Assembly (NCBI GenBank): GCA_946408355.1
Contig: CAMJRX010000008.1
Span: 1-64,000 of the forward strand
DNA length: 64,000 bases
DNA from: an uncultured Selenomonadales bacterium
Lineage (GTDB): Bacteria; Bacillota; Negativicutes; Selenomonadales; Selenomonadaceae
Direction of reading: 5' to 3'
Under the pieces are notes generated by a model, which worked only from the letters and a program-made list of their open reading frames with translations, ran no database searches and was not told the origin of the DNA. The position numbers and the translations under genes are program-made. Shown piece by piece: positions 1 through 64,000 of the stretch (position 1 is the stretch's first letter; each line of letters opens with the position of its first letter).

Positions 1-43
1 GGCTTTTATACTCTTTGCTATGATTTTTGATTCTTTAGTGTGA

Positions 44-619
44 ACACGTCCTAGTAAACGCGGCTCAGCTGCTAATGACATTGATATAAACATTCCCGTC
101 GAATTTAAATTTGATGAGCGCACAACAAATCTACAACAAGTTATAGAGAAAATTCGCGAAGTCTTTGAAAATTTTTCTGCCTCACACGAAAAGCAAGAGG
201 CATATCGCGCCCGAATTCTTGACGATAAAAATCGTTTCGCAAATGAAGTTGCTGAGGCATTTGAGATACAAAATTTACCATTGTTAGGCGTCGCGATTGC
301 TCAAGGCGTCAACAATGAGAGTTTTCTGCTTGCTCAAGAACTTTCACAAAGTACAGTATTTAAGCCGAGTTTTATAATTGACGACGGTTTAGCTTCAGAG
401 GAAATTTCTGACGATTTTATCTTCCGCGAGCAGAATCGAAATTATCTGCGCACCGAAAATTTTTCTATCGAAATTATTTCAAGTGATGACGCTAAGTTTT
501 TGTATTTAGAAGGGCGGATTAAAAAATTTGCCTTATTTGAACCAACGGACGCTGAACTCGCCGAATTGAAAAATTTCTACGGGGCAGATGACGCAGATAT
601 TTTGAGTTTTAGACACTAA
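44..619 (+). pseudogene. Remnant or 5'-incomplete gene of unknown function
   Basis: An open frame runs from just after a TGA at 41-43 to a TAA at 617-619, about 191 codons. It reads as a normal acidic soluble protein throughout, including a helical stretch around 126-260 rich in E, K, R and Q. The only initiator in frame is a TTG at 281, which would discard about 80 coding-like codons. No ATG, GTG or TTG lies between 44 and 280, and all three forward frames are closed in the first 45 bases. I infer that the 5' end has been lost or frameshifted, or that the join at the window edge is faulty. I recognise no family. A hairpin terminator follows directly. Confidence 0.45.
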
Positions 620-656
620 AAAATCGCCGAGCCGTTTAAAGCTTGGCGGTTTTTTG
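620..656. terminator. Bidirectional intrinsic terminator
   Basis: Arms at 625-632 and 641-648 (CGCCGAGC with GCTTGGCG, one G-U pair) are flanked by A-rich sequence on the left and a T run on the right. It sits between the forward left-edge remnant and the reverse ABC ATPase gene, so it can serve both. Confidence 0.75.
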
Positions 657-1373
657 TTTGAAAACTTCACGCATTTCTTCCGATTGAAAAACTTCCTGCG
701 CCTTGCCGATTTTTAAAACTTTTTTGTTGAGCAGAATAACTTTGTCGGCGAATCGTTCAATCATTTCTAAATCGTGCGAGATTAAAAGGATTGCCATGTC
801 CTCGACAGATTTTAATTCGGCGACGAGTTCATAAAAAATTCTCATACCGACTTTGTCAACGCCGCTAATAGGTTCGTCTAAAAGTAATAAATCTGGGAGC
901 GGGTCAAGTGCGAGGGCTAACAAAATTCTCTGCAATTCACCGCCTGATAACGCCCCTAATCGCCTATCGATTAAATGTTCTGCCTTGACGCGCCGAAGAT
1001 TTTTAACCACGCGCTCGCGAATGAATTTGGAATTGCAAAGCCAAACCGGTCGCCACGTCAAACAGGCCATAAATAAATCTAAAACTGTCGTCGGGCTTGT
1101 CGCGTCGAATTTCAAAGTTTGCGGAACGTAGCCGATAATTGGTCGGAGGTGTTCGCCTTTCGCGTCAAAGTAATTTAATTTGCCCATATGATTAACTTCA
1201 CCGAGAATAGATTTTAAGAGCGTAGATTTGCCTGCGCCGTTCGGACCGATTAAGGCAGTCAATTCGCCGCAATGAATTGTAAAGTTCACGTCTTCAAAAA
1301 TTGTGAGTTCGCCGACTTTGACTGAAAAATTTTCAATCTGCGTCGTGCAAAGTTTTGATTGATTGTGCCTCAT
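636..1373 (-). CDS. ABC transporter ATP-binding protein
   Basis: A 245-residue ABC ATPase. Visible motifs are Walker A GPNGAGKST at residues 43-51, signature LSGGE at 142-146, Walker B LLLLDEP at 162-168 and a switch histidine in ISHD. The start is the ATG at 1373, which shares the four bases ATGA with the stop of the upstream permease gene. A longer open frame reaching 1559 overlaps the permease and is not credible. The sequence resembles zinc/manganese-type ATPases (ZnuC/MntB-like), but the translationally coupled partner is an ABC-2 permease. Together they probably form a small exporter that pumps a substrate from cytoplasm to outside. The substrate is unknown. Confidence 0.85.
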   Translation of the reverse strand: MRHNQSKLCTTQIENFSVKVGELTIFEDVNFTIHCGELTALIGPNGAGKSTLLKSILGEVNHMGKLNYFDAKGEHLRPIIGYVPQTLKFDATSPTTVLDLFMACLTWRPVWLCNSKFIRERVVKNLRRVKAEHLIDRRLGALSGGELQRILLALALDPLPDLLLLDEPISGVDKVGMRIFYELVAELKSVEDMAILLISHDLEMIERFADKVILLNKKVLKIGKAQEVFQSEEMREVFKQKTAKL

Positions 1374-2110
1374 GACGATAACCTCTTGAACATTTTGATT
1401 GATAACCACAGCAAAAAAATCGCGTAACCTGCCAAAATTAAAATCGACGGTAGGTTGAATCCTTCGCGTAAAAGTTGGGTTGTATGAGTTAACGGTAAAA
1501 TTTCTATAAAGATTCGGACGAGGGGCGGCAATTCTGCTACGGAAAAAAATGTTCCACATAAAAAACTCATCGGCATTAAAAGATACGTGTTTACTTGCGC
1601 TAGTTCCTCATAAGTTTGGACTTTCAACGCCGCGCAGAAACATACGCCCGCAAAAATTATCGAATTGAGTATGATGACAACTAAAAAATTCAGCGGCTCG
1701 GAAAAAATTTCTAAACTTGTACCAAAAATTACTGCGACGCCTAAAATCAGCGAAGTTGAAATTAACGCCCGCACAACTGCCGATAAAATTTTCCCGATAA
1801 CAAATGCGGCAGGCTCAATCGGTGCGCTCAAATATTCTTCCAAGCTTTTATGATAGACGCGCTCGGCGTGGACGGTTGTTATACTCATGTAGCTAACGTT
1901 CATTGTGTTTAGCGCGATAATGCCTGGCACAAGAAAATCTAAATAACTGCCTGATGCAAGATTGATATTTTTTCCTAAACCCCAGCCGAACGCGACAAGA
2001 TAAAGAATGGGCGTCACCAGTCGCGACAAAATAAATTTTTTCAGCCGTCGTCTTAGGACAATCCAATCTCTCCACATGACGGTTGCAATATCTTGAATCA
2101 TGAGTTTCAA
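1370..2110 (-). CDS. ABC-2 type transporter permease
   Basis: A 246-residue polytopic membrane protein with about six hydrophobic segments and the ABC-2 (DrrB/NodJ) layout: a basic N-terminal amphipathic stretch, then helices near residues 30-50, 60-80, 105-130, 140-165, 175-195 and 225-243. The start is the TTG at 2110, seven bases after GAGGA. An ATG three codons later is too far from that site. It forms the membrane part of an exporter with the ATPase gene, which overlaps its stop by four bases. The exported molecule cannot be told from the sequence. Confidence 0.85.
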   Translation of the reverse strand: MKLMIQDIATVMWRDWIVLRRRLKKFILSRLVTPILYLVAFGWGLGKNINLASGSYLDFLVPGIIALNTMNVSYMSITTVHAERVYHKSLEEYLSAPIEPAAFVIGKILSAVVRALISTSLILGVAVIFGTSLEIFSEPLNFLVVIILNSIIFAGVCFCAALKVQTYEELAQVNTYLLMPMSFLCGTFFSVAELPPLVRIFIEILPLTHTTQLLREGFNLPSILILAGYAIFLLWLSIKMFKRLSS

Positions 2111-2135
2111 AGTTTTATCCTCACAAAAAATTAGT

Positions 2136-3590
2136 TCAATGATTTAATTCAATTCTTCCAAGTTCTGAAAAATAATTTGAATCGTGCGTAATGATTATCA
2201 GCGTGCGATTTTTTGTTGCCTCAATCCAGTTTGCAATTAATTTATCCGCAAGATTTTTATCAAGCCCCGCTGTCGGCTCGTCCAAAATCAAAATTTCTGC
2301 GTCTTGCGCCAATGCCAATGCCACTTGCAAACGATTTCTTTCGCCGCCAGATAAATTTTCGCCGTCTTCGCCAATCGGGGCATCAATATCAAAATTTTCA
2401 AGCCCGCACAGTTTCAAAGCCGATAAAATTTCTTCGTCAGAAATATTTTCGTTAAGCATTTTAAAATTCTCACGAATCGACGCGGAAAAAATATAATTTG
2501 TGAACGTCGACGCCGCAATTTTCCCTCCAAGCGCAATTGTTCCGTTATCAGGCATAAAAAGTTTCATCAGCAAGTAAAGCAAAGTCGTTTTACCCGTGCC
2601 GCTTTCCCCTACGATTGCAATTTTTTCGCCGCGTTCAATCGTTAAATTAAAATTTTCAAAGATAGGCTTATCATAGCCAAAACTCAAATCTTTTATCTCG
2701 ACGGCGTGATTTGTCTGCAAAATCTGCGCGGGCGGTAAATTTTTTCCGTCTTCAATTTTAACTGCACGAATTTTTTTCCACGTTCGGAGCGCAAGCTGTA
2801 TTTGAGCAAAAATTTCAAGCGTCGCCAAGAAAATCAAACTCCAAACTGTCAAGCCGATTGTATCAACAACGCTCGCAATTTTTAATAGTATGAAAAAAAA
2901 TCCAGCCGTGTTTATAACTTTAAAAATCGTGTCGAAATGGATTTGCCGCGCAGTTAGTTTAAAAGTTTCATCGCCGAAATTTTGAGCGGCTTGATTGAGG
3001 ATTTTTGTCGCGGGCGTCGTGCCGAAAATTTTTAACTCGTCACGCCCGTCGCTGAAATCTAAAATCTTTTCCCGATAATCCGAATCATCAGCTGTTTTGG
3101 GCTTAATCGGAATTAAGTTGATAAAAAAAATCGCCGGCAACATCAGCGAAAAAAATTTCAGCGACTCAAATAAAAAATACGTCAGCAAAATTGTCACGAG
3201 CGCGGCGGTTGAAATCGGTAAAACAACTCGCGGCAAAAAATCTTTCAATAAATCGACTGAAATTGTTAGCGTGTGCAAAAGTTCGCCTTCGTGAGAGCGT
3301 CCAGACTTCAACGGGAATATTTTTGCGGTGTTTAGGAAAATTTTTTCGCGCAAATCGTCCAAGAGTTTGAAAATTATTTTGTGCGAAATGAATCTGTCTG
3401 CGTAACGGAGCGCGGCGCGTGAAATTCCTGCCGTTCGCACTAAAGTTATCCCGACTGATAGCGAACTTAGCGGCGGGTGCAACGCGGCAGAGGCAATTAA
3501 CCACGCGGCGGACGCCATTAATAAAATTTCGCTCAATGCAGCTGACAAATTCGCGACAATCGCCGGCAAAAATCTTTTAAATCTCGTCAA
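2136..3590 (-). CDS. cydC: CydC-like ABC exporter (fused membrane and ATPase domains)
   Basis: A 484-residue protein whose N-terminal membrane domain carries the CydC-type stretch from LLMASAAWLI (residue 23) through TAGISRAALRYADR (52-65). The C-terminal ATPase has GESGTGKTT at 328-336, LSGGE at 413-417 and LILDEPT at 434-440. CydC partners with CydD to export glutathione or cysteine and support cytochrome bd assembly. It is shorter than usual CydC proteins (about 550-570 residues), with a compressed membrane domain. No cydD or cydAB lies beside it. The TTG start at 3590 overlaps the end of rbgA by 14 bases, so the two are probably cotranscribed. Family assignment is firm; function without a visible partner is uncertain. 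Confidence 0.75.
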   Translation of the reverse strand: MTRFKRFLPAIVANLSAALSEILLMASAAWLIASAALHPPLSSLSVGITLVRTAGISRAALRYADRFISHKIIFKLLDDLREKIFLNTAKIFPLKSGRSHEGELLHTLTISVDLLKDFLPRVVLPISTAALVTILLTYFLFESLKFFSLMLPAIFFINLIPIKPKTADDSDYREKILDFSDGRDELKIFGTTPATKILNQAAQNFGDETFKLTARQIHFDTIFKVINTAGFFFILLKIASVVDTIGLTVWSLIFLATLEIFAQIQLALRTWKKIRAVKIEDGKNLPPAQILQTNHAVEIKDLSFGYDKPIFENFNLTIERGEKIAIVGESGTGKTTLLYLLMKLFMPDNGTIALGGKIAASTFTNYIFSASIRENFKMLNENISDEEILSALKLCGLENFDIDAPIGEDGENLSGGERNRLQVALALAQDAEILILDEPTAGLDKNLADKLIANWIEATKNRTLIIITHDSNYFSELGRIELNH

Positions 3591-4416
3591 GAATTACACG
3601 TCCTAACTTACCTGCGCGGAAATCTGCTAAAACTAAATGCAAAGCCTTATCGGTGTCAATGACGCCGCCTTTTTTTATGCAACCGCGCTTGAGTCCGATT
3701 TTATTTAAAAGTTCGTGCCCGTCAGTAGAAATTTCAATTTTATAGCGTTCAATTAAACCTGCGGGGAATTTTGAAGCTAAAGTCTCCAAAAGTTTGCAAA
3801 CAGTTGGTTCGAGGTCGTGAATTTCGTCGCTGATTGCATAAGTCCATGACAATTTCAGCGCAACTTCCGCGTCATCGAACTTTGGATATAAAATTCCCGG
3901 CGTGTCGAGTAAATCAAGCCCGTCAGCAATTTTAATCCACTGTTTAGCGCGAGTAATGCCGGGTTTATTTTCAATTTTAACGTGATTCATGCCGGCGAGT
4001 TTATTTATCAGCGAAGATTTCCCAACGTTCGGAATTCCTACAATCATAACGCGAGCATTTCTAGGTTTTGCGCCGTGTTTAACTAACTTATGCGTCTTCG
4101 ATTGAGCGATTGATTTAGCTTGGGTAATTAAATTTTTAATTCCAGTGCCTTTTACGGCGTCAACAGCGACTGCGGGAGCAATTTCGCGGAATTTTTTAAG
4201 TGAAACGTCGACATTGGCGGCTAAATCTGATTTTCCTAGAACAATTAAGCGCAATTTATCTTGAATAATTTCATGGAGCATAAGATTTTGACTGCTAATC
4301 GGTATTCTGGCGTCGAGTAATTCAATAACGAGGTCGACGAGCGATAAATTTTCTTGAATAATTCGCTGTGCTTTTTTCATGTGACCCGGAAACCATTGCA
4401 GAGTAGAATTTTGCAT
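3577..4416 (-). CDS. rbgA: Ribosome biogenesis GTPase RbgA (YlqF)
   Basis: A 279-residue circularly permuted GTPase required in Firmicutes for late assembly of the 50S ribosomal subunit. The N-terminus has the family hallmark QWFPGHMKKA at 7-16. The permuted order is visible: the LGKSDL (G4) motif precedes GIPNVGKSS (G1), then KPGITR (G2) and LLDTPGI (G3). The length matches the family. The ATG at 4416 follows GGAGGTGATT at good spacing. It is the first gene of a leftward run with cydC and possibly the ABC-2 pair. Confidence 0.95.
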   Translation of the reverse strand: MQNSTLQWFPGHMKKAQRIIQENLSLVDLVIELLDARIPISSQNLMLHEIIQDKLRLIVLGKSDLAANVDVSLKKFREIAPAVAVDAVKGTGIKNLITQAKSIAQSKTHKLVKHGAKPRNARVMIVGIPNVGKSSLINKLAGMNHVKIENKPGITRAKQWIKIADGLDLLDTPGILYPKFDDAEVALKLSWTYAISDEIHDLEPTVCKLLETLASKFPAGLIERYKIEISTDGHELLNKIGLKRGCIKKGGVIDTDKALHLVLADFRAGKLGRVILDEI

Positions 4417-4564
4417 GAGAAATCACCTCCAAATAAAAAATTAGCCAATAATAAAAATTATCCTGCCCAATTTTGTAATGGCAAACATTTTTTTATACGG
4501 CATTTTTTTTTGTGCGAATGTCTGTTATAATCGGCGCGTGATTAATAGATAAGGAGTGCGCATT

Positions 4565-5362
4565 ATGATAAAACTGTTTGTAACCGACATTGACGGGACA
4601 CTTTTGCCGGTAGGTAGCGGAATTGTTCCCGCTAAAAATATTGAAGCTGTTCAGAAAATGACGGCGGCGGGCGTTAAAGTTGTAATAGCGACGGGCAGAA
4701 TGTATAGTGCCGCGTTGCCGATAGCCGCTCAACTTGGCGTGTCCGTTCCGATTATCGCCTACAACGGCGCATTAATAAAATCTTCGGCTGGCGAAGTTAT
4801 TCACGCGCAATACATGGACGAGGCAAATGTTTTGGAGCTTATAAATTTTTTCAAGGAGCGCGGCTGGCATTTGCAAAGTTATTCGGACGATATTCTTTAC
4901 GTTCCAAAACGCAACGAGCTTGTAAAATTTTATGAGACGATGATAAAAGTTACGGCGGTTGAAGTCGGCTGGGACGGTTTGCGCGAACGTATTAAAGGCG
5001 TTCCAAAACTTTTGACAGTCTCTGATACGCCCGAAGAGGCATTGCGAAAACTTAACGAAGCTAAAAAATTTTTCGACGGCAAAGTAGAAATTACTCGTTC
5101 GGCGGCACGCTTTACAGAGTTTATGAAATTGGGCGTAAGCAAGGCGGGCGCGATTAAAATTTTGGCAGAAAAATTCGGCGTCGACAACGAAGAAATTTTA
5201 GCAATCGGCGACTCGGAAAATGATTTGGCAATGATAACTTCGGTTGGTTGCGGCGTGGCTATGGGTAATGCTGTTGACGCCGTTAAAGCCGCTTGCCCGC
5301 GCATAACTGACACTTGCGAAAACGACGGCTTCGCTAAAGCTGTTTACGATTATGTTTTGTAA
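4565..5362 (+). CDS. HAD-superfamily Cof-type phosphatase
   Basis: A 265-residue haloacid dehalogenase-family hydrolase of the Cof/IIB subgroup. Motif I DIDGTLL is near the N-terminus, motif II is in VVIATGR, a lysine follows in LGVSKAGAIKIL, and motif IV GDSENDLAMI is near the C-terminus. Proteins of this group dephosphorylate sugar phosphates, FMN and similar metabolites; the substrate here is not predictable. I chose the ATG at 4565, eight bases after AAGGAG. A GTG at 4556 overlaps the ribosome binding site. A TATAAT at 4526-4531 may be its promoter. The rapZ operon follows in the same direction. Confidence 0.9.
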   Translation: MIKLFVTDIDGTLLPVGSGIVPAKNIEAVQKMTAAGVKVVIATGRMYSAALPIAAQLGVSVPIIAYNGALIKSSAGEVIHAQYMDEANVLELINFFKERGWHLQSYSDDILYVPKRNELVKFYETMIKVTAVEVGWDGLRERIKGVPKLLTVSDTPEEALRKLNEAKKFFDGKVEITRSAARFTEFMKLGVSKAGAIKILAEKFGVDNEEILAIGDSENDLAMITSVGCGVAMGNAVDAVKAACPRITDTCENDGFAKAVYDYVL

Positions 5363-5374
5363 GGAAAGATTTTT

Positions 5375-6274
5375 ATGGAAGAAACTAAAGAATTCGCAGA
5401 TAAATCGCGGATAATTATCGTGACTGGCATGAGCGGCAGTGGTAAAACTCAAGCTTGCCGATACCTTGAAGACTTAGGATATTTTTGCGTGGACAATCTG
5501 CCGCCCGTCTTTATCCCTAAATTTGTTGAACTTTGCACGCACGCAACGGGGCATTTTAATAAAATGGTTTTCGTCGTCGACACGCGCAGCCGTGAATTTT
5601 TTGACGATTTAGTTCAAGTTCTCGACGACATGGACAAAGACAATCAAGATTATGAAATGCTGTTTATGGACGCCGCCGACGACGTGATTATCCGCCGCTA
5701 TAAAGAGACGCGCCGCCGTCATCCTATGGCACCTGCAACCAGAATTTCTGACGGCGTATTTAAGGAACGCAAAAGGTTGGAAGGCGTGCGCTCAAAGGCG
5801 ACTTACATTATCGACACGTCTAACTTGTCGCGAGCTGAATTGCGCGAAAAAATTCATTTGCTTTTCGGCAAGGGCGACGGCGATATTATGAACATTGCAA
5901 TTTTATCGTTCGGCTTTAAGTTCGGTATGCCACTTGATGCTGATATGGTGCTTGATGTCCGATTTTTGCCGAATCCTTTTTATGTGCAGGAACTCCGACA
6001 TAAAAGCGGAAGCGTTCCCGAAGTTGCCGCCTATATTATGGAGAAAACTGTCACGCAGGAATATCTTAAGCGGCTCGACTCATTTATAGATTTTCTCGTG
6101 CCGCAATATGTTCGCGAGGGCAAAAGTCAACTCGTTATTGCAATCGGTTGTACGGGCGGAATGCATCGTTCGGTTTTTGTAGCTAAGCATATTTACGAAT
6201 TACTTGCTAAAAAAGGTTACGCTGTTAATTTGGAGCATCGCGACCTTATGAAAAACGACGTGTGGGAAGTTTAA
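5375..6274 (+). CDS. rapZ: RNase adapter / nucleotide-binding protein RapZ (YvcJ)
   Basis: A 299-residue P-loop protein. Walker A GMSGSGKT lies at residues 18-25, followed by the family stretch LEDLGYFCVDNLPP. The C-terminal half has the RapZ signature IAIGCTGGMHRSV, used for ligand and RNA binding. In enterobacteria RapZ delivers the sRNA GlmZ to RNase E; in Firmicutes the YvcJ homologue is linked to competence and metabolism. Length is typical. It opens the conserved rapZ-yvcK-whiA operon and ends three bases before yvcK. Confidence 0.95.
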   Translation: MEETKEFADKSRIIIVTGMSGSGKTQACRYLEDLGYFCVDNLPPVFIPKFVELCTHATGHFNKMVFVVDTRSREFFDDLVQVLDDMDKDNQDYEMLFMDAADDVIIRRYKETRRRHPMAPATRISDGVFKERKRLEGVRSKATYIIDTSNLSRAELREKIHLLFGKGDGDIMNIAILSFGFKFGMPLDADMVLDVRFLPNPFYVQELRHKSGSVPEVAAYIMEKTVTQEYLKRLDSFIDFLVPQYVREGKSQLVIAIGCTGGMHRSVFVAKHIYELLAKKGYAVNLEHRDLMKNDVWEV

Positions 6275-6277
6275 ATC

Positions 6278-7567
6278 ATGTTCCATTTATTGAAGTGGCT
6301 TTATCCCGGCATGAAAATGAAACGCTGGTTGTTGCTGTTTGCAATCGGCGTTATACTGTTCAGTCTCGGCGGCGCACTCGCGATTAACTACGAATATCTC
6401 GGACGTGTCGAGGAAGAAATTTTTATGCTGGTTTATCGGGCGGTCGGCAGTTATAATTACATGATAACTGCTGTCGTCGGCGTATTTATCGTGATAATCG
6501 GCTCGTGTCTTATGCTTTGGGCGACGCGCTCAATTATTCGTTCGATAATCGCCGTGCTAATTCCCGACCGTTCGGAAAATCTCGTCGACATGATTTATCA
6601 AGAACGCAAGCTTGGACGCGGACCAGCAGTTACAGTAATAGGTGGCGGGCACGGGCTAAGCGTCCTTCTGCGCGGGATAAAAACTTCTACGAATAACGTT
6701 TCTGCAGTGGTTACGGTTGCTGACGACGGAGGATCTTCTGGGCGTCTACGCGAGGAGTTGGGAATAATTCCGCCCGGCGATTTACGAAATTGTCTGGTTG
6801 CGTTGGCTGATACCGAACCACTTATGGAAAAACTTTTTCAATATCGTTTTGAAGGCGACAGTGCGCTTGCCGGTCACAGTTTCGGAAATTTGTTTATCGC
6901 GGCAATGAATGAAGTTACTGGCGACATGGAGACCGCGTTAAAAGAATCGTCGAAAGTTTTGGCGGTTAAAGGGCGCGTAATTCCTGCAAGTAAAGAACAC
7001 GTTCGACTCGATGCGATTATGAATGACGGCACTGTTGTCGAGGGCGAATCGCAAATTCCTGAAGCGCACAAAAAAATTCGTCGCGTTCAACTCTTCCCTA
7101 AAAAAGTTCAAGCAGTCCCCGCCGCGCTTGAGGCTATTGAATCTGCTGACGCAATTATTCTCGGTCCCGGCAGTTTGTATACTAGTATCATGCCGAATCT
7201 TTTAGTTGACGGCGTCGCCAATGCGCTAAAAAAATCTAAGGCGATTAAAATTTATATCTGCAACGTTTTAACTCAACCTGGCGAGACTGATAATTATACC
7301 GCCGCTCAACACGTTAAGGCGATTTTAGATCACACGGGGCAAGGCGCGATTGATTATGTAATTGTAAATTCGACGCTGATTCCCGAAAATATGTGGCAGG
7401 GTACGGGCGCAAAACCTGTTGAGATTGATGAGGACAAAGTTAACGCGCTGGGTTGCGGGCTTATCAAAGCCGATTTGATGAGCACGACGGAAATTGGTCG
7501 CCACGACCCCGATAAACTCTGCGCGGCGGTTATGAAAATTATTTACAGTATGGGAGGGCGCGGCTAA
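6278..7567 (+). CDS. yvcK: Gluconeogenesis factor YvcK (GlmR/CofD-like)
   Basis: A 429-residue protein of the YvcK/CofD family. The nucleotide-sugar binding core begins with VIGGGHGLSVLLRG near residue 120 and includes VTVADDGGSSGRLR, PPGDLRNC and GHSFGNL. YvcK binds UDP-sugars and supports carbon flow to cell-wall precursors in Firmicutes. Unlike the roughly 320-residue Bacillus protein, this one has an N-terminal extension with two membrane segments (about 18-38 and 61-84), so it is probably membrane anchored. The last two bases of its stop overlap the whiA start region (ATGG), implying coupled translation. Confidence 0.93.
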   Translation: MFHLLKWLYPGMKMKRWLLLFAIGVILFSLGGALAINYEYLGRVEEEIFMLVYRAVGSYNYMITAVVGVFIVIIGSCLMLWATRSIIRSIIAVLIPDRSENLVDMIYQERKLGRGPAVTVIGGGHGLSVLLRGIKTSTNNVSAVVTVADDGGSSGRLREELGIIPPGDLRNCLVALADTEPLMEKLFQYRFEGDSALAGHSFGNLFIAAMNEVTGDMETALKESSKVLAVKGRVIPASKEHVRLDAIMNDGTVVEGESQIPEAHKKIRRVQLFPKKVQAVPAALEAIESADAIILGPGSLYTSIMPNLLVDGVANALKKSKAIKIYICNVLTQPGETDNYTAAQHVKAILDHTGQGAIDYVIVNSTLIPENMWQGTGAKPVEIDEDKVNALGCGLIKADLMSTTEIGRHDPDKLCAAVMKIIYSMGGRG

Positions 7568-8448
7568 TGGCGTCATACGCTCAAGATGTCAAAAACGAAT
7601 TGGCGCATAAGTTTGACGACGACCGCGATTGTCTGTTAGCTGAATTCGTCGCGCTGTTGAAAGTCGGTACAAAAAAAATCGACGGACGCTTAGAATTTAC
7701 AAGTTCCAATGCCGCTGTTGTACGCCGAGTTATTACGCTGGCTAAAAAATTTTTCCCGACCGTCAAGCCGGAAGTCGCCGCCGTTCGTCGAAAAAAATTG
7801 CTTAAAAATTTAATCTACGTCGTCCGATTTATTTTAACGGGCGCAGTGCAAAATTTTTTCGATACGCTCGACATGAACGAATTACTTAAGCGAACACGAT
7901 TTAAGGTTGCTTATATGCGCGGCGCATTTCTGGCAAGCGGAAGCGTCAATCGTCCAGAGACACAATTTCTTTTGCAAATCTTGACGAAAACGGAGGCAGA
8001 GGCTACATTCCTTCAAAAACAAATGGAAAAGCTCGAATTCAACGCAGGAATTTGTCAACGTAAAAAAGTTTTCTTTATCTGGCTACGTGAGGGCGATGCA
8101 ATTTGCGATTTTTTGGGCATGATTGGCGCAACGGAAGCCGTTGAACGCTTTGAAATTGCCCGAAACTTAAAAGAAGTCCGTATGCAAGTCAATCGTGTTG
8201 TTAACATGGAGACGGCAGCTCTTAATAAATCAATCAACGCCGCGCAACGTCAGCTTGCCGATATAAAAATTTTGCTAGATAAAAATGCGCCCGTTCATGA
8301 ACGATTTCGCGAGGCAATGACACTTCGTTTAGAAAATCCTTCGTCTACAGTCGGCGAACTTGCAGAGAAAATCGGCATGAGCCGCGCAGGTTTGCTTTAC
8401 CGTTTCAAAATTATTCACCGTTTGGCTAAAAAATTCAGTAAAAAATAA
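7567..8448 (+). CDS. whiA: DNA-binding protein WhiA
   Basis: A 293-residue WhiA protein. The N-terminal part is the degenerate LAGLIDADG endonuclease-like fold, visible around MRGAFLASGSVNRPE. The C-terminal part is a helix-turn-helix with VGELAEKIGMSRAGL near residue 260. In Streptomyces WhiA is a sporulation regulator; in Firmicutes it is a nucleoid-associated protein affecting division and chromosome segregation. It is the third gene of the rapZ-yvcK-whiA operon, with typical length and no broken motif. Confidence 0.95.
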   Translation: MASYAQDVKNELAHKFDDDRDCLLAEFVALLKVGTKKIDGRLEFTSSNAAVVRRVITLAKKFFPTVKPEVAAVRRKKLLKNLIYVVRFILTGAVQNFFDTLDMNELLKRTRFKVAYMRGAFLASGSVNRPETQFLLQILTKTEAEATFLQKQMEKLEFNAGICQRKKVFFIWLREGDAICDFLGMIGATEAVERFEIARNLKEVRMQVNRVVNMETAALNKSINAAQRQLADIKILLDKNAPVHERFREAMTLRLENPSSTVGELAEKIGMSRAGLLYRFKIIHRLAKKFSKK

Positions 8449-8465
8449 ATTGGAGGTTTTGATAT

Positions 8466-8966
8466 ATGAGGGGCTTGAGTGCCGCCTTTACGACAGATTT
8501 TTTTATTTCGTTCGCAGTGGTTGCAGTTATTCTTTTAATGCTTGGCTTGATAATAAATTTGTATTCGGAGCTGTCAAATATAAAGACGCGCTACAAAAGA
8601 ATGATGGGAGGCTCTGAAGGTACGAGTATTGAGCAAATGCTTTCCGCTCACACAGCTGAAGTCGACGAGGCAGTCAGAAAATATAAAAGTCTTCAAGGGC
8701 AAGTTGACGTCCTCGAAGACCTTATGCGCAGTTCGTTAGCTCGCGTCGCCGTAATTCACTTTGACGCCTTTGAAAAGACCGGGCAAGGTTTAAGTTGGTG
8801 CGTTGCCATTCTCGACAGAAATAACAATGGTGTTGTCTTTTCGTCCATTTGCGGCAATGAAACCGAGCGCAGTTACGTTAAACCGATTGCAGACGGACGC
8901 GCTACAGCAAACTATAAACTTACTAAAGAGGAAGAACAAGCTCTTCGGCAAGCAATGAGCCGCTGA
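8466..8966 (+). CDS. DUF4446 family membrane-anchored protein
   Basis: A 166-residue protein with one N-terminal transmembrane helix (about 12-34), then a coiled coil (about 35-80) and a small globular part around VAVIHFDAFEKTG...SWCVAILDRNNNGVVF. This is the pattern of the DUF4446 family, found in Firmicutes and of unknown biochemical role. It starts 17 bases after whiA behind GGAGG and is probably the last gene of that operon. The coiled coil suggests oligomerisation at the membrane. Confidence 0.75.
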   Translation: MRGLSAAFTTDFFISFAVVAVILLMLGLIINLYSELSNIKTRYKRMMGGSEGTSIEQMLSAHTAEVDEAVRKYKSLQGQVDVLEDLMRSSLARVAVIHFDAFEKTGQGLSWCVAILDRNNNGVVFSSICGNETERSYVKPIADGRATANYKLTKEEEQALRQAMSR

Positions 8967-9196
8967 GAAGTTTTTTACATTAAAAAACCCATAAATCATA
9001 CCTTAAGCCTGTAAAGTAAAAATTTTTAATAAAGCGTTGTTAATTGTAATATTGACTGCTGAATTTGACAACCTACGAGCACGACGCTAAATATTTCCGT
9101 CAATATATAAAAGTTTTTGAAAGAGATATTTTTTTATCCCCATGCAGGGCTTATTTTTTTTGCTCAAGTTGATTAAAATTAATTGCGGGTGATTAA

Positions 9197-9961
9197 ATGA
9201 ATGAAATTTTAACGATAGCAGACTTGGTAGTAGCATATTGCAAGAAAAGAATAGTGCACGATATAAATTTTTCGGTTAAGTGTGGAGAAATTTTGGTAAT
9301 CGCCGGCGAATCGGGAAGCGGCAAGTCAACGATATTAAAAGCAATAGGCGGACTTTTAGGTAAGGGCGGCGCGATTATCGACGGGCAAATATTTTTCGAC
9401 GGAAAAGAAATTACCTATTTGAGCGACGGACAACGCCGAAAAATTTCCGGAGATTCGATAGGATTCATATTTCAAAATGCAGGCGCGTCATTTTGCCCGA
9501 TAAGAACGATAGGAGAACAGATATTTGAGAGCGTCCGCGCACATCGCGATTGGGATAAAAAATTTTTTGTAGAGCGGGCGGAAGATATTATGCAGAAAAT
9601 AAATCTTGCGCCGGAGGTTTTAGAAGAATATCCGTTCAGATTATCGGGCGGCATGGCGCAACGAGCAGGAATATTGGCGGCAACGATATTGGAGCCAAAA
9701 TTATTACTTGCAGACGAACCGACGAGCGCATTAGACGCAGTTACACAAGTTAGCGTTGTAAAAGAGCTGTTAAAACTTCGCGAGCGGCAAAAAATTTCAA
9801 TAATCATGGTCACTCACGACTTGAGAATCGCAAAATTTATAGCCGACAAAATCTTAATTCTAAAAAATGGAGTAACAGTAGAATTCGGAACTAAAGAGCA
9901 AATTTTTAATTATCCACAAGAAATTTATACGCAAGAATTGATTCAGGCGGCGGGATTATGA
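9197..9961 (+). CDS. NikD-like ABC transporter ATPase (peptide/nickel family)
   Basis: A 254-residue ATPase of the oligopeptide/nickel (PepT) family. Walker A GESGSGKST is near residue 38, the signature LSGGMAQRAG near 150, and Walker B LLLADEPTSALD near 175, a string typical of NikD/DppD. It should energise uptake of nickel chelates or small peptides. The matching NikE-like gene overlaps its end by four bases. No periplasmic binding protein or permease gene lies within 5 kb on either side, so the remaining subunits must be elsewhere or lost. Confidence 0.85.
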   Translation: MNEILTIADLVVAYCKKRIVHDINFSVKCGEILVIAGESGSGKSTILKAIGGLLGKGGAIIDGQIFFDGKEITYLSDGQRRKISGDSIGFIFQNAGASFCPIRTIGEQIFESVRAHRDWDKKFFVERAEDIMQKINLAPEVLEEYPFRLSGGMAQRAGILAATILEPKLLLADEPTSALDAVTQVSVVKELLKLRERQKISIIMVTHDLRIAKFIADKILILKNGVTVEFGTKEQIFNYPQEIYTQELIQAAGL

Positions 9962-10704
9962 ATATTTTGGAAGTTAAACACATAAAAAAAAGTTTTGGCA
10001 ATAAAATTGTGCTTGACGACATAAATTTTACTCTTGACGCGGGAAAATGTTTAGGGATTGTCGGTTTAAGCGGTTGTGGCAAGTCAACATTGGCGAAAAT
10101 AATTGCTAAATTGATTCCGAGCGACGCTGGACAAATTATTTTATGCGGCGAGAATATTTCAAACGCTACAGATAATAAATTTTATAAAAATATGCAAATG
10201 ATATTTCAAAATCCTGAAGATTCATTTAATCCGCGCAGGACATTAGGCACAAGCATAGCAGAACCGATAAAAAATTATTTTGGCGGCGAAAATCTGCGCG
10301 GACGAGTAGAAAATCTTTTATCGGAAGTCGGATTGCCGAAAAATTATTATGAACGTTATCCACGCGAAGTTTCTGGCGGCGAATGTCAACGAGCAGCGAT
10401 AGCACGGGCAATTTCCGTTGAGCCAAAGTTATTAATTTGCGATGAGGCAACTTCCGCGCTCGATGTGACAATTCAAGCGCAAGTCGTCGCGTTGATAAAA
10501 AAATTATGCGTGGAAAAAAATATTGCGTGTCTGTTTATAACGCACGATTTAGCACTTTTGCCGCGAATAGCCGACCGCGTAATAGTTTTGCATATGGGAA
10601 AAATCGTAGAGGAGGGCACGCCGGAAAAAATAATTCACGAGGCGCAATCGCCGTTCACAAAACAATTAATGGCGTCGAATTTCTTTGCAAAGGAGGCTTT
10701 TTAA
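9958..10704 (+). CDS. NikE-like ABC transporter ATPase (peptide/nickel family)
   Basis: A 248-residue ATPase, the second of a DppD/DppF or NikD/NikE pair. Walker A GLSGCGKST is near residue 35, the Q-loop region is QMIFQNPEDSFNPRRT, the signature VSGGECQRAA near 138, and Walker B LLICDEATSALD near 160. It overlaps the upstream ATPase by four bases. Its TAA shares bases with the ATG of the following methyltransferase (TAATG). The tight coupling implies that all three act together, possibly in metal or chelate uptake. Confidence 0.85.
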   Translation: MNILEVKHIKKSFGNKIVLDDINFTLDAGKCLGIVGLSGCGKSTLAKIIAKLIPSDAGQIILCGENISNATDNKFYKNMQMIFQNPEDSFNPRRTLGTSIAEPIKNYFGGENLRGRVENLLSEVGLPKNYYERYPREVSGGECQRAAIARAISVEPKLLICDEATSALDVTIQAQVVALIKKLCVEKNIACLFITHDLALLPRIADRVIVLHMGKIVEEGTPEKIIHEAQSPFTKQLMASNFFAKEAF

Positions 10705-11408
10705 TGGAGAAATTGAATCAACGAATCAAAAATTATTGGGACGAGCGCAGTAAAGATTTCAGCAGAGCGCGCCGCCTCGAATTGGATAGCAAAAATGCCG
10801 TCGCATGGGAAAAAATTTTTAAAAATAATTTACCCGCCGCCCAAAATTTAAAAATACTAGATGTTGGGACGGGCGCGGGATTTTTTGCGGCGATTTTGTC
10901 TAAACTTGATCACGAAGTCGTTGGGATTGACATGTCGACGAAAATGCTGGCAGAGGCGAAAAAAAATCTGCGCGAGTTGAATTTGCACGCAGATTTTAAG
11001 AAAATGAACGCTCAATCATTAAATTTTGCTGATGAAACGTTCGATGTAGTCGTCACTCGGAATTTGACGTGGACATTGCCCGATGTAAAGGCGGCTTATC
11101 GCGAATGGTTCCGCGTTTTGAAGGTTGGCGGGGTGCTGATGAATTTTGATTCGGATTTTGGCGGGAAAAATTTTGCCGAAGAAGTTTACAGCGAGGTAAA
11201 AATTACAAATGACATGCTGATTGAGTGCACGGCGATTAAAAATTCTATGAAAATCAGCAAACACCGTCGCCCGTCGTGGGACGTGGGCTTTTTGGAAGGT
11301 TTAAATTTCTCTGTGATGTTCGACGAGGATATTTCTTCGGAAGTTCAAGTAGATTCGTGTTGCGATTATGATTCGTTGCCGCTATTCGCGATTTGCGCCG
11401 TAAAATAA
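10704..11408 (+). CDS. Class I SAM-dependent methyltransferase
   Basis: A 234-residue methyltransferase. Motif I is ILDVGTGAGFFAA near residue 48. Motif II ends in GIDMSTKML, and motif post-I is in FDVVVTRNLTWTLPD. The ATG at 10704 follows GGAGGC and overlaps the stop of the NikE-like gene, so an in-frame extension from 10506 is not needed. The link to a NikDE-like ATPase pair suggests a role in making or modifying a metal ligand, as in other nickel-uptake operons. This is inference; the substrate is unknown. Confidence 0.8.
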   Translation: MEKLNQRIKNYWDERSKDFSRARRLELDSKNAVAWEKIFKNNLPAAQNLKILDVGTGAGFFAAILSKLDHEVVGIDMSTKMLAEAKKNLRELNLHADFKKMNAQSLNFADETFDVVVTRNLTWTLPDVKAAYREWFRVLKVGGVLMNFDSDFGGKNFAEEVYSEVKITNDMLIECTAIKNSMKISKHRRPSWDVGFLEGLNFSVMFDEDISSEVQVDSCCDYDSLPLFAICAVK

Positions 11409-11411
11409 TTT

Positions 11412-11828
11412 TCAATCAAAAATTTCGCATGCACTGAAGAAAATCGGAATTTCACGCGCCGCACTAGCCTCGCTGTCAGAGGCATGGACGGCATTTTTTG
11501 TTTTATCGGCGGCGTAAAGTTTACGAACGGTACCTTCGGCGGCTTCAGCAGGATTAGTTGCTCCATTAAGCTCGCGAACTTTTTTTATCACGTCGTCGCC
11601 ACTCAAAATCAAAGCCATAATCGGCGCGGATGTCATAAACTCAACCAGCGCGGGATAAAAAGGGCGTCCAATGTGCTCGACATAATGTTTAGCGGCGAGT
11701 TCGAGCGTCATTTTCATAACTTTAGCCGCGATGATTTTAAAACCGGCGTCCTCGTAGATTTTGAGAATATCGCCCGCGTGATTTTTGCCGAAAGCGTCAG
11801 GTTTAATGAGCACCAAAGTTTTTTCCAT
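11412..11828 (-). CDS. ndk: Nucleoside diphosphate kinase
   Basis: A 138-residue NDP kinase that transfers the gamma phosphate of ATP to nucleoside diphosphates through a phosphohistidine. Visible motifs are the start MEKTLVLIKPDAF, the region VEHIGRPFYPALVEFM, and the catalytic NAVHASDS with its histidine near residue 112. I chose the ATG at 11828, preceded by AAAGGAA at good spacing, rather than the six-codon extension. It converges on the methyltransferase gene with only three bases between the stops. Confidence 0.95.
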   Translation of the reverse strand: MEKTLVLIKPDAFGKNHAGDILKIYEDAGFKIIAAKVMKMTLELAAKHYVEHIGRPFYPALVEFMTSAPIMALILSGDDVIKKVRELNGATNPAEAAEGTVRKLYAADKTKNAVHASDSEASAAREIPIFFSACEIFD

Positions 11829-11892
11829 AAAAATTTTCCTTTCCACTTGTAATAAGCCGAATTATAGAAAACAATTTAAACAATGTCAAAAA

Positions 11893-12684
11893 TTAATTCA
11901 AGCCGAGATTCATACTACCGACGCGATACCCCTGCAAGTCTAAAGTCACGTAATCAAAGCCCAAATCTTTTATATGAGCAGAAATTTTTTCGTGCATTTT
12001 TATAATGCGGATAAAATCTTCGGGCAAAACTTCAATGCGCGCAATTTTACCATGAACACGCACGCGTAATTGATTAAAGCCAGCACTTAGTAAAAATTCT
12101 TCCGCCGCCTCTACCATAGCAAGTTTTTGTTCAGTAAGAATTTCGCCGTAAACGAAACGCGACGCTAAACACGCCATTGACGGCTTATTCCACGTCGGCA
12201 AGTTCATTTCTTTAGATAGCTCACGAATCTCCGATTTATAAAGTCCGACTTCACGGAGTGGACTTTTAATTTTTAGTTCGGTGATAGCTCGCATGCCTGG
12301 ACGATAATCGCTGTCGTCGTCCATATTGGAGCCTTCAACGACTGCCGCGCAATTATTTTCCTTAGCAATGCGCAAAAAGTTTTTAAACAGTTCGCGTTTG
12401 CAAAGATAGCAACGGTCAACGGGATTTTCTTTAACGCCGTCAAAATTCAAAACGTCCGCCTCGAAAATTTTTTGCCGAATATTATTATCTGCGCAGAATT
12501 TTATCGCCGCGTCGAGTTCTCTTTTCGGAATAAATTTACTTGCCGCCGTCAACGCCAAAACTTTATCGCTCAAAACTTCATAAGCAACTGCTAATAAAAA
12601 AGTTGAATCGACGCCTCCCGAAAACGCAACGGCTACATTCCTTAGCCCGCGCAGATAAGTTTTTAAATTATCCAATTTTGTCAT
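11893..12684 (-). CDS. larE: ATP-dependent sacrificial sulfur transferase LarE
   Basis: A 263-residue PP-loop enzyme. SGGVDS at 22-27 is the pyrophosphatase loop. PVDRCYLCKREL (88-99) and KPSMACLASRF (167-177) are LarE signatures. Cys172 lies close to the position of the sulfur-donor cysteine known in the Lactobacillus enzyme (Cys176). LarE builds the nickel-pincer nucleotide cofactor used by lactate racemase and relatives. I chose the ATG at 12684, nine bases after AAGGAAG. larB is 12 kb away and larC is not in the window. A NikDE-like pair lies 2 kb away. Confidence 0.9.
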   Translation of the reverse strand: MTKLDNLKTYLRGLRNVAVAFSGGVDSTFLLAVAYEVLSDKVLALTAASKFIPKRELDAAIKFCADNNIRQKIFEADVLNFDGVKENPVDRCYLCKRELFKNFLRIAKENNCAAVVEGSNMDDDSDYRPGMRAITELKIKSPLREVGLYKSEIRELSKEMNLPTWNKPSMACLASRFVYGEILTEQKLAMVEAAEEFLLSAGFNQLRVRVHGKIARIEVLPEDFIRIIKMHEKISAHIKDLGFDYVTLDLQGYRVGSMNLGLN

Positions 12685-12775
12685 GCGAATAACTTCCTTT
12701 GCGTTCAAAAAGTTTAATAATTATCACACGTTTTTAATCTAAAGACAAGTTGCCGACGCGGTGGGAAAAATTTTC

Positions 12776-12804
12776 TTGACAAAAATTTATAAAGCCGTTA
12801 TAAT
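12776..12804 (+). promoter_or_regulatory. Consensus promoter of the tRNA cluster
   Basis: TTGACA at 12776-12781 and TATAAT at 12799-12804 are separated by 17 bases, a perfect sigma-A consensus as expected for stable RNA genes. The first tRNA starts at 12836. Confidence 0.9.
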
Positions 12805-12835
12805 GCGCCTTGTGTTAGTCAAGTGGCTGATACAA

Positions 12836-12910
12836 GCGGAAGTAGCTCAGTGGTAGAGCACCACCTTGCCAAGGTGGGGGTCGCGAGTTCGAGCCTCGTT
12901 TTCCGCTCCA
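12836..12910 (+). tRNA. tRNA-Gly (GCC)
   Basis: A 75-base cloverleaf with a GCGGAAG acceptor, anticodon loop TTGCCAA between CCACC and GGTGG arms, a TTCGAGC T-loop and an encoded CCA. It is the first of five tRNAs in one transcript. The next gene is a second, diverged glycine tRNA with the same anticodon. Confidence 0.95.
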
Positions 12911-12911
12911 A

Positions 12912-12987
12912 GCGGACATAGCTCATCTGGTAGAGCGCAACCTTGCCAAGGTTGAGGTAGCGAGTTCGAGCCTCGTTGTCCGCTCCA
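12912..12987 (+). tRNA. tRNA-Gly (GCC), second copy
   Basis: A 76-base cloverleaf with a GCGGACA acceptor and anticodon loop TTGCCAA. The same GCC anticodon is held in different stems (CAACC/GGTTG). The encoded CCA ends at 12987. One base separates it from the first glycine tRNA. Confidence 0.95.
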
Positions 12988-13016
12988 ATTTTTTGATAAC
13001 AAGTTGGTTACCGGTT

Positions 13017-13093
13017 GGACCCGTAGCTCAGTTGGTTAGAGCAACCGGCTCATAACCGGTCGGTCCTAGGTTCAAGTCCTAGTGGGTCCACCA
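13017..13093 (+). tRNA. tRNA with CAT anticodon (Met or Ile2)
   Basis: A 77-base cloverleaf with acceptor GGACCCG/TGGGTCC, anticodon loop CTCATAA and an encoded CCA. A CAT anticodon can mean elongator methionine or the lysidine-modified isoleucine tRNA. The GGACC...GGTCC acceptor resembles Bacillus tRNA-Ile2, so I lean slightly to Ile2. A tRNA classifier would settle it. Confidence 0.9.
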
Positions 13094-13106
13094 ACTTATC
13101 ATAAAC

Positions 13107-13184
13107 GACTCTGTAGCTCAGCTGGATTAGAGTATTTGACTACGAATCAAAGGGTCGGGGGTTCAAGTCCCTCCAGGGTCGCCA
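13107..13184 (+). tRNA. tRNA-Arg (ACG)
   Basis: A 78-base cloverleaf with acceptor GACTCTG/CAGGGTC, anticodon loop CTACGAA between TTTGA and TCAAA, and an encoded CCA. The ACG anticodon is normally deaminated to ICG by TadA. Confidence 0.93.
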
Positions 13185-13190
13185 CAAGTC

Positions 13191-13275
13191 GGGTAGGTGG
13201 CCGAGTGGTTAAAGGCGACGGACTGTAAATCCGTTCTCACTGAGTACGATGGTTCGAATCCATCCCTGCCCACCA
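13191..13275 (+). tRNA. tRNA-Tyr (GTA)
   Basis: An 85-base cloverleaf with a long variable arm, acceptor GGGTAGG/CCTGCCC, anticodon loop CTGTAAA and an encoded CCA. It is the last tRNA of the cluster; a UUCG-capped terminator follows. Confidence 0.95.
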
Positions 13276-13285
13276 TATCGAAAAT

Positions 13286-13316
13286 CCAAGTGTCGTCTTC
13301 GGGCGGCACTTTTGCT
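13286..13316 (+). terminator. Terminator of the tRNA cluster
   Basis: Arms AAGTGTCGTC and GGCGGCACTT enclose a TTCG loop and run into TTTTGC. A diverged copy of this hairpin, with a changed loop but intact stem, recurs 179 bases downstream at about 13465-13493 as part of a tandem duplication. Confidence 0.75.
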
Positions 13317-13379
13317 TTATGTAAAAATCAATTCCTGAATGTATTACAATGCAACAAAAATCAACGGTCATCAATAGCA

Positions 13380-13499
13380 ATGAACCTTGAGCGCGAATTT
13401 TATCTACACGACGGCTTAACAGTTGCCCGCGAGCTTATCAGAAAAAATTTTCCAATCCGAAAATCCAAGTGTCGTTACAAGACGGCACTTTTGCTTTAG
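13380..13499 (+). pseudogene. Truncated duplicate of the mpg 5' end
   Basis: The ATG at 13380 opens a 39-codon frame whose first 20 residues match the mpg N-terminus (LEREFYL.DGLTVAREL). It then leaves the family where the second repeat unit begins and stops at 13497-13499. It is a by-product of the 179-base tandem duplication. It cannot encode a glycosylase, but may still be transcribed, because it carries a copy of the upstream region. Confidence 0.8.
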
Positions 13500-13558
13500 G
13501 TAGAAATCAATTCCTGAATGTGCTACAATGCAACAAAAATTAAAGGTAATCAACAGCA

Positions 13559-14134
13559 ATGAAACTTGAGCGCGAATTTTATCTACGCGACGGCTTAACA
13601 GTTGCCCGTGAGCTTATCGGGAAAAAACTTGTAACCAATCTGTCCGAAGGATTAACGAGCGGAATTATAGTTGAGACGGAAGCTTATATGGGGGCGATTG
13701 ACGCCGCCTCACATGCTTACAAGGGCAAGACTAAACGCACAAAAATTTTTTATGGCGCGGGCGGTTTCGTTTATGTCTATTTAATTTATGGAATGTATCT
13801 TTGCACGAATGTTATTGCAAATGTCGAAAACGTTCCTGAAGCCGTTTTAATTAGAGCTTTAGAGCCTGTAGACGGTGTCGAGCTTATGAAACGTCGCCGG
13901 AATAAAAATAATCTGCGCGAACTGTGCTCTGGTCCTGGCAAACTCTCTCAAGCTTTGGGCATAACGAAAAATTTTTACGGCGCGGATTTATGTGGAAACG
14001 AAATTTTTATCAAGGCAGCAGAAGAAAATTTGCTCGTTGAGGCAACTAAAAGAATCAACGTTGATTATGCGGGTGCGGCGGCGAATTATTTATGGCGATT
14101 CGTCGCGGCAGATAGTAATTTTCTTAGCGTTTAA
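13559..14134 (+). CDS. mpg: 3-methyladenine DNA glycosylase (AAG/Mpg family)
   Basis: A 191-residue base-excision repair enzyme that removes alkylated purines and hypoxanthine. Visible motifs are ARELIGKKLV near the N-terminus, the catalytic-site IIVETEAYMG (the glutamate activates water), TKIFYGAGGFVYVYLIYGMY and SGPGKLSQALGI. The length is normal for the family. The ATG at 13559 is the one preserved in both repeat units. It is the first gene after the tRNA cluster, with a YbjN-like gene 17 bases downstream. Confidence 0.93.
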   Translation: MKLEREFYLRDGLTVARELIGKKLVTNLSEGLTSGIIVETEAYMGAIDAASHAYKGKTKRTKIFYGAGGFVYVYLIYGMYLCTNVIANVENVPEAVLIRALEPVDGVELMKRRRNKNNLRELCSGPGKLSQALGITKNFYGADLCGNEIFIKAAEENLLVEATKRINVDYAGAAANYLWRFVAADSNFLSV

Positions 14135-14151
14135 CAGAGGAGGAATTTTTA

Positions 14152-14646
14152 ATGAGTAATTTAGAAAAACGCGACACAACAGCTGCGATTCGTGAGGCGG
14201 TAGAAAATTTTTTTGAGGTCGATTCAGTCAAGCACGAGCCTTTTGACGAACACAACGTTGCAAGTGCAATTTACTCCCTTGATGCTAAATTCGGGCACGC
14301 TACAGTTTTTTTCCGTGCGTACAAGGATAAACTTATCATTACTATGGTGATTCCCATAAACGCTGACGAGGCGGAGCGTTCCAAAGTTGCGGAATTTCTT
14401 CTTCGGGCGAATTACGGCTTGAGGGTTGGCTGTTTTGATTTTGATTTTAACGACGGCGAAATTTCTTACAGAGTCGCGCTTTACTGTGGCGAAGATGAAT
14501 TTATTCCGCCGACTTACGAGCAAATTGATTTCGCGGTAGTGGTTGGATTGCTGATGATTGAAAAATACGGCAATGCGCTTGTCAAAGTTATGTTCGGATT
14601 GATTGAGCCGGAAGAGGCTGTAGAAAGTGCCGAAGAAAACGATTGA
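14152..14646 (+). CDS. YbjN-like protein
   Basis: A 164-residue acidic protein with the overall pattern of the YbjN family (a type III secretion chaperone-like alpha/beta fold). It has an N-terminal helix, strands around ATVFFRAYKDKLIITMVIP, then FLLRANYGLRVGCFDFDFNDGEISYRVAL and a C-terminal helix. Function is unknown; YbjN homologues are linked to stress and motility. The start follows GGAGGAATTTTT. Its TGA overlaps the -35 box of the tmRNA promoter. Confidence 0.65.
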   Translation: MSNLEKRDTTAAIREAVENFFEVDSVKHEPFDEHNVASAIYSLDAKFGHATVFFRAYKDKLIITMVIPINADEAERSKVAEFLLRANYGLRVGCFDFDFNDGEISYRVALYCGEDEFIPPTYEQIDFAVVVGLLMIEKYGNALVKVMFGLIEPEEAVESAEEND

Positions 14647-14671
14647 CAAAAATTTTCCCGCGTGATAAACT
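14643..14671 (+). promoter_or_regulatory. tmRNA promoter
   Basis: TTGACA at 14643-14648, a 17-base spacer and TAAACT at 14666-14671 lie about 19 bases before the mature 5' end of tmRNA. The -35 box shares bases with the stop codon of the upstream YbjN-like gene. Confidence 0.8.
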
Positions 14672-14689
14672 TCAGCAACTTTAAACAAA

Positions 14690-15041
14690 GGGGATGTAAT
14701 GGTTTCGACAGGGATGAACGGGGTTCAATAAGCGAGCATCGGATCCGCAACCGATTTGACAAGCGGAAAAATAAACAATAACTGCGGATACTGAAGAGTA
14801 CGCATTGGCGGCTTAATCGCCACGTCGCCTGACTGATTCCCTTCCCGTCAGGTCAGAGTCGACGTCAGAAACGGGAATACCGCGTCTAAGAGCACTGTAG
14901 GGCGCGGGAATTTCTAAAGTGCTTGGCTTTATCAAGTTTGTCGTCGAATTTGGTAAAGCTGAAACTTTTCGGCGACTGCGCTCGGAGAAGGTTGAGCAAC
15001 GGCATTTTTGGACAGGAGTTCGATTCTCCTCATCTCCACCA
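14690..15041 (+). ncRNA. ssrA: Transfer-messenger RNA (tmRNA)
   Basis: The 5' end GGGGATGTAATGGTTTCGAC and the 3' end (GTTCGATTCTCC, then CATCTCCACCA) form the tRNA-Ala-like domain with acceptor GGGGATG/CATCTCC. The tag reading frame ends GAG TAC GCA TTG GCG GCT TAA, giving a tag ending ADTEEYALAA. tmRNA rescues stalled ribosomes with SmpB, which is not in this window. The length of 352 bases is usual. Confidence 0.97.
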
Positions 15042-15051
15042 AATGAAAAAA

Positions 15052-15088
15052 TAACAGCCCGACGGTTCAAGCCATCGGGCTTTAAATT
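15052..15088 (+). terminator. tmRNA terminator
   Basis: Arms AGCCCGACGG and CCATCGGGCT with a six-base loop are followed by TTTAAATTTTTT. It lies directly after the CCA of tmRNA. Confidence 0.85.
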
Positions 15089-15102
15089 TTTTGTTGTGAT
15101 AT

Positions 15103-15891
15103 TTAACTTGGTAACGGACGCTGATAGAAAAATGGTTTATAAGTCACATAGCCGATTTGCCGCGAATTTAAAATGGATTCGGTGCCGCCGACGAAAAGAA
15201 TCCCGCCGGGCTTGAGTGCCTTAAAAAAGTTTGCGTAAAGTTCAGCTTTAGCCTCTTCTGTAAAGTAAATGACGACGTTGCGGCAGAGGATAAGGTCGAA
15301 ATTTGTCTCGAAGCGGTCTTTTAAAAGGTTGTGGCGTTTGAAGTCGACGGGCATTTTAATTTCCGGCTTGATAGCGAATTTGCCGTCGGGCGTCTTGGTG
15401 AAATATTTTACTTTGCGGTCGGGACGCATTGATTTAATTTCGTCGGCGGTGTAAATGCCTTTCTTAGCCTTGCCTATAATTTCAATGTCCAAATCCGTCG
15501 CTAAAATTCTGTGGCGTTTGCTGGGCGTCAATTCCTTCATGATAATCGACAGGGTATAAGGTTCCGCGCCGATTGAACAGCCCGCGCTCCAAATATTAAG
15601 CGAGTCGTTGCGCTTTAAAAGGTACGGGATAACATCGTTCTCGACTTGGTCAAACTTGTCGGGGTTGCGGAAGAATTCGGAGACGTTGATTGTAAGATAC
15701 TCGATAAAGTCCGCGAATTTCTGCTTATCCTTAACCGCGTCATTAAAAAAGCTCGTGTAACTTTTAAACTGCGTCTTTTGAATGAGGTTGTTGATACGCC
15801 GGCGCATTTGCTGTTCCTTGTACAGCTGCAAATCGATACCAGTCTTTCTGTTCAGTTTTTCTTTGAAAAGTGCCCAATCCTTGTCGTCCAT
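15103..15891 (-). CDS. cheR: CheR-type protein glutamate methyltransferase
   Basis: A 262-residue chemotaxis methyltransferase. It has the N-terminal CheR helical domain (about 1-75) and a SAM-binding domain with SAGCSIGAEPYTLSI near residue 100, RILATDLDIEII near 128, FDLILCRNVVIYF near 200 and a C-terminal GGTESI. CheR methylates glutamates on methyl-accepting chemotaxis receptors. No receptor, CheA, CheB or flagellar gene lies nearby, so it is a solitary cheR here. The ATG at 15891 follows GGAGGAAGAG. Confidence 0.92.
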   Translation of the reverse strand: MDDKDWALFKEKLNRKTGIDLQLYKEQQMRRRINNLIQKTQFKSYTSFFNDAVKDKQKFADFIEYLTINVSEFFRNPDKFDQVENDVIPYLLKRNDSLNIWSAGCSIGAEPYTLSIIMKELTPSKRHRILATDLDIEIIGKAKKGIYTADEIKSMRPDRKVKYFTKTPDGKFAIKPEIKMPVDFKRHNLLKDRFETNFDLILCRNVVIYFTEEAKAELYANFFKALKPGGILFVGGTESILNSRQIGYVTYKPFFYQRPLPS

Positions 15892-15956
15892 AGCTCTTCC
15901 TCCCCAATTAATTTTTTACTTGCATTGTAGCAAAGACTAGGAATAATTTCAACCGA

Positions 15957-15985
15957 AAAAGCCGCGCCTCTCGACACGGCTTTGG
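15957..15985 (-). terminator. Terminator of tRNA-Pro
   Basis: Read on the minus strand, AGCCGTG and CGCGGCT enclose an eight-base loop and run into a T tract, directly downstream of tRNA-Pro. Confidence 0.65.
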
Positions 15986-15997
15986 AAATTTCTTTAT

Positions 15998-16074
15998 TGG
16001 TCGGAGCAACAGGATTTGAACCTGCGACCCCCTCGTCCCAAGCGAGGTGCGCTACCGGACTGCGCTATGCCCCG
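15998..16074 (-). tRNA. tRNA-Pro (TGG)
   Basis: A 77-base cloverleaf on the minus strand with a CGGGGCA acceptor, anticodon loop CTTGGGA between CCTCG and CGAGG arms, a TTCAAAT T-loop and an encoded CCA at 15998-16000. Confidence 0.95.
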
Positions 16075-16084
16075 TAAGAAAATT

Positions 16085-16579
16085 TTACAACGCTTGCGCC
16101 GCGCTGTCAAGGAGCGATTTATTCATGACAGTTAAGATAACTTCCAAATCTTTTTGCTGGATAAAATTTTTAATGGCTTGAATGGCAACTTTGAGGGCGT
16201 CGTGAGGCGGATAGCCATAAATACCGCTTGAGATTAACGGGAAGGCAACACTCGTTAAATTATTTTCGGCGGCAAGTCTTAAACTGTTCATGTAGCAGTT
16301 ACGTAAAAGATTTTCTTCGTCGAGTTGCCCGCCGCGCCAAATTGGTCCTGCTGTATGAATAATAAATTTTGCGGGTAAGTTAAAACCAGGCGTTATGACA
16401 GCCTCGCCCGTTTGAATCGGCGCAAGTTTATCGCAAGCCGATTGAAGTTCACGATAACCCGCCGCTCGGAAAATTGCTCCACAGACGCCGCCGCCCGCCA
16501 AAAGATTTGTATTCGCCGCATTAACAATCGCATCAACTTTTAACGTCGTAATATCCGCATTTAAAATTTTCAACGGCAT
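16085..16579 (-). CDS. Macro domain protein (ADP-ribose deacetylase type)
   Basis: A 164-residue macro domain. Signatures are LNADITTLKVDAIVNAANT (residues 5-23), GGGVCGAIFRAAG, GEAVITPGFNLPAKFIIHTAGP and FPLISSGIYGYP. Proteins of this YmdB-like group hydrolyse O-acetyl-ADP-ribose or remove ADP-ribose from acidic residues. It starts 12 bases after the phosphoesterase gene, behind GAGGAG, in a leftward run with rpiB and thyX. Confidence 0.92.
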   Translation of the reverse strand: MPLKILNADITTLKVDAIVNAANTNLLAGGGVCGAIFRAAGYRELQSACDKLAPIQTGEAVITPGFNLPAKFIIHTAGPIWRGGQLDEENLLRNCYMNSLRLAAENNLTSVAFPLISSGIYGYPPHDALKVAIQAIKNFIQQKDLEVILTVMNKSLLDSAAQAL

Positions 16580-16591
16580 AAAAATTCTCCT

Positions 16592-17161
16592 CTAAAAATC
16601 CAAACTCATAAAAATTTCGCTGGTGTTGAGGTCGAAGATTTGAATTTTATCGTCGGTAATAAGTGCGACGCTCGTGCGCTTATCGGGTTGATTCGTGAGA
16701 TACGGCGAAACAGTGCCAGGATTGAGGAAAATTGTTGCGCCGCGTTTTTCAAGTACAGGCTTGTGAATATGTCCCGTGATAAAAATATCTGCGCGGAAAT
16801 TTTTAGCCATTTTGTCTTTGTCAGCGTCGGTCGGCAAAAGGTGCCCGTGATTTACAACAATCCTTTTGCCGTTCGCGAAAACGTGAGCATAAGGAATCAA
16901 GACGGGAACTTCCAAAACAAGTTGGTCAACTTCCGAATCACCGTTGCCGCGAGCAATCACAAACGGAATTTTTGAGGCGTTGATAAAATTCGCAAGAGCT
17001 TTGGGATTGTAATCATCGCCCCTGTAATTCGGATTATTCGGTCCGTGATAGCAAACGTCACCGGCGTGCAGAATCAAATCCGCGTCGGCGAAAAATTTTT
17101 CTACCGCCAGCTTAACGCGCCCGTCGTAGCCGTGAGTGTCAGACATAACGCCGATTTTCAT
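16592..17161 (-). CDS. YfcE-family metallophosphoesterase
   Basis: A 189-residue phosphodiesterase. Metal ligands are visible in GVMSDTHGY near the N-terminus, LILHAGDV, ARGNGDSE, VNHGHLL and ITGHIHKP. YfcE enzymes cleave phosphodiesters in vitro; the physiological substrate is unknown. I chose the ATG at 17161, six bases after AAGAGGTG, over a GTG three codons upstream that lies inside the ribosome binding site. It follows rpiB by about 12 bases and is probably cotranscribed. Confidence 0.9.
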   Translation of the reverse strand: MKIGVMSDTHGYDGRVKLAVEKFFADADLILHAGDVCYHGPNNPNYRGDDYNPKALANFINASKIPFVIARGNGDSEVDQLVLEVPVLIPYAHVFANGKRIVVNHGHLLPTDADKDKMAKNFRADIFITGHIHKPVLEKRGATIFLNPGTVSPYLTNQPDKRTSVALITDDKIQIFDLNTSEIFMSLDF

Positions 17162-17173
17162 TTTTAACACCTC

Positions 17174-17617
17174 TTATTTATTTTCGAGAGCCATAATTTT
17201 ATTAACGCGCCGTTCGTGCCGCCCGCCAGCAAAGTCCGTCGTCATCCAAGCGCGAACAATTTTACCTGCGACTCCGAAGCCGATAACGCGCCCGCCCATT
17301 GCCAAGACATTTGCGTTATTGTGTTCGCGACTCATTTGCGCCGAGTAAACGTCATTGCACAGTGCGCAACGAATGCCCTTAATTTTGTTCGCCGCAATGG
17401 AAATACCAATTCCCGTGCCGCAAAGTACAATGCCTCTGTCAGCCGCGCCGCTTACAACGTCCGCGCAAACTTTCTCGGCAATGTCGGGGTAGTCAACCGA
17501 ATCTGTGCCGAAAGTGCCAACGTCTTTAACCTCAACGCCCTCGAACTCTTCCAAAACCTTTTTTACGGCATCTTTGAGATTAACTGCTCCGTGATCGCTA
17601 CCGATTGTAATTTTCAT
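17174..17617 (-). CDS. rpiB: Ribose-5-phosphate isomerase B
   Basis: A 147-residue isomerase interconverting ribose 5-phosphate and ribulose 5-phosphate. Visible motifs are KITIGSDHGAVNLK, DYPDIAEKV, GIVLCGTGIGISIAANK (catalytic cysteine in LCGTG) and REHNNANVLAMGGR. I chose the ATG at 17617, preceded by GGAAGGA; the 14-residue upstream extension lacks a ribosome binding site and has no family match. It heads a leftward run with the phosphoesterase and macro domain genes. Confidence 0.95.
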   Translation of the reverse strand: MKITIGSDHGAVNLKDAVKKVLEEFEGVEVKDVGTFGTDSVDYPDIAEKVCADVVSGAADRGIVLCGTGIGISIAANKIKGIRCALCNDVYSAQMSREHNNANVLAMGGRVIGFGVAGKIVRAWMTTDFAGGRHERRVNKIMALENK

Positions 17618-17685
17618 AGCAAATGTTCCTTCCAAAAATTTTTGTAAATTATATTGCAACGTAGGACGATTGTCTACAGAAATTT

Positions 17686-18309
17686 TTATGGCTGAATGTC
17701 GTCGAAGACTGCCGGCAACTTTTCAACGAGTATTTTATAAATTTTCAGTGCGACTTCTCGCATTTGAGGATGCGCTGCTTTTGCTGTCCGTAGCTTTAAA
17801 AAATGCCGCCATTCGCGCAAATTCATCGTAACGAAAATTTCTGTCTTAAGTGAGTTTGGAAGGATTGAACGTGCCTCTTCTGGTTTAGCTCCGTTTGCTC
17901 GCAATGTTAGATAATTTTTTTCGAGTTGCGCCATTGTCGCTTTCCACAGCTGAAAATTTTCATTATCCTCCGACCAAAAGCACGGCTTGATAAAAGTTAG
18001 CTCGCCGCCAAATTTACCTGCCGTGTAATCGCAGAACCTAGTACTTTCTTGCGAATAACTTGCTAATCTGTGGCGAACAAGTTCATGCGTAACGCCTCTG
18101 TCGCAGATAATTTTAAACGAAACTGTCGCGTGTTCGATAACTGATTCATGCCCGCGTTTGATTATCCCGCGAATAAATTTTTCCGCGCTGTCGTCTTTTA
18201 TATTGCCCTCCGATTTGTAACAAACGCGCCCTGCTCGCTCAATTTTTTTCATAATCGCCGCCGCGTCAATTTCTTCGACAAGCTCAACGCTCGGTTTAAT
18301 AATTTTCAT
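17686..18309 (-). CDS. thyX: Flavin-dependent thymidylate synthase ThyX
   Basis: A 207-residue FAD-dependent enzyme that makes dTMP from dUMP using methylene-tetrahydrofolate and NAD(P)H. The ThyX motif RHRLASYSQES (RHR followed by S at the set spacing) is near residue 79. ESVIEHATVSFKI and the C-terminal LREWRHFLKLRT also match. The start overlaps the stop of the upstream NYN-repeat gene by four bases (ATGA), so the two are translationally coupled. Confidence 0.95.
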   Translation of the reverse strand: MKIIKPSVELVEEIDAAAIMKKIERAGRVCYKSEGNIKDDSAEKFIRGIIKRGHESVIEHATVSFKIICDRGVTHELVRHRLASYSQESTRFCDYTAGKFGGELTFIKPCFWSEDNENFQLWKATMAQLEKNYLTLRANGAKPEEARSILPNSLKTEIFVTMNLREWRHFLKLRTAKAAHPQMREVALKIYKILVEKLPAVFDDIQP

Positions 18310-19544
18310 TCAGACGCCTCCTTATTTATAAAAACTTTCTCGCCGCGAAGGACAAGTTCATTATCCGCGATAACTTCCTCAGGCAAAATTTTTCTGTCGA
18401 TAATCTTCCGCTCGCGCAACAATTTTCCGAACATTTTAATTAGAATGCCGTCCACAAACGGGATTGAAAAAATATTCCCGTCGTGCACAATCGAAATCGT
18501 CCGAATCTCTGCTGTATGTTCTGCAAAATATCCTTCAAGGTCAATTTCCAAATCGTCCTGCGCGGCTTCCAATTCGTCTTCGGCAATCAGATAAACTTTC
18601 CCGTCGCGAACGTCTAACAAACTCTGCGCGGCAATTTTTATCGTTGAAGAATTGCGACCAATAATTTTTTTCTCGCGCAAAAATCTACCGAACAAAGTTA
18701 ACGGCATTCCGTTTACGAAAGGAATTTCCGATAATTTAGAGTTGTGCTTGATAAAAATTTTAATCGTTTCCTCTGCGTGCTCAGAAAAAAATTTCTCGAT
18801 TTGTTCAGCGTGTGTGGGTGCAGAAAGTTCCGCCTCGCTACAGAAATAAATTCGATTGCTCCGAGTAAGCCGCAAAAAATTTTTAGAAATAAAACTCCGT
18901 AGTGAATCACCATAATTTAAAATGTTCAGCTCGCGCAGAAGTCGCCCGAAAATATTAATCGTCATACCAGCCACGAATGGAACCTCAAAAATTTGACCGC
19001 CCTTTTTAACCAAAATAAATTTGATTCTGTCCTCGCGGTCGAAGAGATATTTTTTTATCCCAAAACTCAACAGCGGCAAAAATCTTTCAAGCTTGCTCGG
19101 CACGTCGCCAAATTTTAATCGGAAATCTTTCAGTTCGACGGCGTCCGGATTGACGTTTAAAATTTTCAGCTGTTCAATTAAAGTTTTATGTCCCGCGCCA
19201 TTCGACACGATTAAAATTTTTTTGTCAAAGTCTACGGCGAATTTTATCGCCGGCAGAAAATCTTTATCGCTGGAAACGATTATTATCAATTCCAAATCTG
19301 GCTCGTCGATAATCGCCCGCACCATTTCAAAGCAAAGCCACGTATCCGCAGAATTTTTCCCGTAAAAACAATTTTGCACGCGATAAATTTTTTCGTCGAG
19401 GTTACGATATTTATAAGGGAGCGTGTCTTCTTTAGCGATAATGTCAACTTTGGTTATCGTGTGCTCTTTGCCGAAATGTTCCACGACTTTGAACGTGACC
19501 GACGGCGGAATATTTTCTGCGTCAACGAAAACATGTGCAATCAA
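18306..19544 (-). CDS. NYN-domain putative RNase with a tripled C-terminal repeat
   Basis: A 412-residue protein. Residues 1-140 form a NYN (PIN-like, LabA) domain with acidic residues at the expected places: VFVDAEN (D8), SADTWL (D67) and SSDKDF (D93, D95). Residues 158-235, 250-320 and 338-408 are three copies of an unfamiliar module. Its core reads as an I/L-x-E/S-I/V-PFV-x-G-M/I stretch, then FG[RK]-x-LRE and a basic turn, with a hydrophobic V/IYFI strand at its end. The TTG at 19544 follows AAAGGAG by seven bases; the 11-residue extension upstream is unlikely. It probably cuts or binds RNA, with the repeats as ligand-binding units. This is inference. Confidence 0.7.
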   Translation of the reverse strand: MIAHVFVDAENIPPSVTFKVVEHFGKEHTITKVDIIAKEDTLPYKYRNLDEKIYRVQNCFYGKNSADTWLCFEMVRAIIDEPDLELIIIVSSDKDFLPAIKFAVDFDKKILIVSNGAGHKTLIEQLKILNVNPDAVELKDFRLKFGDVPSKLERFLPLLSFGIKKYLFDREDRIKFILVKKGGQIFEVPFVAGMTINIFGRLLRELNILNYGDSLRSFISKNFLRLTRSNRIYFCSEAELSAPTHAEQIEKFFSEHAEETIKIFIKHNSKLSEIPFVNGMPLTLFGRFLREKKIIGRNSSTIKIAAQSLLDVRDGKVYLIAEDELEAAQDDLEIDLEGYFAEHTAEIRTISIVHDGNIFSIPFVDGILIKMFGKLLRERKIIDRKILPEEVIADNELVLRGEKVFINKEASE

Positions 19545-19678
19545 CTTGAAACTCCTTTCTTTAGCAAATTTTATCACGGCGGTGATTTTTCTACAACCTG
19601 CAGGATTTTTTCATAGTTAGCCGAATTAATTAAAGATACGTTTCGGAAGTTTTTTCGGACAGAATGGAGTAGAGACTA

Positions 19679-21163
19679 ATGAGCAAAAAAATTTTATCGC
19701 AAGCCACAGAAGAAATTTTGGAGGGCGTGCTTGAAGAATTTAAACAGCTGGTGGCAATCCCGCGCCCGTCTAAGTACGAGTTGCAAGTTAGTAACTTCTT
19801 AAAAAAACTCTTGGAAGAGCACGGCTTTGAAGTTGTGCAGGACAAATTTAAAAATATTATTGCCGACTTGCCCGCGACCGCTGGCAAAAAAAATGCTCCG
19901 CTGACTATTTTGCAAGCGCATATGGATATGGTTTGCGTGGCGGAGGAAGGTTATGCTTTTGAGCCGACGAAAGACCCGATAAAGTTAATTCGCGGCGAAA
20001 AATTTTTAGAGGCAGAGGGCACGAGTCTCGGCGCGGACGACGGAATTGGTGTCGCGGAAATTATTTATCTTGCTAAAAATCTCGACGCCTTTGAACACGG
20101 ACCGATTAGAATAATTTTTACAGTCGAAGAGGAACAAAGCATGGTTGGCGTTATCGGGCTTGATGAAAAATTTGTTGCCGACGCTGATTATCTTATCAAC
20201 TGTGATTCGGAAAAATTTGGCGAGCTGGTTGCCGGTAGCGCGGGTTGCGTTCATATAAATTTTTGGCGCGAACTTCATTATGTCCGTCCCGACACCAAAC
20301 TTGGCACGAATATGGAAATAAAAATCGGTGGATTGCGCGGCGGTCATTCCGGCGAAGAAATTTCTTCCGGTCGCGTCAATGCCATTAAACTTGCCGTTCA
20401 AACCATGCGGGCTATAACTAAATACGGAAAAATTCGTATGGCTTATTTAAAAGGCGGGCAAGCTTTTAATGTTATTCCGAATAGTGCACAGCTTGTTATT
20501 GCCACTGATTTAAGCGCACAGGACGTTCAGAATATTTGCGCGGAAATGGAGCGGCGAGTTAGAAAAGTTTACGGCGCAGCTGAACCTGATATAAAAATCG
20601 AGACGAAAGTTATTAAACGCCCCGATAAAGTTTTGCACGCTAAAGATTTTGACTTGCTAACGAATTTTATTGACCTGATTCACAGCGGCGTTTATCTCAT
20701 GTCGCCCGAAAACCCCGCGCAGGTTATGGCGTCTGCGAATTTGGGAATAGTGCGCATGAACGATGATATTGTTGAGTTGAAAGTTATGCCGCGAGCTAAT
20801 GCCGATGAGTTGATTGAAGAATTTATCGAGGGCTTTGAGCAAGCAGCGCGGCTTTGCGCATTCGAGAGCAAAGTTTCTACGCCAATACCCGCCTGGACTT
20901 TCAATCCCGACAGCAAACTTTTAAAACTTGCCGAAGAAATTTTCATGGAACAAAACAATTACGCGCCCAAAATTAAAACTATTCACGCGGGACTTGAGAC
21001 GAGCTTTTTTGTCAAGAAAAATCCTAAACTTGACGTGATTTCAATCGGTACGACTAACGAGAACATCCACAGCCCGAACGAGCGGTTGCACTTAGACACG
21101 GTCTCCCCGCATGTCAAGTTTATCGTCGGAATGCTTGAAAAAATTTCTGCGACAACAGCTTAA
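19679..21163 (+). CDS. pepD: Aminoacyl-histidine dipeptidase PepD
   Basis: A 494-residue M20-family metallopeptidase that hydrolyses Xaa-His dipeptides such as carnosine. Metal ligands are visible in LQAHMDMV (near residue 80), GADDGIGV (near 120) and FTVEEEQSM (near 148). The GGLRGGHSGEEI stretch marks the lid domain. A C-terminal HAGLETSFF supplies another ligand. Length is typical. Its 3' end overlaps the convergent acyltransferase gene by 44 bases. Confidence 0.93.
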   Translation: MSKKILSQATEEILEGVLEEFKQLVAIPRPSKYELQVSNFLKKLLEEHGFEVVQDKFKNIIADLPATAGKKNAPLTILQAHMDMVCVAEEGYAFEPTKDPIKLIRGEKFLEAEGTSLGADDGIGVAEIIYLAKNLDAFEHGPIRIIFTVEEEQSMVGVIGLDEKFVADADYLINCDSEKFGELVAGSAGCVHINFWRELHYVRPDTKLGTNMEIKIGGLRGGHSGEEISSGRVNAIKLAVQTMRAITKYGKIRMAYLKGGQAFNVIPNSAQLVIATDLSAQDVQNICAEMERRVRKVYGAAEPDIKIETKVIKRPDKVLHAKDFDLLTNFIDLIHSGVYLMSPENPAQVMASANLGIVRMNDDIVELKVMPRANADELIEEFIEGFEQAARLCAFESKVSTPIPAWTFNPDSKLLKLAEEIFMEQNNYAPKIKTIHAGLETSFFVKKNPKLDVISIGTTNENIHSPNERLHLDTVSPHVKFIVGMLEKISATTA

Positions 21164-22211
21164 CCGATAAAGTTACGGCGATTGTTGCCACGTAAAAGAT
21201 TAGCGCGTTTGGAGCTGTCATAATCAATCCAAGCTTGCCCAAACTCAACGCCAGATAATGTATTGCCAGCGGGTGAGCCAGATATACAAAGTAAGAATTT
21301 TTCCCCATGACGCTTAAGAAATTTTGTAGCGGCGCGGGGAGCTTGCCGAATTGAAACAACGTAAACAAAAATATTGACGCAGCGATTGTGTAGAAAATTC
21401 CGGGCGGCGATAATTGATGAGCCGTGTTAACTGCCGCCGTTGGCGAAAAATTTTGTACGTAAATTAAAAAGTAATAATATCCTAGCAAAGTTGTCAGTGC
21501 GATTAAAAATGTTGCGCTGATAATTTTTTTATGCGCCGCACACCACGTGAAAAATTTTTCCGAGTAAATTCCCAACACTCCGCCCAATACGAACACGAAA
21601 ATATAATGCAACACGAGCCAATTTAATCGCCACTTCAAAAACATTTGCAACAGCGAATCGGGCGGCAACGAGTTCACAGATTGCCAAAGCCAGCCGCTGT
21701 AACTCGACCAATAATCAAACGCAACCTGCGCGGCAAGCAATAAAAATAATTTCGCGGGCGTCATGCGCTTGACTAAAAAAATCCACAGCGGCATTAGCAA
21801 ATAAAACCAAATCAGAATCACCAAAAAATATAAATGATACTTCGCCAGCCCAAAGAAATAAATTTCCGCCGCGTAGTCAAAATCTGGGAACAGTTGATAG
21901 CCGTAAAAATAATTGTCGTGCAGGAGGTAAAACGTCGACCAAAGCAGATATGGAATTAAAACCGCCTTTAAGCGTCGCTGCAAAAATTTTGCATAGCTGA
22001 ACGGCTCGTCAAAGTTCATGCGGTAAAACAATCCGAACGCCGAAATAAAAAAGAAAATCGGCACGCTGAAACGCGAAACGACTTCAAAGAGCGCGACGAG
22101 ATGTATATTTGGCGTGGGATTCAGAAGATATTGCGAGCCAGTGTGAATCGCTACGACGCCCGCCATACTCACGCCGCGAATATATTCGATTGAGTTAAGC
22201 CACGGTTTCAA
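21120..22211 (-). CDS. Acyltransferase 3 family membrane protein
   Basis: A 363-residue polytopic protein with about ten membrane helices. The N-terminus SIEYIRGVSMAGVVAIHTG contains the histidine typical of acyltransferase-3 (OafA/WecH) enzymes, which transfer acetyl or succinyl groups to cell-surface sugars. RFSVPIFFFISAFGLFYR also fits the family. The TTG at 22211 follows AAAGGA; extensions to 22232 or 22283 lack a good ribosome binding site. Its last 14 codons are antisense to the end of pepD. Confidence 0.85.
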   Translation of the reverse strand: MKPWLNSIEYIRGVSMAGVVAIHTGSQYLLNPTPNIHLVALFEVVSRFSVPIFFFISAFGLFYRMNFDEPFSYAKFLQRRLKAVLIPYLLWSTFYLLHDNYFYGYQLFPDFDYAAEIYFFGLAKYHLYFLVILIWFYLLMPLWIFLVKRMTPAKLFLLLAAQVAFDYWSSYSGWLWQSVNSLPPDSLLQMFLKWRLNWLVLHYIFVFVLGGVLGIYSEKFFTWCAAHKKIISATFLIALTTLLGYYYFLIYVQNFSPTAAVNTAHQLSPPGIFYTIAASIFLFTLFQFGKLPAPLQNFLSVMGKNSYFVYLAHPLAIHYLALSLGKLGLIMTAPNALIFYVATIAVTLSVKLLSQKFFQAFRR

Positions 22212-22323
22212 ATAAATTTTCCTTTGTTGCATACAAAATTTTTTTAATGGTAACACACGCACCAGGCTTTTGCAACAAGTCAATAATTCGCCAACAAATT
22301 TTCAAAAAAATCGCGGCTGGGAA

Positions 22324-22353
22324 TTGACAAAAAAAAAAAACAATTACTATAAT
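22324..22353 (+). promoter_or_regulatory. RTX gene promoter with a poly-A spacer
   Basis: TTGACA at 22324-22329 and TATAAT at 22348-22353 are separated by 18 bases. A run of twelve A (22329-22340) begins with the last base of the -35 box and fills the left part of the spacer. Gain or loss of one A would change promoter spacing directly. The ribosome binding site AGGAG and the ATG follow 40 bases later. Confidence 0.85.
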
Positions 22354-22393
22354 GCTAGCAAAACATTTAAAAATTTTATTAGGAGATGGTTTT

Positions 22394-24613
22394 ATGGCTA
22401 ATATCTCAAACAGCACGTCCAATACGCTTGTGCGCGGAACAAATGACGACGATTCAATTCATAACACAGGTTCAACCGTCACAATCGCGGCGGGCGCAGG
22501 CAGTGACTCAATTCGTAGTGAAGGGAGGAACAACAGAGTTCTCGGCGAGGCGGATGGCGATTCTATTTACAACAATTCTTATTACTCAACAGTTAGCGGC
22601 GGCGCAGGTGATGATACCATTAACAACGGGTCTTCGGGTGTCATGATACTTGGAGAAGAAGGTAACGATTCTATCCTCAACAACTCTGGCGGCGATTCGG
22701 TGACAATCGACGGCGGCGCAGGCTCCGATTCCATTTACAACGGCTGGAGCAATAATGTCTCGCTAAATGGCGGCGGCAATAACGATTTAATCTTAATCGG
22801 TAATGAAAGGAATCCCTATTCGATAAAGAACATTACTATCGAGGGCGGCGCGGGCAACGACACTATCATTAATGATTCCAACAATTACACCGACATCAAC
22901 GCTACTACAATCAACGGTGGCGCGGGTAACGATTCGATAGCAATAACTTCCAGAAATTCCGAAACTATATTGATAAACGCTGGTGCGGGTGACGATACCA
23001 TTTCAAACGCAGGAAAGCAGGTCACAATAAGCGGCGGCGACGGCAAAAACCACATTACAAACAGCGGCGAGAACGTCTCAATCGACGCGGGCAAGGGCAA
23101 CGATACCATTTTCAACAGCGCGTCGTATGTTTCAATGTCGAGCGGAGCGGGCAATGATTATCTCGAAAACTCTGCCGCGCGAGTAACAATAATCGGCGGG
23201 GCAGGCAATGACACAATCCAAAATAGTAGCTCTAAGGTCTCAATTGACGGCGGCGCAGGCAAGGATTTTATTGAAGTCGGCGCGTATTATTCCGATGCCT
23301 CGACCGTCACGATAGACGCTGGCACCGGCGACGATACAATTACTTTCGGTAGTGAGACGAATAACAACCTTATTATCTACAACGTAGGCGACGGCGATGA
23401 CTCAATCGTCGGTTTCAAGGCAACAGATACCCTCCAAATCGGTACGGGTAAAGGCTATTACGCCTCAGTCAAAAATGGCAATGACATTCTGATAAGATCG
23501 GGCAAAGGTTATATAACTTTAGCGGGTGCGGCAAGTCTTTCAAAAGTCAACATTGCCGGCACGCTCGATAAAACTATGATGCTCGTCGTGAACGATACTA
23601 AATCGCCTTTAACTGTTGGCTCGACGATAAAAACCGTCGACGCGACGCGGAGGACTAAAGACGTCAAAATCACTGGTAATAAGCTCAACAATTCTATAAC
23701 GGGCGGTAGCGGTGATGATAAACTTTACGGCGGCAATGGAGCCGATTCGATACTCGGAGGTGTGGGAGCCGATAGTCTACTCGGTCAAGCCGGCAATGAC
23801 ACATTGAGTGGCGGCAAAGGCAATGACAGCTTGACGGGCGGAAAAGGCAACGATGTCTTCGTTTATACGGAGGGCAAAGACGTTATTACCGACTACGCGA
23901 CGGGCGATAAAATTTCTCTCAGTGGGGCGATTTCTAAATCAACGGTTAGCGGTGCGGACGTCATCTTAACAATCGGCAAAAAAGGCACGTTAACTGTTAA
24001 AGACAGCGCAAATAAAAAACTTAGCATGATTAATGCTAAGGGCAAGGCTTTTGAGACGCTCGTTAGTAGCGCGACAACTTTGAACATTACAAATACGACT
24101 AAATCCCCCATTACACTTGCCGCAGACGTTGGAACTGCTGACGCCTCTAAACGCACTAAGGCAGTAAAAATTACCGGCAATAAACTTAACAACGTAATAC
24201 TCGGCGGCTCAAAGGCTGACATTATCTACGGTCAAGGCGGCAATGATTCGATTCTTGGCAATGATGGTGCGGATAAACTTTACGGCGGATCCGGTAGCGA
24301 CACGCTAAAAGGCGGCAAAGGCAATGATACGCTTATTGGCGGTGCCGGTAATGATTCGTTGTGGGGCGACGCGGGTGCAGATACTTTTGTTTACTCAAGT
24401 GGCTCCGACAACGATATTATATACGGTTTCGACGACAAAGATACTTTGACGTTCGACAGTATCGACTTTACAACGTCTTACAGCAAATCCAAAGGCACTA
24501 TTACCTTCAAGATAGATGATGACTCCGTTACTTTAAAAGACTTCACGGCGACAACCTTCCACGTAAACGACGAAACTTATCAAATCAGCGGCTCTAAGTT
24601 CGTTAAGAAATAA
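22394..24613 (+). CDS. RTX-type calcium-binding repeat protein
   Basis: A 739-residue protein made almost entirely of glycine/aspartate repeats. The N-terminal part (about 1-330) is a long series of roughly 16-25-residue units of the form V-[ST]-I-x-GGAGND-[ST]-I-x-N, with many asparagines. Two related modules follow (about 400-540 and 565-725). Each begins TKSPxT, has a KITGNKLNN stretch, then classical GGxGxDxLxGG RTX nonapeptides and a hydrophobic FVY...D.I end. Such repeats bind calcium in a beta-roll and are usually secreted by type I systems through a C-terminal signal. No N-terminal signal peptide is visible and no transporter lies nearby. The ATG at 22394 follows AGGAG. It is probably a surface or secreted protein. 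Confidence 0.88.
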   Translation: MANISNSTSNTLVRGTNDDDSIHNTGSTVTIAAGAGSDSIRSEGRNNRVLGEADGDSIYNNSYYSTVSGGAGDDTINNGSSGVMILGEEGNDSILNNSGGDSVTIDGGAGSDSIYNGWSNNVSLNGGGNNDLILIGNERNPYSIKNITIEGGAGNDTIINDSNNYTDINATTINGGAGNDSIAITSRNSETILINAGAGDDTISNAGKQVTISGGDGKNHITNSGENVSIDAGKGNDTIFNSASYVSMSSGAGNDYLENSAARVTIIGGAGNDTIQNSSSKVSIDGGAGKDFIEVGAYYSDASTVTIDAGTGDDTITFGSETNNNLIIYNVGDGDDSIVGFKATDTLQIGTGKGYYASVKNGNDILIRSGKGYITLAGAASLSKVNIAGTLDKTMMLVVNDTKSPLTVGSTIKTVDATRRTKDVKITGNKLNNSITGGSGDDKLYGGNGADSILGGVGADSLLGQAGNDTLSGGKGNDSLTGGKGNDVFVYTEGKDVITDYATGDKISLSGAISKSTVSGADVILTIGKKGTLTVKDSANKKLSMINAKGKAFETLVSSATTLNITNTTKSPITLAADVGTADASKRTKAVKITGNKLNNVILGGSKADIIYGQGGNDSILGNDGADKLYGGSGSDTLKGGKGNDTLIGGAGNDSLWGDAGADTFVYSSGSDNDIIYGFDDKDTLTFDSIDFTTSYSKSKGTITFKIDDDSVTLKDFTATTFHVNDETYQISGSKFVKK

Positions 24614-24635
24614 AATCTGCGCGGACAAAATTTTT

Positions 24636-24665
24636 TCCTCCGACAAATTCGGGGGATTTTTTTAT
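24636..24665. terminator. Bidirectional terminator between the RTX gene and larB
   Basis: Arms TCCTCCGA and TCGGGGGA (one G-U pair) have a T run on the right and an A/T-rich left flank. It sits between convergent stops. Confidence 0.75.
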
Positions 24666-25423
24666 TTAGCGTTGATTTTGGAGGCAAGAACACCCGCACC
24701 GAATCCGTTATCAATATTGACTACACCGACGCCCGCCGCGCAGCTGTTTAGCATTGCCAAAAGAGCCGCCAATCCTTGAAACGACGCGCCATAACCTATA
24801 CTCGTTGGCACGGCAATAACAGGACGATTAGTTAAACCGCCGACGACGCTAGCCAATGCGCCCTCCATGCCTGCAACAACAATTATCACGTTCGCGGCAG
24901 TAATTTCGTCCATGTGCGCAAATAATCTGTGAATCCCAGCGACGCCGCAATCATAGCAAGTCGAAACGACATTACCCCAAAGATAAGCCGTCAATCGTGC
25001 CTCTTCGGCAACGGGTACATCGCTCGTCCCAGCCGTCACGATTAAAATTTTTTTGTTCTCATCGCGCCGTAAAGTTTTATCACGGTCAACGTAAATCATT
25101 CGCGCCGTCTCGTCATAAATCGCGGCGGGAATCTCTTCACTTAAAAATTCAAATTGCTCGCGGCTTGCCCTCGACGCGATTAAATTGCCCGCGCTCCGTT
25201 CGTAAAGATTTTTGAAAATAATTTTGAGTTGCTCCTTAGTTTTGCCCGGTGCGTAGACAACTTCCGGAAAACCTTGCCTAAGTTCGCGTCCGTGATCAAT
25301 CGTTGCAAAGCCAAAACTTTCCGTCGCTAATGAAAAATTTTTCAGTGCGTCAAGAATTTTTTCTTCCGTCACATTTCCTGCCTTGTAATTGCGGAGCATT
25401 TCCAGCAAAATTTTTTCTGTCAT
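24662..25423 (-). CDS. larB: Nickel-pincer cofactor biosynthesis protein LarB
   Basis: A 253-residue LarB protein. LarB carboxylates and hydrolyses nicotinic acid adenine dinucleotide to start synthesis of the nickel-pincer nucleotide. The PurE-like C-terminal core is visible in ILIVTAGTSDVPVAEEA, DCGVAGIHRL, VIIVVAGMEGALASVVGGL and PVIAVPTSIGYGASFQG. I chose the ATG at 25423, six bases after GAGGTG; a GTG at 25432 sits inside that site. larE is 12 kb upstream on the same strand; larC and lactate racemase are not in the window. Confidence 0.92.
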   Translation of the reverse strand: MTEKILLEMLRNYKAGNVTEEKILDALKNFSLATESFGFATIDHGRELRQGFPEVVYAPGKTKEQLKIIFKNLYERSAGNLIASRASREQFEFLSEEIPAAIYDETARMIYVDRDKTLRRDENKKILIVTAGTSDVPVAEEARLTAYLWGNVVSTCYDCGVAGIHRLFAHMDEITAANVIIVVAGMEGALASVVGGLTNRPVIAVPTSIGYGASFQGLAALLAMLNSCAAGVGVVNIDNGFGAGVLASKINAK

Positions 25424-25568
25424 GAAGTTCACCTCGTTGGCAAGAATAAATCATAAACCGCACTCAATGTCAAATGCTATAAAGAAAATTTCACAGGCAC
25501 TTTATTTTAATGGCAAAATTGGTTATAATCGCGACGGTATCAAAAATTTTTGAAGGGAGTTTTATTTT

Positions 25569-25847
25569 ATGGCTAAAGCCAGCAACAAAGCTTACATCTT
25601 TTTTAATTGCGACGCAGATAAAAGCGAGGCGTCCATGAATATTTTCTACAATCACGCCGTTTATAAGGATACAAAGACTTCGCGGAAAAATCTTTGGAAA
25701 AAAGTTAAGGAAGAGTTCGGCGCGGAACGAATTCAAATCGCGGAGGATAATCTTAAAGCCGTCGAATTGGCGATAACTGAAGGCGACCCCGTCGAGGCAA
25801 GCAATCTTATGCAATTCGGCGCGATTCGTGCGGTTGACTGCTATTGA
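25569..25847 (+). CDS. Small conserved-looking hypothetical protein
   Basis: A 92-residue soluble protein with no family I recognise. It starts MAKASNKAYIFFNCDADKS, has a basic middle (SRKNLWKKVKEEFG) and ends in a predicted helix. The ATG at 25569 is preceded by AAGGGAG, with a TATAAT at 25524-25529 as a likely -10 box. Codon use matches its neighbours, so it looks like a genuine gene. It ends nine bases before the NYN/OST-HTH gene, suggesting an operon and perhaps a joint role with that protein. Confidence 0.7.
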   Translation: MAKASNKAYIFFNCDADKSEASMNIFYNHAVYKDTKTSRKNLWKKVKEEFGAERIQIAEDNLKAVELAITEGDPVEASNLMQFGAIRAVDCY

Positions 25848-25856
25848 GGTCTTTTT

Positions 25857-26624
25857 ATGGCGGCAAAAAAAATCGCACTCTTTATCGACGCAGATAACAT
25901 TTCAGCGAGATTCGGCAAGCAGATTATCGAAACTTTGGAAAGTCGCGGCGAAATTTTTATCCGGCGCATTTACGGCAACTGGGAAAAATTTTCTCTGCAC
26001 AGTTGGAACGAGTGCATTTTAAACTTTTCTCTTCGCGCCATTCAGCAACCTGACTACGTGGCAGGGAAAAATGCAACCGATATGTCCTTGACGATTGACG
26101 CAATGGACGTGCTTTATGGCGGCAAAGCGGACGTTTTCGCGCTCGTGTCTAATGATAGCGATTTCACGCCGCTTGCAATTCGTCTGCGCGAAAGCGACAT
26201 AAAAATTATCGGCATGGGCAATGCAAATGTTTCAAATGCTTTTCGTTCTGCGTGCAATGAATTTATCGACCTCGACGCGCCTATCAAAACTAAGTCCTCC
26301 CAATCGCCGCCAAAAAAAGTTTCTGCCGCTAAAAAGTCTTCCGTTCAAATGTCGCTGTTTGCGGAAGAAAAAAATTCTACGGCGTCCAATTCAAAAGTTG
26401 TGCCGATAACTAATAAAAATTTACAACCTCTGCACAACATTTTACGAGAGACGGCGAAAATTTACGGCGACGATAAAGGCTTTGTAAATTTGGGGCAAGC
26501 GGGACATGCTATATCGCAAAAAAATCTTGACATAAAAAGTTCGGGGCATAGCAAGTTGAGCAAATTTATTTCCGCATTCCCCAATCTTTACGAGCTGAAA
26601 GAAAATTCTTATCGTTGCAAGTAG
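25857..26624 (+). CDS. NYN-domain protein with OST-HTH (LOTUS) domain
   Basis: A 255-residue protein. Residues 1-140 are a LabA-type NYN domain with acidic residues in LFIDADN, KNATDMSLTIDAMD and VSNDSDFTPLA. A low-complexity linker rich in S, K and P (about 142-185) follows. The C-terminal part (about 190-253) is an OST-HTH/LOTUS domain, which binds RNA (from LHNILRETAKIY to FPNLYEL). The pairing is known in bacteria and is thought to make an RNA-directed nuclease; its target is unknown. A second NYN protein with a different C-terminus lies 6 kb upstream. Confidence 0.85.
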   Translation: MAAKKIALFIDADNISARFGKQIIETLESRGEIFIRRIYGNWEKFSLHSWNECILNFSLRAIQQPDYVAGKNATDMSLTIDAMDVLYGGKADVFALVSNDSDFTPLAIRLRESDIKIIGMGNANVSNAFRSACNEFIDLDAPIKTKSSQSPPKKVSAAKKSSVQMSLFAEEKNSTASNSKVVPITNKNLQPLHNILRETAKIYGDDKGFVNLGQAGHAISQKNLDIKSSGHSKLSKFISAFPNLYELKENSYRCK

Positions 26625-26647
26625 TGCAAAATATTTTGAACAATCAG

Positions 26648-26676
26648 TAGACAAAAGGAAAAGCGGCGTGTATAAT
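26648..26676 (+). promoter_or_regulatory. Promoter of the PTS IICBA gene
   Basis: TAGACA at 26648-26653 and TATAAT at 26671-26676 are separated by 17 bases. A strong hairpin lies in the 5' leader downstream, and the coding start is 164 bases away. Confidence 0.75.
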
Positions 26677-26687
26677 TTTGAAAATAA

Positions 26688-26735
26688 CTTGCAAAAAAGG
26701 AGGAGGCTCGCTTAAAGGGCTTCCTTCTTTGCAAG
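26688..26735 (+). promoter_or_regulatory. Leader stem-loop upstream of the PTS gene
   Basis: The left arm (26688-26703, CTTGCAAAAAAGGAGG) pairs with the right arm (26720-26735, ending CTTTGCAAG) with one mismatch and one G-U. No T run follows, so it is not a simple terminator. The position, just after the transcription start and about 100 bases before the gene, fits a leader that controls elongation, stability or antitermination, as in other Firmicute sugar PTS genes. The mechanism is inferred. Confidence 0.55.
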
Positions 26736-26839
26736 AGGGGCTACTTAATCACGGCTCCAAATAGAAAAATATAGTGGAAAGGAGAATATTGTTTCACTCG
26801 GAAGAAAATTTTTTGTAAAGAGGTAAGGAGGTTTTTTGC

Positions 26840-29035
26840 ATGAGTGACGGAGGCGGTTCGGCATTTGCCGTAGCGCAACAAATCGGTAAGTCGTTGTTCC
26901 TGCCGATTGCCGTTTTGCCGTTCGCGGGCGTCTTGTTGGGTATCGGTGCATCTTTCTCGAACCCGACGACTATCGCGGCTTACGGCTTGGAGAGTGCTCT
27001 TCACCCTGGCAGTGCGCTATTTAGTTTCATGCTCATTCTTTCCAACGTCGGCGGCGCAATCTTCGGTAACTTGCCGTTGATATTCGCTCTGGCGGTTGCT
27101 CTCGGTATGGCGAAAAAGGAAAAAGGTATCGCCGTTCTTGGCGCAGCAATTTTTTATCTCGTTATGCTTACAACAATTCACGTCTTCTTAGGTCTCGACG
27201 GCTCGATTCACGCTGACGGCTCGATTGACCCCAGCGTTAAAGAAGGCGCGATAACTACAGTTCTTGGTATTACAACTTTGCAGATGGGTGTTTTCGCGGG
27301 TATCGTTACGGGTCTTGTTGGTGCGGAATTGTGCAATCGTTTTTATAAAACCCAACTCCCGCCCGCGTTTTCATTCTTCGGCGGCACGCGCTTTGTCCCG
27401 ATTTCTTGTATGATTTTCGGTATCGTGACTGGCGTTATCATGTATTTCGTTTGGCCTTTCATTCAGACGGGCATTTTCGCGCTTGGCGGCGTCGTTCAAG
27501 CATCGGGTTATTTCGGTACATTCTTCTTTGGTTGCTGTGAACGTGCTTTGATTCCGTTTGGCTTGCATCATATTTTCTACCTGCCCTTCTGGCAGACAGG
27601 TCTTGGCGGCACTGCAGTTATCGACGGTCAAACGGTTATGGGCGCGCAAAACATTTTCTTCGCAGAACTTGCCTCGCCGAACACGGAGCATTTCTCGGTT
27701 GATGCGGCTCGTTTCTTAATGGGTAAATTCCCCTTCATGATGGCGGGTCTTCCGGCGGCGGCGTTTGCTATGTACACCTGTGCACGTCCCGAAAAGAAAA
27801 AGGCGGCTGGTTCTCTGTTATTCTCGGTCGGCTTAACTTCGTTCCTCACCGGTATCACTGAGCCTATCGAATTTACTTTCCTTTTCCTTGCTAAAGAACT
27901 TTTCATGATTCACGTATTCTACGCGGGTTTGTCCTTTGCAACGTGCCATATACTCGGCATTGCAATGGGTACAACTTTCTCCGACGGTTTAATTGACTTT
28001 ATCCTCTACGGCGTCCTGCCTGGTCAAGCTAAGACTAACTGGATGATGATGTTGCCTGTCTTCGCGGTCTACGCCGTGTTGTATTTCGTCACGTTTAAAT
28101 TCTTCATTCTGAAATGGGATTTGAAGACTCCTGGTCGTGAAGCTGACGACGAAGAAATTAAGATGATGTCTAAAGCAGATTATCAAAAAGCTACGGGCGT
28201 TGGCGTTGCTGGCGGCGGCGCAAGTGTAGCTATTGCTAACCTCACACCTGACCAACAAAAATCGGCAACTATTTTGAGCGGTGTTGGCGGCGTCGATAAC
28301 GTCACTGAAATTGACTGTTGCGCGACACGTTTGCGCTTGACGTTGGTTGACGGCTCCAAAGTTAACGAGGCTATTCTCAAGTCCACTGGCGCGGGCGGCG
28401 TCGTTATCAAGGGCAACGCTATCCAAGTCATTTACGGACCGAGCGTCACGATTGTTAAGGCGAACTTCGAGGAATTCGTAGAAGACATTCGCGCCGGCAA
28501 GATTGACCGTTCGATTCTTGAAGGTGCTTCGGGTGGCGGCGGCTCTGCGGCGGCTGAAGAAGAGAAACCCAAGATGAAAGACGCTATCTTTGGTGCACAC
28601 TTAACCGGTCGTATGATGCTCATGAACGAAGTACCCGACGACGGATTTGCCTCGCGTGCAATGGGCGATGGCGTTGCAGTTGAGCCGACTGAGGGCAAAC
28701 TCCTTGCTCCGGCTGACGGCACGATTACGCTTATCTTCCCGACCAAACACGCAATCGGCATGGTTACACCCGACGGCGCAGAATTGCTCATGCATATTGG
28801 TATCGACACGGTTAAACTTAATGGCGAGAACTTTGAAGTTCACGTCACCGACGGTCAAGAAGTCAAGCGCGGCGACTTGCTCGTCACGTTCGACATTGAC
28901 GCAATTCACAAGGCTGGTTATCCTGTTACCACGCCGCTTATCGTCACCAATTCTTCCGCTTATGGCACAGTTCGTCCGCTCAAGACCGGCGATGTCAAAG
29001 CGGGCGCAGATGACTTGCTTGAAGTTCTCGGCTAA
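26840..29035 (+). CDS. ptsG: PTS glucose-type transporter subunit IICBA
   Basis: A 731-residue fused phosphotransferase permease. EIIC (about 1-425) begins FAVAQQIGKSLFLPIAVLP and has about ten membrane segments. EIIB (about 465-545) carries IDCCATRLRL with the phosphorylated Cys494. EIIA (about 575-731) has KHAIGM (His637) and LLMHIGIDTV, whose His652 is the likely phosphoacceptor. It imports and phosphorylates a hexose, glucose or possibly N-acetylglucosamine; specificity is not settled by eye. The ATG follows AAGGAGG at good spacing. A terminator follows, so it is probably monocistronic. Confidence 0.9.
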   Translation: MSDGGGSAFAVAQQIGKSLFLPIAVLPFAGVLLGIGASFSNPTTIAAYGLESALHPGSALFSFMLILSNVGGAIFGNLPLIFALAVALGMAKKEKGIAVLGAAIFYLVMLTTIHVFLGLDGSIHADGSIDPSVKEGAITTVLGITTLQMGVFAGIVTGLVGAELCNRFYKTQLPPAFSFFGGTRFVPISCMIFGIVTGVIMYFVWPFIQTGIFALGGVVQASGYFGTFFFGCCERALIPFGLHHIFYLPFWQTGLGGTAVIDGQTVMGAQNIFFAELASPNTEHFSVDAARFLMGKFPFMMAGLPAAAFAMYTCARPEKKKAAGSLLFSVGLTSFLTGITEPIEFTFLFLAKELFMIHVFYAGLSFATCHILGIAMGTTFSDGLIDFILYGVLPGQAKTNWMMMLPVFAVYAVLYFVTFKFFILKWDLKTPGREADDEEIKMMSKADYQKATGVGVAGGGASVAIANLTPDQQKSATILSGVGGVDNVTEIDCCATRLRLTLVDGSKVNEAILKSTGAGGVVIKGNAIQVIYGPSVTIVKANFEEFVEDIRAGKIDRSILEGASGGGGSAAAEEEKPKMKDAIFGAHLTGRMMLMNEVPDDGFASRAMGDGVAVEPTEGKLLAPADGTITLIFPTKHAIGMVTPDGAELLMHIGIDTVKLNGENFEVHVTDGQEVKRGDLLVTFDIDAIHKAGYPVTTPLIVTNSSAYGTVRPLKTGDVKAGADDLLEVLG

Positions 29036-29085
29036 GTCGTTTAGGTTTTAAAAATTCGAGTGAAAAATATTCTTCCTTAGTTAAA

Positions 29086-29119
29086 AGCCCGTCAACCATT
29101 GGCGGGCTAATTTTGTTTT
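29086..29119 (+). terminator. Terminator of the PTS gene
   Basis: AGCCCGTC and GGCGGGCT form an eight-pair stem around AACCATT, followed by AATTTTGTTTT. Confidence 0.75.
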
Positions 29120-29135
29120 GTTAGGAGGTTTTGTT

Positions 29136-29762
29136 TTGACAACCTATTTAAAAAATGCTTTGATGATAACATTGCTGATTTTTTTTCCGCCGTTCGGTTT
29201 AATCTTTATGTATAAATATTCGACCTTCGACAGGAAAACGAACTTTGCGCTAGCCGCCGTATGTATTGCGTTTTTCGTCTACGCTAACATTTCCGCCGGC
29301 AACTTGGAAAATATTTTCGGTAGTAGTAAAGGTTTTGAGCAGAGTTTGATGACTGAAGAATTCCGAGAAAAATTTAATGCTTCCGCGCAGAAACTTGCAC
29401 CGAATTTAAATTTGGCGATTAATGCGCCGTTGACAGTAGAGGATAAAAATTTTACTTACGAGTTTACGCCGAAATTAAAACTTGTCGGGACGGTTGACGG
29501 CGAGCAAATTACTGAGCTGAAAATTTTTGCCGAACCTAAAACTAAAGATGAATCTTTCCAAACGATTAACGTATTGGGGCTTTTAATCGCGACGCTCAAT
29601 CCCGAACTTGACCGCGACGACCGCAGTGAAGTTTTTCGCGATTTGCGCATGCTAAAGGAAGTTTCGACAGAAGGCTCCTACGATTGGACGACAACTCGCG
29701 GGCGTGTGAAATATTCAGTGCACGCTGACAGCGGCAAAAGTATTTTTACTGCCGAGCTATAA
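29136..29762 (+). CDS. Membrane-anchored hypothetical protein
   Basis: A 208-residue protein with two N-terminal membrane helices (about 8-26 and 35-54, separated by YKYSTFDRKTN), then a soluble beta-rich domain of about 140 residues. No family is recognised. The start is the TTG at 29136, preceded by TAGGAGG; an upstream alternative lies before the ribosome binding site. The soluble domain contains paired strands such as KNFTYEFTPKLKLVGTVDG, suggesting an extracytoplasmic sensory or lipoprotein-like role. It is flanked by terminators on both sides and appears to be a single-gene unit. Confidence 0.65.
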   Translation: MTTYLKNALMITLLIFFPPFGLIFMYKYSTFDRKTNFALAAVCIAFFVYANISAGNLENIFGSSKGFEQSLMTEEFREKFNASAQKLAPNLNLAINAPLTVEDKNFTYEFTPKLKLVGTVDGEQITELKIFAEPKTKDESFQTINVLGLLIATLNPELDRDDRSEVFRDLRMLKEVSTEGSYDWTTTRGRVKYSVHADSGKSIFTAEL

Positions 29763-29785
29763 TAATTTTTAAACTATACAAGAAA

Positions 29786-29820
29786 AAGCCCGCTTCAAAC
29801 TTTCTGAAGCGGACTTTAAT
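29786..29820. terminator. Terminator after the membrane-anchored hypothetical gene
   Basis: AAGCCCGCTTC and GAAGCGGACTT pair with one mismatch around an eight-base loop, followed by TAATTTT. A-rich sequence on the other side would allow use from both strands. Confidence 0.7.
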
Positions 29821-29893
29821 TTTAAGCTGACCAAGAATTAACGTTTTGTGCTTGACGACGTTGAAAAATTTTATAGTCTTATCGCCACATAAA

Positions 29894-30844
29894 TTATCTA
29901 TAAACTCCCAAATCGAATGTAAAAATATTTTCAAATCTATTATTTGACATAACCAATGCAGCTGTTGCCCCTTGACAAACAACTCCAACAAAAGAATTGC
30001 ACATCGACAAAATTACAATTTCTGTTAAGTATTCTTTACCCCGCAAAAAATAATCATTATCTCTGTCGAATTGATAATCCCCCGCACATTTTTTTTCATT
30101 ATAATTATAATATACGTATTCTTTATTTGTTGTAATGCATAGGTCACCAAAAGTATTTTTGAAAGTCTCAACAAATTTATAGTCTTCAGTCGCTAGAAAA
30201 ATTTTGTTGCAATTCCATTCCTTCAGCTTAGTACGAACAGTATCTACAGCTAACGATACGGGGGGGGGGATTTGATGCCATTTGGGTTTTAGAGCAATAT
30301 AATCCGTTCCTCGCAATTTTACACCGAGTACGCGATCATTCTTGGAAAATAACGTTTCCCGAACTGATAAAATTTCTTCCATTATATCGGGTTTTATCAT
30401 TAATAACCCTCTATTAACGAGTTTTAAATATTTAATTAGATGATCATGGTTTCGATTTTTAAAAAGAGCGGGGTTTATAAGTGAAAGGCTTTGGCTGGAA
30501 ATCCAATCTAAATTACCCAAAATTACATTTTCTCCATTATAAGCCTCCTCAAGTCCGATGCGCAGTGGTTGCTCAAAATAATACTCCCAAGCATTTTCTT
30601 TACCAAATTTTTCTGGTGGCAAATAACCACTTTTATAATTTTGCACATCTACTACAGGAAAATATCCCTTTGAAAGCGCGTAGTAAATGTATCCTGCAGA
30701 AATGAGATATATACCTAAAAGTCCTTTATTAATACGATGTATAGGACGAACTATATAATAAGTCGGCTTGCTGGGGTCGCCTTTTTTGACATAATGCTCT
30801 TCTATTTTCAGGTCAATTAAACTTTTGTCAATCAAATAAATCAC
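29894..30844 (-). CDS. Putative fucosyltransferase-like glycosyltransferase
   Basis: A 316-residue protein. LGVKLRGTDYIALKP near residue 170 and IFLATEDYKFVETFKNTFGD near 215 resemble the peptide-O/alpha-1,6-fucosyltransferase (NodZ/FUT8-like) GT-B fold, where HxRRTD and the LATDD strand bind GDP-fucose. Here the first motif reads KLRGTD, so the match is partial. It probably decorates a surface glycan. The gene is more AT-rich than its neighbours and stands alone, which suggests acquisition by transfer. Codons at 30260-30269 form ten consecutive C on the coding strand (I-P-P-P). The start at 30844 is followed by the glycolytic operon on the same strand. Confidence 0.6.
   Translation of the reverse strand: MIYLIDKSLIDLKIEEHYVKKGDPSKPTYYIVRPIHRINKGLLGIYLISAGYIYYALSKGYFPVVDVQNYKSGYLPPEKFGKENAWEYYFEQPLRIGLEEAYNGENVILGNLDWISSQSLSLINPALFKNRNHDHLIKYLKLVNRGLLMIKPDIMEEILSVRETLFSKNDRVLGVKLRGTDYIALKPKWHQIPPPVSLAVDTVRTKLKEWNCNKIFLATEDYKFVETFKNTFGDLCITTNKEYVYYNYNEKKCAGDYQFDRDNDYFLRGKEYLTEIVILSMCNSFVGVVCQGATAALVMSNNRFENIFTFDLGVYR
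30260..30269. repeat. G10/C10 homopolymer inside a glycosyltransferase gene
   Basis: Ten consecutive G on the plus strand, read as C on the coding strand. It encodes the end of an Ile codon and three Pro codons. No comparable G/C run is seen elsewhere in the window. At this length such tracts slip during replication in many pathogens. The frame shown here is intact. Confidence 0.9.
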
Positions 30845-30907
30845 TTCCTTAGAAAGGCGGGCGACGACTCGGTAACAGAACCGCCGCCCTAAAAATTTTT
30901 CCAGTAT

Positions 30908-32443
30908 TTATTTCATGGTAACGAGAGGTTTACCGGTCATTTCAGCGGGAATATCCATGCCAGCGAGCGCTAAGAGTGTCGGTGCAACGTCGCAAAGTGC
31001 ACCGTCTTTAACTTCCGCAACGCGGTCAGAAACGACGATAATCGGCACGGGATTTGTTGTGTGCGCAGTGAACGGCTCCTTAAGTTTGTAGTCGAACATT
31101 TGATCCGCGTTGCCGTGATCAGCGATAATGACGACTTCGCCGCCGATTTTCTTCATGCACGCCACGAAAATGCCAACGCACACATCAACGGTTTCGACAG
31201 CTTGAACTGCCGCCTTCATAACGCCGGTATGTCCAACCATGTCACCGTTCGCGTAGTTCAAAATTATGAAGTCGTATTTTTCGGAGAGAATAGCCTCAGC
31301 AACTTTAAGCGTGACAGTCGGAGCACTCATTTCCGGCTTGAGGTCATAGGTTGCAACTTTCGGAGAGGGGACGAGAATTCTATCTTCGCCCTCGTAGGGT
31401 TCCTCGACGCCGCCATTAAAGAAGAATGTCACGTGAGCATATTTTTCCGTCTCGGCAATGCGTAACTGCTTTAAGCCAGCCTTGCTAATCGTTTCGCCTA
31501 AGCCGTTCTTGACACTTTCGGGCGGATAGGCAACGTCAACATTCAAGCCTTCCTCGTATTGTGTCATAGTTGCAAACGGAATACCAACAATTTCTTCGAC
31601 ACGCGGGAAACCGTCAAAAGATTTATCGGTAAAGGCATGCGTCAATTCGCGGGCGCGGTCGGGGCGGAAATTGAAGAAAATAATTCCGTCTTTCTCGCCA
31701 ATACCGGGATAATCGCCAATAACGACAGGATTGACAAATTCGTCAGTAACTTTTGCGTCGTAGGAAGCTTTAATCGCAACGTCGGAGGCGGGTTGTTTTG
31801 GGGCGTCAGCTTTAGCAATGGCGTCGTAAGCCTTCTGCACTCTGTCCCAACGTTTATCTCTGTCCATTGCGTAGTAGCGTCCGCTGATTGTAGCAATTTG
31901 TCCCGCGCCAATTTCTTTAATCTTAGCCTCAAGCTCGGCAAGATATTCAGCGGCAGAACTCGGAGGAACGTCGCGTCCGTCAAGGAAACAATGTACATAA
32001 ACTTTTGCGACGCCTTTTTTCTTAGCAAGTTGCAACAAGCCGTAAAGGTGCTCGGTGTGACTGTGAACGCCGCCGGGTGAAACTAATCCGAACAGGTGCA
32101 ATGCGCCGCCGCTAGCCGTAACTTTATCAATGACGCCGACGAGGGCTTTATTCTCGAAAAAGTCGCCGTCACGAATTGCCTTAGTTATCTTCGTCAGCGG
32201 CTGATAAATAATTCTGCCCGCGCCAATGTTCATGTGTCCGACTTCGGAGTTGCCCATTTGCCCATCGGGAAGTCCAACGAATTCGCCCGAAGCTTGGAGC
32301 TGTGCATTTGGATAATTTTTCGTGAGTTCGTCGAGGACGGGCGTATTGCCAACTTGAATCGCGTTGAAGTTGTCGCGGGCGTTGCCGATTCCCCAGCCGT
32401 CCATAATGATTAAGCAAATCGGCGCGTGTTTAATTTTTGCCAT
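30908..32443 (-). CDS. gpmI: 2,3-bisphosphoglycerate-independent phosphoglycerate mutase
   Basis: A 511-residue glycolytic enzyme converting 3- to 2-phosphoglycerate using two manganese ions. The N-terminus is APICLIIMDGWGIG. The phosphoserine is in MGNSEVGHMNIGAGR, near residue 62. SPGGVHSH, FLDGRDVPP, ISGRYYAMDRDKRWDR and VIIADHGNADQM carry further metal and substrate ligands. The length is usual. I chose the ATG at 32443, nine bases after AAAGGAGA; a GTG at 32452 is too close. It is the last gene of a leftward gap, pgk-tpiA, gpmI operon. Confidence 0.95.
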   Translation of the reverse strand: MAKIKHAPICLIIMDGWGIGNARDNFNAIQVGNTPVLDELTKNYPNAQLQASGEFVGLPDGQMGNSEVGHMNIGAGRIIYQPLTKITKAIRDGDFFENKALVGVIDKVTASGGALHLFGLVSPGGVHSHTEHLYGLLQLAKKKGVAKVYVHCFLDGRDVPPSSAAEYLAELEAKIKEIGAGQIATISGRYYAMDRDKRWDRVQKAYDAIAKADAPKQPASDVAIKASYDAKVTDEFVNPVVIGDYPGIGEKDGIIFFNFRPDRARELTHAFTDKSFDGFPRVEEIVGIPFATMTQYEEGLNVDVAYPPESVKNGLGETISKAGLKQLRIAETEKYAHVTFFFNGGVEEPYEGEDRILVPSPKVATYDLKPEMSAPTVTLKVAEAILSEKYDFIILNYANGDMVGHTGVMKAAVQAVETVDVCVGIFVACMKKIGGEVVIIADHGNADQMFDYKLKEPFTAHTTNPVPIIVVSDRVAEVKDGALCDVAPTLLALAGMDIPAEMTGKPLVTMK

Positions 32444-32617
32444 TCGTAGCACTCTCCTTTAACAAGTTAAAAATTTACTATTTGCAATTTCCACGTTGAG
32501 AGATTTTATCCTGCGTTGTTTAAGCGGGTTATCGAATATTTTGTTAAAGAAAAGCCGCCTCTGTCGTAACATTGGCGGCTTAACTTATCCTTTACCTAGT
32601 CAAGCAAAAATTTTCGC

Positions 32618-34555
32618 TTAGAAATTAACAATCGCGCTGAAGTCAGCAGATTTAAGGCTTGCGCCGCCGACCAATGCACCGTCAACGTTGGGTTGTTGCA
32701 TAAGGTCTTTAATCGTCGCAGGTTTAACGGAGCCGCCGTATTGAATGCGAATTGCGTCCGCCGCTTCTTGACCGAATTTCTTAGCAACACATTCGCGAAT
32801 AGCTTTGCAGACTTCTTCAGCCTGATCAAAGGTCGCAGTCTTGCCGGTGCCAATAGCCCAAATCGGCTCGTAAGCAATGATGAGTTTCTTAACTTCTGCG
32901 GGTTTGAAACCGTCGAGGTCTTTGTCAATCTGTCCAACGACGAAATCAATATAGTTGCCCGCCTCGCGAATTTCAAGGGATTCGCCACAGCAGATAATCG
33001 GGGTAATACCAGCATTGAACGCAGCCTTAGCGCGTTTGTTGACGCCCTCATCAGTTTCGCCAAAGTAATCGCGGCGTTCGCTGTGTCCAAGTACGACGTA
33101 ATCAACATTAATCTCGTTGAGCATGCCGGTTGAAATTTCGCCGGTGTACGCGCCTTTGGGTTCCCAGTGTACGTTCTGCGCGGCAACATGAATATTTGTG
33201 CCTTTAACCGCATTAGCAACCGCGGCAAGTGCAGTAGCAGTCGGAGCGACAACAACGCGGCAATTTGCATTCTTAACGAGCGGAATCAATTCTTCAACGA
33301 GCTTGACGCCCTCTTTAATGGTATTGTTCATCTTCCAGTTGCCAGCGATAACCGGGGTGCGTCCTACGCCGTCAATCGCGTCAATGCCAGGCAGAACTTT
33401 GCCTTCGAGATATTCGAGGGTTGCGCCGCCGCCAGTAGAGATGTGCGAAATCTTCTTGTCAAGTCCGGTCTTCTTGAGAGCCGCAATCGAGTCGCCGCCA
33501 CCGACGATTGAAATTGCGCCTTTTTCCGTCGCGTCAGCAACAGCTTTAGCAACTGCGAGCGTGCCTTTTGCGAAGTTGTCAAATTCAAAGACGCCCATAG
33601 GTCCATTCCAAATAATCGTCTTCGCGCCTTCGAGAGCCTTGACGTATTCTTCGGAAGTCTTTTCGCCGCTGTCAAGCCCCATCCAATCAGCTGGGCACTG
33701 GTCAACGGGAACAGTTTTAAACTCTGCATCAGCCGCAAATTTATTAGCAATAACGAGGTCAACGGGCAGAACGACTTTAACGCCTTTTGCCTCTGCTTTT
33801 TCGAGGAGAGATTTAGCGAGTTCGACTTTATCCGCCTCAAGGAGGGACGTGCCGACTTCGTAGCCTTTAGCCTTGTCGAAGGTGTGAGCCATGCCGCCGC
33901 CGATAATAATCGTGTCAACTTTGTCAATCATGTTGCTGATAACGCCGATTTTGTCGGAAACTTTTGCGCCGCCGATAATGCCGACGAACGGGCGAGCAGG
34001 ATTTTCAAGCGTCTTGCCGATATAGTTAATTTCCTTTTCCATGAGGAAACCGGAGGCAGTTTCGAGGAAATGGGTAATGCCGACGTTGGAGGCGTGAGCG
34101 CGATGAGCCATGCCGAAAGCGTCATTAACAGCAATGTCAGCGAGTGCGGCAAGTTGTTTCGCGAATTTGGGATTATTTTTCTTTTCTTCCTTGTGATAGC
34201 GAAGGTTTTCAAGCAAAAGAATTTCGCCAGGTTGAAGTTCAGCGGCGGCTTTTTCTGCGGGTTCGCCAATGCAATCTTCAGCCCATTTAACTTCCTTGCC
34301 AAGAATTTCAGCGAGTTTTTTAGCAATGGGTTTAGTGGAGAATTTCGGCTCGCGAGCTTCGGTGGGTCTGCCGAGATGGCAACCGATAATGACAGCCGCG
34401 CCTTGTTCAAGCAGATAATTAAGAGTCGGGAGCGTCGCGTCAATGCGTTTGGTGTTGGTGATATTTTGGTTTTCGTCCATAGGAACGTTGTAGTCGACGC
34501 GAAGGAATACTTTTTTACCCTTCAAGTTGATGTCGCGAATATTTTTCTTATCCAT
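32618..34555 (-). CDS. pgk-tpiA: Bifunctional phosphoglycerate kinase / triosephosphate isomerase fusion
   Basis: A 645-residue fusion in one frame. Residues 1-395 are phosphoglycerate kinase: [44 protein letters not shown], and [11 protein letters not shown] ending [13 protein letters not shown]. After a linker of about ten residues, [11 protein letters not shown] starts a complete triosephosphate isomerase: [12 protein letters not shown] (catalytic His), [11 protein letters not shown] (catalytic Glu) and [16 protein letters not shown] fusion is known from Thermotoga, where both free PGK and fusion forms are made. The ATG at 34555 follows GGGAGG. It is the middle gene of the glycolytic operon and gives the two enzymes in equal amounts. 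Confidence 0.95.
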
Positions 34556-34661
34556 TAGAAAACCTCCCAAAAAAATTTAAGCATAAACGGAAACGACCCG
34601 GCTCAACATTTCAGAAGAGCCGAGCCGCTAAAAGTCTTAACCGTGTTCAGTTGCTAATTAA

Positions 34662-35705
34662 TTACTTCAGTTCCGCGAAGTACTTAATGGTGCGAACCAT
34701 TTGGCTGGTGTAGGAGTTCTCGTTGTCATACCAAGAAACGACTTGTACGAGAGTGTTGCCGTCGCCAATGGGGCTGACCATAGTCTGAGTTGCGTCGAAG
34801 AGCGAGCCGAATTTCATGCCGATAATATCGCTGGAAACGATTTGTTCTTCGCAATAGCCGAAGGATTCGTTAGCCGCCGCTTTCATAGCTTCATTGATTT
34901 GTTCTTTAGTGACTTCGCCTTTAACAACCGCGAAAAGCAGAGTGGTCGAGCCGGTCGGAGTCGGAACGCGCTGTGCTGCGCCAATGAGTTTGCCTTTCAA
35001 TTCGGGGATAACGAGACCGATAGCTTTTGCTGCGCCGGTGCTGTTGGGGACGATGTTGCATGCGCCTGCGCGGGCACGACGAAGGTCACCTTTACGCTGC
35101 GGACCGTCGAGGATCATTTGGTCGCCGGTGTAAGCGTGAATGGTAGCCATAATGCCGCTTTGAATCGGAGCGAGGTTGTGAAGAGCTTGAGTCATCGGAG
35201 CCAAGCAGTTGGTGGTGCAAGATGCCGCCGAGAGAATTTTAACGTCAGGGGTAAGGGTCTTGTGGTTGACGTTGTAAACGATAGTCGGGAGATCATTGCC
35301 CGCAGGAGCCGAAATGACGACTTTCTTTGCGCCGCCTTTCAAATGAGCTTCTGCTTTTGCCTTGCTGGTGTAGAAACCAGTGCATTCCAAAACGACATCA
35401 ACATCATGTTTTGCCCAAGGAATTTCAGCTGCATTCGGGATTTTGTAGATGATAATCTTCTTGCCGTCAACGACGATGTAGTTATCTTCGCCTTCGCCGT
35501 CGTGGGATTCGACAGTGTGTTTGCCTTCGCCGATTCTGCCAGCGTAGCCACCCTGGGCGGTGTCATACTTCAAAAGGTGCGCGAGCATTGCCGGGCTGGT
35601 GAGGTCGTTGATAGCGACAATCTCATAACCCTCTGCGTCGAACATTTGACGGAACGCAAGACGACCGATACGACCGAAACCATTGATAGCAACTTTAACA
35701 GCCAT
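34662..35705 (-). CDS. gap: Glyceraldehyde-3-phosphate dehydrogenase, type I
   Basis: A 347-residue NAD-dependent enzyme. It has the Rossmann start [22 protein letters not shown], the active-site [12 protein letters not shown] with the catalytic cysteine near residue 160, [11 protein letters not shown]-type and [20 protein letters not shown] stretches, and [11 protein letters not shown] at the C-terminus. Length is typical. The ATG at 35705 is preceded by GGGAGGT. It is the first gene of the glycolytic operon, about 110 bases before the pgk-tpiA fusion, and is served by a consensus-like promoter. Confidence 0.97.
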
Positions 35706-35766
35706 TAAAAATACCTCCCTATGAATCTGTAAAAAACTATTGAAGAATGAGTTTTAATCTGTGCTT

Positions 35767-35795
35767 AATGTTACACCAAAAGCTTTTGAGTGTCA
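35767..35795 (-). promoter_or_regulatory. Promoter of the gap operon
   Basis: On the minus strand TTGACA (35795-35790), a 17-base spacer and TAACAT (35772-35767) lie about 60 bases before gap. The spacer contains the palindrome AAAAGCTTTT, which could be an operator. No CggR gene is in the window. Confidence 0.8.
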
Positions 35796-35856
35796 ACAAA
35801 TTTTCGGAACATTTTTATTTCATATTCATTTCATAAAACTACGAAGCATAAATAAT

Positions 35857-35885
35857 TTGCAAGTTAAAAGTTATTATGATATAGT
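35857..35885 (+). promoter_or_regulatory. Promoter of the tandem GT2 gene
   Basis: TTGCAA at 35857-35862, a 17-base spacer and TATAGT at 35880-35885. It is divergent from the gap promoter and 37 bases before the start codon. Confidence 0.7.
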
Positions 35886-35921
35886 TTCAACGTAAAAAAT
35901 TTTTAGATAAGGAGAATCGCA

Positions 35922-37814
35922 ATGGTCACTAAGAAAAATAATGTTGATACTAAACCGCCCGTAGATAAGCCAGCTGTAGCTAAGCCGCCCGCAAATACTC
36001 AAACTGCGACAGCTACAAAAATTCCAGCTGTAAGCGTTATTATCCCTATGTACAATTCCGCGTACTATATCAAATCTTGTTTGGCAAGTGTTTTAAATCA
36101 GACTCTTACGAACTTTGAGATTATTTGCGTGGACGATTGCTCGACTGATGACACTTTCAAAATCGTAACGGAACTTGCTAATCAAGACAAGAGGATTAAA
36201 CTTCTCCGGCACTCAAGAAACTCCGGTGGAGCCGGTGAACCGCGCAATACTGGAATTCGGCTTAGTCGCGGAAAATATATCGCCTTCCTCGACAGCGATG
36301 ACCTTTTAACTAAAACCGCCCTTGAGGAACTTGCTACTATCGCTGAAAAATGGCAAGCGGACGTTGTTCACACTGAACGCGCTTTCTTCCCCGAAAAGCA
36401 AACTGTCGACGGGAAATCTCAAGTTAAATTAAGACCTTTTAGCAGGGAAGTTGGCGGCTTTTGCAAAGAACCCATGCTTGAGACGGATAAAATTGCCGAG
36501 CGCGTTCAAATGTTCCACGATAATCGATTCTTCGGTTGGGTGCAAAATAAACTTTATCGCCGCGATTACATCATAACCCAGAATATTACCTTCGACAATC
36601 TTGCTATATCGGAAGATATTATTTTCTATTTTAAAGTTCTGTGCACTGCGCCGCGCATTGTCCGCGTCCCGAATATCACCTACATTTCCTGTAGCAACCC
36701 CGAATCCATAACGCGCAGACAAATTCCCATTGAAGAATCTTTGCGCTCGCTAACTCATGTCATGGCTGAAGGCTCCAAAATTCTTGATGAATTCATGAAT
36801 GGCATTGATTTCTTTAAGAAAAATCCCGCCTTCCGTCAACTGCCGATTGATTATTTTGTCCAGCAACATTTGGTTTGGACGCAAAGATTTTACGATCAAT
36901 ACAAACTCTTACAGGTTGAGCCTGCCATACGCCAAGAGCTTAAAAAATATTGCGGGGATTATGCGCCGTTCTTTACGTATCTTTTCGGTGTGGTTCATAA
37001 TTACCGCAGACAGATTATAAATTCGGCTAAAGCAAATAAAGCATTGCCGAAACCAGCTGATAAGCCGAAACCGCAACCTCAACCTAGACCTAAACCGCCG
37101 CTTGTCAGTATCGTTATCCCGATGTTTAACGCGGAAAAATTTATCCCGCAGACATTGGAGAGCCTCGTTTATCAGACATTGAAAGACTTTGAAGTTATTG
37201 TGCTGGACGATTGCTCGACCGATAACAGCCTTGAAATTATTAAAGACTACGTTAAAAGATTCGGAGGGCGGCTCCAAGCCGTCAAGATGAAGAAACATTC
37301 GGGCAGTTTGGGCTTGCTGTACAACGCCGGTCTCAAAATCGCTCGCGGAAAATATGTTACCTTCATTAACAGCGATACACTTTACACGAATACCGCACTT
37401 GAGGAATTGACGACCTTAGCTGACAAATTCAATGCGGACGTTATTCGCTTGCAGAATAGTTTTGTTTTGTGGGGCGGAAAGAGAAAGAGCATTGACGCGC
37501 CGGAAATGACAGACTTCAAAGCGTTGACCAATCCGCAGAATTTTACTAGGGTAACGTATACCAGAGAAAAATTGACTGAGCCGAGCTTGGCGACAAAAGA
37601 TATTGGCGAACGTATGCGCAAGTTTTATAGTTCCGGACAAAATGGTTTTTGGATGATGCCGCTCCAGTTCTATCGTCGCGATTTCCTTATCGAAAATAAA
37701 ATTACTTTCCCGGCTACGCTTAACGATAAAGATACGACGTTTGCACTTGCGGCTTTGACTTTGGCGAAAAATTATTTGAACGCGCCCCTTGCCATTAACA
37801 TTATTCGTCCGTAA
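35922..37814 (+). CDS. Glycosyltransferase with two GT2 domains
   Basis: A 630-residue protein with two family-2 glycosyltransferase (GT-A) domains. Domain 1 (about 35-350) has VSVIIPMYNSAYYI, ICVDDCSTDDTF and FLDSDDLL. Domain 2 (about 390-620) has VSIVIPMFNAEKFI, VLDDCSTDNSLE and FINSDTLY. In domain 2 the DxD-type motif is altered (NSDT rather than DSDD), so it may have weaker or different activity. A proline/lysine-rich N-terminus and a KPKPQPQPRPKPP linker separate the parts. It probably builds a surface or cell-envelope glycan. No polymer gene cluster surrounds it. The start follows AAGGAG. Confidence 0.88.
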   Translation: MVTKKNNVDTKPPVDKPAVAKPPANTQTATATKIPAVSVIIPMYNSAYYIKSCLASVLNQTLTNFEIICVDDCSTDDTFKIVTELANQDKRIKLLRHSRNSGGAGEPRNTGIRLSRGKYIAFLDSDDLLTKTALEELATIAEKWQADVVHTERAFFPEKQTVDGKSQVKLRPFSREVGGFCKEPMLETDKIAERVQMFHDNRFFGWVQNKLYRRDYIITQNITFDNLAISEDIIFYFKVLCTAPRIVRVPNITYISCSNPESITRRQIPIEESLRSLTHVMAEGSKILDEFMNGIDFFKKNPAFRQLPIDYFVQQHLVWTQRFYDQYKLLQVEPAIRQELKKYCGDYAPFFTYLFGVVHNYRRQIINSAKANKALPKPADKPKPQPQPRPKPPLVSIVIPMFNAEKFIPQTLESLVYQTLKDFEVIVLDDCSTDNSLEIIKDYVKRFGGRLQAVKMKKHSGSLGLLYNAGLKIARGKYVTFINSDTLYTNTALEELTTLADKFNADVIRLQNSFVLWGGKRKSIDAPEMTDFKALTNPQNFTRVTYTREKLTEPSLATKDIGERMRKFYSSGQNGFWMMPLQFYRRDFLIENKITFPATLNDKDTTFALAALTLAKNYLNAPLAINIIRP

Positions 37815-37844
37815 TTAAAATTGTAACTTCTTGACATAAAAATT

Positions 37845-37875
37845 TCTCCGTCATATTATCGGCGGAGATTTTTTG
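37845..37875 (+). terminator. Terminator after the tandem GT2 gene
   Basis: TCTCCGTC and GGCGGAGA enclose ATATTATC and are followed by TTTTTTTG. Confidence 0.75.
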
Positions 37876-37976
37876 TGGCTTTAAAAGCGACGGAACAGCA
37901 GTCGCGATTGACATTTAAAATTTTTTAACGTAATCACCGCGCTCTAATCGTCACATTTATTTTTGGGAGAAGTTTT

Positions 37977-39332
37977 ATGCAAGGGCAAGCGAACGGCGCA
38001 GTCAAAGATTTAACGGTCGGGGAACCTGCGCGGCTAATTTTTTATTTTACGTTGCCACTGTTAGCGGGCAATGTTTTTCAGCAACTGTTCGGATTTGTCG
38101 ATACGCTGATTGTTGGACGATTTTTAGGCGTCGATGCATTGGCGGCGGTTGGTTGTACAGGTCCGTTAATGTTTTTGATGTTGGGATTTTGTTTCGGCAT
38201 GACGAGCGGATTTTCGATTTGCACGGGACAAAGATTCGGCGCAAAAGATTTTGACGGCGTGCGGAAGAGCGCGGCATTTTGTATTGAGTTAAGTTTAGTG
38301 GCGTCGATTATATTGGCGATTATCGGTGTAATTTTTTGTCGCGACTTGCTAATTGCAATGGACACACCGCCCGAAATCCTCAACGGCGCGTATTCATTTA
38401 TCGTAATAATTTATGGCGGCGTCGTGATGTTTATTTTCCAGCAAATGTTGACGAACTTAATCCGCGCACTCGGCGATAGTAAAATGCCAACAGTAATTCA
38501 AGCAACGACACTTTGCATAAATATTTTACTCGAACCGATTGCGATTATCGGACTGGGATTAGGTATACCTGGATCGGCGGCAGCGACGATTCTTGCTTTA
38601 ACGCTCGGAAATATTTTGTGCGTCGTCTACATAAAAAAGCGCGTGCCTTATCTGCATGTGCGCCGCGAAGATTTTTCGTTCGACAGAGAATTTTTAATGG
38701 AGCATATAAAAATCGGCTTGCCAATGGGATTTCAATCGTCAATCATAGCAATAGGCGCAGTCGTCTTGCAAATCGCGCTTAACGGACTGGGGAGCGTAGC
38801 GGTTGCGGCATTTGCGGCGGCGCATAGAGTTGACGGAATAGCGGTTATGCCGATGATGTCGTTCGGCGTGGCAATGGCTGCGTACACAGCTCAAAATTTC
38901 GGCGCAAAACAATTTGGGCGAATTGTCGACGGCGTTAAGAAATGCGTTTTAATGTCGTGTTCGTTCAGCATATTAGTTGCGGCGTTCAATATTTATTTGG
39001 GCGCGGAAATAATTGAATTATTCGTCGGCGTCGAGGCTCAACAAGTCGTCGAATACGGGCGATTATTCTTAATTATAACTGGGCTGTCATATTGGGCGTT
39101 AGCGTTGCTATTTATCTTCCGGTTCACGTTGCAAGGCTTAGGAAAAAGTTTCGTCCCGACGTTGGCAGGCATAATTGAATTGATTATGCGAATAGCGGCG
39201 GCGATTTTTTTAGTCGATTGGCTGGGATATTTGGGCGCGTGCTTGGCGGCTCCAATGGCGTGGATTGGCGCACTTTTACTACTGGCGACATCATTTTTCC
39301 TAACTGCCAGAAAGTTAGTTAGAGGCGATTAA
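37977..39332 (+). CDS. MATE-family multidrug efflux transporter
   Basis: A 451-residue membrane protein with twelve predicted helices in two pseudo-symmetric halves. Family signatures are FVDTLIVGRFLGVDALAAVGCTGPL in the first half (quoted in parts: FVDTLIVGRF, then GVDALAAVG) and VAVAAFAAAHRVDGIAVMP in the second. MATE proteins export drugs or metabolites in exchange for sodium or protons; the substrate is unknown. The ATG at 37977 follows GGGAGAAG. A terminator separates it from the decayed cas genes, which read the other way. Confidence 0.92.
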   Translation: MQGQANGAVKDLTVGEPARLIFYFTLPLLAGNVFQQLFGFVDTLIVGRFLGVDALAAVGCTGPLMFLMLGFCFGMTSGFSICTGQRFGAKDFDGVRKSAAFCIELSLVASIILAIIGVIFCRDLLIAMDTPPEILNGAYSFIVIIYGGVVMFIFQQMLTNLIRALGDSKMPTVIQATTLCINILLEPIAIIGLGLGIPGSAAATILALTLGNILCVVYIKKRVPYLHVRREDFSFDREFLMEHIKIGLPMGFQSSIIAIGAVVLQIALNGLGSVAVAAFAAAHRVDGIAVMPMMSFGVAMAAYTAQNFGAKQFGRIVDGVKKCVLMSCSFSILVAAFNIYLGAEIIELFVGVEAQQVVEYGRLFLIITGLSYWALALLFIFRFTLQGLGKSFVPTLAGIIELIMRIAAAIFLVDWLGYLGACLAAPMAWIGALLLLATSFFLTARKLVRGD

Positions 39333-39344
39333 AACTGATTTGAA

Positions 39345-39893
39345 TTAAACCTGCAAGCAAAAAACCCCGTCGAGTGTTCGGCGGGATTTTTTATTTCCAC
39401 AAAACCGTAAACGGTATGGAGGCATGCACGACTGGAAAAGCTCACTGTTCGATAGCGTTCTCCGAAAATCAGAAGTTTGCTTTAATTTTTTTGCGGGCTT
39501 GTCGAGTTTGTCGGCACCAACGGTTTTTTCGTAGCGTTTAAGTAAGTCGCGCTGATTAGCAATTTTTTCAGCGACAATTTCTCGCGACAAATCGAGTTGG
39601 CGTTCAGGTTCGCGGAAAATTTCCAGTTGGCGCAGGAGCCGCGTTGCAGATTGTTTTTCGTTTATGAAATGCCCGATGATTTTCCCGCGTGCGTCGATGT
39701 AGAAGATGGGAATGTGCTGTTCCATGAGTTCAAAGACGGCTTACGTCGAGAGTTGAGCATTGCGACTGACAACTACGCCGTCAATCAAGCGAATGGGCAA
39801 GCGACCGAGTATTTCGGAATTTTTTTCAACGACAATGCGCGGACCGGCTTTATGTGCGGCACTGCCCGCCGATAAAAGATAAATTACGCCCAA
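39345..39893 (-). pseudogene. cas1: cas1 remnant (nonsense mutation and 3' truncation)
   Basis: The TTG at 39893, seven bases after GAGGTG, opens a frame that reads as a Cas1 N-terminus: GVIYLLSAGSAAHKAGPRIV, VVEKNSEIL, LIDGVVVSRNAQLST. A TAA then interrupts it. The same frame continues with AVFELMEQHIPIFYIDARGK and IFREPERQLDLSREIVAEKI, NQRDLLKRYE, all Cas1-like. The stop therefore replaces one codon, most simply CAA. After about residue 130 the similarity ends, and the C-terminal nuclease domain with its metal ligands is absent. Cas1 is the integrase of CRISPR adaptation; this copy cannot work. A frameshifted cas2 lies directly upstream. Confidence 0.8.
39366..39395. terminator. Terminator between the MATE gene and the cas remnant
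   Basis: CCCGTCGA and TCGGCGGG form an eight-pair stem around GTGT, followed by a T run on the plus strand and A-rich sequence on the other side. Confidence 0.7.
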
Positions 39894-39904
39894 AATTTTT
39901 CACC

Positions 39905-40181
39905 TCACACAACGAGAAAGCCTTTTTCCTCCTCCAGCGGTTTGACGGAGAGTAATAGATTTTTTTCGCAAGACTTGCAATGCGGCACCATTAAAACGGA
40001 ATTGCGTTCAGAGGCGGCAGTGATTGCCAATAAATCTTTCCAAACTAGAAGTTGCCCGTTCCGTTTCGAGCCGACAACTAAAAACGCTGTATTGTACACG
40101 CCAAGCGAATCGCTCCAGATATTTGACGATATTATCCCGTGTTTTGTCATCGGGTATGTCGTAGCAGATAAGGTATCGCAT
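39905..40181 (-). pseudogene. cas2: cas2 remnant (single-base frameshift)
   Basis: The ATG at 40181, after GGAG, opens with MRYLICYDIPDDKTRDNIVK and YLERFAWRVQYSVFSCRLE, a clear Cas2 N-terminus. The frame then shifts. The normal C-terminal half continues in another frame as LLVWKDLLAITAASE, RNSVLMVPHCKSCEKNLL and KPLEEEKGFLVV, ending at 39905. The ATG-to-stop length is 277 bases, one more than a multiple of three, so one inserted base near 40070 explains the break. Cas2 pairs with Cas1 to insert spacers. The order cas2 then cas1 is the reverse of the common order. No CRISPR array is visible nearby. A sequencing error in cas2 cannot be excluded, but cas1 is broken independently. Confidence 0.8.
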
Positions 40182-40290
40182 ATGGTTTCAGCTCCAAAAA
40201 TTTTTCCTAATGTAGCACAGAAACTTTTGCGGAGCAACGAAAACTTTTGATTCACAGAAAAATTGAAATGCAAAATAAATGTTAGTCAGC

Positions 40291-40488
40291 TATACTAAGC
40301 GCGCGAGGTCAAGGTAGCACGACCGATTGAAAACCGAGTAACTAAAGGAGGTGATGTTTATAGCGTAGCAGATAGTTCGTCGAATTTGGATGTCAGTTTT
40401 AAAGGAGACTGACTATAAAGAGTTGAACAATTAGCGAACTTTGTCTACAAGTTGGCAGGAAAAAATTTTTTCCTGTCTAATTTTTTTT
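40291..40488 (+). ncRNA. Candidate structured intergenic RNA
   Basis: The 328-base gap between the cas2 remnant and the aldo/keto reductase has no gene. It holds a TATACT -10-like box (40291-40296) and an unusually long Shine-Dalgarno match AAAGGAGGTGATG (40344-40356) heading a four-codon frame. Nested stems follow: AGTTCG 40374-40379 with CGAACT 40435-40440, and GTCAGT 40392-40397 with ACTGAC 40408-40413. A terminator comes last. This suggests a short transcript of about 190 bases. It matches no riboswitch I recognise. Confidence 0.4.
40454..40488 (+). terminator. Terminator before the aldo/keto reductase gene
   Basis: GCAGGAAAAAA and TTTTTTCCTGT form an extended inverted repeat, followed by a run of eight T ending at 40488. 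The reductase ribosome binding site begins at 40494, so the hairpin could also act as an attenuator for that gene. Confidence 0.65.
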
Positions 40489-40509
40489 GCACAAAGGAGA
40501 GTGAACGCC

Positions 40510-41658
40510 ATGATTTATCGTGAACTTGGTAAGACGGGCTTAAAGGTTAGCGAAATTGGCATGGGTTGCGAAGGCTTCGCCGAAGAAAATTGCGCGATGA
40601 CTAAAAAACTTTTCGATACTGCGGAGGCGTCGGGCGTAAATTATTTTGATTTATACACGCCAAATCCAGCAGTAAGAAAAGCTGTCGGTGAGGCTCTGCG
40701 CGGGCGTCGAGAAAAATTTTTTGCGCAGTCACATATCTGTTCCGTGTGGCAGAACGGGCAGTATAAAAGGACGCGCAAGTTGTCGGAAGTTAAAGCGAGT
40801 TTTGAAGAGTCATTAGAGCAGTTGCAGACGAATTATATTGATGTCGGAATGATTCACTACTGCGATGCGCTTGACGATTGGCAGCAAATAGTTTCGGGCG
40901 GCATATTGGATTATGCACGCGAATTAAAATCTTTTGGAAAAATTCGACATATAGGTTTAAGTAGTCACAATCCGCAAGTTGCGTTAAAAGCTGTGGCGAG
41001 TGGCGCGATTGAAGTTTTAATGTTCAGCGTAAATCCTTGCTACGATTTATTGCCCGCCTCTGAAGACGTTGAGCAACTTTGGGCACCCGAAAATTACGCG
41101 GGAAATTTAACGAATATGAATCCCGACCGACAAAAACTTTACGAGACGTGCCAAAGATTAGGTGTCGGAGTTACGGTTATGAAATGTTTTGGCGGTGGCG
41201 ATTTATTGAACGCTGAACTTTCACCGGCGGGCGTGGCGTTGACGGCTAATCAATGCATTCATTACGCGCTAAGCCGTCCTGCAGTCGCTGTAGTATTGGC
41301 AGGTGCGCATTCGGTTGAGCAACTCAAGCAAAGTATTTCTTACGAAGACGCTACAGTCGAAGAAAAAGATTACGCGCTGACTTTCGCCAGTTTCCCGAAA
41401 ATCAGTTGGCAAGGGCATTGCGTTTATTGCAGTCACTGTGCGCCGTGCGTCAAACAAATTGATATTGCCTATGTGACAAAATTTTTACATTTGGCGGAAA
41501 CGCAAGCTACGATACCTGAAACTGTTCGTGAACACTACGCGACGTTAAAACATCACGCGAGCGAGTGCATTAAATGCGGCGTATGTGAAACTCGTTGTCC
41601 TTTCGGCGTAAATATTCGTGAAAACATGACGAAAGCCGCGCAGGTCTTTGGTTATTGA
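40510..41658 (+). CDS. Aldo/keto reductase with C-terminal iron-sulfur domain
   Basis: A 382-residue protein. The N-terminal aldo/keto reductase barrel (about 1-285) begins YRELGKTGLKVSEIGMG and contains NYIDVGMIHYCD and GKIRHIGLSSHNP. The C-terminal part has cysteine clusters HCVYCSHCAPC and ECIKCGVCETRCPFGV, typical of [4Fe-4S] ferredoxin-like domains in this subgroup. It probably reduces carbonyl compounds with NADPH or ferredoxin electrons; the substrate is unknown. The ATG at 40510 follows AAAGGAGA; the upstream in-frame extension overlaps the terminator. Confidence 0.88.
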   Translation: MIYRELGKTGLKVSEIGMGCEGFAEENCAMTKKLFDTAEASGVNYFDLYTPNPAVRKAVGEALRGRREKFFAQSHICSVWQNGQYKRTRKLSEVKASFEESLEQLQTNYIDVGMIHYCDALDDWQQIVSGGILDYARELKSFGKIRHIGLSSHNPQVALKAVASGAIEVLMFSVNPCYDLLPASEDVEQLWAPENYAGNLTNMNPDRQKLYETCQRLGVGVTVMKCFGGGDLLNAELSPAGVALTANQCIHYALSRPAVAVVLAGAHSVEQLKQSISYEDATVEEKDYALTFASFPKISWQGHCVYCSHCAPCVKQIDIAYVTKFLHLAETQATIPETVREHYATLKHHASECIKCGVCETRCPFGVNIRENMTKAAQVFGY

Positions 41659-41757
41659 AAAATTTTTCTATAAGTTAAACACGCGGCGAATGGCTGAAAC
41701 TTTTCATAACGTTAAGCGCGTCAGCTGTTTGCTACTTTTTAAAAGTAGGTGATTAAA

Positions 41758-41946
41758 ATGTTTGAAGACGGCGCGAGGATTGACGATATTTTAAATGTTT
41801 TGAAGAAGCCGACTTTGGACAAGAACAAGAAGAAGAAAAAAACCGAGCAATTTTCAGATACGGCAATTCGCTACGAGATAAGGCAAAACACCGGCGAAGA
41901 TTTTATTAAATATGACTTCGCCCAAAATATGTCAGCATTAAGATGA
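41758..41946 (+). CDS. Small basic hypothetical protein
   Basis: A 62-residue protein with no family recognised. The N-terminus FEDGARIDDILNVLKKPTLD is followed by a run of lysines (KNKKKKKTE), then an acidic/aromatic tail. The ATG at 41758 follows TAGGTGATTAA. It lies alone between the reductase and the heat-shock operon. A helix followed by a lysine patch would suit binding to nucleic acid or membrane. It could also be a chance frame. Confidence 0.5.
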   Translation: MFEDGARIDDILNVLKKPTLDKNKKKKKTEQFSDTAIRYEIRQNTGEDFIKYDFAQNMSALR

Positions 41947-42052
41947 GTAAAATTTGATAGCTAACTTTTCTTTCCAATAAAATTTCTTGTGTCCTTATGT
42001 ATTATAAGGATTTTTTTGTTTATTACATGCCGCAAATTTTTATAAAAAACTC

Positions 42053-42081
42053 TTGACATTTTGTCTAATTGGTGTTAAGGT
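42053..42081 (+). promoter_or_regulatory. Promoter of the grpE-dnaK-dnaJ operon
   Basis: TTGACA at 42053-42058, a 17-base spacer and TAAGGT at 42076-42081. No CIRCE element (TTAGCACTC...GAGTGCTAA) and no hrcA gene are present. An imperfect repeat GGTG...CACC overlaps the -10 region (42071-42088) and could be a different operator. Confidence 0.65.
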
Positions 42082-42106
42082 TTGCACCAAAAGAGAGGTG
42101 AACGAC

Positions 42107-42679
42107 TTGGCAGAGGAAAAAAAGGTAATAATTGATAACGAGGACGGCGACAGCGCAGAAATAAATTTGCAGATGAAACAAGCTGAGCCACAAGTCGAAG
42201 AAAATACTCCAGACTTAGCGGCGGAGCTTGAAAATTTAAAGGCAGAACTCAACGCGAAGGACGACAGATTTTTAAGATTGCAAGCGGACTTCGATAACTT
42301 CAGGAAACGCACTGCGCGGGAAAAATCCGAGCTTGCGGCAGTAATTGAGCAAGCGTTCTTGAAAGATTTACTCCCGTTGCTGGACAATTTAAGTAGAGCG
42401 TCGGAGGCGGCAGAAAGTGCCGAGCAAGCCGATGTTGAAACCCTTCGCAAGGGTATTGAAATGATTAAACAGGAAACCGTAGCCGTCATGGGCAAGCACG
42501 GCTTGGAGCCGATTGAAACGCTTGGCAAACCCTTCGACCCGAATTATCATCAGGCGGTTGGTACGGTTAAAGACGAAACTAAGGACGACGGATTAATTGC
42601 CGCCGAATTGCAACGCGGATATATCGCACGGGGCAGAGTAATTCGTCCGAGTATGGTACAAGTGGTTAACAATTCGTAA
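42107..42679 (+). CDS. grpE: Nucleotide exchange factor GrpE
   Basis: A 190-residue GrpE. An acidic N-terminus is followed by a long coiled coil (about 40-95, RFLRLQADFDNFRKRTAREK) and a C-terminal beta domain with KHGLEPIETLGKPFDPNYHQ and GYIARGRVIRPSMVQV. GrpE releases ADP from DnaK. The start is the TTG at 42107, seven bases after GAGGTG; the longer frame from 42053 begins inside the promoter. It is followed 15 bases later by dnaK. Confidence 0.95.
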   Translation: MAEEKKVIIDNEDGDSAEINLQMKQAEPQVEENTPDLAAELENLKAELNAKDDRFLRLQADFDNFRKRTAREKSELAAVIEQAFLKDLLPLLDNLSRASEAAESAEQADVETLRKGIEMIKQETVAVMGKHGLEPIETLGKPFDPNYHQAVGTVKDETKDDGLIAAELQRGYIARGRVIRPSMVQVVNNS

Positions 42680-42694
42680 CAGGAGGAATTCACT

Positions 42695-44557
42695 ATGAGT
42701 AAAGTCATTGGTATAGATTTAGGAACAACTAACAGCGTCGTCAGCGTAATTGAGGGCGGCGAACCTACAGTTATCACTAATCCCGAAGGTAGCAGAATTA
42801 CGCCGTCGGTTGTCGGTTTCACTAAAGACGGTCAACGCCTCGTCGGTCAACTTGCAAAGCGTCAAGCCGTCAGCAATCCCGACAGAACAATTTCTTCGAT
42901 TAAACGTCACATGGGCGAAAATTACAAAGTTTCAATCGACAATAAAGATTATACGCCGCCCGAAATTTCCGCAATGGTTCTGCAAAAACTTAAAGCCGAC
43001 GCGGAAGCTTATTTAGGCGAAACTGTCAAGCAAGCGGTTATCACCGTTCCGGCTTACTTCAACGACGCGCAACGTCAAGCGACTAAAGACGCCGGTACAA
43101 TCGCAGGGTTGGAAGTTTTGCGCATAATCAACGAGCCGACAGCCGCCGCGCTTGCTTACGGTTTGGATAAAGACAACGACGAAACGATTTTGGTATTCGA
43201 CTTGGGCGGCGGTACGTTCGACGTGTCGATTTTGGAACTTGACGAACATACTTTTGAAGTTAAAGCGACCAGCGGCGATACGCACTTAGGCGGCGACGAT
43301 TTCGATAAAAAGATTATGGACTGGATGGTTGCCGAATTCAAACGCGACAATGGCATTGACCTTTCCGCAGATAAAATGAGTGCGCAACGTCTTATCGAGG
43401 CGGCGGAAAAAGCTAAGATTGAATTAAGCTCCATGACTTCCACGAATATTAATCTGCCGTTCATTACTGCCGACGCAAGCGGTCCTAAGCATTTGGACTT
43501 GACGTTGACGCGGGCGAAATTTGATGATTTAACCCGTGATCTCGTTGAACGCACAATGGGACCGACTCGTAACGCTATGCGGGACGCGGGCTTAGAAGGC
43601 AAGGACATTGATAAAATTATCCTCGTCGGCGGCTCAAGCAGAATTCCCGCCGTGCAAAATGCAATCCGCGAAATTTTAGGCAAGGAACCGTCCAAAGGCA
43701 TTAACCCTGACGAATGCGTTTCAATCGGCGCAGCGATTCAGGGCGGCGTGCTTAGCGGCGAATTCGGCAAAGGCAATGAAATTCTTCTGCTTGACGTTAC
43801 TCCGTTGTCTTTGGGTATTGAAACGCTCGGCGGCGTCTGCACGAAGATTATCGACCGTAACACCACAATTCCGACGCAAAAATCTCAAGTCTTCTCGACG
43901 GCGGCTGACGGTCAAACCAGCGTTGAAATCCACGTTTTGCAAGGTGAACGCGAAATGGCTGCCGGTAATAAAACTTTGGGACGCTTTGTTCTTAGCGACA
44001 TTCCACCTGCGCCGCGTGGTGTTCCGCAGATTGAAGTTACCTTCGACATCGACCGCAACGGTATCGTCAATGTTTCTGCTAAGGACAAGAGCACCGGTAA
44101 AGAGCAGAAAATTACAATTCAATCGTCGAGCGGCATGAGCAAGGAAGATATTGACCGCATGGTTAAAGAGGCTCAAGCGCACGAGGCTGAAGATAAAAAA
44201 CAACGCGAGGCGGCTGACGCTAAAAACGACGCCGAACATACCGTTTATCAGTCGGAGAAAACTTGTAAAGATTTCGAGGGCAAAGTTGACGCCGCATTGA
44301 TTAAAGACGTTCGCGACGCCGCACAGGCACTCAAAGATAAAATCGACAGCGCGGATACTGAAACGCTTAAAAAGTTAACGGAAAATGTTCGCCAGGCTCT
44401 GTACAAACTTAGCGAGGCGGCTTATAAGGCAGGCGCGGCACCGAATCAGGGCGAACCCAATGCAGACTTCACTCAACAACAGCAACAACAAAGCTCGTCC
44501 GATAAAAAAGACGACGATACGATTGACGCAGAGTGGACTGAAAAAGATAAAAAATAA
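42695..44557 (+). CDS. dnaK: Chaperone DnaK (Hsp70)
   Basis: A 620-residue Hsp70. The N-terminal ATPase begins [14 protein letters not shown] and includes [26 protein letters not shown] and [13 protein letters not shown]. The substrate domain has [16 protein letters not shown] and [11 protein letters not shown]. The C-terminal tail is low-complexity, rich in Q and S, ending in an acidic DDTIDAEW motif. Length is typical. It folds proteins together with GrpE and DnaJ from the same operon. The ATG follows GGAGGAATTCACT. Confidence 0.98.
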
Positions 44558-44578
44558 TTCGTAAAGAATCACGCGCAG

Positions 44579-44604
44579 GGGAGGGAGCAAATACTCTCTC
44601 CCCG
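44579..44604 (+). other. Hairpin between dnaK and dnaJ
   Basis: GGGGAGGGA and TCTCTCCCC pair around GCAAATAC. A weak T-rich stretch (GTTGTTTG) follows, so it may lower readthrough into dnaJ or protect the upstream mRNA. Confidence 0.55.
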
Positions 44605-44628
44605 TTGTTTGTTTAAGGAGGTACAGTC

Positions 44629-45795
44629 ATGGCGGACAAAAAAGATTATTACGAAATACTCGGCGTCACTAAAAATGCAACCGACGACGAGATTAAAAAG
44701 GCATATAGGAAATTGGCGCGTCAATATCACCCCGACCTTAATCGCGACGACCCAAAAACTGCCGAAGCTAAAATGAAAGAAATCAACGAGGCTTATGACG
44801 TTTTAAAAGATAAAGAAAAGCGCGCGCAATACGACCAATTTGGACATGCAGCGTTTTCGGGCGCGGGCTACGGTCAAAGCGGCGGCGGCACTTATACCAA
44901 TATCAACATGGAAGATATTTTTAATCACATGGGCGGCGGTTTTGGATTCGGCGATATTTTTGATGACTTTTTTGGTACCAAAACTAGTGCACGTAAAAAA
45001 GGTCCGCAAAGAGGCGCGGATTTACGCTACGATTTGCGAATCACATTTGAGGACGCGGCATTCGGCAAGAAAACTACAATAAAAGTTCCGCGTACAGAAA
45101 CTTGCGAGGAATGTGGCGGCACCGGAGCTAAAAAAGGTACGACGCCCGACGAATGCCCCGATTGTCACGGTACGGGCATGCGCCAGACAATGACGCGTAC
45201 GCCTTTTGGAGTTATATCAAATGCTCGTCCTTGCGAACGCTGTCACGGCACAGGGCAAATTGTTAAAAATCCTTGCAGTCATTGTCACGGCGAAGGAAAA
45301 ATTAAAGTTACACGCGACATTGAAGTTAATATTCCAAAAGGTATTGACGACGGGCAACGGCTTAGAATTCAAAACGGCGGGCAGGCAGGCGAGCGCGGCG
45401 GGCAACCAGGCGACTTGTACGTTTATATCAACATTAAGCCGCACAGAATTTTCACGCGGCAAGATACTAATGTTTACTGCGAAATTCCGATTAGCTTTGT
45501 GCAGGCGGCATTGGGTGCGACGATTGAGGCTCCGACGATTGACGGCAAAGTTGATTTGACAATCCCAGAAGGCACACAGTCCGGCGCGGTGATGAGGATT
45601 CGCGGTAAAGGTATCCCCTCTCTGCGCGGCAAGGAACGCGGCGATGAATACGTTAAAATAAAAGTCCTCACTCCGAAAAATTTATCAAGTCGACAGAAAA
45701 AATTATTGCGCGAATTCGAGGACGGCGGCTCCGACTCAACCAACAATCCCGAAAAGAAATCATTCTTCGACAAGCTTAAGGATTTATTTGAATAA
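44629..45795 (+). CDS. dnaJ: Chaperone DnaJ (Hsp40)
   Basis: A 388-residue type I DnaJ. The J-domain (about 1-70) holds the HPD triplet in [11 protein letters not shown] glycine-rich linker follows (about 75-125). The zinc centre has four CxxCxGxG-type repeats: [24 protein letters not shown] and CSHCHGEG. C-terminal substrate domains complete the protein. It stimulates DnaK ATPase. The ATG follows AAGGAGGT. A terminator follows at once, closing the heat-shock operon. Confidence 0.97.
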
Positions 45796-45813
45796 AAATT
45801 TTTATCTTAACAG

Positions 45814-45850
45814 CGGTAAGGCTTTCGTAAAGTCTTGCCGTTTTATTTTT
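45814..45850 (+). terminator. Terminator of the heat-shock operon
   Basis: CGGTAAG and CTTGCCG form the stem (one G-U), with T-rich TTTTATTTTT after it. Confidence 0.75.
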
Positions 45851-45941
45851 GCCAACTCAACCAAAAAAGTGATAGAATTCAGCTAAAAGTGGTCTGGTAA
45901 AAAATGTAGCAGTAAATTATAATTGAATCGGAGGTGCGGCA

Positions 45942-48900
45942 ATGAAACTCGTTCAGGACTGGCAGATATTGAAACAAGGTCGTCGAATAGATTTTGCAAT
46001 AATAATCGGAATCACGCTGATATTTTTAATCGTCATAGCAATGAACGACCGCTTAATGTTTCAAGTGACCGCGAATCAAACGGAAGAAATCGGGCAAATG
46101 CAGCTGGAAGTAATTCGCTCCGACTTTCAAGGAACGTTGCAAGAGGCGGAAGGCACAACAATCCGCATGGCAATGGAAGCCGAACAGTTACTTAAAAACA
46201 AAGCCTCGCGCAAAGACATTGAAGATTATTTTTATCGTCGCAAGCGGGAACAAAAAAATTTAACGGGCGGCGTGTGTTTTAATGTCTACATAGCGGGCAA
46301 AGATTGGGCGGTCATTCCCGATTTTAATATGCCCGAAGATTATCACGCGCAAGAGCGGCTTTGGTACAAGGGCGCGTTGGAAAATCCCGGTCAAATTTAC
46401 ATAAGCGAACCATATATTGACGCGATGACGGGCATAATGTGTTATACAATATCGAAAATGTTGCCCGATAAAGAAACAGTCGTCGCACTGGATTTTAATT
46501 TCTCCGACGTGCAATATCTTATAAACCGCATGAACGAGTTGGGAAATCGCGAATCGCTGATTGTGACGAAAGACGGCATGATAATCGGCTATAGCGATAT
46601 GAATTTGGTCGGCGAAAAAATTTCACAGCAGTTGCCCGATTACGACAGCATTTTAACCCAAATTATACAGTCGAAACGTCGGGAAAGTTTTGTTGCGCAA
46701 ATTGACGGCGAGGAACGCACCATTTTTACCGGCAAGACGGATAACGATTGGTATATGATTCTCAGCGTCGACAATCAATCATTTTATAAAGATAGTTATC
46801 GGCAAATTATTTTCATGACAATATCAAGTCTGATAATGATGTTGGCGATAATTTTTTTCTACCTAAACGCAATGAAAAATGGCTTGCGTGCGGAAAATGC
46901 GTTGCGCGTCAAGGAAGAATTTTTATCGCATTTGTCAAAGGAATTACGCAATCCGTTGCAGGCGATTTTGGACGCCTCAAGCGTGAAGAGTATACATTTA
47001 CATGCAAACCCCGCAGAAAAAGCCGCCGAAGTTCGCGAGTCCGCGCTGAAACTTTCCGACATGTTAGACAATCTGTTTTCGTTCTCGACGATTGTATCCG
47101 ACGCCAAAAAAGATTTTTCGACGAGCAAAGCTTTTCAAGACGAGGAACTTTCAAAAGTCAGTCGCTACTCGAAATGGGGGATTATCACGGTATTAGTGGC
47201 GACAATGGTTTTTGCGTTCGTGATTTGTTTTAAAACGACGGTTAGTTGGGGCGATACCAAAATGAGCCGCGAGGTTGACGTTTACGAGCACAAACTTTCT
47301 AACTGGATTGAAAAGCAACGCAGTATTTTGAGCATGTTTGTAAATGTCGTGGGCGAAAATCCTGAAATTATGAACGATTACGCCTCCGCCGTAAATTTTT
47401 TGGACAATATCGCGCGGAATTATCCGGAAATTTCTGCTTGCTATTTGGCGAATCCTTACAGTGAGCACCCGCTTATAATGAATAACGGTTGGGTATCGAG
47501 CGACCCGAATTGGCATGTCGATAAGCGTCCTTGGTATATTGATACGGAAAAGTCAGCGGAAGGTTTCAGCGTCTCGGCTCCATATTACGACGCGCAAACG
47601 GGCTTGTATTGTGTGACGTTTTCGCAGATAGTTTACGGGCGCAACGGCGAATTTTTAGGCATTTTCGGTATAGATTTTTATTTGGATAGGTTGGTTCAAG
47701 TTTTGGGCGCGAGCTACACTAAAGACGGCTACGCTTTTTTAGTCGACAGGAACGGAATTATCATCAATCACCCGAACAATAATTATCAGCTATCGATGAG
47801 CCAAATGATAGACATTGCAGGCACGGAATATTCCAACGTCTATTATAGCGGCGATATTTTGACGTTAAAGGACTACACGAATAATTTTGTGGCGTGCATT
47901 TCCAAGAAGAATAAAATTTCGGACTTCACGGTTATAGTTGCTAACAGTTGGTGGAATATTTATGGTAATGTCACGCTTTTGGGCGGGCTGTTTATAATTT
48001 TGTTGGCGGCATGCGTTATAATCGTAAAGTTTTTAATAAATCGGTTGCTTAGGTGGCAAGATTCGGTTAATCAGCAGTTAAAGCAGGCGTCTAACACGGC
48101 ATTGGCGGCAAGCGAGGCTAAGTCGCAATTTTTAGCGCAAATGTCGCACGAAATCCGCACGCCAATAAACGCTATACTCGGTATGAACGAAATGATTTTG
48201 CGTGAAAGTAAATCGGCGGAGATTTTGGATTGCGCGGCAAATATTCAAAGCGCGGGGCGGACGCTTTTGGCGTTAATAAATTCAATCCTCGACTTCAGCA
48301 AGATTGAGGATGGCAAAATGGAAATAATCCCCATGCGTTACGAAACGATACATTTGCTTGACGACTTGATAAATATGATTTCGGAACGTGCAAAAAAGAA
48401 AAACTTGATACTTAAAACGGAAATATCGCCGAACTTGCCGAAAATTTTATATGGCGACGACGTGCGACTGCGGCAAGTAATCGTAAATATTTTGACGAAC
48501 GCGGTTAAATACACGCACAAAGGCTCGGTTACGTTAAAAATCGACGGGCAAGAACTCGACGCTGACACCTTTGAATTGCAAGTAAAAGTTTCGGACACGG
48601 GCATAGGAATTAGGCAGGAAGATATTCAAAAACTTTTCCAATCGTTCATACGGCTCGACGAGGAAAAAAATCGCAACATTGAGGGCACGGGGCTTGGTAT
48701 AGCGATTGTGCAAAAACTTTTGTCGATGATGGGTAGCAAGCTTGAAGTCGCTAGCGAATACGGCAAAGGCTCGGAATTTTCGTTTAAGGTGCGGCAGAAA
48801 ATTATCGACAAAACGACTTTGGGCAATTACGACGAAAATCACGCTAAAGAACTCGACAAGAAGGCTAAGAAATTTTTAACGGCGGAAGGCGCAAGAGTTT

Positions 48901-50510
48901 TGGCGGTTGACGATAATGACATGAATTTAAAAGTTATCAGTGGGTTGCTCAAGCGCAATAAAATTTTCCCCGACTTGGCTGAGAGCGGGCAAGCGGGAAT
49001 TGATATGGCTAAGGAACATTTTTATCATATAATTTTCCTCGATAACATGATGCCCGGCATGAGCGGCGTTGAAACGCTAAAGAAAATGCACGAAGAAAAA
49101 ATTTTGGGCGACAAAACAAAAGTTATAATGCTGACGGCGAGCGCGATAGCCGGTATGCGAGAAATTTTTTTACGCGAGGGCTTTGACGATTATTTAAGCA
49201 AGCCGATAGTCGTTTCAGAGTTGGAAGGCATGTTGGAAAAATATTTGCCGCCGGAGTTTATAAAGTTTGAGGAGGAAGAAACTAAAAAAGTTGAGGTCGT
49301 CGAAGAGATTAAAGCAGAACCGATTAGCGCAGACGAATTCACCAACAGCGAGAAAGAAAAATTCGCTAAAATGTGTCCTGACTTAGATTTAGAGACGGGC
49401 TTGAAATATTGCATGGGAAGTAAAGATTTTCTTTTGCAAATGTTGACGACATTCACGGACGGAAAAAAAGCCGACAAGATACAAGAAAAATTCGATGCGC
49501 AAGATTGGAAAGGTTATCAAATATTAGTCCACGCGCTCAAGTCAACGGCAATGTCAATCGGTGCGGCAACTTTAAGCGAGGCGGCTAAGGAATTAGAATT
49601 CGCCGCTAAAAACAAAGACGCAGAAAAAATTTTGGCGAATCACGCTGACTTAATGGCGACGTATAAAAAAGTTCGCGAGGAGATTGCAAAATATTTATCT
49701 GGAGCTGACGACGAGGAATCCGTTAACGCAGACGAATTCACTCGTAGCGAGAAAGAAAAATTTGCTAAAATGTGTCCTGACTTAGATTTAGAGACGGGCT
49801 TAAAATATTGCATGGGTAGCAAAGAATTTTTGTTGCAAATGTTAACGACATTCACGGACGAAAAGAAATCCTACAAGATTCAAGAAAAATTCGACGCGCA
49901 AGATTGGAAAGGTTATCAAATTTTAGTGCACGCGCTCAAGTCAACGGCAATGTCAATCGGGGCGATAAAATTAAGCGAGGCGGCTAAAGAATTAGAATTC
50001 GCCGCTAAAAATAAAGACGCGAAGAAAATTTTGGCGAATCACGCCGATTTAATGGCGACGTATAAAAAAGTTCGTGAGGAAATTGCAAAATATTTATCTG
50101 GAGCTGAAGAGGAACCCGTTAGCGCAGACGAATTCAGCAATCGCGAGAAAGAAAAATTCGCTAAAATGTGCCCAGACTTAGATTTAGAGACGGGCTTGAA
50201 ATATTGCATGGGTAGCAAAGAATTTTTGTTGCAAATGTTAACGACGTTCACGGACGAAAAGAAATCCTACAAGATTCAAGAAAAATTCGACGCGCAAGAT
50301 TGGAAAGGTTATCAAATTTTAGTGCACGCGCTCAAGTCAACGGCAATGTCAATCGGGGCGATAAAATTAAGCGAGGCGGCTAAAGAATTAGAATTCGCCG
50401 CTAAAAATAAAGACGCGAAGAAAATTTTGGCGAATCACGCCGATTTAATGGCGACGTATAAAAAAGTTCGTGAGGAAATTGCAGGGTATTTGTCGGGGGC
50501 GAGCATATGA
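45942..50510 (+). CDS. Dual-sensor hybrid histidine kinase with receiver and three Hpt domains
   Basis: A 1522-residue protein. Domain order: TM1 (about 18-37); Cache-like sensor 1 (about 45-285); TM2 (about 289-309); a degenerate HisKA whose H-box reads SKELRNPL with Lys333 where the phosphorylated histidine belongs; TM3 (about 412-430); Cache-like sensor 2 (about 440-665); TM4 (about 676-700); HisKA with His736 in MSHEIRTPIN; HATPase (about 835-955, GTGLGIAI); REC with Asp1034 in FLDNMMPG; and Hpt domains with His1197, His1330 and His1462. There is no ATPase after the first HisKA. The Hpt copies are near identical. It likely senses an external ligand and feeds phosphate to the regulators encoded downstream. 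The ATG follows GGAGGTG; the next gene overlaps by four bases. Confidence 0.92.
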   Translation: MKLVQDWQILKQGRRIDFAIIIGITLIFLIVIAMNDRLMFQVTANQTEEIGQMQLEVIRSDFQGTLQEAEGTTIRMAMEAEQLLKNKASRKDIEDYFYRRKREQKNLTGGVCFNVYIAGKDWAVIPDFNMPEDYHAQERLWYKGALENPGQIYISEPYIDAMTGIMCYTISKMLPDKETVVALDFNFSDVQYLINRMNELGNRESLIVTKDGMIIGYSDMNLVGEKISQQLPDYDSILTQIIQSKRRESFVAQIDGEERTIFTGKTDNDWYMILSVDNQSFYKDSYRQIIFMTISSLIMMLAIIFFYLNAMKNGLRAENALRVKEEFLSHLSKELRNPLQAILDASSVKSIHLHANPAEKAAEVRESALKLSDMLDNLFSFSTIVSDAKKDFSTSKAFQDEELSKVSRYSKWGIITVLVATMVFAFVICFKTTVSWGDTKMSREVDVYEHKLSNWIEKQRSILSMFVNVVGENPEIMNDYASAVNFLDNIARNYPEISACYLANPYSEHPLIMNNGWVSSDPNWHVDKRPWYIDTEKSAEGFSVSAPYYDAQTGLYCVTFSQIVYGRNGEFLGIFGIDFYLDRLVQVLGASYTKDGYAFLVDRNGIIINHPNNNYQLSMSQMIDIAGTEYSNVYYSGDILTLKDYTNNFVACISKKNKISDFTVIVANSWWNIYGNVTLLGGLFIILLAACVIIVKFLINRLLRWQDSVNQQLKQASNTALAASEAKSQFLAQMSHEIRTPINAILGMNEMILRESKSAEILDCAANIQSAGRTLLALINSILDFSKIEDGKMEIIPMRYETIHLLDDLINMISERAKKKNLILKTEISPNLPKILYGDDVRLRQVIVNILTNAVKYTHKGSVTLKIDGQELDADTFELQVKVSDTGIGIRQEDIQKLFQSFIRLDEEKNRNIEGTGLGIAIVQKLLSMMGSKLEVASEYGKGSEFSFKVRQKIIDKTTLGNYDENHAKELDKKAKKFLTAEGARVLAVDDNDMNLKVISGLLKRNKIFPDLAESGQAGIDMAKEHFYHIIFLDNMMPGMSGVETLKKMHEEKILGDKTKVIMLTASAIAGMREIFLREGFDDYLSKPIVVSELEGMLEKYLPPEFIKFEEEETKKVEVVEEIKAEPISADEFTNSEKEKFAKMCPDLDLETGLKYCMGSKDFLLQMLTTFTDGKKADKIQEKFDAQDWKGYQILVHALKSTAMSIGAATLSEAAKELEFAAKNKDAEKILANHADLMATYKKVREEIAKYLSGADDEESVNADEFTRSEKEKFAKMCPDLDLETGLKYCMGSKEFLLQMLTTFTDEKKSYKIQEKFDAQDWKGYQILVHALKSTAMSIGAIKLSEAAKELEFAAKNKDAKKILANHADLMATYKKVREEIAKYLSGAEEEPVSADEFSNREKEKFAKMCPDLDLETGLKYCMGSKEFLLQMLTTFTDEKKSYKIQEKFDAQDWKGYQILVHALKSTAMSIGAIKLSEAAKELEFAAKNKDAKKILANHADLMATYKKVREEIAGYLSGASI
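49329..50509 (+). repeat. Three tandem Hpt-coding repeats of about 396-399 bp
   Basis: Equivalent points (GCAGACGAATTC) fall at 49329, 49728 and 50124, giving periods of 399 and 396 bases. Copies two and three are almost identical at DNA level, while copy one differs at scattered, mostly silent sites. The reading frame is kept across every junction, with a short acidic linker (SGAxxEEx) at each join. Confidence 0.93.
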
Positions 50511-51778
50511 GCAAAATATTAATCGTTGATGATGATGAAATGATGTTGATGATGGCGCAGCACATATTATCGACGAAATACGAAACAATTACGGCGACGA
50601 CGGGCGAGGAAGCAATAGAAATTTTCGAGCACGAACATCCCGATATGGTGTTGTCGGATTTGATGATGCCGGAAATGGACGGCTACGAATTGCACCGAAT
50701 TTTACAGGAAAAAAGCGCGGAGCCGGTGCCTATAATGTTCATGTCGGCTGACGAAAGCGAGGAAACCGAAAGCAAAGGCTTTGAAGTCGGCGCGGAAGAT
50801 TATATCCGTAAGCCGCTAAAACCAGACGTATTATTGCGGCGCGTGGGAATTATAATCGAGCACTTAGATAAAGTTCGTGGACTTGAGACGGCGGCATCAA
50901 CTGACCAATTAACAAAACTGCTCAATAAATCGGCGTCGCAACGGGAAATCGGAGAAATGGTTAAAAACGCAAACGGTGCGTTGTTGATGATTGATTTGGA
51001 CAGTTTCAAATTGGTGAACGACATTTACGGGCATGCGGCGGGCGATAAGATTTTAATTGCGTTCGCGGAGCTGATACGGAAAATAATTCGCGAAAACGAT
51101 TTGGCGGGGCGCATGGGCGGCGACGAATTTGTTGCTTTCCTGCAAAATGTTTACGACGAAAAAATTTTAATCAGCAAAGCAAACTTTTTGAACGAACAGA
51201 TTTTAATCGCGGCAAAAAATATTCTCGGCAACGATATGCAAATTCCGTTGGGCGTGAGTATTGGCGCGGTCTTCGTGCCCGATGCGAAAAATACTTTCCA
51301 GAAACTTTACGAAAAAGCTGACAGCGCACTTTACGAAGTTAAACAGCACGGCAAGCACGGCATTTCTATTTTCAGCGAAAAACATTACGGCGCGGAAAAA
51401 ACGTCAACGGTCGAGGGAATATCGCAAATGCGCATGATTTTGGGTGAACGCAACGTCGAGGCGGGCGCGTATTTCGTAGACTTTGAAACGTTTAAAAAAA
51501 TTTATCAGCTCCTCTCGCGCATGGTCGACAATTACAAAAAAGGACTCGTGCTCATGCAGTTTACTTTGACGACGGAAAATTTTGCGGAAGAGTTTAAAGA
51601 AGTGTTGATTCATTCGTTGCGTAAAAGCGATTGCGTGACGCAGAGCGGGAAAAAATTTTTGGCGTTGCTAATGGAGGCGACAGAAATTGAATCCGACAGC
51701 GTTAAGAACAGAATTTTTTCGCGGCTGAAAAACTTTAACGCACATGAAATAACTTTCGAGCGAGAAAAAATATCTTGA
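50507..51778 (+). CDS. Response regulator with diguanylate cyclase (GGDEF) domain
   Basis: A 423-residue protein. A receiver domain (1-120) has acidic pocket VDDDE and phosphoacceptor Asp51 in LSDLMMPEMDG. A GGDEF domain (about 130-295) has an intact GGDEF at 204-208 and an RxxD inhibitory site (REND) just before, so it should make cyclic-di-GMP with product feedback. A further C-terminal stretch (about 310-423) resembles a second, worn-out GGDEF domain (LRKSDCVTQSGKKFLALL where LRxxDxxxRxGGDEF is expected). It overlaps the upstream kinase gene by four bases and is the likely output of that kinase. Confidence 0.92.
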   Translation: MSKILIVDDDEMMLMMAQHILSTKYETITATTGEEAIEIFEHEHPDMVLSDLMMPEMDGYELHRILQEKSAEPVPIMFMSADESEETESKGFEVGAEDYIRKPLKPDVLLRRVGIIIEHLDKVRGLETAASTDQLTKLLNKSASQREIGEMVKNANGALLMIDLDSFKLVNDIYGHAAGDKILIAFAELIRKIIRENDLAGRMGGDEFVAFLQNVYDEKILISKANFLNEQILIAAKNILGNDMQIPLGVSIGAVFVPDAKNTFQKLYEKADSALYEVKQHGKHGISIFSEKHYGAEKTSTVEGISQMRMILGERNVEAGAYFVDFETFKKIYQLLSRMVDNYKKGLVLMQFTLTTENFAEEFKEVLIHSLRKSDCVTQSGKKFLALLMEATEIESDSVKNRIFSRLKNFNAHEITFEREKIS

Positions 51779-51788
51779 GGTTGAGGCG

Positions 51789-52895
51789 ATGAAATTTGTA
51801 AATATTAAAAATTTTAATTTGCTGGTGGCGATTGCCGCATTTTTAATAATCGTGTTGCCCGCGATGATGTTTTTAAATTTCAACGAGGAATTCGCGGAAC
51901 GTAAAGAAAAAATCGGCTTTATAATTTTGGGCGATATAACAATTCCGGGTTGGAACGAATCGCAATATAAAGGCATTAAGGCGGCTTGCGAGGAATTCGG
52001 CGTGGAATTGCTCGTTCGCGACAAAGTTAAGGAAAATAGCGGACAATGCACAGAGGCGATAAAAAATTTGGTTAATAATGGCGCGGGCATGATTTTTCTT
52101 GCGAGCTATTCTTATTCGATTGAGGCGCAAAATATAATCGGCGAATATCCGCACGTGGCTTTTGCGACGAATTCGGCTGAAGTTCATGCCAAAAATATGA
52201 CGGCGTATTTTGCCCGCATGTACCAGGCGCGGTATTTGTCGGGAGCTTTAGCGGGCATGAGGACAAAATCAAACGTAATCGGCTACGTGGCGGCAATGTC
52301 CAATACAGAAGTTAATCGCGGGATAAATGCGTTTACGTTGGGCGTTCAAAGAACTAATCCGCAAGCAAAAGTTGTAGTCATGTGGACTGGAGCTTGGCAA
52401 GACGAGAAAATTGAGGCTCAACACGCGGAACGGCTGATAAAAGAGGCGGGCGCAGACGTTTTAACTTATCACCAAGACGAAGACGCGACCGCGCAGGTTG
52501 CAGAAAAATTCGGCGCAGATTTCATTGCCTACAACGCGATTTTAGATACCAAGTCGGAGCATTATTTAACGTCGGTTATCTGCCGTTGGAACTTGTATTA
52601 TTCGGACATGATTCAACGGTACTTGAAAGGCGAAATAAATTCTGTAAAAAATCATTGGCTGGGCATAGAGCGCGGCGCAGTAATGTTATCGGAGTTTTCG
52701 CCGGCAGTAACAGAAAAAATGATTACGCGGCTAGAGTCGCTTAAGCAAGAACTTGTTAACGGCAACTTGATTTTCGCGGGAGAAATTTACGACAACACGG
52801 GCAAAATCCGTTGCGCGGCGGGTGAGGCGATTAGCGACGATACTTTATTGGAAGATATAAATTGGCTCGTGAAAGGAGTTGAGGTTCTTGAATGA
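51789..52895 (+). CDS. BMP-family substrate-binding protein, membrane anchored
   Basis: A 368-residue protein of the basic membrane protein (Med/PnrA/BMP) family, which in ABC systems binds nucleosides. One N-terminal hydrophobic segment (about 11-30) has no lipobox cysteine, so it is an uncleaved anchor or signal peptide. The fold is visible in IGFIILGDITIPGWNESQYKG (in two parts: IGFIILGDI, then PGWNESQYKG), GAGMIFLASYSY, ARYLSGALAGMRTKSNVIGY and VMWTGAW. No ABC ATPase or permease is adjacent. It sits between a REC-GGDEF gene and a hybrid kinase gene. I infer that it is the ligand-binding partner of one of the kinases rather than a transporter part. Confidence 0.82.
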   Translation: MKFVNIKNFNLLVAIAAFLIIVLPAMMFLNFNEEFAERKEKIGFIILGDITIPGWNESQYKGIKAACEEFGVELLVRDKVKENSGQCTEAIKNLVNNGAGMIFLASYSYSIEAQNIIGEYPHVAFATNSAEVHAKNMTAYFARMYQARYLSGALAGMRTKSNVIGYVAAMSNTEVNRGINAFTLGVQRTNPQAKVVVMWTGAWQDEKIEAQHAERLIKEAGADVLTYHQDEDATAQVAEKFGADFIAYNAILDTKSEHYLTSVICRWNLYYSDMIQRYLKGEINSVKNHWLGIERGAVMLSEFSPAVTEKMITRLESLKQELVNGNLIFAGEIYDNTGKIRCAAGEAISDDTLLEDINWLVKGVEVLE

Positions 52896-55422
52896 GGGCG
52901 GCTTTTCATTGAGCAAAAAATATATCAAGAAAATAATTTTGCAATTTGCGACGGTGCTAACGATTTTACTGTTAACGGGATTTTTCATGCGCATGGAAGT
53001 TAGAGACTTGCTGAACACGACGCTAGAAAAAACAATGGCAAAACAGGCGGCAGATTTATCAATCGTGGCGGAAGAAAGATTTGCTAAGGAATTGGCGGAG
53101 TTGCGATTGGCGGCAAAATATTTGGAGTTGCACCCGAACGCAACGACGGAAGAAAATTTTTTGTCGATTTTAAAGGCTGGCAATGAAAATATTTCGGTCG
53201 GGCTGTTGAAATTGGACGGCAAAGCTATTCACGGAAAAATTTTGTCGAAGTGGGATTTTTTGCGGCTCACGTCGGCATATCGCGGAAATGAGGTTGTAGA
53301 CTACTGCGCGGGCAAAGGATTATTATTTGCGGTTCCGGTCATGCGCGGCGGCAACGTTCAAGCGGCTATTTATCGCCTTTACGACGACAAACTTTTGACG
53401 GATTTGTTTGGGCTTGCCGAATATAGTTCTGACACGCGGCTTTTGATTCAAGAGCGCAACGGGCAAATTATCATTCCGTACAAAGATTATGGCGAGGCTG
53501 ATAAAAAATTTTTCCTAAATGCGACGATTCAGCACGGCTTTAAAATTATTCGCGACAAATTGAGTACTCACCGTTCAGCGGCGGTTTATCGTGACAGTTC
53601 GCTTGGAGAATTTTTTCTATTCGCGACTGACTTGCCGCAGACGAATTGCACGATGATAGGCTTTGTTCCTTGGGCGGCGGTTGCAGGCGACATTTTTAGG
53701 ATTTATACGCTTTTATTGAGCGGCGGGACGTTAATGTTGCTGATATTGGCATTAGTTAGCGCGTATTTGTTTGTAGTTCGGACAAAGGCGGAGGAAAGCG
53801 ACGCCTTGCGCGAGGCAAAACAGGCGGCAGAAGATGCCAATAACGCCAAAAGTATTTTCCTTGCCAACATGAGCCACGAAATTAGAACGCCGATTAACGC
53901 GATTATCGGTATGAACGAAATGATTCTGCGCGAAAGTCAAAATCCCAAAATTATAGACTACGCGCAAAATTCTTCCGCCGCGAGTGAAACTTTGCTGTCG
54001 CTTATAAATGATATTCTGGACTTTTCTAAGATTGAGAGCGGCAAATTTGAACTCGTGCCTGAAAATTACAAGCTTAGCGAAGTTATTAAAAATCTCGTCA
54101 ACATGATGCGCCCGCGTGCCGAAAAGAAAAATTTGGCGTTCACGGTGCAAGTTAATCCTAACACGGAAAATCTTTTGTTCGGCGATTCGGTTCGAGTTCG
54201 GCAAATCGTGATAAATTTTTTGAGCAACGCCGTTAAGTATACGCGGGTCGGCAGTGTGGAATTTATCGTTGACGGCGAAAAAATTTCCGACGACAAAATT
54301 AATTTAAAATTTACGGTTAAGGATACGGGCATTGGCATTCACGAGGAAGATATTCCGAAACTTTTTAACGACTTTGAACGATTCGACGCCAAAAAAAATA
54401 AAAATATCGAGGGCACGGGCTTAGGGCTTGCGATAACTCAAAAACTCGTTGAGATGATGAACGGCAAAATTGAAGTGCAAAGCGTTTACGGCGAAGGCTC
54501 AATGTTTACAGTAATCTTGCCGCAAAAAATTGTTGGCAACGAGCTAATCGGCAAAATCGAGGAAAAACCTCACGCCGCGCAGGAAAAATATCAGCCGTCA
54601 TTTATTGCCCCCGACGCAGATATTTTAGTTGTCGACGATAACGAAATGAATTTGCTGGTCGCGACAAATTTGCTAAAGGCGACGCAAGTAAAAGTCGATA
54701 CGGCGTTGAGCGGCATGTCTTGCCTAAAAAAATTGGCGGAGCGTCATTACGATTTAATTTTGCTTGACCAGATGATGCCGAGTTTGGACGGCGTGCAAAC
54801 GCTAAAAATGGCGCGAGCAATGGAAGATAATTTGAGCAAAGACGTACCGATAATCGCGTTGACGGCGAACGCAATATCCGGGACGCGGGAAAAACTAATC
54901 GCCGAAGGTTTCACAGATTATTTGAGCAAACCTATCGACGTAAAATTAATGGAGAAAATGCTTATGAATTATTTACCGGCAGAAAAAGTTTTGTCGTCGA
55001 CGCAAGAAAAAATTTCGGCGGCAGAAAAGCCTTCCGAGCCAGTCAGCGACTTAATCAACGTGGAAAAGGGCTTGGAGTATAGCGCGGGCATGACGGATTT
55101 TTACAAGGAATTTTTATTAAAGTTCGTAAGCTTGAAGGCAGAAAAACAACAGAAATTGCAAGCGACTTTCGAGGCGGGCGACTGGAAAAATTATACAATT
55201 TGCGTTCACGCGCTCAAGTCAACGGCGTTATCAATCGGCGGCGAAAAAACTTCAGAGGCGGCAAAAGAATTGGAGAAAGCCGGAAAAATTTTAATGGCGG
55301 CAACAAGTTCCGAGCTTGAAAAACAGGAGAGCGCGGACTTTATAAATAAGAATCACGCGGCGGCAATGAAACTTTACGACGCATTGGCGGCAGAGGCAGA
55401 AAAACTTGCCGAGACACTTTAA
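52888..55422 (+). CDS. Hybrid histidine kinase with receiver and Hpt domain
   Basis: An 844-residue protein. TM1 (about 12-34), an extracytoplasmic sensor (about 35-270) and TM2 (about 278-302) lead to a HisKA with His330 in MSHEIRTPIN. A HATPase (GTGLGLAI), a REC with Asp627 in LLDQMMPS, and an Hpt with His774 in VHALKSTAL follow. The start is uncertain: a TTG at 52888 has good spacing to AAAGGAG (52872-52878), while a TTG at 52879 is too close. It overlaps the BMP gene end by eight bases, so the binding protein and this kinase are translationally coupled. Confidence 0.9.
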   Translation: MNEGGFSLSKKYIKKIILQFATVLTILLLTGFFMRMEVRDLLNTTLEKTMAKQAADLSIVAEERFAKELAELRLAAKYLELHPNATTEENFLSILKAGNENISVGLLKLDGKAIHGKILSKWDFLRLTSAYRGNEVVDYCAGKGLLFAVPVMRGGNVQAAIYRLYDDKLLTDLFGLAEYSSDTRLLIQERNGQIIIPYKDYGEADKKFFLNATIQHGFKIIRDKLSTHRSAAVYRDSSLGEFFLFATDLPQTNCTMIGFVPWAAVAGDIFRIYTLLLSGGTLMLLILALVSAYLFVVRTKAEESDALREAKQAAEDANNAKSIFLANMSHEIRTPINAIIGMNEMILRESQNPKIIDYAQNSSAASETLLSLINDILDFSKIESGKFELVPENYKLSEVIKNLVNMMRPRAEKKNLAFTVQVNPNTENLLFGDSVRVRQIVINFLSNAVKYTRVGSVEFIVDGEKISDDKINLKFTVKDTGIGIHEEDIPKLFNDFERFDAKKNKNIEGTGLGLAITQKLVEMMNGKIEVQSVYGEGSMFTVILPQKIVGNELIGKIEEKPHAAQEKYQPSFIAPDADILVVDDNEMNLLVATNLLKATQVKVDTALSGMSCLKKLAERHYDLILLDQMMPSLDGVQTLKMARAMEDNLSKDVPIIALTANAISGTREKLIAEGFTDYLSKPIDVKLMEKMLMNYLPAEKVLSSTQEKISAAEKPSEPVSDLINVEKGLEYSAGMTDFYKEFLLKFVSLKAEKQQKLQATFEAGDWKNYTICVHALKSTALSIGGEKTSEAAKELEKAGKILMAATSSELEKQESADFINKNHAAAMKLYDALAAEAEKLAETL

Positions 55423-55440
55423 ACTTTGGAGGGATAAATC

Positions 55441-56265
55441 ATGCGTAAAAAAACCGTTTTAGTAATTGACGATGACGAAATGAATTTGCAAATCGCAAAA
55501 ATGATTTTGGAAAAAAGATTGCCGTGCGAGGTAATTGGCGCGGATAACGGCGTCGAGGGCATAGACATTTTAAAAAGTCAGCGCGTGAGCCTCGTATTAC
55601 TTGATGTGATGATGCCGGATTTCGACGGGATAGAGACGTTGCAGGAAATTCGCAACGACGCGCAGATTAAAGACGTGCCAGTCATGATGTTAACGGCGTC
55701 GGTTGATGTGGAAACTGTACAAAAGGCTGGGGCATTGGGCGTTAAAGATTACATAAGGAAGCCGTTCTTGCCCGCCGATTTAATTGAGCGCGTCAATAGA
55801 AAACTTGTCGAAATTCATTCCGAAGAAATTTTACTGCTCGGCGACAACGAATCAGTTTTAAAGTCCATGCAAAGCATTATCGAGGACAATTTCCCGCACG
55901 AGGCATTAATCGCGACAACGACGACGGAGGCAGAAAAAATTTTGCAAGAGGTGGATATAGATTTGATAATCGCCTGCGCGGACATGAAATTTATCGACGG
56001 ATTTAGATTTTTATCGCTGGTAGCGTCGGAGGAAAAATTCAGTGATAAGCCGTTCGCGATAACGACGCCTGACAAAATCCGCGAATTCATTAACAAGTTA
56101 TCATCGCCTGGAGTGATTGAGGAACCACCCGTTGAAGAAACACCTGCCGAAGTTGAAGAGCCGCAAGCCGTCATGAAAATTGCGGAATCGGTTATTGTGC
56201 GTCCTAAAAAAAGCAAGCTTGCAAACGTCGTGACGAATTTAATCGGCTATCAGAAAATTACATAG
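55441..56265 (+). CDS. Response regulator with one intact and one degenerate receiver domain
   Basis: A 274-residue protein. The first REC (about 1-125) has VIDDDE, LLDVMMPDFDG with the phosphoacceptor near residue 54, and the lysine in RKPF. The second (about 128-215) keeps the receiver pattern (LLGDNESVLKSM, then LIIACADMKFIDG), but a cysteine replaces the aspartate. The C-terminal tail is acidic and proline-rich, then basic. No DNA-binding or enzymatic output domain is visible, so it may act by protein contact or as a phosphate sink. It is the last gene of the cluster, before a strong terminator. Confidence 0.87.
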   Translation: MRKKTVLVIDDDEMNLQIAKMILEKRLPCEVIGADNGVEGIDILKSQRVSLVLLDVMMPDFDGIETLQEIRNDAQIKDVPVMMLTASVDVETVQKAGALGVKDYIRKPFLPADLIERVNRKLVEIHSEEILLLGDNESVLKSMQSIIEDNFPHEALIATTTTEAEKILQEVDIDLIIACADMKFIDGFRFLSLVASEEKFSDKPFAITTPDKIREFINKLSSPGVIEEPPVEETPAEVEEPQAVMKIAESVIVRPKKSKLANVVTNLIGYQKIT

Positions 56266-56288
56266 GAATTTTGTTGCAGAACGCAAAA

Positions 56289-56320
56289 ACCCCTGCCGTT
56301 AACGCAGGGGTATTTTTTTG
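56289..56320 (+). terminator. Terminator of the signalling cluster
   Basis: ACCCCTGC and GCAGGGGT form a perfect eight-base stem around CGTTAAC, followed by ATTTTTTT. Confidence 0.9.
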
Positions 56321-56669
56321 GCTGTTAAGCGTGTTTAAAACCAAAAAGGCGGAAGCCTCGCCTCCGTCCTGGTTTCCTTTAAACATCGATTTTATTTCTA
56401 CATATCTCACCTCCTATTTGCGACGTTTGGTGGTCATCGCAAGTTATTTGCCGCCGACCAAGCTGCGGGGACAGCCTTTCGGCACTGTGGCGCATATTTT
56501 ATTTTGTTGGGATTAACGGGAATTATATCTTAAAATGATTAAAGGATTATTAGAACAAGATTAGTTTTCTGTGGAAAATTCTCGTTCCTCCCGTCGCCTA
56601 ACTGTAGCAGAAAACTTTGCTATTTGCAAGTGACTGTTCAAAATTTTTTCAGCGATTGAATTGCATAGC
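56321..56669. other. Intergenic stretch without a supported gene
   Basis: It contains a GC-rich hairpin (GGCGGAAGCC with CCTCCGTCC, about 56349-56370). On the minus strand, an AGGAGGTGAG site leads into ATG immediately followed by TAG (56403-56398). An 81-codon forward frame from 56271 overlaps the terminator and looks non-coding. I see nothing else. Confidence 0.5.
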
Positions 56670-56698
56670 TTGATAAAAGCCGGAACCTGTTATACAAT
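56670..56698 (+). promoter_or_regulatory. Promoter of the DUF4143 ATPase gene
   Basis: TTGATA at 56670-56675, a 17-base spacer and TACAAT at 56693-56698, about 31 bases before the TTG start. Confidence 0.65.
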
Positions 56699-56729
56699 TA
56701 AAAAAATTTTTGTAGCGTGGTGAATCACA

Positions 56730-57863
56730 TTGGAGCCAAATTTTTATCTAGGAAAATTGTTGGAGCTGAAAAATAATTTCTCCGTCAAAATAATTCACGG
56801 CTTAAACGGCGTCGGCAAAACTACTTTATTAAATGCGTTTGCTGAAAATTTGCGTTCGGAGGGCGTCGCGGAGGAAGAAATAATTTTTTTAAACTGCGCG
56901 GAAGATGAACGGCTTAGAAATTTTCAAACGTTATATGACTTTGTAGAGACGCGAACTTTAGAGTTGGAAAAATTTTTCTTGTTGATTGACGAGATAGATT
57001 GCGTCGTCGAGGGCGAAAAGGCGATTAACGCGCTGTTCGTTGGAATGCCCGCTGAAATTTATATAACGTGTTCGACTGAAGCGTTCGCCGAAAAAATTTG
57101 CGCACTTCTGCCAGATAACTGCGACGTGCTGAAACTTTATCCGTTGACATTCAGCGAGTATGCTAAAAATGTTCCGGAGGATAATGCCCTGCAAAATTAT
57201 CTGCACTTCGGCGGATTGCCTGTTACACTCAACGCCAATGAAAAAATTTTACCAACAGTTTTGCGCGGTGCCGCTTATGAAATAATCTTTGACCTCGTCG
57301 CGAAAAATTCTTTGCAAAGGGCGGAAGTCTTTCAGTTGTTGATGAAAATTATTGCTCAAAGCGTCGGTAAAGCAACCAGTTTAAATCAACTATTCGACCG
57401 CTTAAAAGGCGTCGCAAGTACAATTAACACCTTTAGAAATTATTTGAGTTGTAGCACCGGACTTTTTAAAAGAATTCCGCGCTTTGATATAAAGAACGAA
57501 AATTGTTTGATTAGCGGCGAGAAATTTTATTGCGTCGACAACGGTATACTTTGCGCCCTTGCTCCGGAAATTGACGAAAATATTTTGGTAGAAAATGCCG
57601 TATACGTTGAACTTTTGCGGCGCGGATATTCGATTAGCATTGGGAAGTTCGGCACAATGAATATAACTTTTGTGGCTGAACGCGCCGATAAAAAAATTTT
57701 TATACAAGTTTTGCCTACCAGCGGAATTTCCGTTAGAAGAATCACGCGACCTTTGCGAGCCTTGCCCGCTGACTTTGAGAAAATTTTAATTACCTCGAAG
57801 CGCGAGAAAACTTTTGGCGACGTGAAAAATATTATCTTGCAAGAATTTCTTTTGGGCGGCTAA
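56730..57863 (+). CDS. AAA-type ATPase (AAA_14/DUF4143-like)
   Basis: A 377-residue protein. It has a P-loop ATPase domain with GLNGVGKTT near residue 25 and LLIDEID near 87, followed by the winged-helix/nuclease-like C-terminal region (about 200-377) of the AAA_14-DUF4143 family. LTFSEYAKN...LHFGGLP is a typical linker of that family. These proteins are scattered accessory genes of uncertain role, sometimes linked to mobile DNA or toxin-antitoxin loci. The start is a TTG at 56730 with a weak site (GTGGTGAA). Confidence 0.8.
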   Translation: MEPNFYLGKLLELKNNFSVKIIHGLNGVGKTTLLNAFAENLRSEGVAEEEIIFLNCAEDERLRNFQTLYDFVETRTLELEKFFLLIDEIDCVVEGEKAINALFVGMPAEIYITCSTEAFAEKICALLPDNCDVLKLYPLTFSEYAKNVPEDNALQNYLHFGGLPVTLNANEKILPTVLRGAAYEIIFDLVAKNSLQRAEVFQLLMKIIAQSVGKATSLNQLFDRLKGVASTINTFRNYLSCSTGLFKRIPRFDIKNENCLISGEKFYCVDNGILCALAPEIDENILVENAVYVELLRRGYSISIGKFGTMNITFVAERADKKIFIQVLPTSGISVRRITRPLRALPADFEKILITSKREKTFGDVKNIILQEFLLGG

Positions 57864-58021
57864 AAATTTTTTTAAAAAATTTTTTCAGGCTTGCAGGAAT
57901 TTTTTCACGAAGTGTAGAATAGCTTTAATCCTTAATCATATGACATTAAAGATTTTTTTCAGATAAAATAAATGCAGATTATTGTTGGTAAACGTTTTGG
58001 TTATGAAGTGAAAGGAGGTAG

Positions 58022-58108
58022 ATGTATCGGAAAAAATTCGCTGAGCCCGCTATAATTTTCGCAAGTATACATGTTAAAAACTTGTGGAAAAAATTTTCAA
58101 TGTTATAA
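58022..58108 (+). CDS. Possible small ORF, 28 codons
   Basis: An ATG two bases after AAAGGAGGT opens 28 codons (MYRKKFAEPAIIFASIHVKN, then eight more). The composition is basic and hydrophobic. The spacing to the Shine-Dalgarno site is too short for efficient use, and the frame's end overlaps the promoter of the next gene. It could be a leader peptide or chance. The rest of the 294-base gap between the ATPase and YopX genes holds only A/T-rich sequence. Confidence 0.25.
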   Translation: MYRKKFAEPAIIFASIHVKNLWKKFSML

Positions 58109-58109
58109 T
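58082..58109 (+). promoter_or_regulatory. Promoter of the YopX-like gene
   Basis: TTGTGG at 58082-58087, a 16-base spacer and TATAAT at 58104-58109, about 48 bases before the start codon. Confidence 0.65.
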
Positions 58110-58157
58110 GGCGGGCATGAAATTTTGATTTGTTAATAAAGTCGGAGGTGTCCTTTC

Positions 58158-58643
58158 ATGGCGGAACGTGAAATCAAATATCGCGGCTTAAAAACTTTTC
58201 AAATATTCAGCGGCGAAATGAAGAGCGTTTGGATTTACGGTTTTTACCTTAAGCGCGGAACATACGGAGACCCCGGACCGCAAGCGCACATTTTTGTTTA
58301 CGAAAATGGCTACGAAGGCTATCGCGTGGACTCGAAGACAATAGGACAATTTACAGGGCTTGTCGACAGCACAGGCAAGGAAGTTTACGAAGATGATATA
58401 GTTGCTACAGAAGACGGGCAGATTGGCATTGTGGAATTTCACAACGGCAGTTTCGTCGTCAATTATGGCAACGAGATTCGGCAGGCTCTATACGATGTGC
58501 AAAATTGGAAGATGACAATTTTAGGTAACCGTTTTGAAAATCCCGAGCTTCTGATTAAAAGCATTGCTCCAAAAAAAAACGCACCAGAAGAACAAGAGCT
58601 GCAATCAGGTGAATTTGATATGGAGTTCCTCGCAAGGAAGTGA
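58158..58643 (+). CDS. YopX-family protein
   Basis: A 161-residue protein with the YopX pattern IGQFTGLVDSTGKEVYEDDIV near residues 62-82 (in parts: IGQFTGLVDSTGKE, then VYEDDIV), followed by a small beta barrel (GIVEFHNGSFVVNYG). YopX proteins are common in Firmicute phages and prophages; their function is unknown. No other phage gene is nearby, so this may be a lone remnant or a domesticated copy. The ATG follows GGAGGTG. The downstream secreted-protein gene begins six bases after its stop. Confidence 0.82.
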   Translation: MAEREIKYRGLKTFQIFSGEMKSVWIYGFYLKRGTYGDPGPQAHIFVYENGYEGYRVDSKTIGQFTGLVDSTGKEVYEDDIVATEDGQIGIVEFHNGSFVVNYGNEIRQALYDVQNWKMTILGNRFENPELLIKSIAPKKNAPEEQELQSGEFDMEFLARK

Positions 58644-58648
58644 GTAAA

Positions 58649-59206
58649 ATGCTCAAAAAGTTTTCAGCGATTTTGCTGGTGAGCTTTATGTTGACGAGTG
58701 GCGCGGCTCAAGCTTATGACCTGCCACAATTTAAGCCCGATAAAAAAATTGCCAAGCAAGCCGAGCAAAAGAAAGGTCCCATGCTCAAAAGCGATTGGAC
58801 GAGCGCGGAACTTTTCGAGCAGCAATTAAAAGCACTTTTGGCGAGTGGCAAGCGGCTTGCACCGAACGACCCTGCGCGGGTGTCGACGGACAAAAATTAT
58901 GTATTCATTGCGTTTTACAATGACGCGCCGTTTTTCCTGGACAAGTATTCAATCAAAGTTAAAAAGAATTCGGACGGCTTGCAAGTGTGGGAACAACAAA
59001 TTTTCCCGATAAGTAAAAATTATTCACCGAAAAATGCAAAGGCGACACGTCAGAAATTTTGTTTGACGGACGGGAAATTTTTTAACTCAACCAAAGCCGA
59101 AAATGCGTTGTCAGCGGTAGGAAACGAATCGGATAGAGTATTTTTAGAAGAGTGTTTTAGAGTCGGATATTATTTCGCCTTCGGGCAAGAAGTACAAGAA
59201 AGTTAA
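58649..59206 (+). CDS. Secreted hypothetical protein
   Basis: A 185-residue protein with an N-terminal signal peptide (LKKFSAILLVSFMLTSGAAQA, given here as LKKFSAILLVSF then MLTSGAAQA) and probable cleavage after AQA. The mature part is basic, with WTSAELFEQQLKALLASGK and NYVFIAFYNDAPFFLDKY, and matches no family I know. I chose the ATG at 58649, nine bases after AAGGAA; a GTG at 58640 is too close. It is probably cotranscribed with the YopX-like gene. A terminator follows. Confidence 0.7.
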   Translation: MLKKFSAILLVSFMLTSGAAQAYDLPQFKPDKKIAKQAEQKKGPMLKSDWTSAELFEQQLKALLASGKRLAPNDPARVSTDKNYVFIAFYNDAPFFLDKYSIKVKKNSDGLQVWEQQIFPISKNYSPKNAKATRQKFCLTDGKFFNSTKAENALSAVGNESDRVFLEECFRVGYYFAFGQEVQES

Positions 59207-59217
59207 ACATGGGATAA

Positions 59218-59251
59218 AAAAACGTCGGCAAAATGTCGGCGTTTTTTTTAT
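59218..59251 (+). terminator. Terminator after the secreted-protein gene
   Basis: AACGTCG and CGGCGTT form a stem around GCAAAATGT, followed by a T run. Confidence 0.75.
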
Positions 59252-59262
59252 TTTGGGGAACG

Positions 59263-59292
59263 CAAAAGGCGGAAGTTTTAGCTTCCGCCTTG
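59263..59292 (-). terminator. Terminator of tRNA-Ala
   Basis: On the minus strand GGCGGAAG and CTTCCGCC pair perfectly around CTAAAA and run into TTTTGCG. It lies just downstream of tRNA-Ala. Confidence 0.7.
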
Positions 59293-59304
59293 TAATTTTC
59301 TTTA

Positions 59305-59380
59305 TGGTGGAGACGGAGGGATTCGAACCCTTGACCCCCAGATTGCGAACCTGATGCTCTCCCAGCTGAGCTACGTCCCC
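59305..59380 (-). tRNA. tRNA-Ala (CGC)
   Basis: A 76-base cloverleaf on the minus strand. Acceptor GGGGACG/CGTCTCC includes the G3-U70 wobble pair that defines alanine tRNAs. The anticodon loop is TTCGCAA (CGC, reading GCG) and CCA is encoded. A dedicated CGC alanine tRNA supplements the wobble-reading isoacceptors. Confidence 0.93.
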
Positions 59381-59429
59381 AAAACGCGGCTATCTTAAAC
59401 CTTTTGCCGCCCGTTGTCAAGAAAAATTT

Positions 59430-59458
59430 TTGTGCTTTTAAGCCTTACATGATATAAT
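59430..59458 (+). promoter_or_regulatory. Promoter of the secreted/membrane gene pair
   Basis: TTGTGC at 59430-59435, a 17-base spacer and TATAAT at 59453-59458, about 35 bases before the start codon. Confidence 0.7.
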
Positions 59459-59492
59459 CGCGGAAAAATTTTTCAAGGAGACATTGCAATAG

Positions 59493-60614
59493 ATGAATTT
59501 TATTAAAAGAATTTTTGCGGCGTTAATGGCGGCGGCTACCTCGTTTGGTGTGTTAATGCCTACTTCTTCTGCCGCGAATAAAAATTTGCCGTCGACTGTC
59601 ATGCACAAGTTAGAAGTTTTTTCGCAAGACAGCGGCGGAACATTGATTTTTTCTGACAGCCCCGAATATGTTCGTCGCAACGGGATTTTATACACGGACA
59701 CGGTAAGCGGCGACGCTAGACTTTTGTTTTACCATTTGAATGATACTGGCGTCCGTAAACGTTTTGCGATAATTTTTGAGAACACCTCGAAGACGGAGGC
59801 TGTCATAAATATAACTCGCGGCGGCTTGAGTGAACCAAATAGAAATTATTTCAGTGTCGGCAAAATAACCCAGACAATGTACATGGAAAATAATTTTAGC
59901 GACCAAATTGAACTTGACAGTTTCGAGCGAAAAGTTTATCAGCCTTACGAAAATTATTTTCTGCTCAAGCCTGGTCAATTAATTCACGGCGTGTGCGATT
60001 TTAACGCTAATAAACCCGTCAAAGTTTTTCTGATGATGTATCCGGAAAATGCCGACCCGCTCCAATTCTTGAGCCGCGCCGAAATTTTGCCTAAAGATGA
60101 ATACAAACTGCGCGGCACGTTTAAGCAGATGAATCGAACGTTGACGCTTAAAAAACCCTACGACGGCGAACGCGACGGGCTTGGTTATATTTTAATCGGC
60201 GACAATATCAGCGACCTGTTCAAACGCGGCATTGACGCGACCGACGGCTCCGAAGTCATTAATTACGGCAACTACGGCATAAATTATACTCTTAACTTCC
60301 GCACGAAATTTTTGACGAGTTTTTATCTAAGTCCGCTTGGCGGGCACTATGCAGGCGCGTTGAGGTATAAATATTATGGTACGTCGGGAGTAATTCAAAC
60401 GCCCGATAAACGCCTTTACTTTGGTGACAGGACGCCGCCGGAAAATTCTGCCGTTGCATTGGCGCGTTCAGAGGGGATTTCTTTAATGACGGAGGGCACC
60501 GAACTTTCCGAGCTGGGAGATTATCGCGGCTACGTTAGCTTTGAATATTCACCGCCGGGCGCGTCCAATTTGCCGGTTAATATCGTGCTCATGCCGTCTA
60601 ACGCCAATCAGTAA
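59493..60614 (+). CDS. Secreted hypothetical protein, possibly envelope-associated
   Basis: A 373-residue protein with a signal peptide (FIKRIFAALMAAATSFGVL, then PTSSAA) and probable cleavage near residue 27. The mature domain is beta-rich (for example FAIIFENTSKTEAVINITRGG and GYILIGDNISDLF) and has no family I recognise. A 26-base gap and shared strand link it to the membrane protein downstream, suggesting that the two act together at the cell envelope. The ATG is preceded by AAGGAGACATTGCAATAG. Confidence 0.7.
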   Translation: MNFIKRIFAALMAAATSFGVLMPTSSAANKNLPSTVMHKLEVFSQDSGGTLIFSDSPEYVRRNGILYTDTVSGDARLLFYHLNDTGVRKRFAIIFENTSKTEAVINITRGGLSEPNRNYFSVGKITQTMYMENNFSDQIELDSFERKVYQPYENYFLLKPGQLIHGVCDFNANKPVKVFLMMYPENADPLQFLSRAEILPKDEYKLRGTFKQMNRTLTLKKPYDGERDGLGYILIGDNISDLFKRGIDATDGSEVINYGNYGINYTLNFRTKFLTSFYLSPLGGHYAGALRYKYYGTSGVIQTPDKRLYFGDRTPPENSAVALARSEGISLMTEGTELSELGDYRGYVSFEYSPPGASNLPVNIVLMPSNANQ

Positions 60615-60640
60615 GAAAAAATTTTTTAAAAGGATACGCG

Positions 60641-61927
60641 ATGAATTTTATCAAGAAATTTTTACGAATTATTTTAGGCGTAATGCTAAGCGTCTTAATC
60701 GGCGTGGCGTTAATGATTTTTGTTTACGCGCTACCGAACGAACTAGCCGTTGAAAATATTCGCGACGCATTGCCGCTTTACGAACACGAGGGAAATTATC
60801 CGTCATGGGCATTGGGCGAACATTCAAAACTCGACAATTTCACCGACGCGATAATGTTATTGGAAATAATTCACCCAACAGATGATGTAATAAAATCGGC
60901 AATGCTAAATCCGCGTTTTGCGTTGCCTGACGAGGAAAAACCTGTAGAGGCATTAATAAAAGTTCTGCGCGACGACACCGAAGGCTTAAGCGAAACGGTT
61001 TATCCGCGTTATTGGCACGGCTATCTTTTGGTACTCAAGCCGCTACTCTTGACAATGAAGGCTAACCATTTGCGAATGCTTTTGGCTTACGTGGTGTTTA
61101 TTTTATTTGTCGTCGCCTTGCTCGCGTGTCAAAAAATTTTAGGAACGCCCCGTGCGCTTGCATTGGCGGGAACTGTCATGATTTTAAATCCGGTCTCGCT
61201 GTCAATGTCATTTCAATTCGCGCCGATTTATATCATAACAATGACGGCGATAATTATCATGCTGAAAAAAAATCGCCGCCTATTTGACGACGGACTTTAT
61301 ATTTACTTTTTTGCGCTGACGGGAATTTTAATCGCGTTCTTCGATTTCCTGACTTATCCGATTTTTTCTGTCGGCATGATGTTAATTTTTTGGTACGTTT
61401 TGAATCTGCGCGGACTTCTTGAAGAAAAATTATCTAACGTTCTTAAAATGATGAGCGAACTTTTAATTGCGTGGGGCACGGGTTATTTCGGCATGTGGTC
61501 GGGCAAATGGATTATCTCGCAACTTTTGACAGGTTACGATACCATTTCCAGCGCATTCGTTCAAGTTGCGTCGTATACTCGAATCGGCAATAATCTGGTT
61601 AATGCGGGCTGGCAAATTACGACACTCGGCGCGATTCAGAGAAATATTGCCGTCTTAGGGCACGGACCGATAAGAATTTTTTTGTTCCTTGCGATAATTT
61701 TCCTGCTCTATATCTTAATCAGTCGACGAAATATATTAACCTCAAGAAAAGTTTTACCATATTTATTCCCAGCAACATTGCCGTTTATCTGGTACGCCAT
61801 TGCAAGCGGACATTCGCATATCCACGCATTTTTTGTTTATCGAGGACTTGCCGCAACTATTTTCGCATTGTCTTGCTTATCAATAGAAATTTGGCAACAC
61901 GATAAAAAAGTAGTTTTTAATTCGTAA
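60641..61927 (+). CDS. Polytopic membrane protein, possible GT-C glycosyltransferase
   Basis: A 428-residue protein. One N-terminal helix (about 8-31) is followed by a roughly 110-residue extracytoplasmic loop (about 32-145), then about nine more helices. This layout, with a large first outer loop carrying acidic residues (LDNFTDAIML, RDDTEGLSE), is that of GT-C lipid-dependent glycosyltransferases, but no decisive motif is visible. A surface polysaccharide role is inferred only. Its last 11 bases overlap the convergent YjiH-like gene. Confidence 0.65.
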   Translation: MNFIKKFLRIILGVMLSVLIGVALMIFVYALPNELAVENIRDALPLYEHEGNYPSWALGEHSKLDNFTDAIMLLEIIHPTDDVIKSAMLNPRFALPDEEKPVEALIKVLRDDTEGLSETVYPRYWHGYLLVLKPLLLTMKANHLRMLLAYVVFILFVVALLACQKILGTPRALALAGTVMILNPVSLSMSFQFAPIYIITMTAIIIMLKKNRRLFDDGLYIYFFALTGILIAFFDFLTYPIFSVGMMLIFWYVLNLRGLLEEKLSNVLKMMSELLIAWGTGYFGMWSGKWIISQLLTGYDTISSAFVQVASYTRIGNNLVNAGWQITTLGAIQRNIAVLGHGPIRIFLFLAIIFLLYILISRRNILTSRKVLPYLFPATLPFIWYAIASGHSHIHAFFVYRGLAATIFALSCLSIEIWQHDKKVVFNS

Positions 61928-63290
61928 AGAACATGTGCGCAACGGGAGCCGCAATTAACAAACTAATAATTGTACGCTCAAGGAAGAGGATAAACAATTC
62001 GGGGAGGTTGACGGGGATTTTCGAGCCGAGAATCAAACCGCCGACTTCCGACAAATAAATTAATTGCGTGACGGAAATGACTGCCACGATAAATTTTGCC
62101 ATTGGGCTGGTAATTGTGCCCGCCGCCAATACCGACGGCGTAAACATGTCAGTAAAGCCAACAATCATTGTTTTGGAAACTGCCTCCGCTTGAGGAACGT
62201 CTAAAATTTGCAACAGAGGCAAAAATGGTAATCCCAACGTGTCAAAAATCGTTGTGTGATTCGCCAAAACCAACGCCAAAGTTCCTATGCACATTACGAC
62301 CGGCAACACGCCAAACCACATGCCCGCAGCGTTCTTAAATGCGCCTTCCATGAACTGTTCAAAGCCGCGATGTTCTGCGACGCGCTCTTTAGCTAATGCA
62401 ATGCCATATTGAAACGACGTTGTGTAACCTTCGGGGAGCGATTCACCCATTGCCTTGCCTGGAACTAAATATTCATCTTTTTTCAAGCTAAGCGGTGGGA
62501 TTCGCGGCAAGATTAACGCGCAGACAATTCCTATTGCGCAGATTAACAGATAGTACAGTCCGAAATATTCCATTAAGTCAACTTGCGCCAAAACGACGAT
62601 TGAAAACGTTATCGATACGGCGGAAAATGTCGTCGAGATAATCGCCGCCTCGCGCTTTGAATAATAACCGCCTTCGTACTGGTTAGCCGTGAGCATAACG
62701 CCCAATGTGCCGTCGCCAATCCAAGACGTTATACAGTCGACTGCGGCGCGACCAGGTATCGTAAACAGCGGGCGCATAACCTTAGTTAAAAGCGCGCCGA
62801 TAAATTCAAGCAGTCCAAAATCCAACAGCAACGGCAAAAGTAATCCCGCCAATAAAAATATTACCACAAGGACGCTAAGCAAATCATTTAGAACAAAGCC
62901 GCCGTTGTCGTCCGAAGTTATTAAACTGATGACGCCCGCGCCGCCTTCGCCCGATTGAATGCCTAAGTAAGTCAGCCAAATAAAAATCGCGCCGAAAATC
63001 CTAATCACGACCCAAATCGCCGTCGTCGAAAACGTGTTGGCGACAATCGGATAAGTCGCGATGAAATTCGGCTTGCCCAAAAAAATTATGCCGAGAATTG
63101 CCGATAATGTAACAATCCCAACGCACAACGCCGGTAAAAATTCGCCTATCGCGCCCGAAATCATGTCCGCGATAATTTTGACGACTATTGTCCAGCTCCC
63201 GTCGTATTGTACAGGAATCATGAACAAAATAATCCCGACGATTGACGGCACCAAAAAGCCCGCCAGTGAACCTTGTTGTTTGTTTTCCAT
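61917..63290 (-). CDS. YjiH-family membrane protein with nucleoside-recognition (Gate) domains
   Basis: A 457-residue polytopic protein with about eleven helices. GRAAVDCITSWIGDGTLGVML near residue 185 and VGFTDMFTPSVLAAG near 395 are typical of YjiH/Gate-domain proteins, and the two-fold repeat of such segments fits a transporter. Substrates of the family are not settled; nucleosides or other small metabolites are suggested. The ATG at 63290 is preceded by AAGGAGATTG. It is transcribed away from the feo operon. Confidence 0.8.
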   Translation of the reverse strand: MENKQQGSLAGFLVPSIVGIILFMIPVQYDGSWTIVVKIIADMISGAIGEFLPALCVGIVTLSAILGIIFLGKPNFIATYPIVANTFSTTAIWVVIRIFGAIFIWLTYLGIQSGEGGAGVISLITSDDNGGFVLNDLLSVLVVIFLLAGLLLPLLLDFGLLEFIGALLTKVMRPLFTIPGRAAVDCITSWIGDGTLGVMLTANQYEGGYYSKREAAIISTTFSAVSITFSIVVLAQVDLMEYFGLYYLLICAIGIVCALILPRIPPLSLKKDEYLVPGKAMGESLPEGYTTSFQYGIALAKERVAEHRGFEQFMEGAFKNAAGMWFGVLPVVMCIGTLALVLANHTTIFDTLGLPFLPLLQILDVPQAEAVSKTMIVGFTDMFTPSVLAAGTITSPMAKFIVAVISVTQLIYLSEVGGLILGSKIPVNLPELFILFLERTIISLLIAAPVAHMFFTN

Positions 63291-63435
63291 TTCAATCTCC
63301 TTCGCAAAAAATATTAGAGAGAAACTCCCGAAACAAAATACACGTCATTATAGCACTAATTGCGCGACTTTCAACAAACAAACGACAAAAAAATCTGCGC
63401 GGACTTTTTTATTGGAAAAAATTTTCAAGAAGGGT

Positions 63436-63450
63436 TGATAATTATTTTCA
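63436..63450. promoter_or_regulatory. Near-consensus Fur box upstream of feoAB
   Basis: TGATAATTATTTTCA matches the 7-1-7 Fur consensus TGATAATnATTATCA at 14 of 15 positions, counting n. It lies 58 bases before the feoA start. Iron-bound Fur should repress ferrous iron uptake here. Confidence 0.75.
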
Positions 63451-63507
63451 TGCATGATAAACTGCGCATAAAGCTAAACGAAAATACTTTTCAAGGAGGT
63501 ACCGGAA

Positions 63508-63732
63508 TTGACACTTAAAGAAACAAAGTCGGGAATGGTCGTGAGGATTGATTCAGTCGGTGAATCGGCACTTAAACAGCGGCTCATGACAATGGGACTA
63601 ATCCCCGGCACTCGTGTAGAAGTTTTGAACTCGGCACCGCTCGGCGACCCGATTGCTATACGGCTCCGCTCTTACAACTTGGCATTGAGACGCGACGACG
63701 CCGCGCAGATTGAAGTTTCACAAGTTAATTGA
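63508..63732 (+). CDS. feoA: Ferrous iron transport protein FeoA
   Basis: A 74-residue SH3-like protein. Signatures are VVRIDSVGESALKQRLMTMG (residues 11-30), LIPGTRVEVLNSAPLGDP and IRLRSYNLALRRDDA. FeoA assists the FeoB permease. The start is a TTG at 63508, preceded by AAGGAGGTACCGGAA. feoB follows nine bases downstream. Confidence 0.95.
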   Translation: MTLKETKSGMVVRIDSVGESALKQRLMTMGLIPGTRVEVLNSAPLGDPIAIRLRSYNLALRRDDAAQIEVSQVN

Positions 63733-63741
63733 GGTGATAAA

Positions 63742-64000
63742 ATGTCAGCATTATCCGTAGCATTAACGGGCAATCCCAATACCGGCAAGTCGACAATTTT
63801 TAACGAACTTACCGGCGCACGTCAGAAAATCGGCAACTGGCCTGGTGTTACAGTCGACAAAAAAGTTGGCGTTATCGAACACAACGGCAGAAAAATTTCC
63901 GTCATAGATTTGCCTGGCACTTATTCAATCAACGCCCGCTCACAGGAAGAGCAGGTTGTCAGCGATTATTTCAAGGAGAATAAGCCCGATATAGTCGTTA
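63742..64000 (+). CDS. feoB: Ferrous iron transporter FeoB (5' part, cut by the window end)
   Basis: The first 86 codons of FeoB, the ferrous iron permease with an N-terminal GTPase domain. Visible motifs are GNPNTGKSTIFNELTG (G1), NWPGVTVDKK (G2) and IDLPGTYSI (G3). The ATG at 63742 follows GAGGTGAT. The frame is open to the right edge; the membrane part lies outside the window. Confidence 0.96.
   Translation, partial: MSALSVALTGNPNTGKSTIFNELTGARQKIGNWPGVTVDKKVGVIEHNGRKISVIDLPGTYSINARSQEEQVVSDYFKENKPDIVV

Follow-up and report, generated by a model that had tools for sequence, protein, structure and literature searches.

A BMP-family binding protein encoded in a five-gene operon of a Quinella-like Selenomonadaceae bacterium from the rumen is probably a membrane-tethered periplasmic receptor that serves signalling only, most likely with a purine base as its ligand, and that docks on the hybrid kinase encoded directly downstream and relays to cyclic-di-GMP (c-di-GMP). 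The operon lies in a window of 64,000 nucleotides (the whole stretch of DNA that was analysed) from a genome of 2.45 Mb in 85 contigs that is 84% complete. A preliminary description of this DNA had proposed that a BMP protein, encoded with two hybrid kinases and a diguanylate cyclase, was repurposed from transport to sensing, and this is supported by its fixed linkage to a kinase and by the lack of an ABC partner.

The operon comprises five ORFs on the forward (+) strand, all of which translate without interruption and were assigned with Pfam. Gene 1 (45942..50510) encodes a hybrid kinase of 1522 aa, gene 2 (50507..51778) a REC-GGDEF diguanylate cyclase, gene 3 (51789..52895) the BMP-family (PF02608) binding protein, gene 4 (52879..55422) the hybrid kinase that is the putative BMP partner, and gene 5 (55441..56265) a REC protein with a degenerate second REC. 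Genes 1 and 2 overlap by 4 nt, and gaps of 10 nt and 18 nt separate genes 2 and 3 and genes 4 and 5, respectively. The BMP stop codon lies inside the gene 4 start region, with an overlap of 8-17 nt depending on the choice of start (TTG 52879, or more likely TTG 52888, which has the better ribosome-site spacing). A terminator-like hairpin 3' of dnaJ (45812..45842, +) forms the upstream boundary, followed by a promoter-like site (45849..45878, +; a consensus match only, 10 of 12, with an extended -10 TG), and a strong terminator-like hairpin with a T run (56289..56311, +) closes the unit. The overlaps, together with the terminator and promoter consensus matches, support transcription of the five genes as one unit. 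The compact, unidirectional and terminated arrangement is thus as first described, with a further hairpin upstream. Also as first described, no ATPase or permease is encoded within the five-gene cluster. The Pfam model finds no second BMP gene in the source genome at its 84% completeness. An Rfam scan of the window gave tRNA and tmRNA matches only, with no purine or c-di-GMP riboswitch near the operon, and no riboswitch was found near the BMP-kinase pair in 15 relatives; a c-di-GMP-I riboswitch search of the genome is uninformative, being silent in every control genome too.

An alignment of the gene 4 sensor region was used as the query in a scan of 84,980 species genomes, which returned 66 loci, all in Selenomonadaceae or Lachnospiraceae except for one from Veillonellaceae and two in records labelled Bacteroides and Eubacterium. 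Every locus with upstream sequence (65/65) has a BMP gene immediately before the kinase gene on the same strand, usually with an overlap of 8-38 nt. This adjacency is not chance, and the concern raised in the preliminary description, that the homologues might usually be unlinked, did not materialize. Seven other contigs (L064, L066, L069, L070, L071, L074 and L078) have all five genes in this order, with several further candidates interrupted by contig ends. Those relatives that bear names belong to Selenomonadaceae, come mainly from rumen and gut and include one called Quinella. Two loci (L072 and L075) carry the pair and the REC-GGDEF gene without the tandem-dCache kinase of gene 1, and many relatives carry the BMP-kinase pair alone. 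Because the full order is found in close relatives and the pair alone in many, the pair is the invariant core and the five-gene set a later, Quinella-type elaboration; conservation of the five-gene order holds for close relatives and not beyond them. The BMP is missing from about half of the congeneric genomes, many of which are incomplete. At one locus (L047:9455-11057) BMP and kinase are both broken and the genes for the tandem-dCache kinase, REC-GGDEF and REC-REC are open, as if the pair had been lost together.

The gene 1 kinase has the Pfam domain order dCache - HisKA remnant - dCache - HisKA - HATPase - REC - three Hpt (two matches each to dCache_1 and HisKA). The first HisKA is without its own ATPase domain and has Lys in place of His, a position occupied by Lys, Arg or His in relatives. 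The three Hpt domains (window positions 49350-50500) are near-identical, copies 2 and 3 being 98% identical in DNA, and are the product of a recent tandem triplication: three are found only in the window and in the nearest relative (L037), and one at other loci. Both dCaches carry, by eye, R-x-W-Y and the downstream Y and D of the amino-acid motif Y-R-W-Y-Y-D (dCache_1AA), of which we take R126 to be part; the Y121 position is Y in dCache 1 and W in dCache 2. Given these amino-acid-type Cache motifs, the gene 1 kinase probably senses something other than the BMP ligand directly, likely amino acids.

The gene 2 protein has the sequence features of an active diguanylate cyclase, with GGDEF and the RxxD I-site intact, and its GGDEF and REC phospho-acceptor Asp are kept in all 14 homologues aligned; it also carries a conserved tail of ~130 aa that to the eye resembles a degenerate GGDEF. 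Gene 5 encodes two REC stretches, the second without the phospho-acceptor Asp, and no output domain. c-di-GMP enzymes recur beside the BMP-kinase pair: REC-GGDEF in the window, its relatives and L153, an EAL gene at L089, L152 and L168, and REC-HD-GYP at L092, L093, L148, L142 and L159. Domain matches in the source genome amount to 9 GGDEF, 3 EAL and 1 HD_5, and no PilZ or MshEN effectors were found there, a point against the proposed reading. The gene set probably turns outside nutrients into a c-di-GMP signal. The alternative that two systems share one operon, the BMP-kinase pair on the one hand and the tandem-dCache kinase with REC-GGDEF on the other, is on the unlikely side: it would account for the many relatives with the pair but without the other three genes, for the differing sensor types of the two kinases and for the loci L072 and L075, where REC-GGDEF accompanies the pair and the tandem kinase is lacking, but in all eight genomes with the five genes their order and tight spacing are preserved, and REC-GGDEF and the pair occur together in another genus (L153).

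The gene 4 kinase has the domain order sensor - HisKA - HATPase - REC - Hpt. Its sensor region matches no family even at E 10, which rules out a known Pfam family, and matches nothing in the PDB by sequence, all matches being by fold alone. The AF2 model of the sensor (pLDDT 83) has a double Cache fold and aligns with PctA (Z 15.7, 215 residues, 3.2 A) and with the sensor of KinD (Z 13.6). The fold-match lists are filled by chemoreceptor dCaches, and LuxQ is not among the matches listed, which excludes nothing. The R-x-W-[YF] signature is found in none of the homologues of this sensor (0/63). Its absence here and presence in gene 1 fit a division of labour in which gene 4 would sense through the BMP and gene 1 directly. 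Once kinase-core and REC/Hpt distance is removed, BMP distance correlates with sensor distance (partial r 0.70, 55 pairs) and does so after thinning (partial r 0.72, permutation p 0.001), whereas the correlation of BMP with kinase core given the sensor is about 0, even though sensor and core belong to one gene. This paired divergence favours contact between BMP and sensor, supporting it without proving it.

Gene 3 matches the Pfam Bmp family (PF02608) with 155.9 bits (cut-off 24.1, E 1.5e-45), and all best fold matches of its AF model (pLDDT 91) are BMPs, the first being AtzT (TM 0.82). The protein is thus a PF02608 member by fold, which does not itself imply a transport role. AtzT and the Brucella protein 3s99 are its closest solved relatives (31-32% identity). 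Guanine is held in AtzT by a Tyr45/Trp194 sandwich, Ser97, the Phe98 backbone, Glu165, Asn218 and Asn220 (PMC6834077). Gene 3 has this pattern (Tyr/Trp45-Trp194 sandwich, Ser97, Glu165, polar 218/220) in the residues W55, S106, Y107, E174, W203, H228 and D230, a pocket identical to that of 3s99 save Tyr for Phe at 107 and the same in most close relatives. The first-shell purine contacts of AtzT and 3s99 are thus shared, although these two are taken as importer binding proteins and the gene 3 BMP is membrane-anchored without an importer. Because the purine-contacting residues of AtzT are kept, the ligand is likely a purine base, and the pocket resembles the nucleobase type (AtzT, 3s99) more closely than the nucleoside type. 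The preliminary suggestion of an extracellular solute, possibly a nucleoside, is refined accordingly.

Farther kinase-linked BMPs have Asn or Gly at the Ser pocket position, and in some tandem sets the pocket is gone from one of the two BMPs. Since pocket positions are altered in these more distant proteins, the ligand may vary across the family. The same alterations, the PTS EIIC neighbours of many relatives, which could suggest a sugar-like ligand, and the sugars predicted for most Bmp members of the model strains of PMC9602780 would also suit a BMP that acts on the kinase without a purine, either with another ligand (a sugar or an amino compound) or as a ligand-independent activator or scaffold. 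We consider this unlikely for the window protein, whose pocket matches that of AtzT and 3s99 in its aromatic sandwich, in Ser and Glu and at the H-x-D positions; ABC-linked BMPs of the class match these positions too. A purine ligand is therefore retained as the preferred reading. At L116-L122 the first BMP is without the purine pocket and the second retains most of it, a possible two-BMP receptor.

Gene 3 has an N-terminal membrane anchor and no lipobox. The N terminus of kinase-linked BMPs forms a hydrophobic helix that lacks a true lipobox, i.e. an anchor of the uncleaved type; a few carry LGGC, but inside a helix that continues. ABC-linked BMPs have a lipobox with hydrophilic sequence immediately after it. 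The reverse search, for BMPs across the class, gave 40 neighbourhoods that were read, in 35 of which the BMP gene is directly upstream of a kinase with a gene 4-type sensor. Other receptor types are found at L161:9598-13090 (a dCache-GGDEF-EAL gene directly downstream of the BMP), L170:6931-10355 (a GGDEF-EAL gene immediately upstream, with weak similarity to the sensor), L171:379-5126 (a propeller/YYY HD-GYP gene, beta-propeller) and L176:7531-10519 (a single-Cache chemoreceptor gene), and a single neighbourhood, from another family (L178), has an ABC importer. Most of the BMPs examined from other families of the class are lipoproteins whose genes accompany those for an ATPase and a permease, as confirmed by Pfam at L051 and read from the matching layout at L052, L053 and L055. 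No kinase-linked locus has an ABC partner; an importer operon is lacking for gene 3 and its kinase-linked relatives alike, and the BMP is not always found with an ABC importer, the other outcome that the preliminary description had set against its proposal.

A tree of 71 BMP rows, which is a quick tree with some long branches, parts all receptor-linked BMPs from ABC-linked ones by a branch with 99% SH-aLRT support. The receptor side also takes in L057-L059, three BMPs from the genus of the window that adjoin no kinase and no importer. That the BMP is still a transport protein, with its ABC importer elsewhere in the genome and its kinase link a matter of uptake control, is very unlikely: ABC importers are the usual partners of the family, the genome encodes a purine permease (Xan_ur) elsewhere and an importer may be missing from an assembly 84% complete, but a remote importer was rejected as the partner in view of the lack of any other BMP in the genome and of any importer at kinase-linked loci, ABC-linked BMPs are lipoproteins on a separate branch, the BMP diverges with the sensor domain and not the kinase core, and BMPs of the same branch adjoin other receptor types. 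The BMP-like protein of L057 (L057:7247-11102) is encoded with a radical SAM gene on one side and, on the other, a cdaA/ybbR pair for c-di-AMP synthesis.

From gene content, order and linkage, the anchor, the pocket and catalytic residues and the paired divergence, all read from the sequence, we infer a ligand, a BMP-sensor contact, phosphotransfer pairs and a rise in c-di-GMP, arranged as follows. The BMP, ligand-loaded or empty, would dock on the double-Cache periplasmic domain of gene 4 and set its activity. Phosphate would then pass by the route His - REC - Hpt to the stand-alone receivers of the same operon (REC-GGDEF and REC-pseudoREC), and REC-GGDEF would make c-di-GMP. Gene 1, whose two dCaches are of the amino-acid type, probably contributes another nutrient cue and would feed the same receivers via Hpt.

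Binding proteins that drive a kinase are known from LuxPQ, TorTS, XylFII-LytS and Med-KinD. To our knowledge Med-KinD is the one precedent that pairs a BMP-fold protein with a dCache kinase. Banse, Hobbs and Losick are said to have found in 2011 that Med is needed by the dCache histidine kinase KinD of Bacillus subtilis; Med presumably has the BMP fold, to judge from structure 2hqb (B. halodurans), and we take med and kinD to be non-adjacent. The sensor of KinD is among the gene 4 fold matches. However, Med is described as a lipoprotein and feeds Spo0A, whereas gene 3 is without a lipobox and the operon outputs are receiver and GGDEF proteins, and the Med pocket differs from that of gene 3 at the His-x-Asp positions. 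We propose a similar likeness to the AI-2 receptor LuxP-LuxQ of Vibrio, in which a periplasmic binding protein acts on a double-PDC/dCache hybrid kinase and whose genes, luxP and luxQ, are presumably adjacent. Here too the binding-protein gene is fixed beside that of a kinase with a periplasmic sensor (65/65 loci), and the AF2 model and fold matches predict a double PDC/dCache sensor. LuxP, however, belongs to another binding-protein family, whereas gene 3 is a BMP with a membrane anchor and a purine pocket, and the LuxPQ output is Hpt and a transcription factor, while the local output here is REC-GGDEF. LuxP docks on this double-PDC hybrid kinase, and the LuxQ dCache does not bind the signal itself (PMC8534201).

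Among Clostridia, the CuaD gene adjoins those of its kinase and regulator in CuaD-CuaSR (PMC10384115), and XylFII-LytS is a binding protein and kinase system (PMC9602780). Both resemble the present pair as three-component systems, but have sugar ligands and other binding-protein families, and CuaDSR has a transcriptional output. Purine sensing is tied to kinases and c-di-GMP enzymes in dCache_1PU also (PMC11245519), where the purine is bound by the Cache itself; in the present system that role is proposed for the BMP, the partner Cache being without R-x-W-Y. Receptors driven by SBPs are widespread (PMC9602780, PMC11113362). In the literature outside most subscription journals, no paper was found that names a BMP-family protein as the partner of an adjacent kinase, or that names this system. 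The precedents make the principle less new than the preliminary description supposed. What sets the present case apart from them is the membrane-tethered BMP with a purine pocket, the fixed pair across two families, the non-Pfam sensor and the c-di-GMP neighbours.

More tentatively, and with somewhat more doubt than conviction, we suggest an undescribed receptor class across Selenomonadaceae and Lachnospiraceae, in which membrane-tethered BMPs, some in ancient two-BMP sets, would detect purines outside the cell on behalf of dCache kinases, of dCache-GGDEF-EAL proteins and perhaps of chemoreceptors. c-di-GMP enzymes would be the recurrent output, and Quinella-type cells would combine the purine cue with one for amino acids from the tandem-dCache kinase. 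If the proposed receptor role is right, the BMP family, known for importer proteins, also has a signalling branch, and a function is provided for many proteins annotated as importer components and for a sensor without a Pfam match. Rumen and gut bacteria would also gain an identifiable outside cue for c-di-GMP signalling, probably purines, which abound where the nucleic acid of microbes is turned over.

A second BMP in tandem occurs at 19 loci, mainly in Lachnospiraceae. The tandem BMPs fall in two clades, each of which spans Lachnospiraceae and other Selenomonadaceae, thus pointing to an old duplication. Tandem pairs precede the kinase at, for example, L092, L093, L141, L143, L149, L153 and L160. 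A PTS EIIC gene lies directly upstream of the BMP-kinase pair in a second clade, at L109, L118, L125, L144, L147, L150, L154, L155, L158, L163 and L166, and these PTS EIIC genes are often preceded by a short stand-alone receiver.
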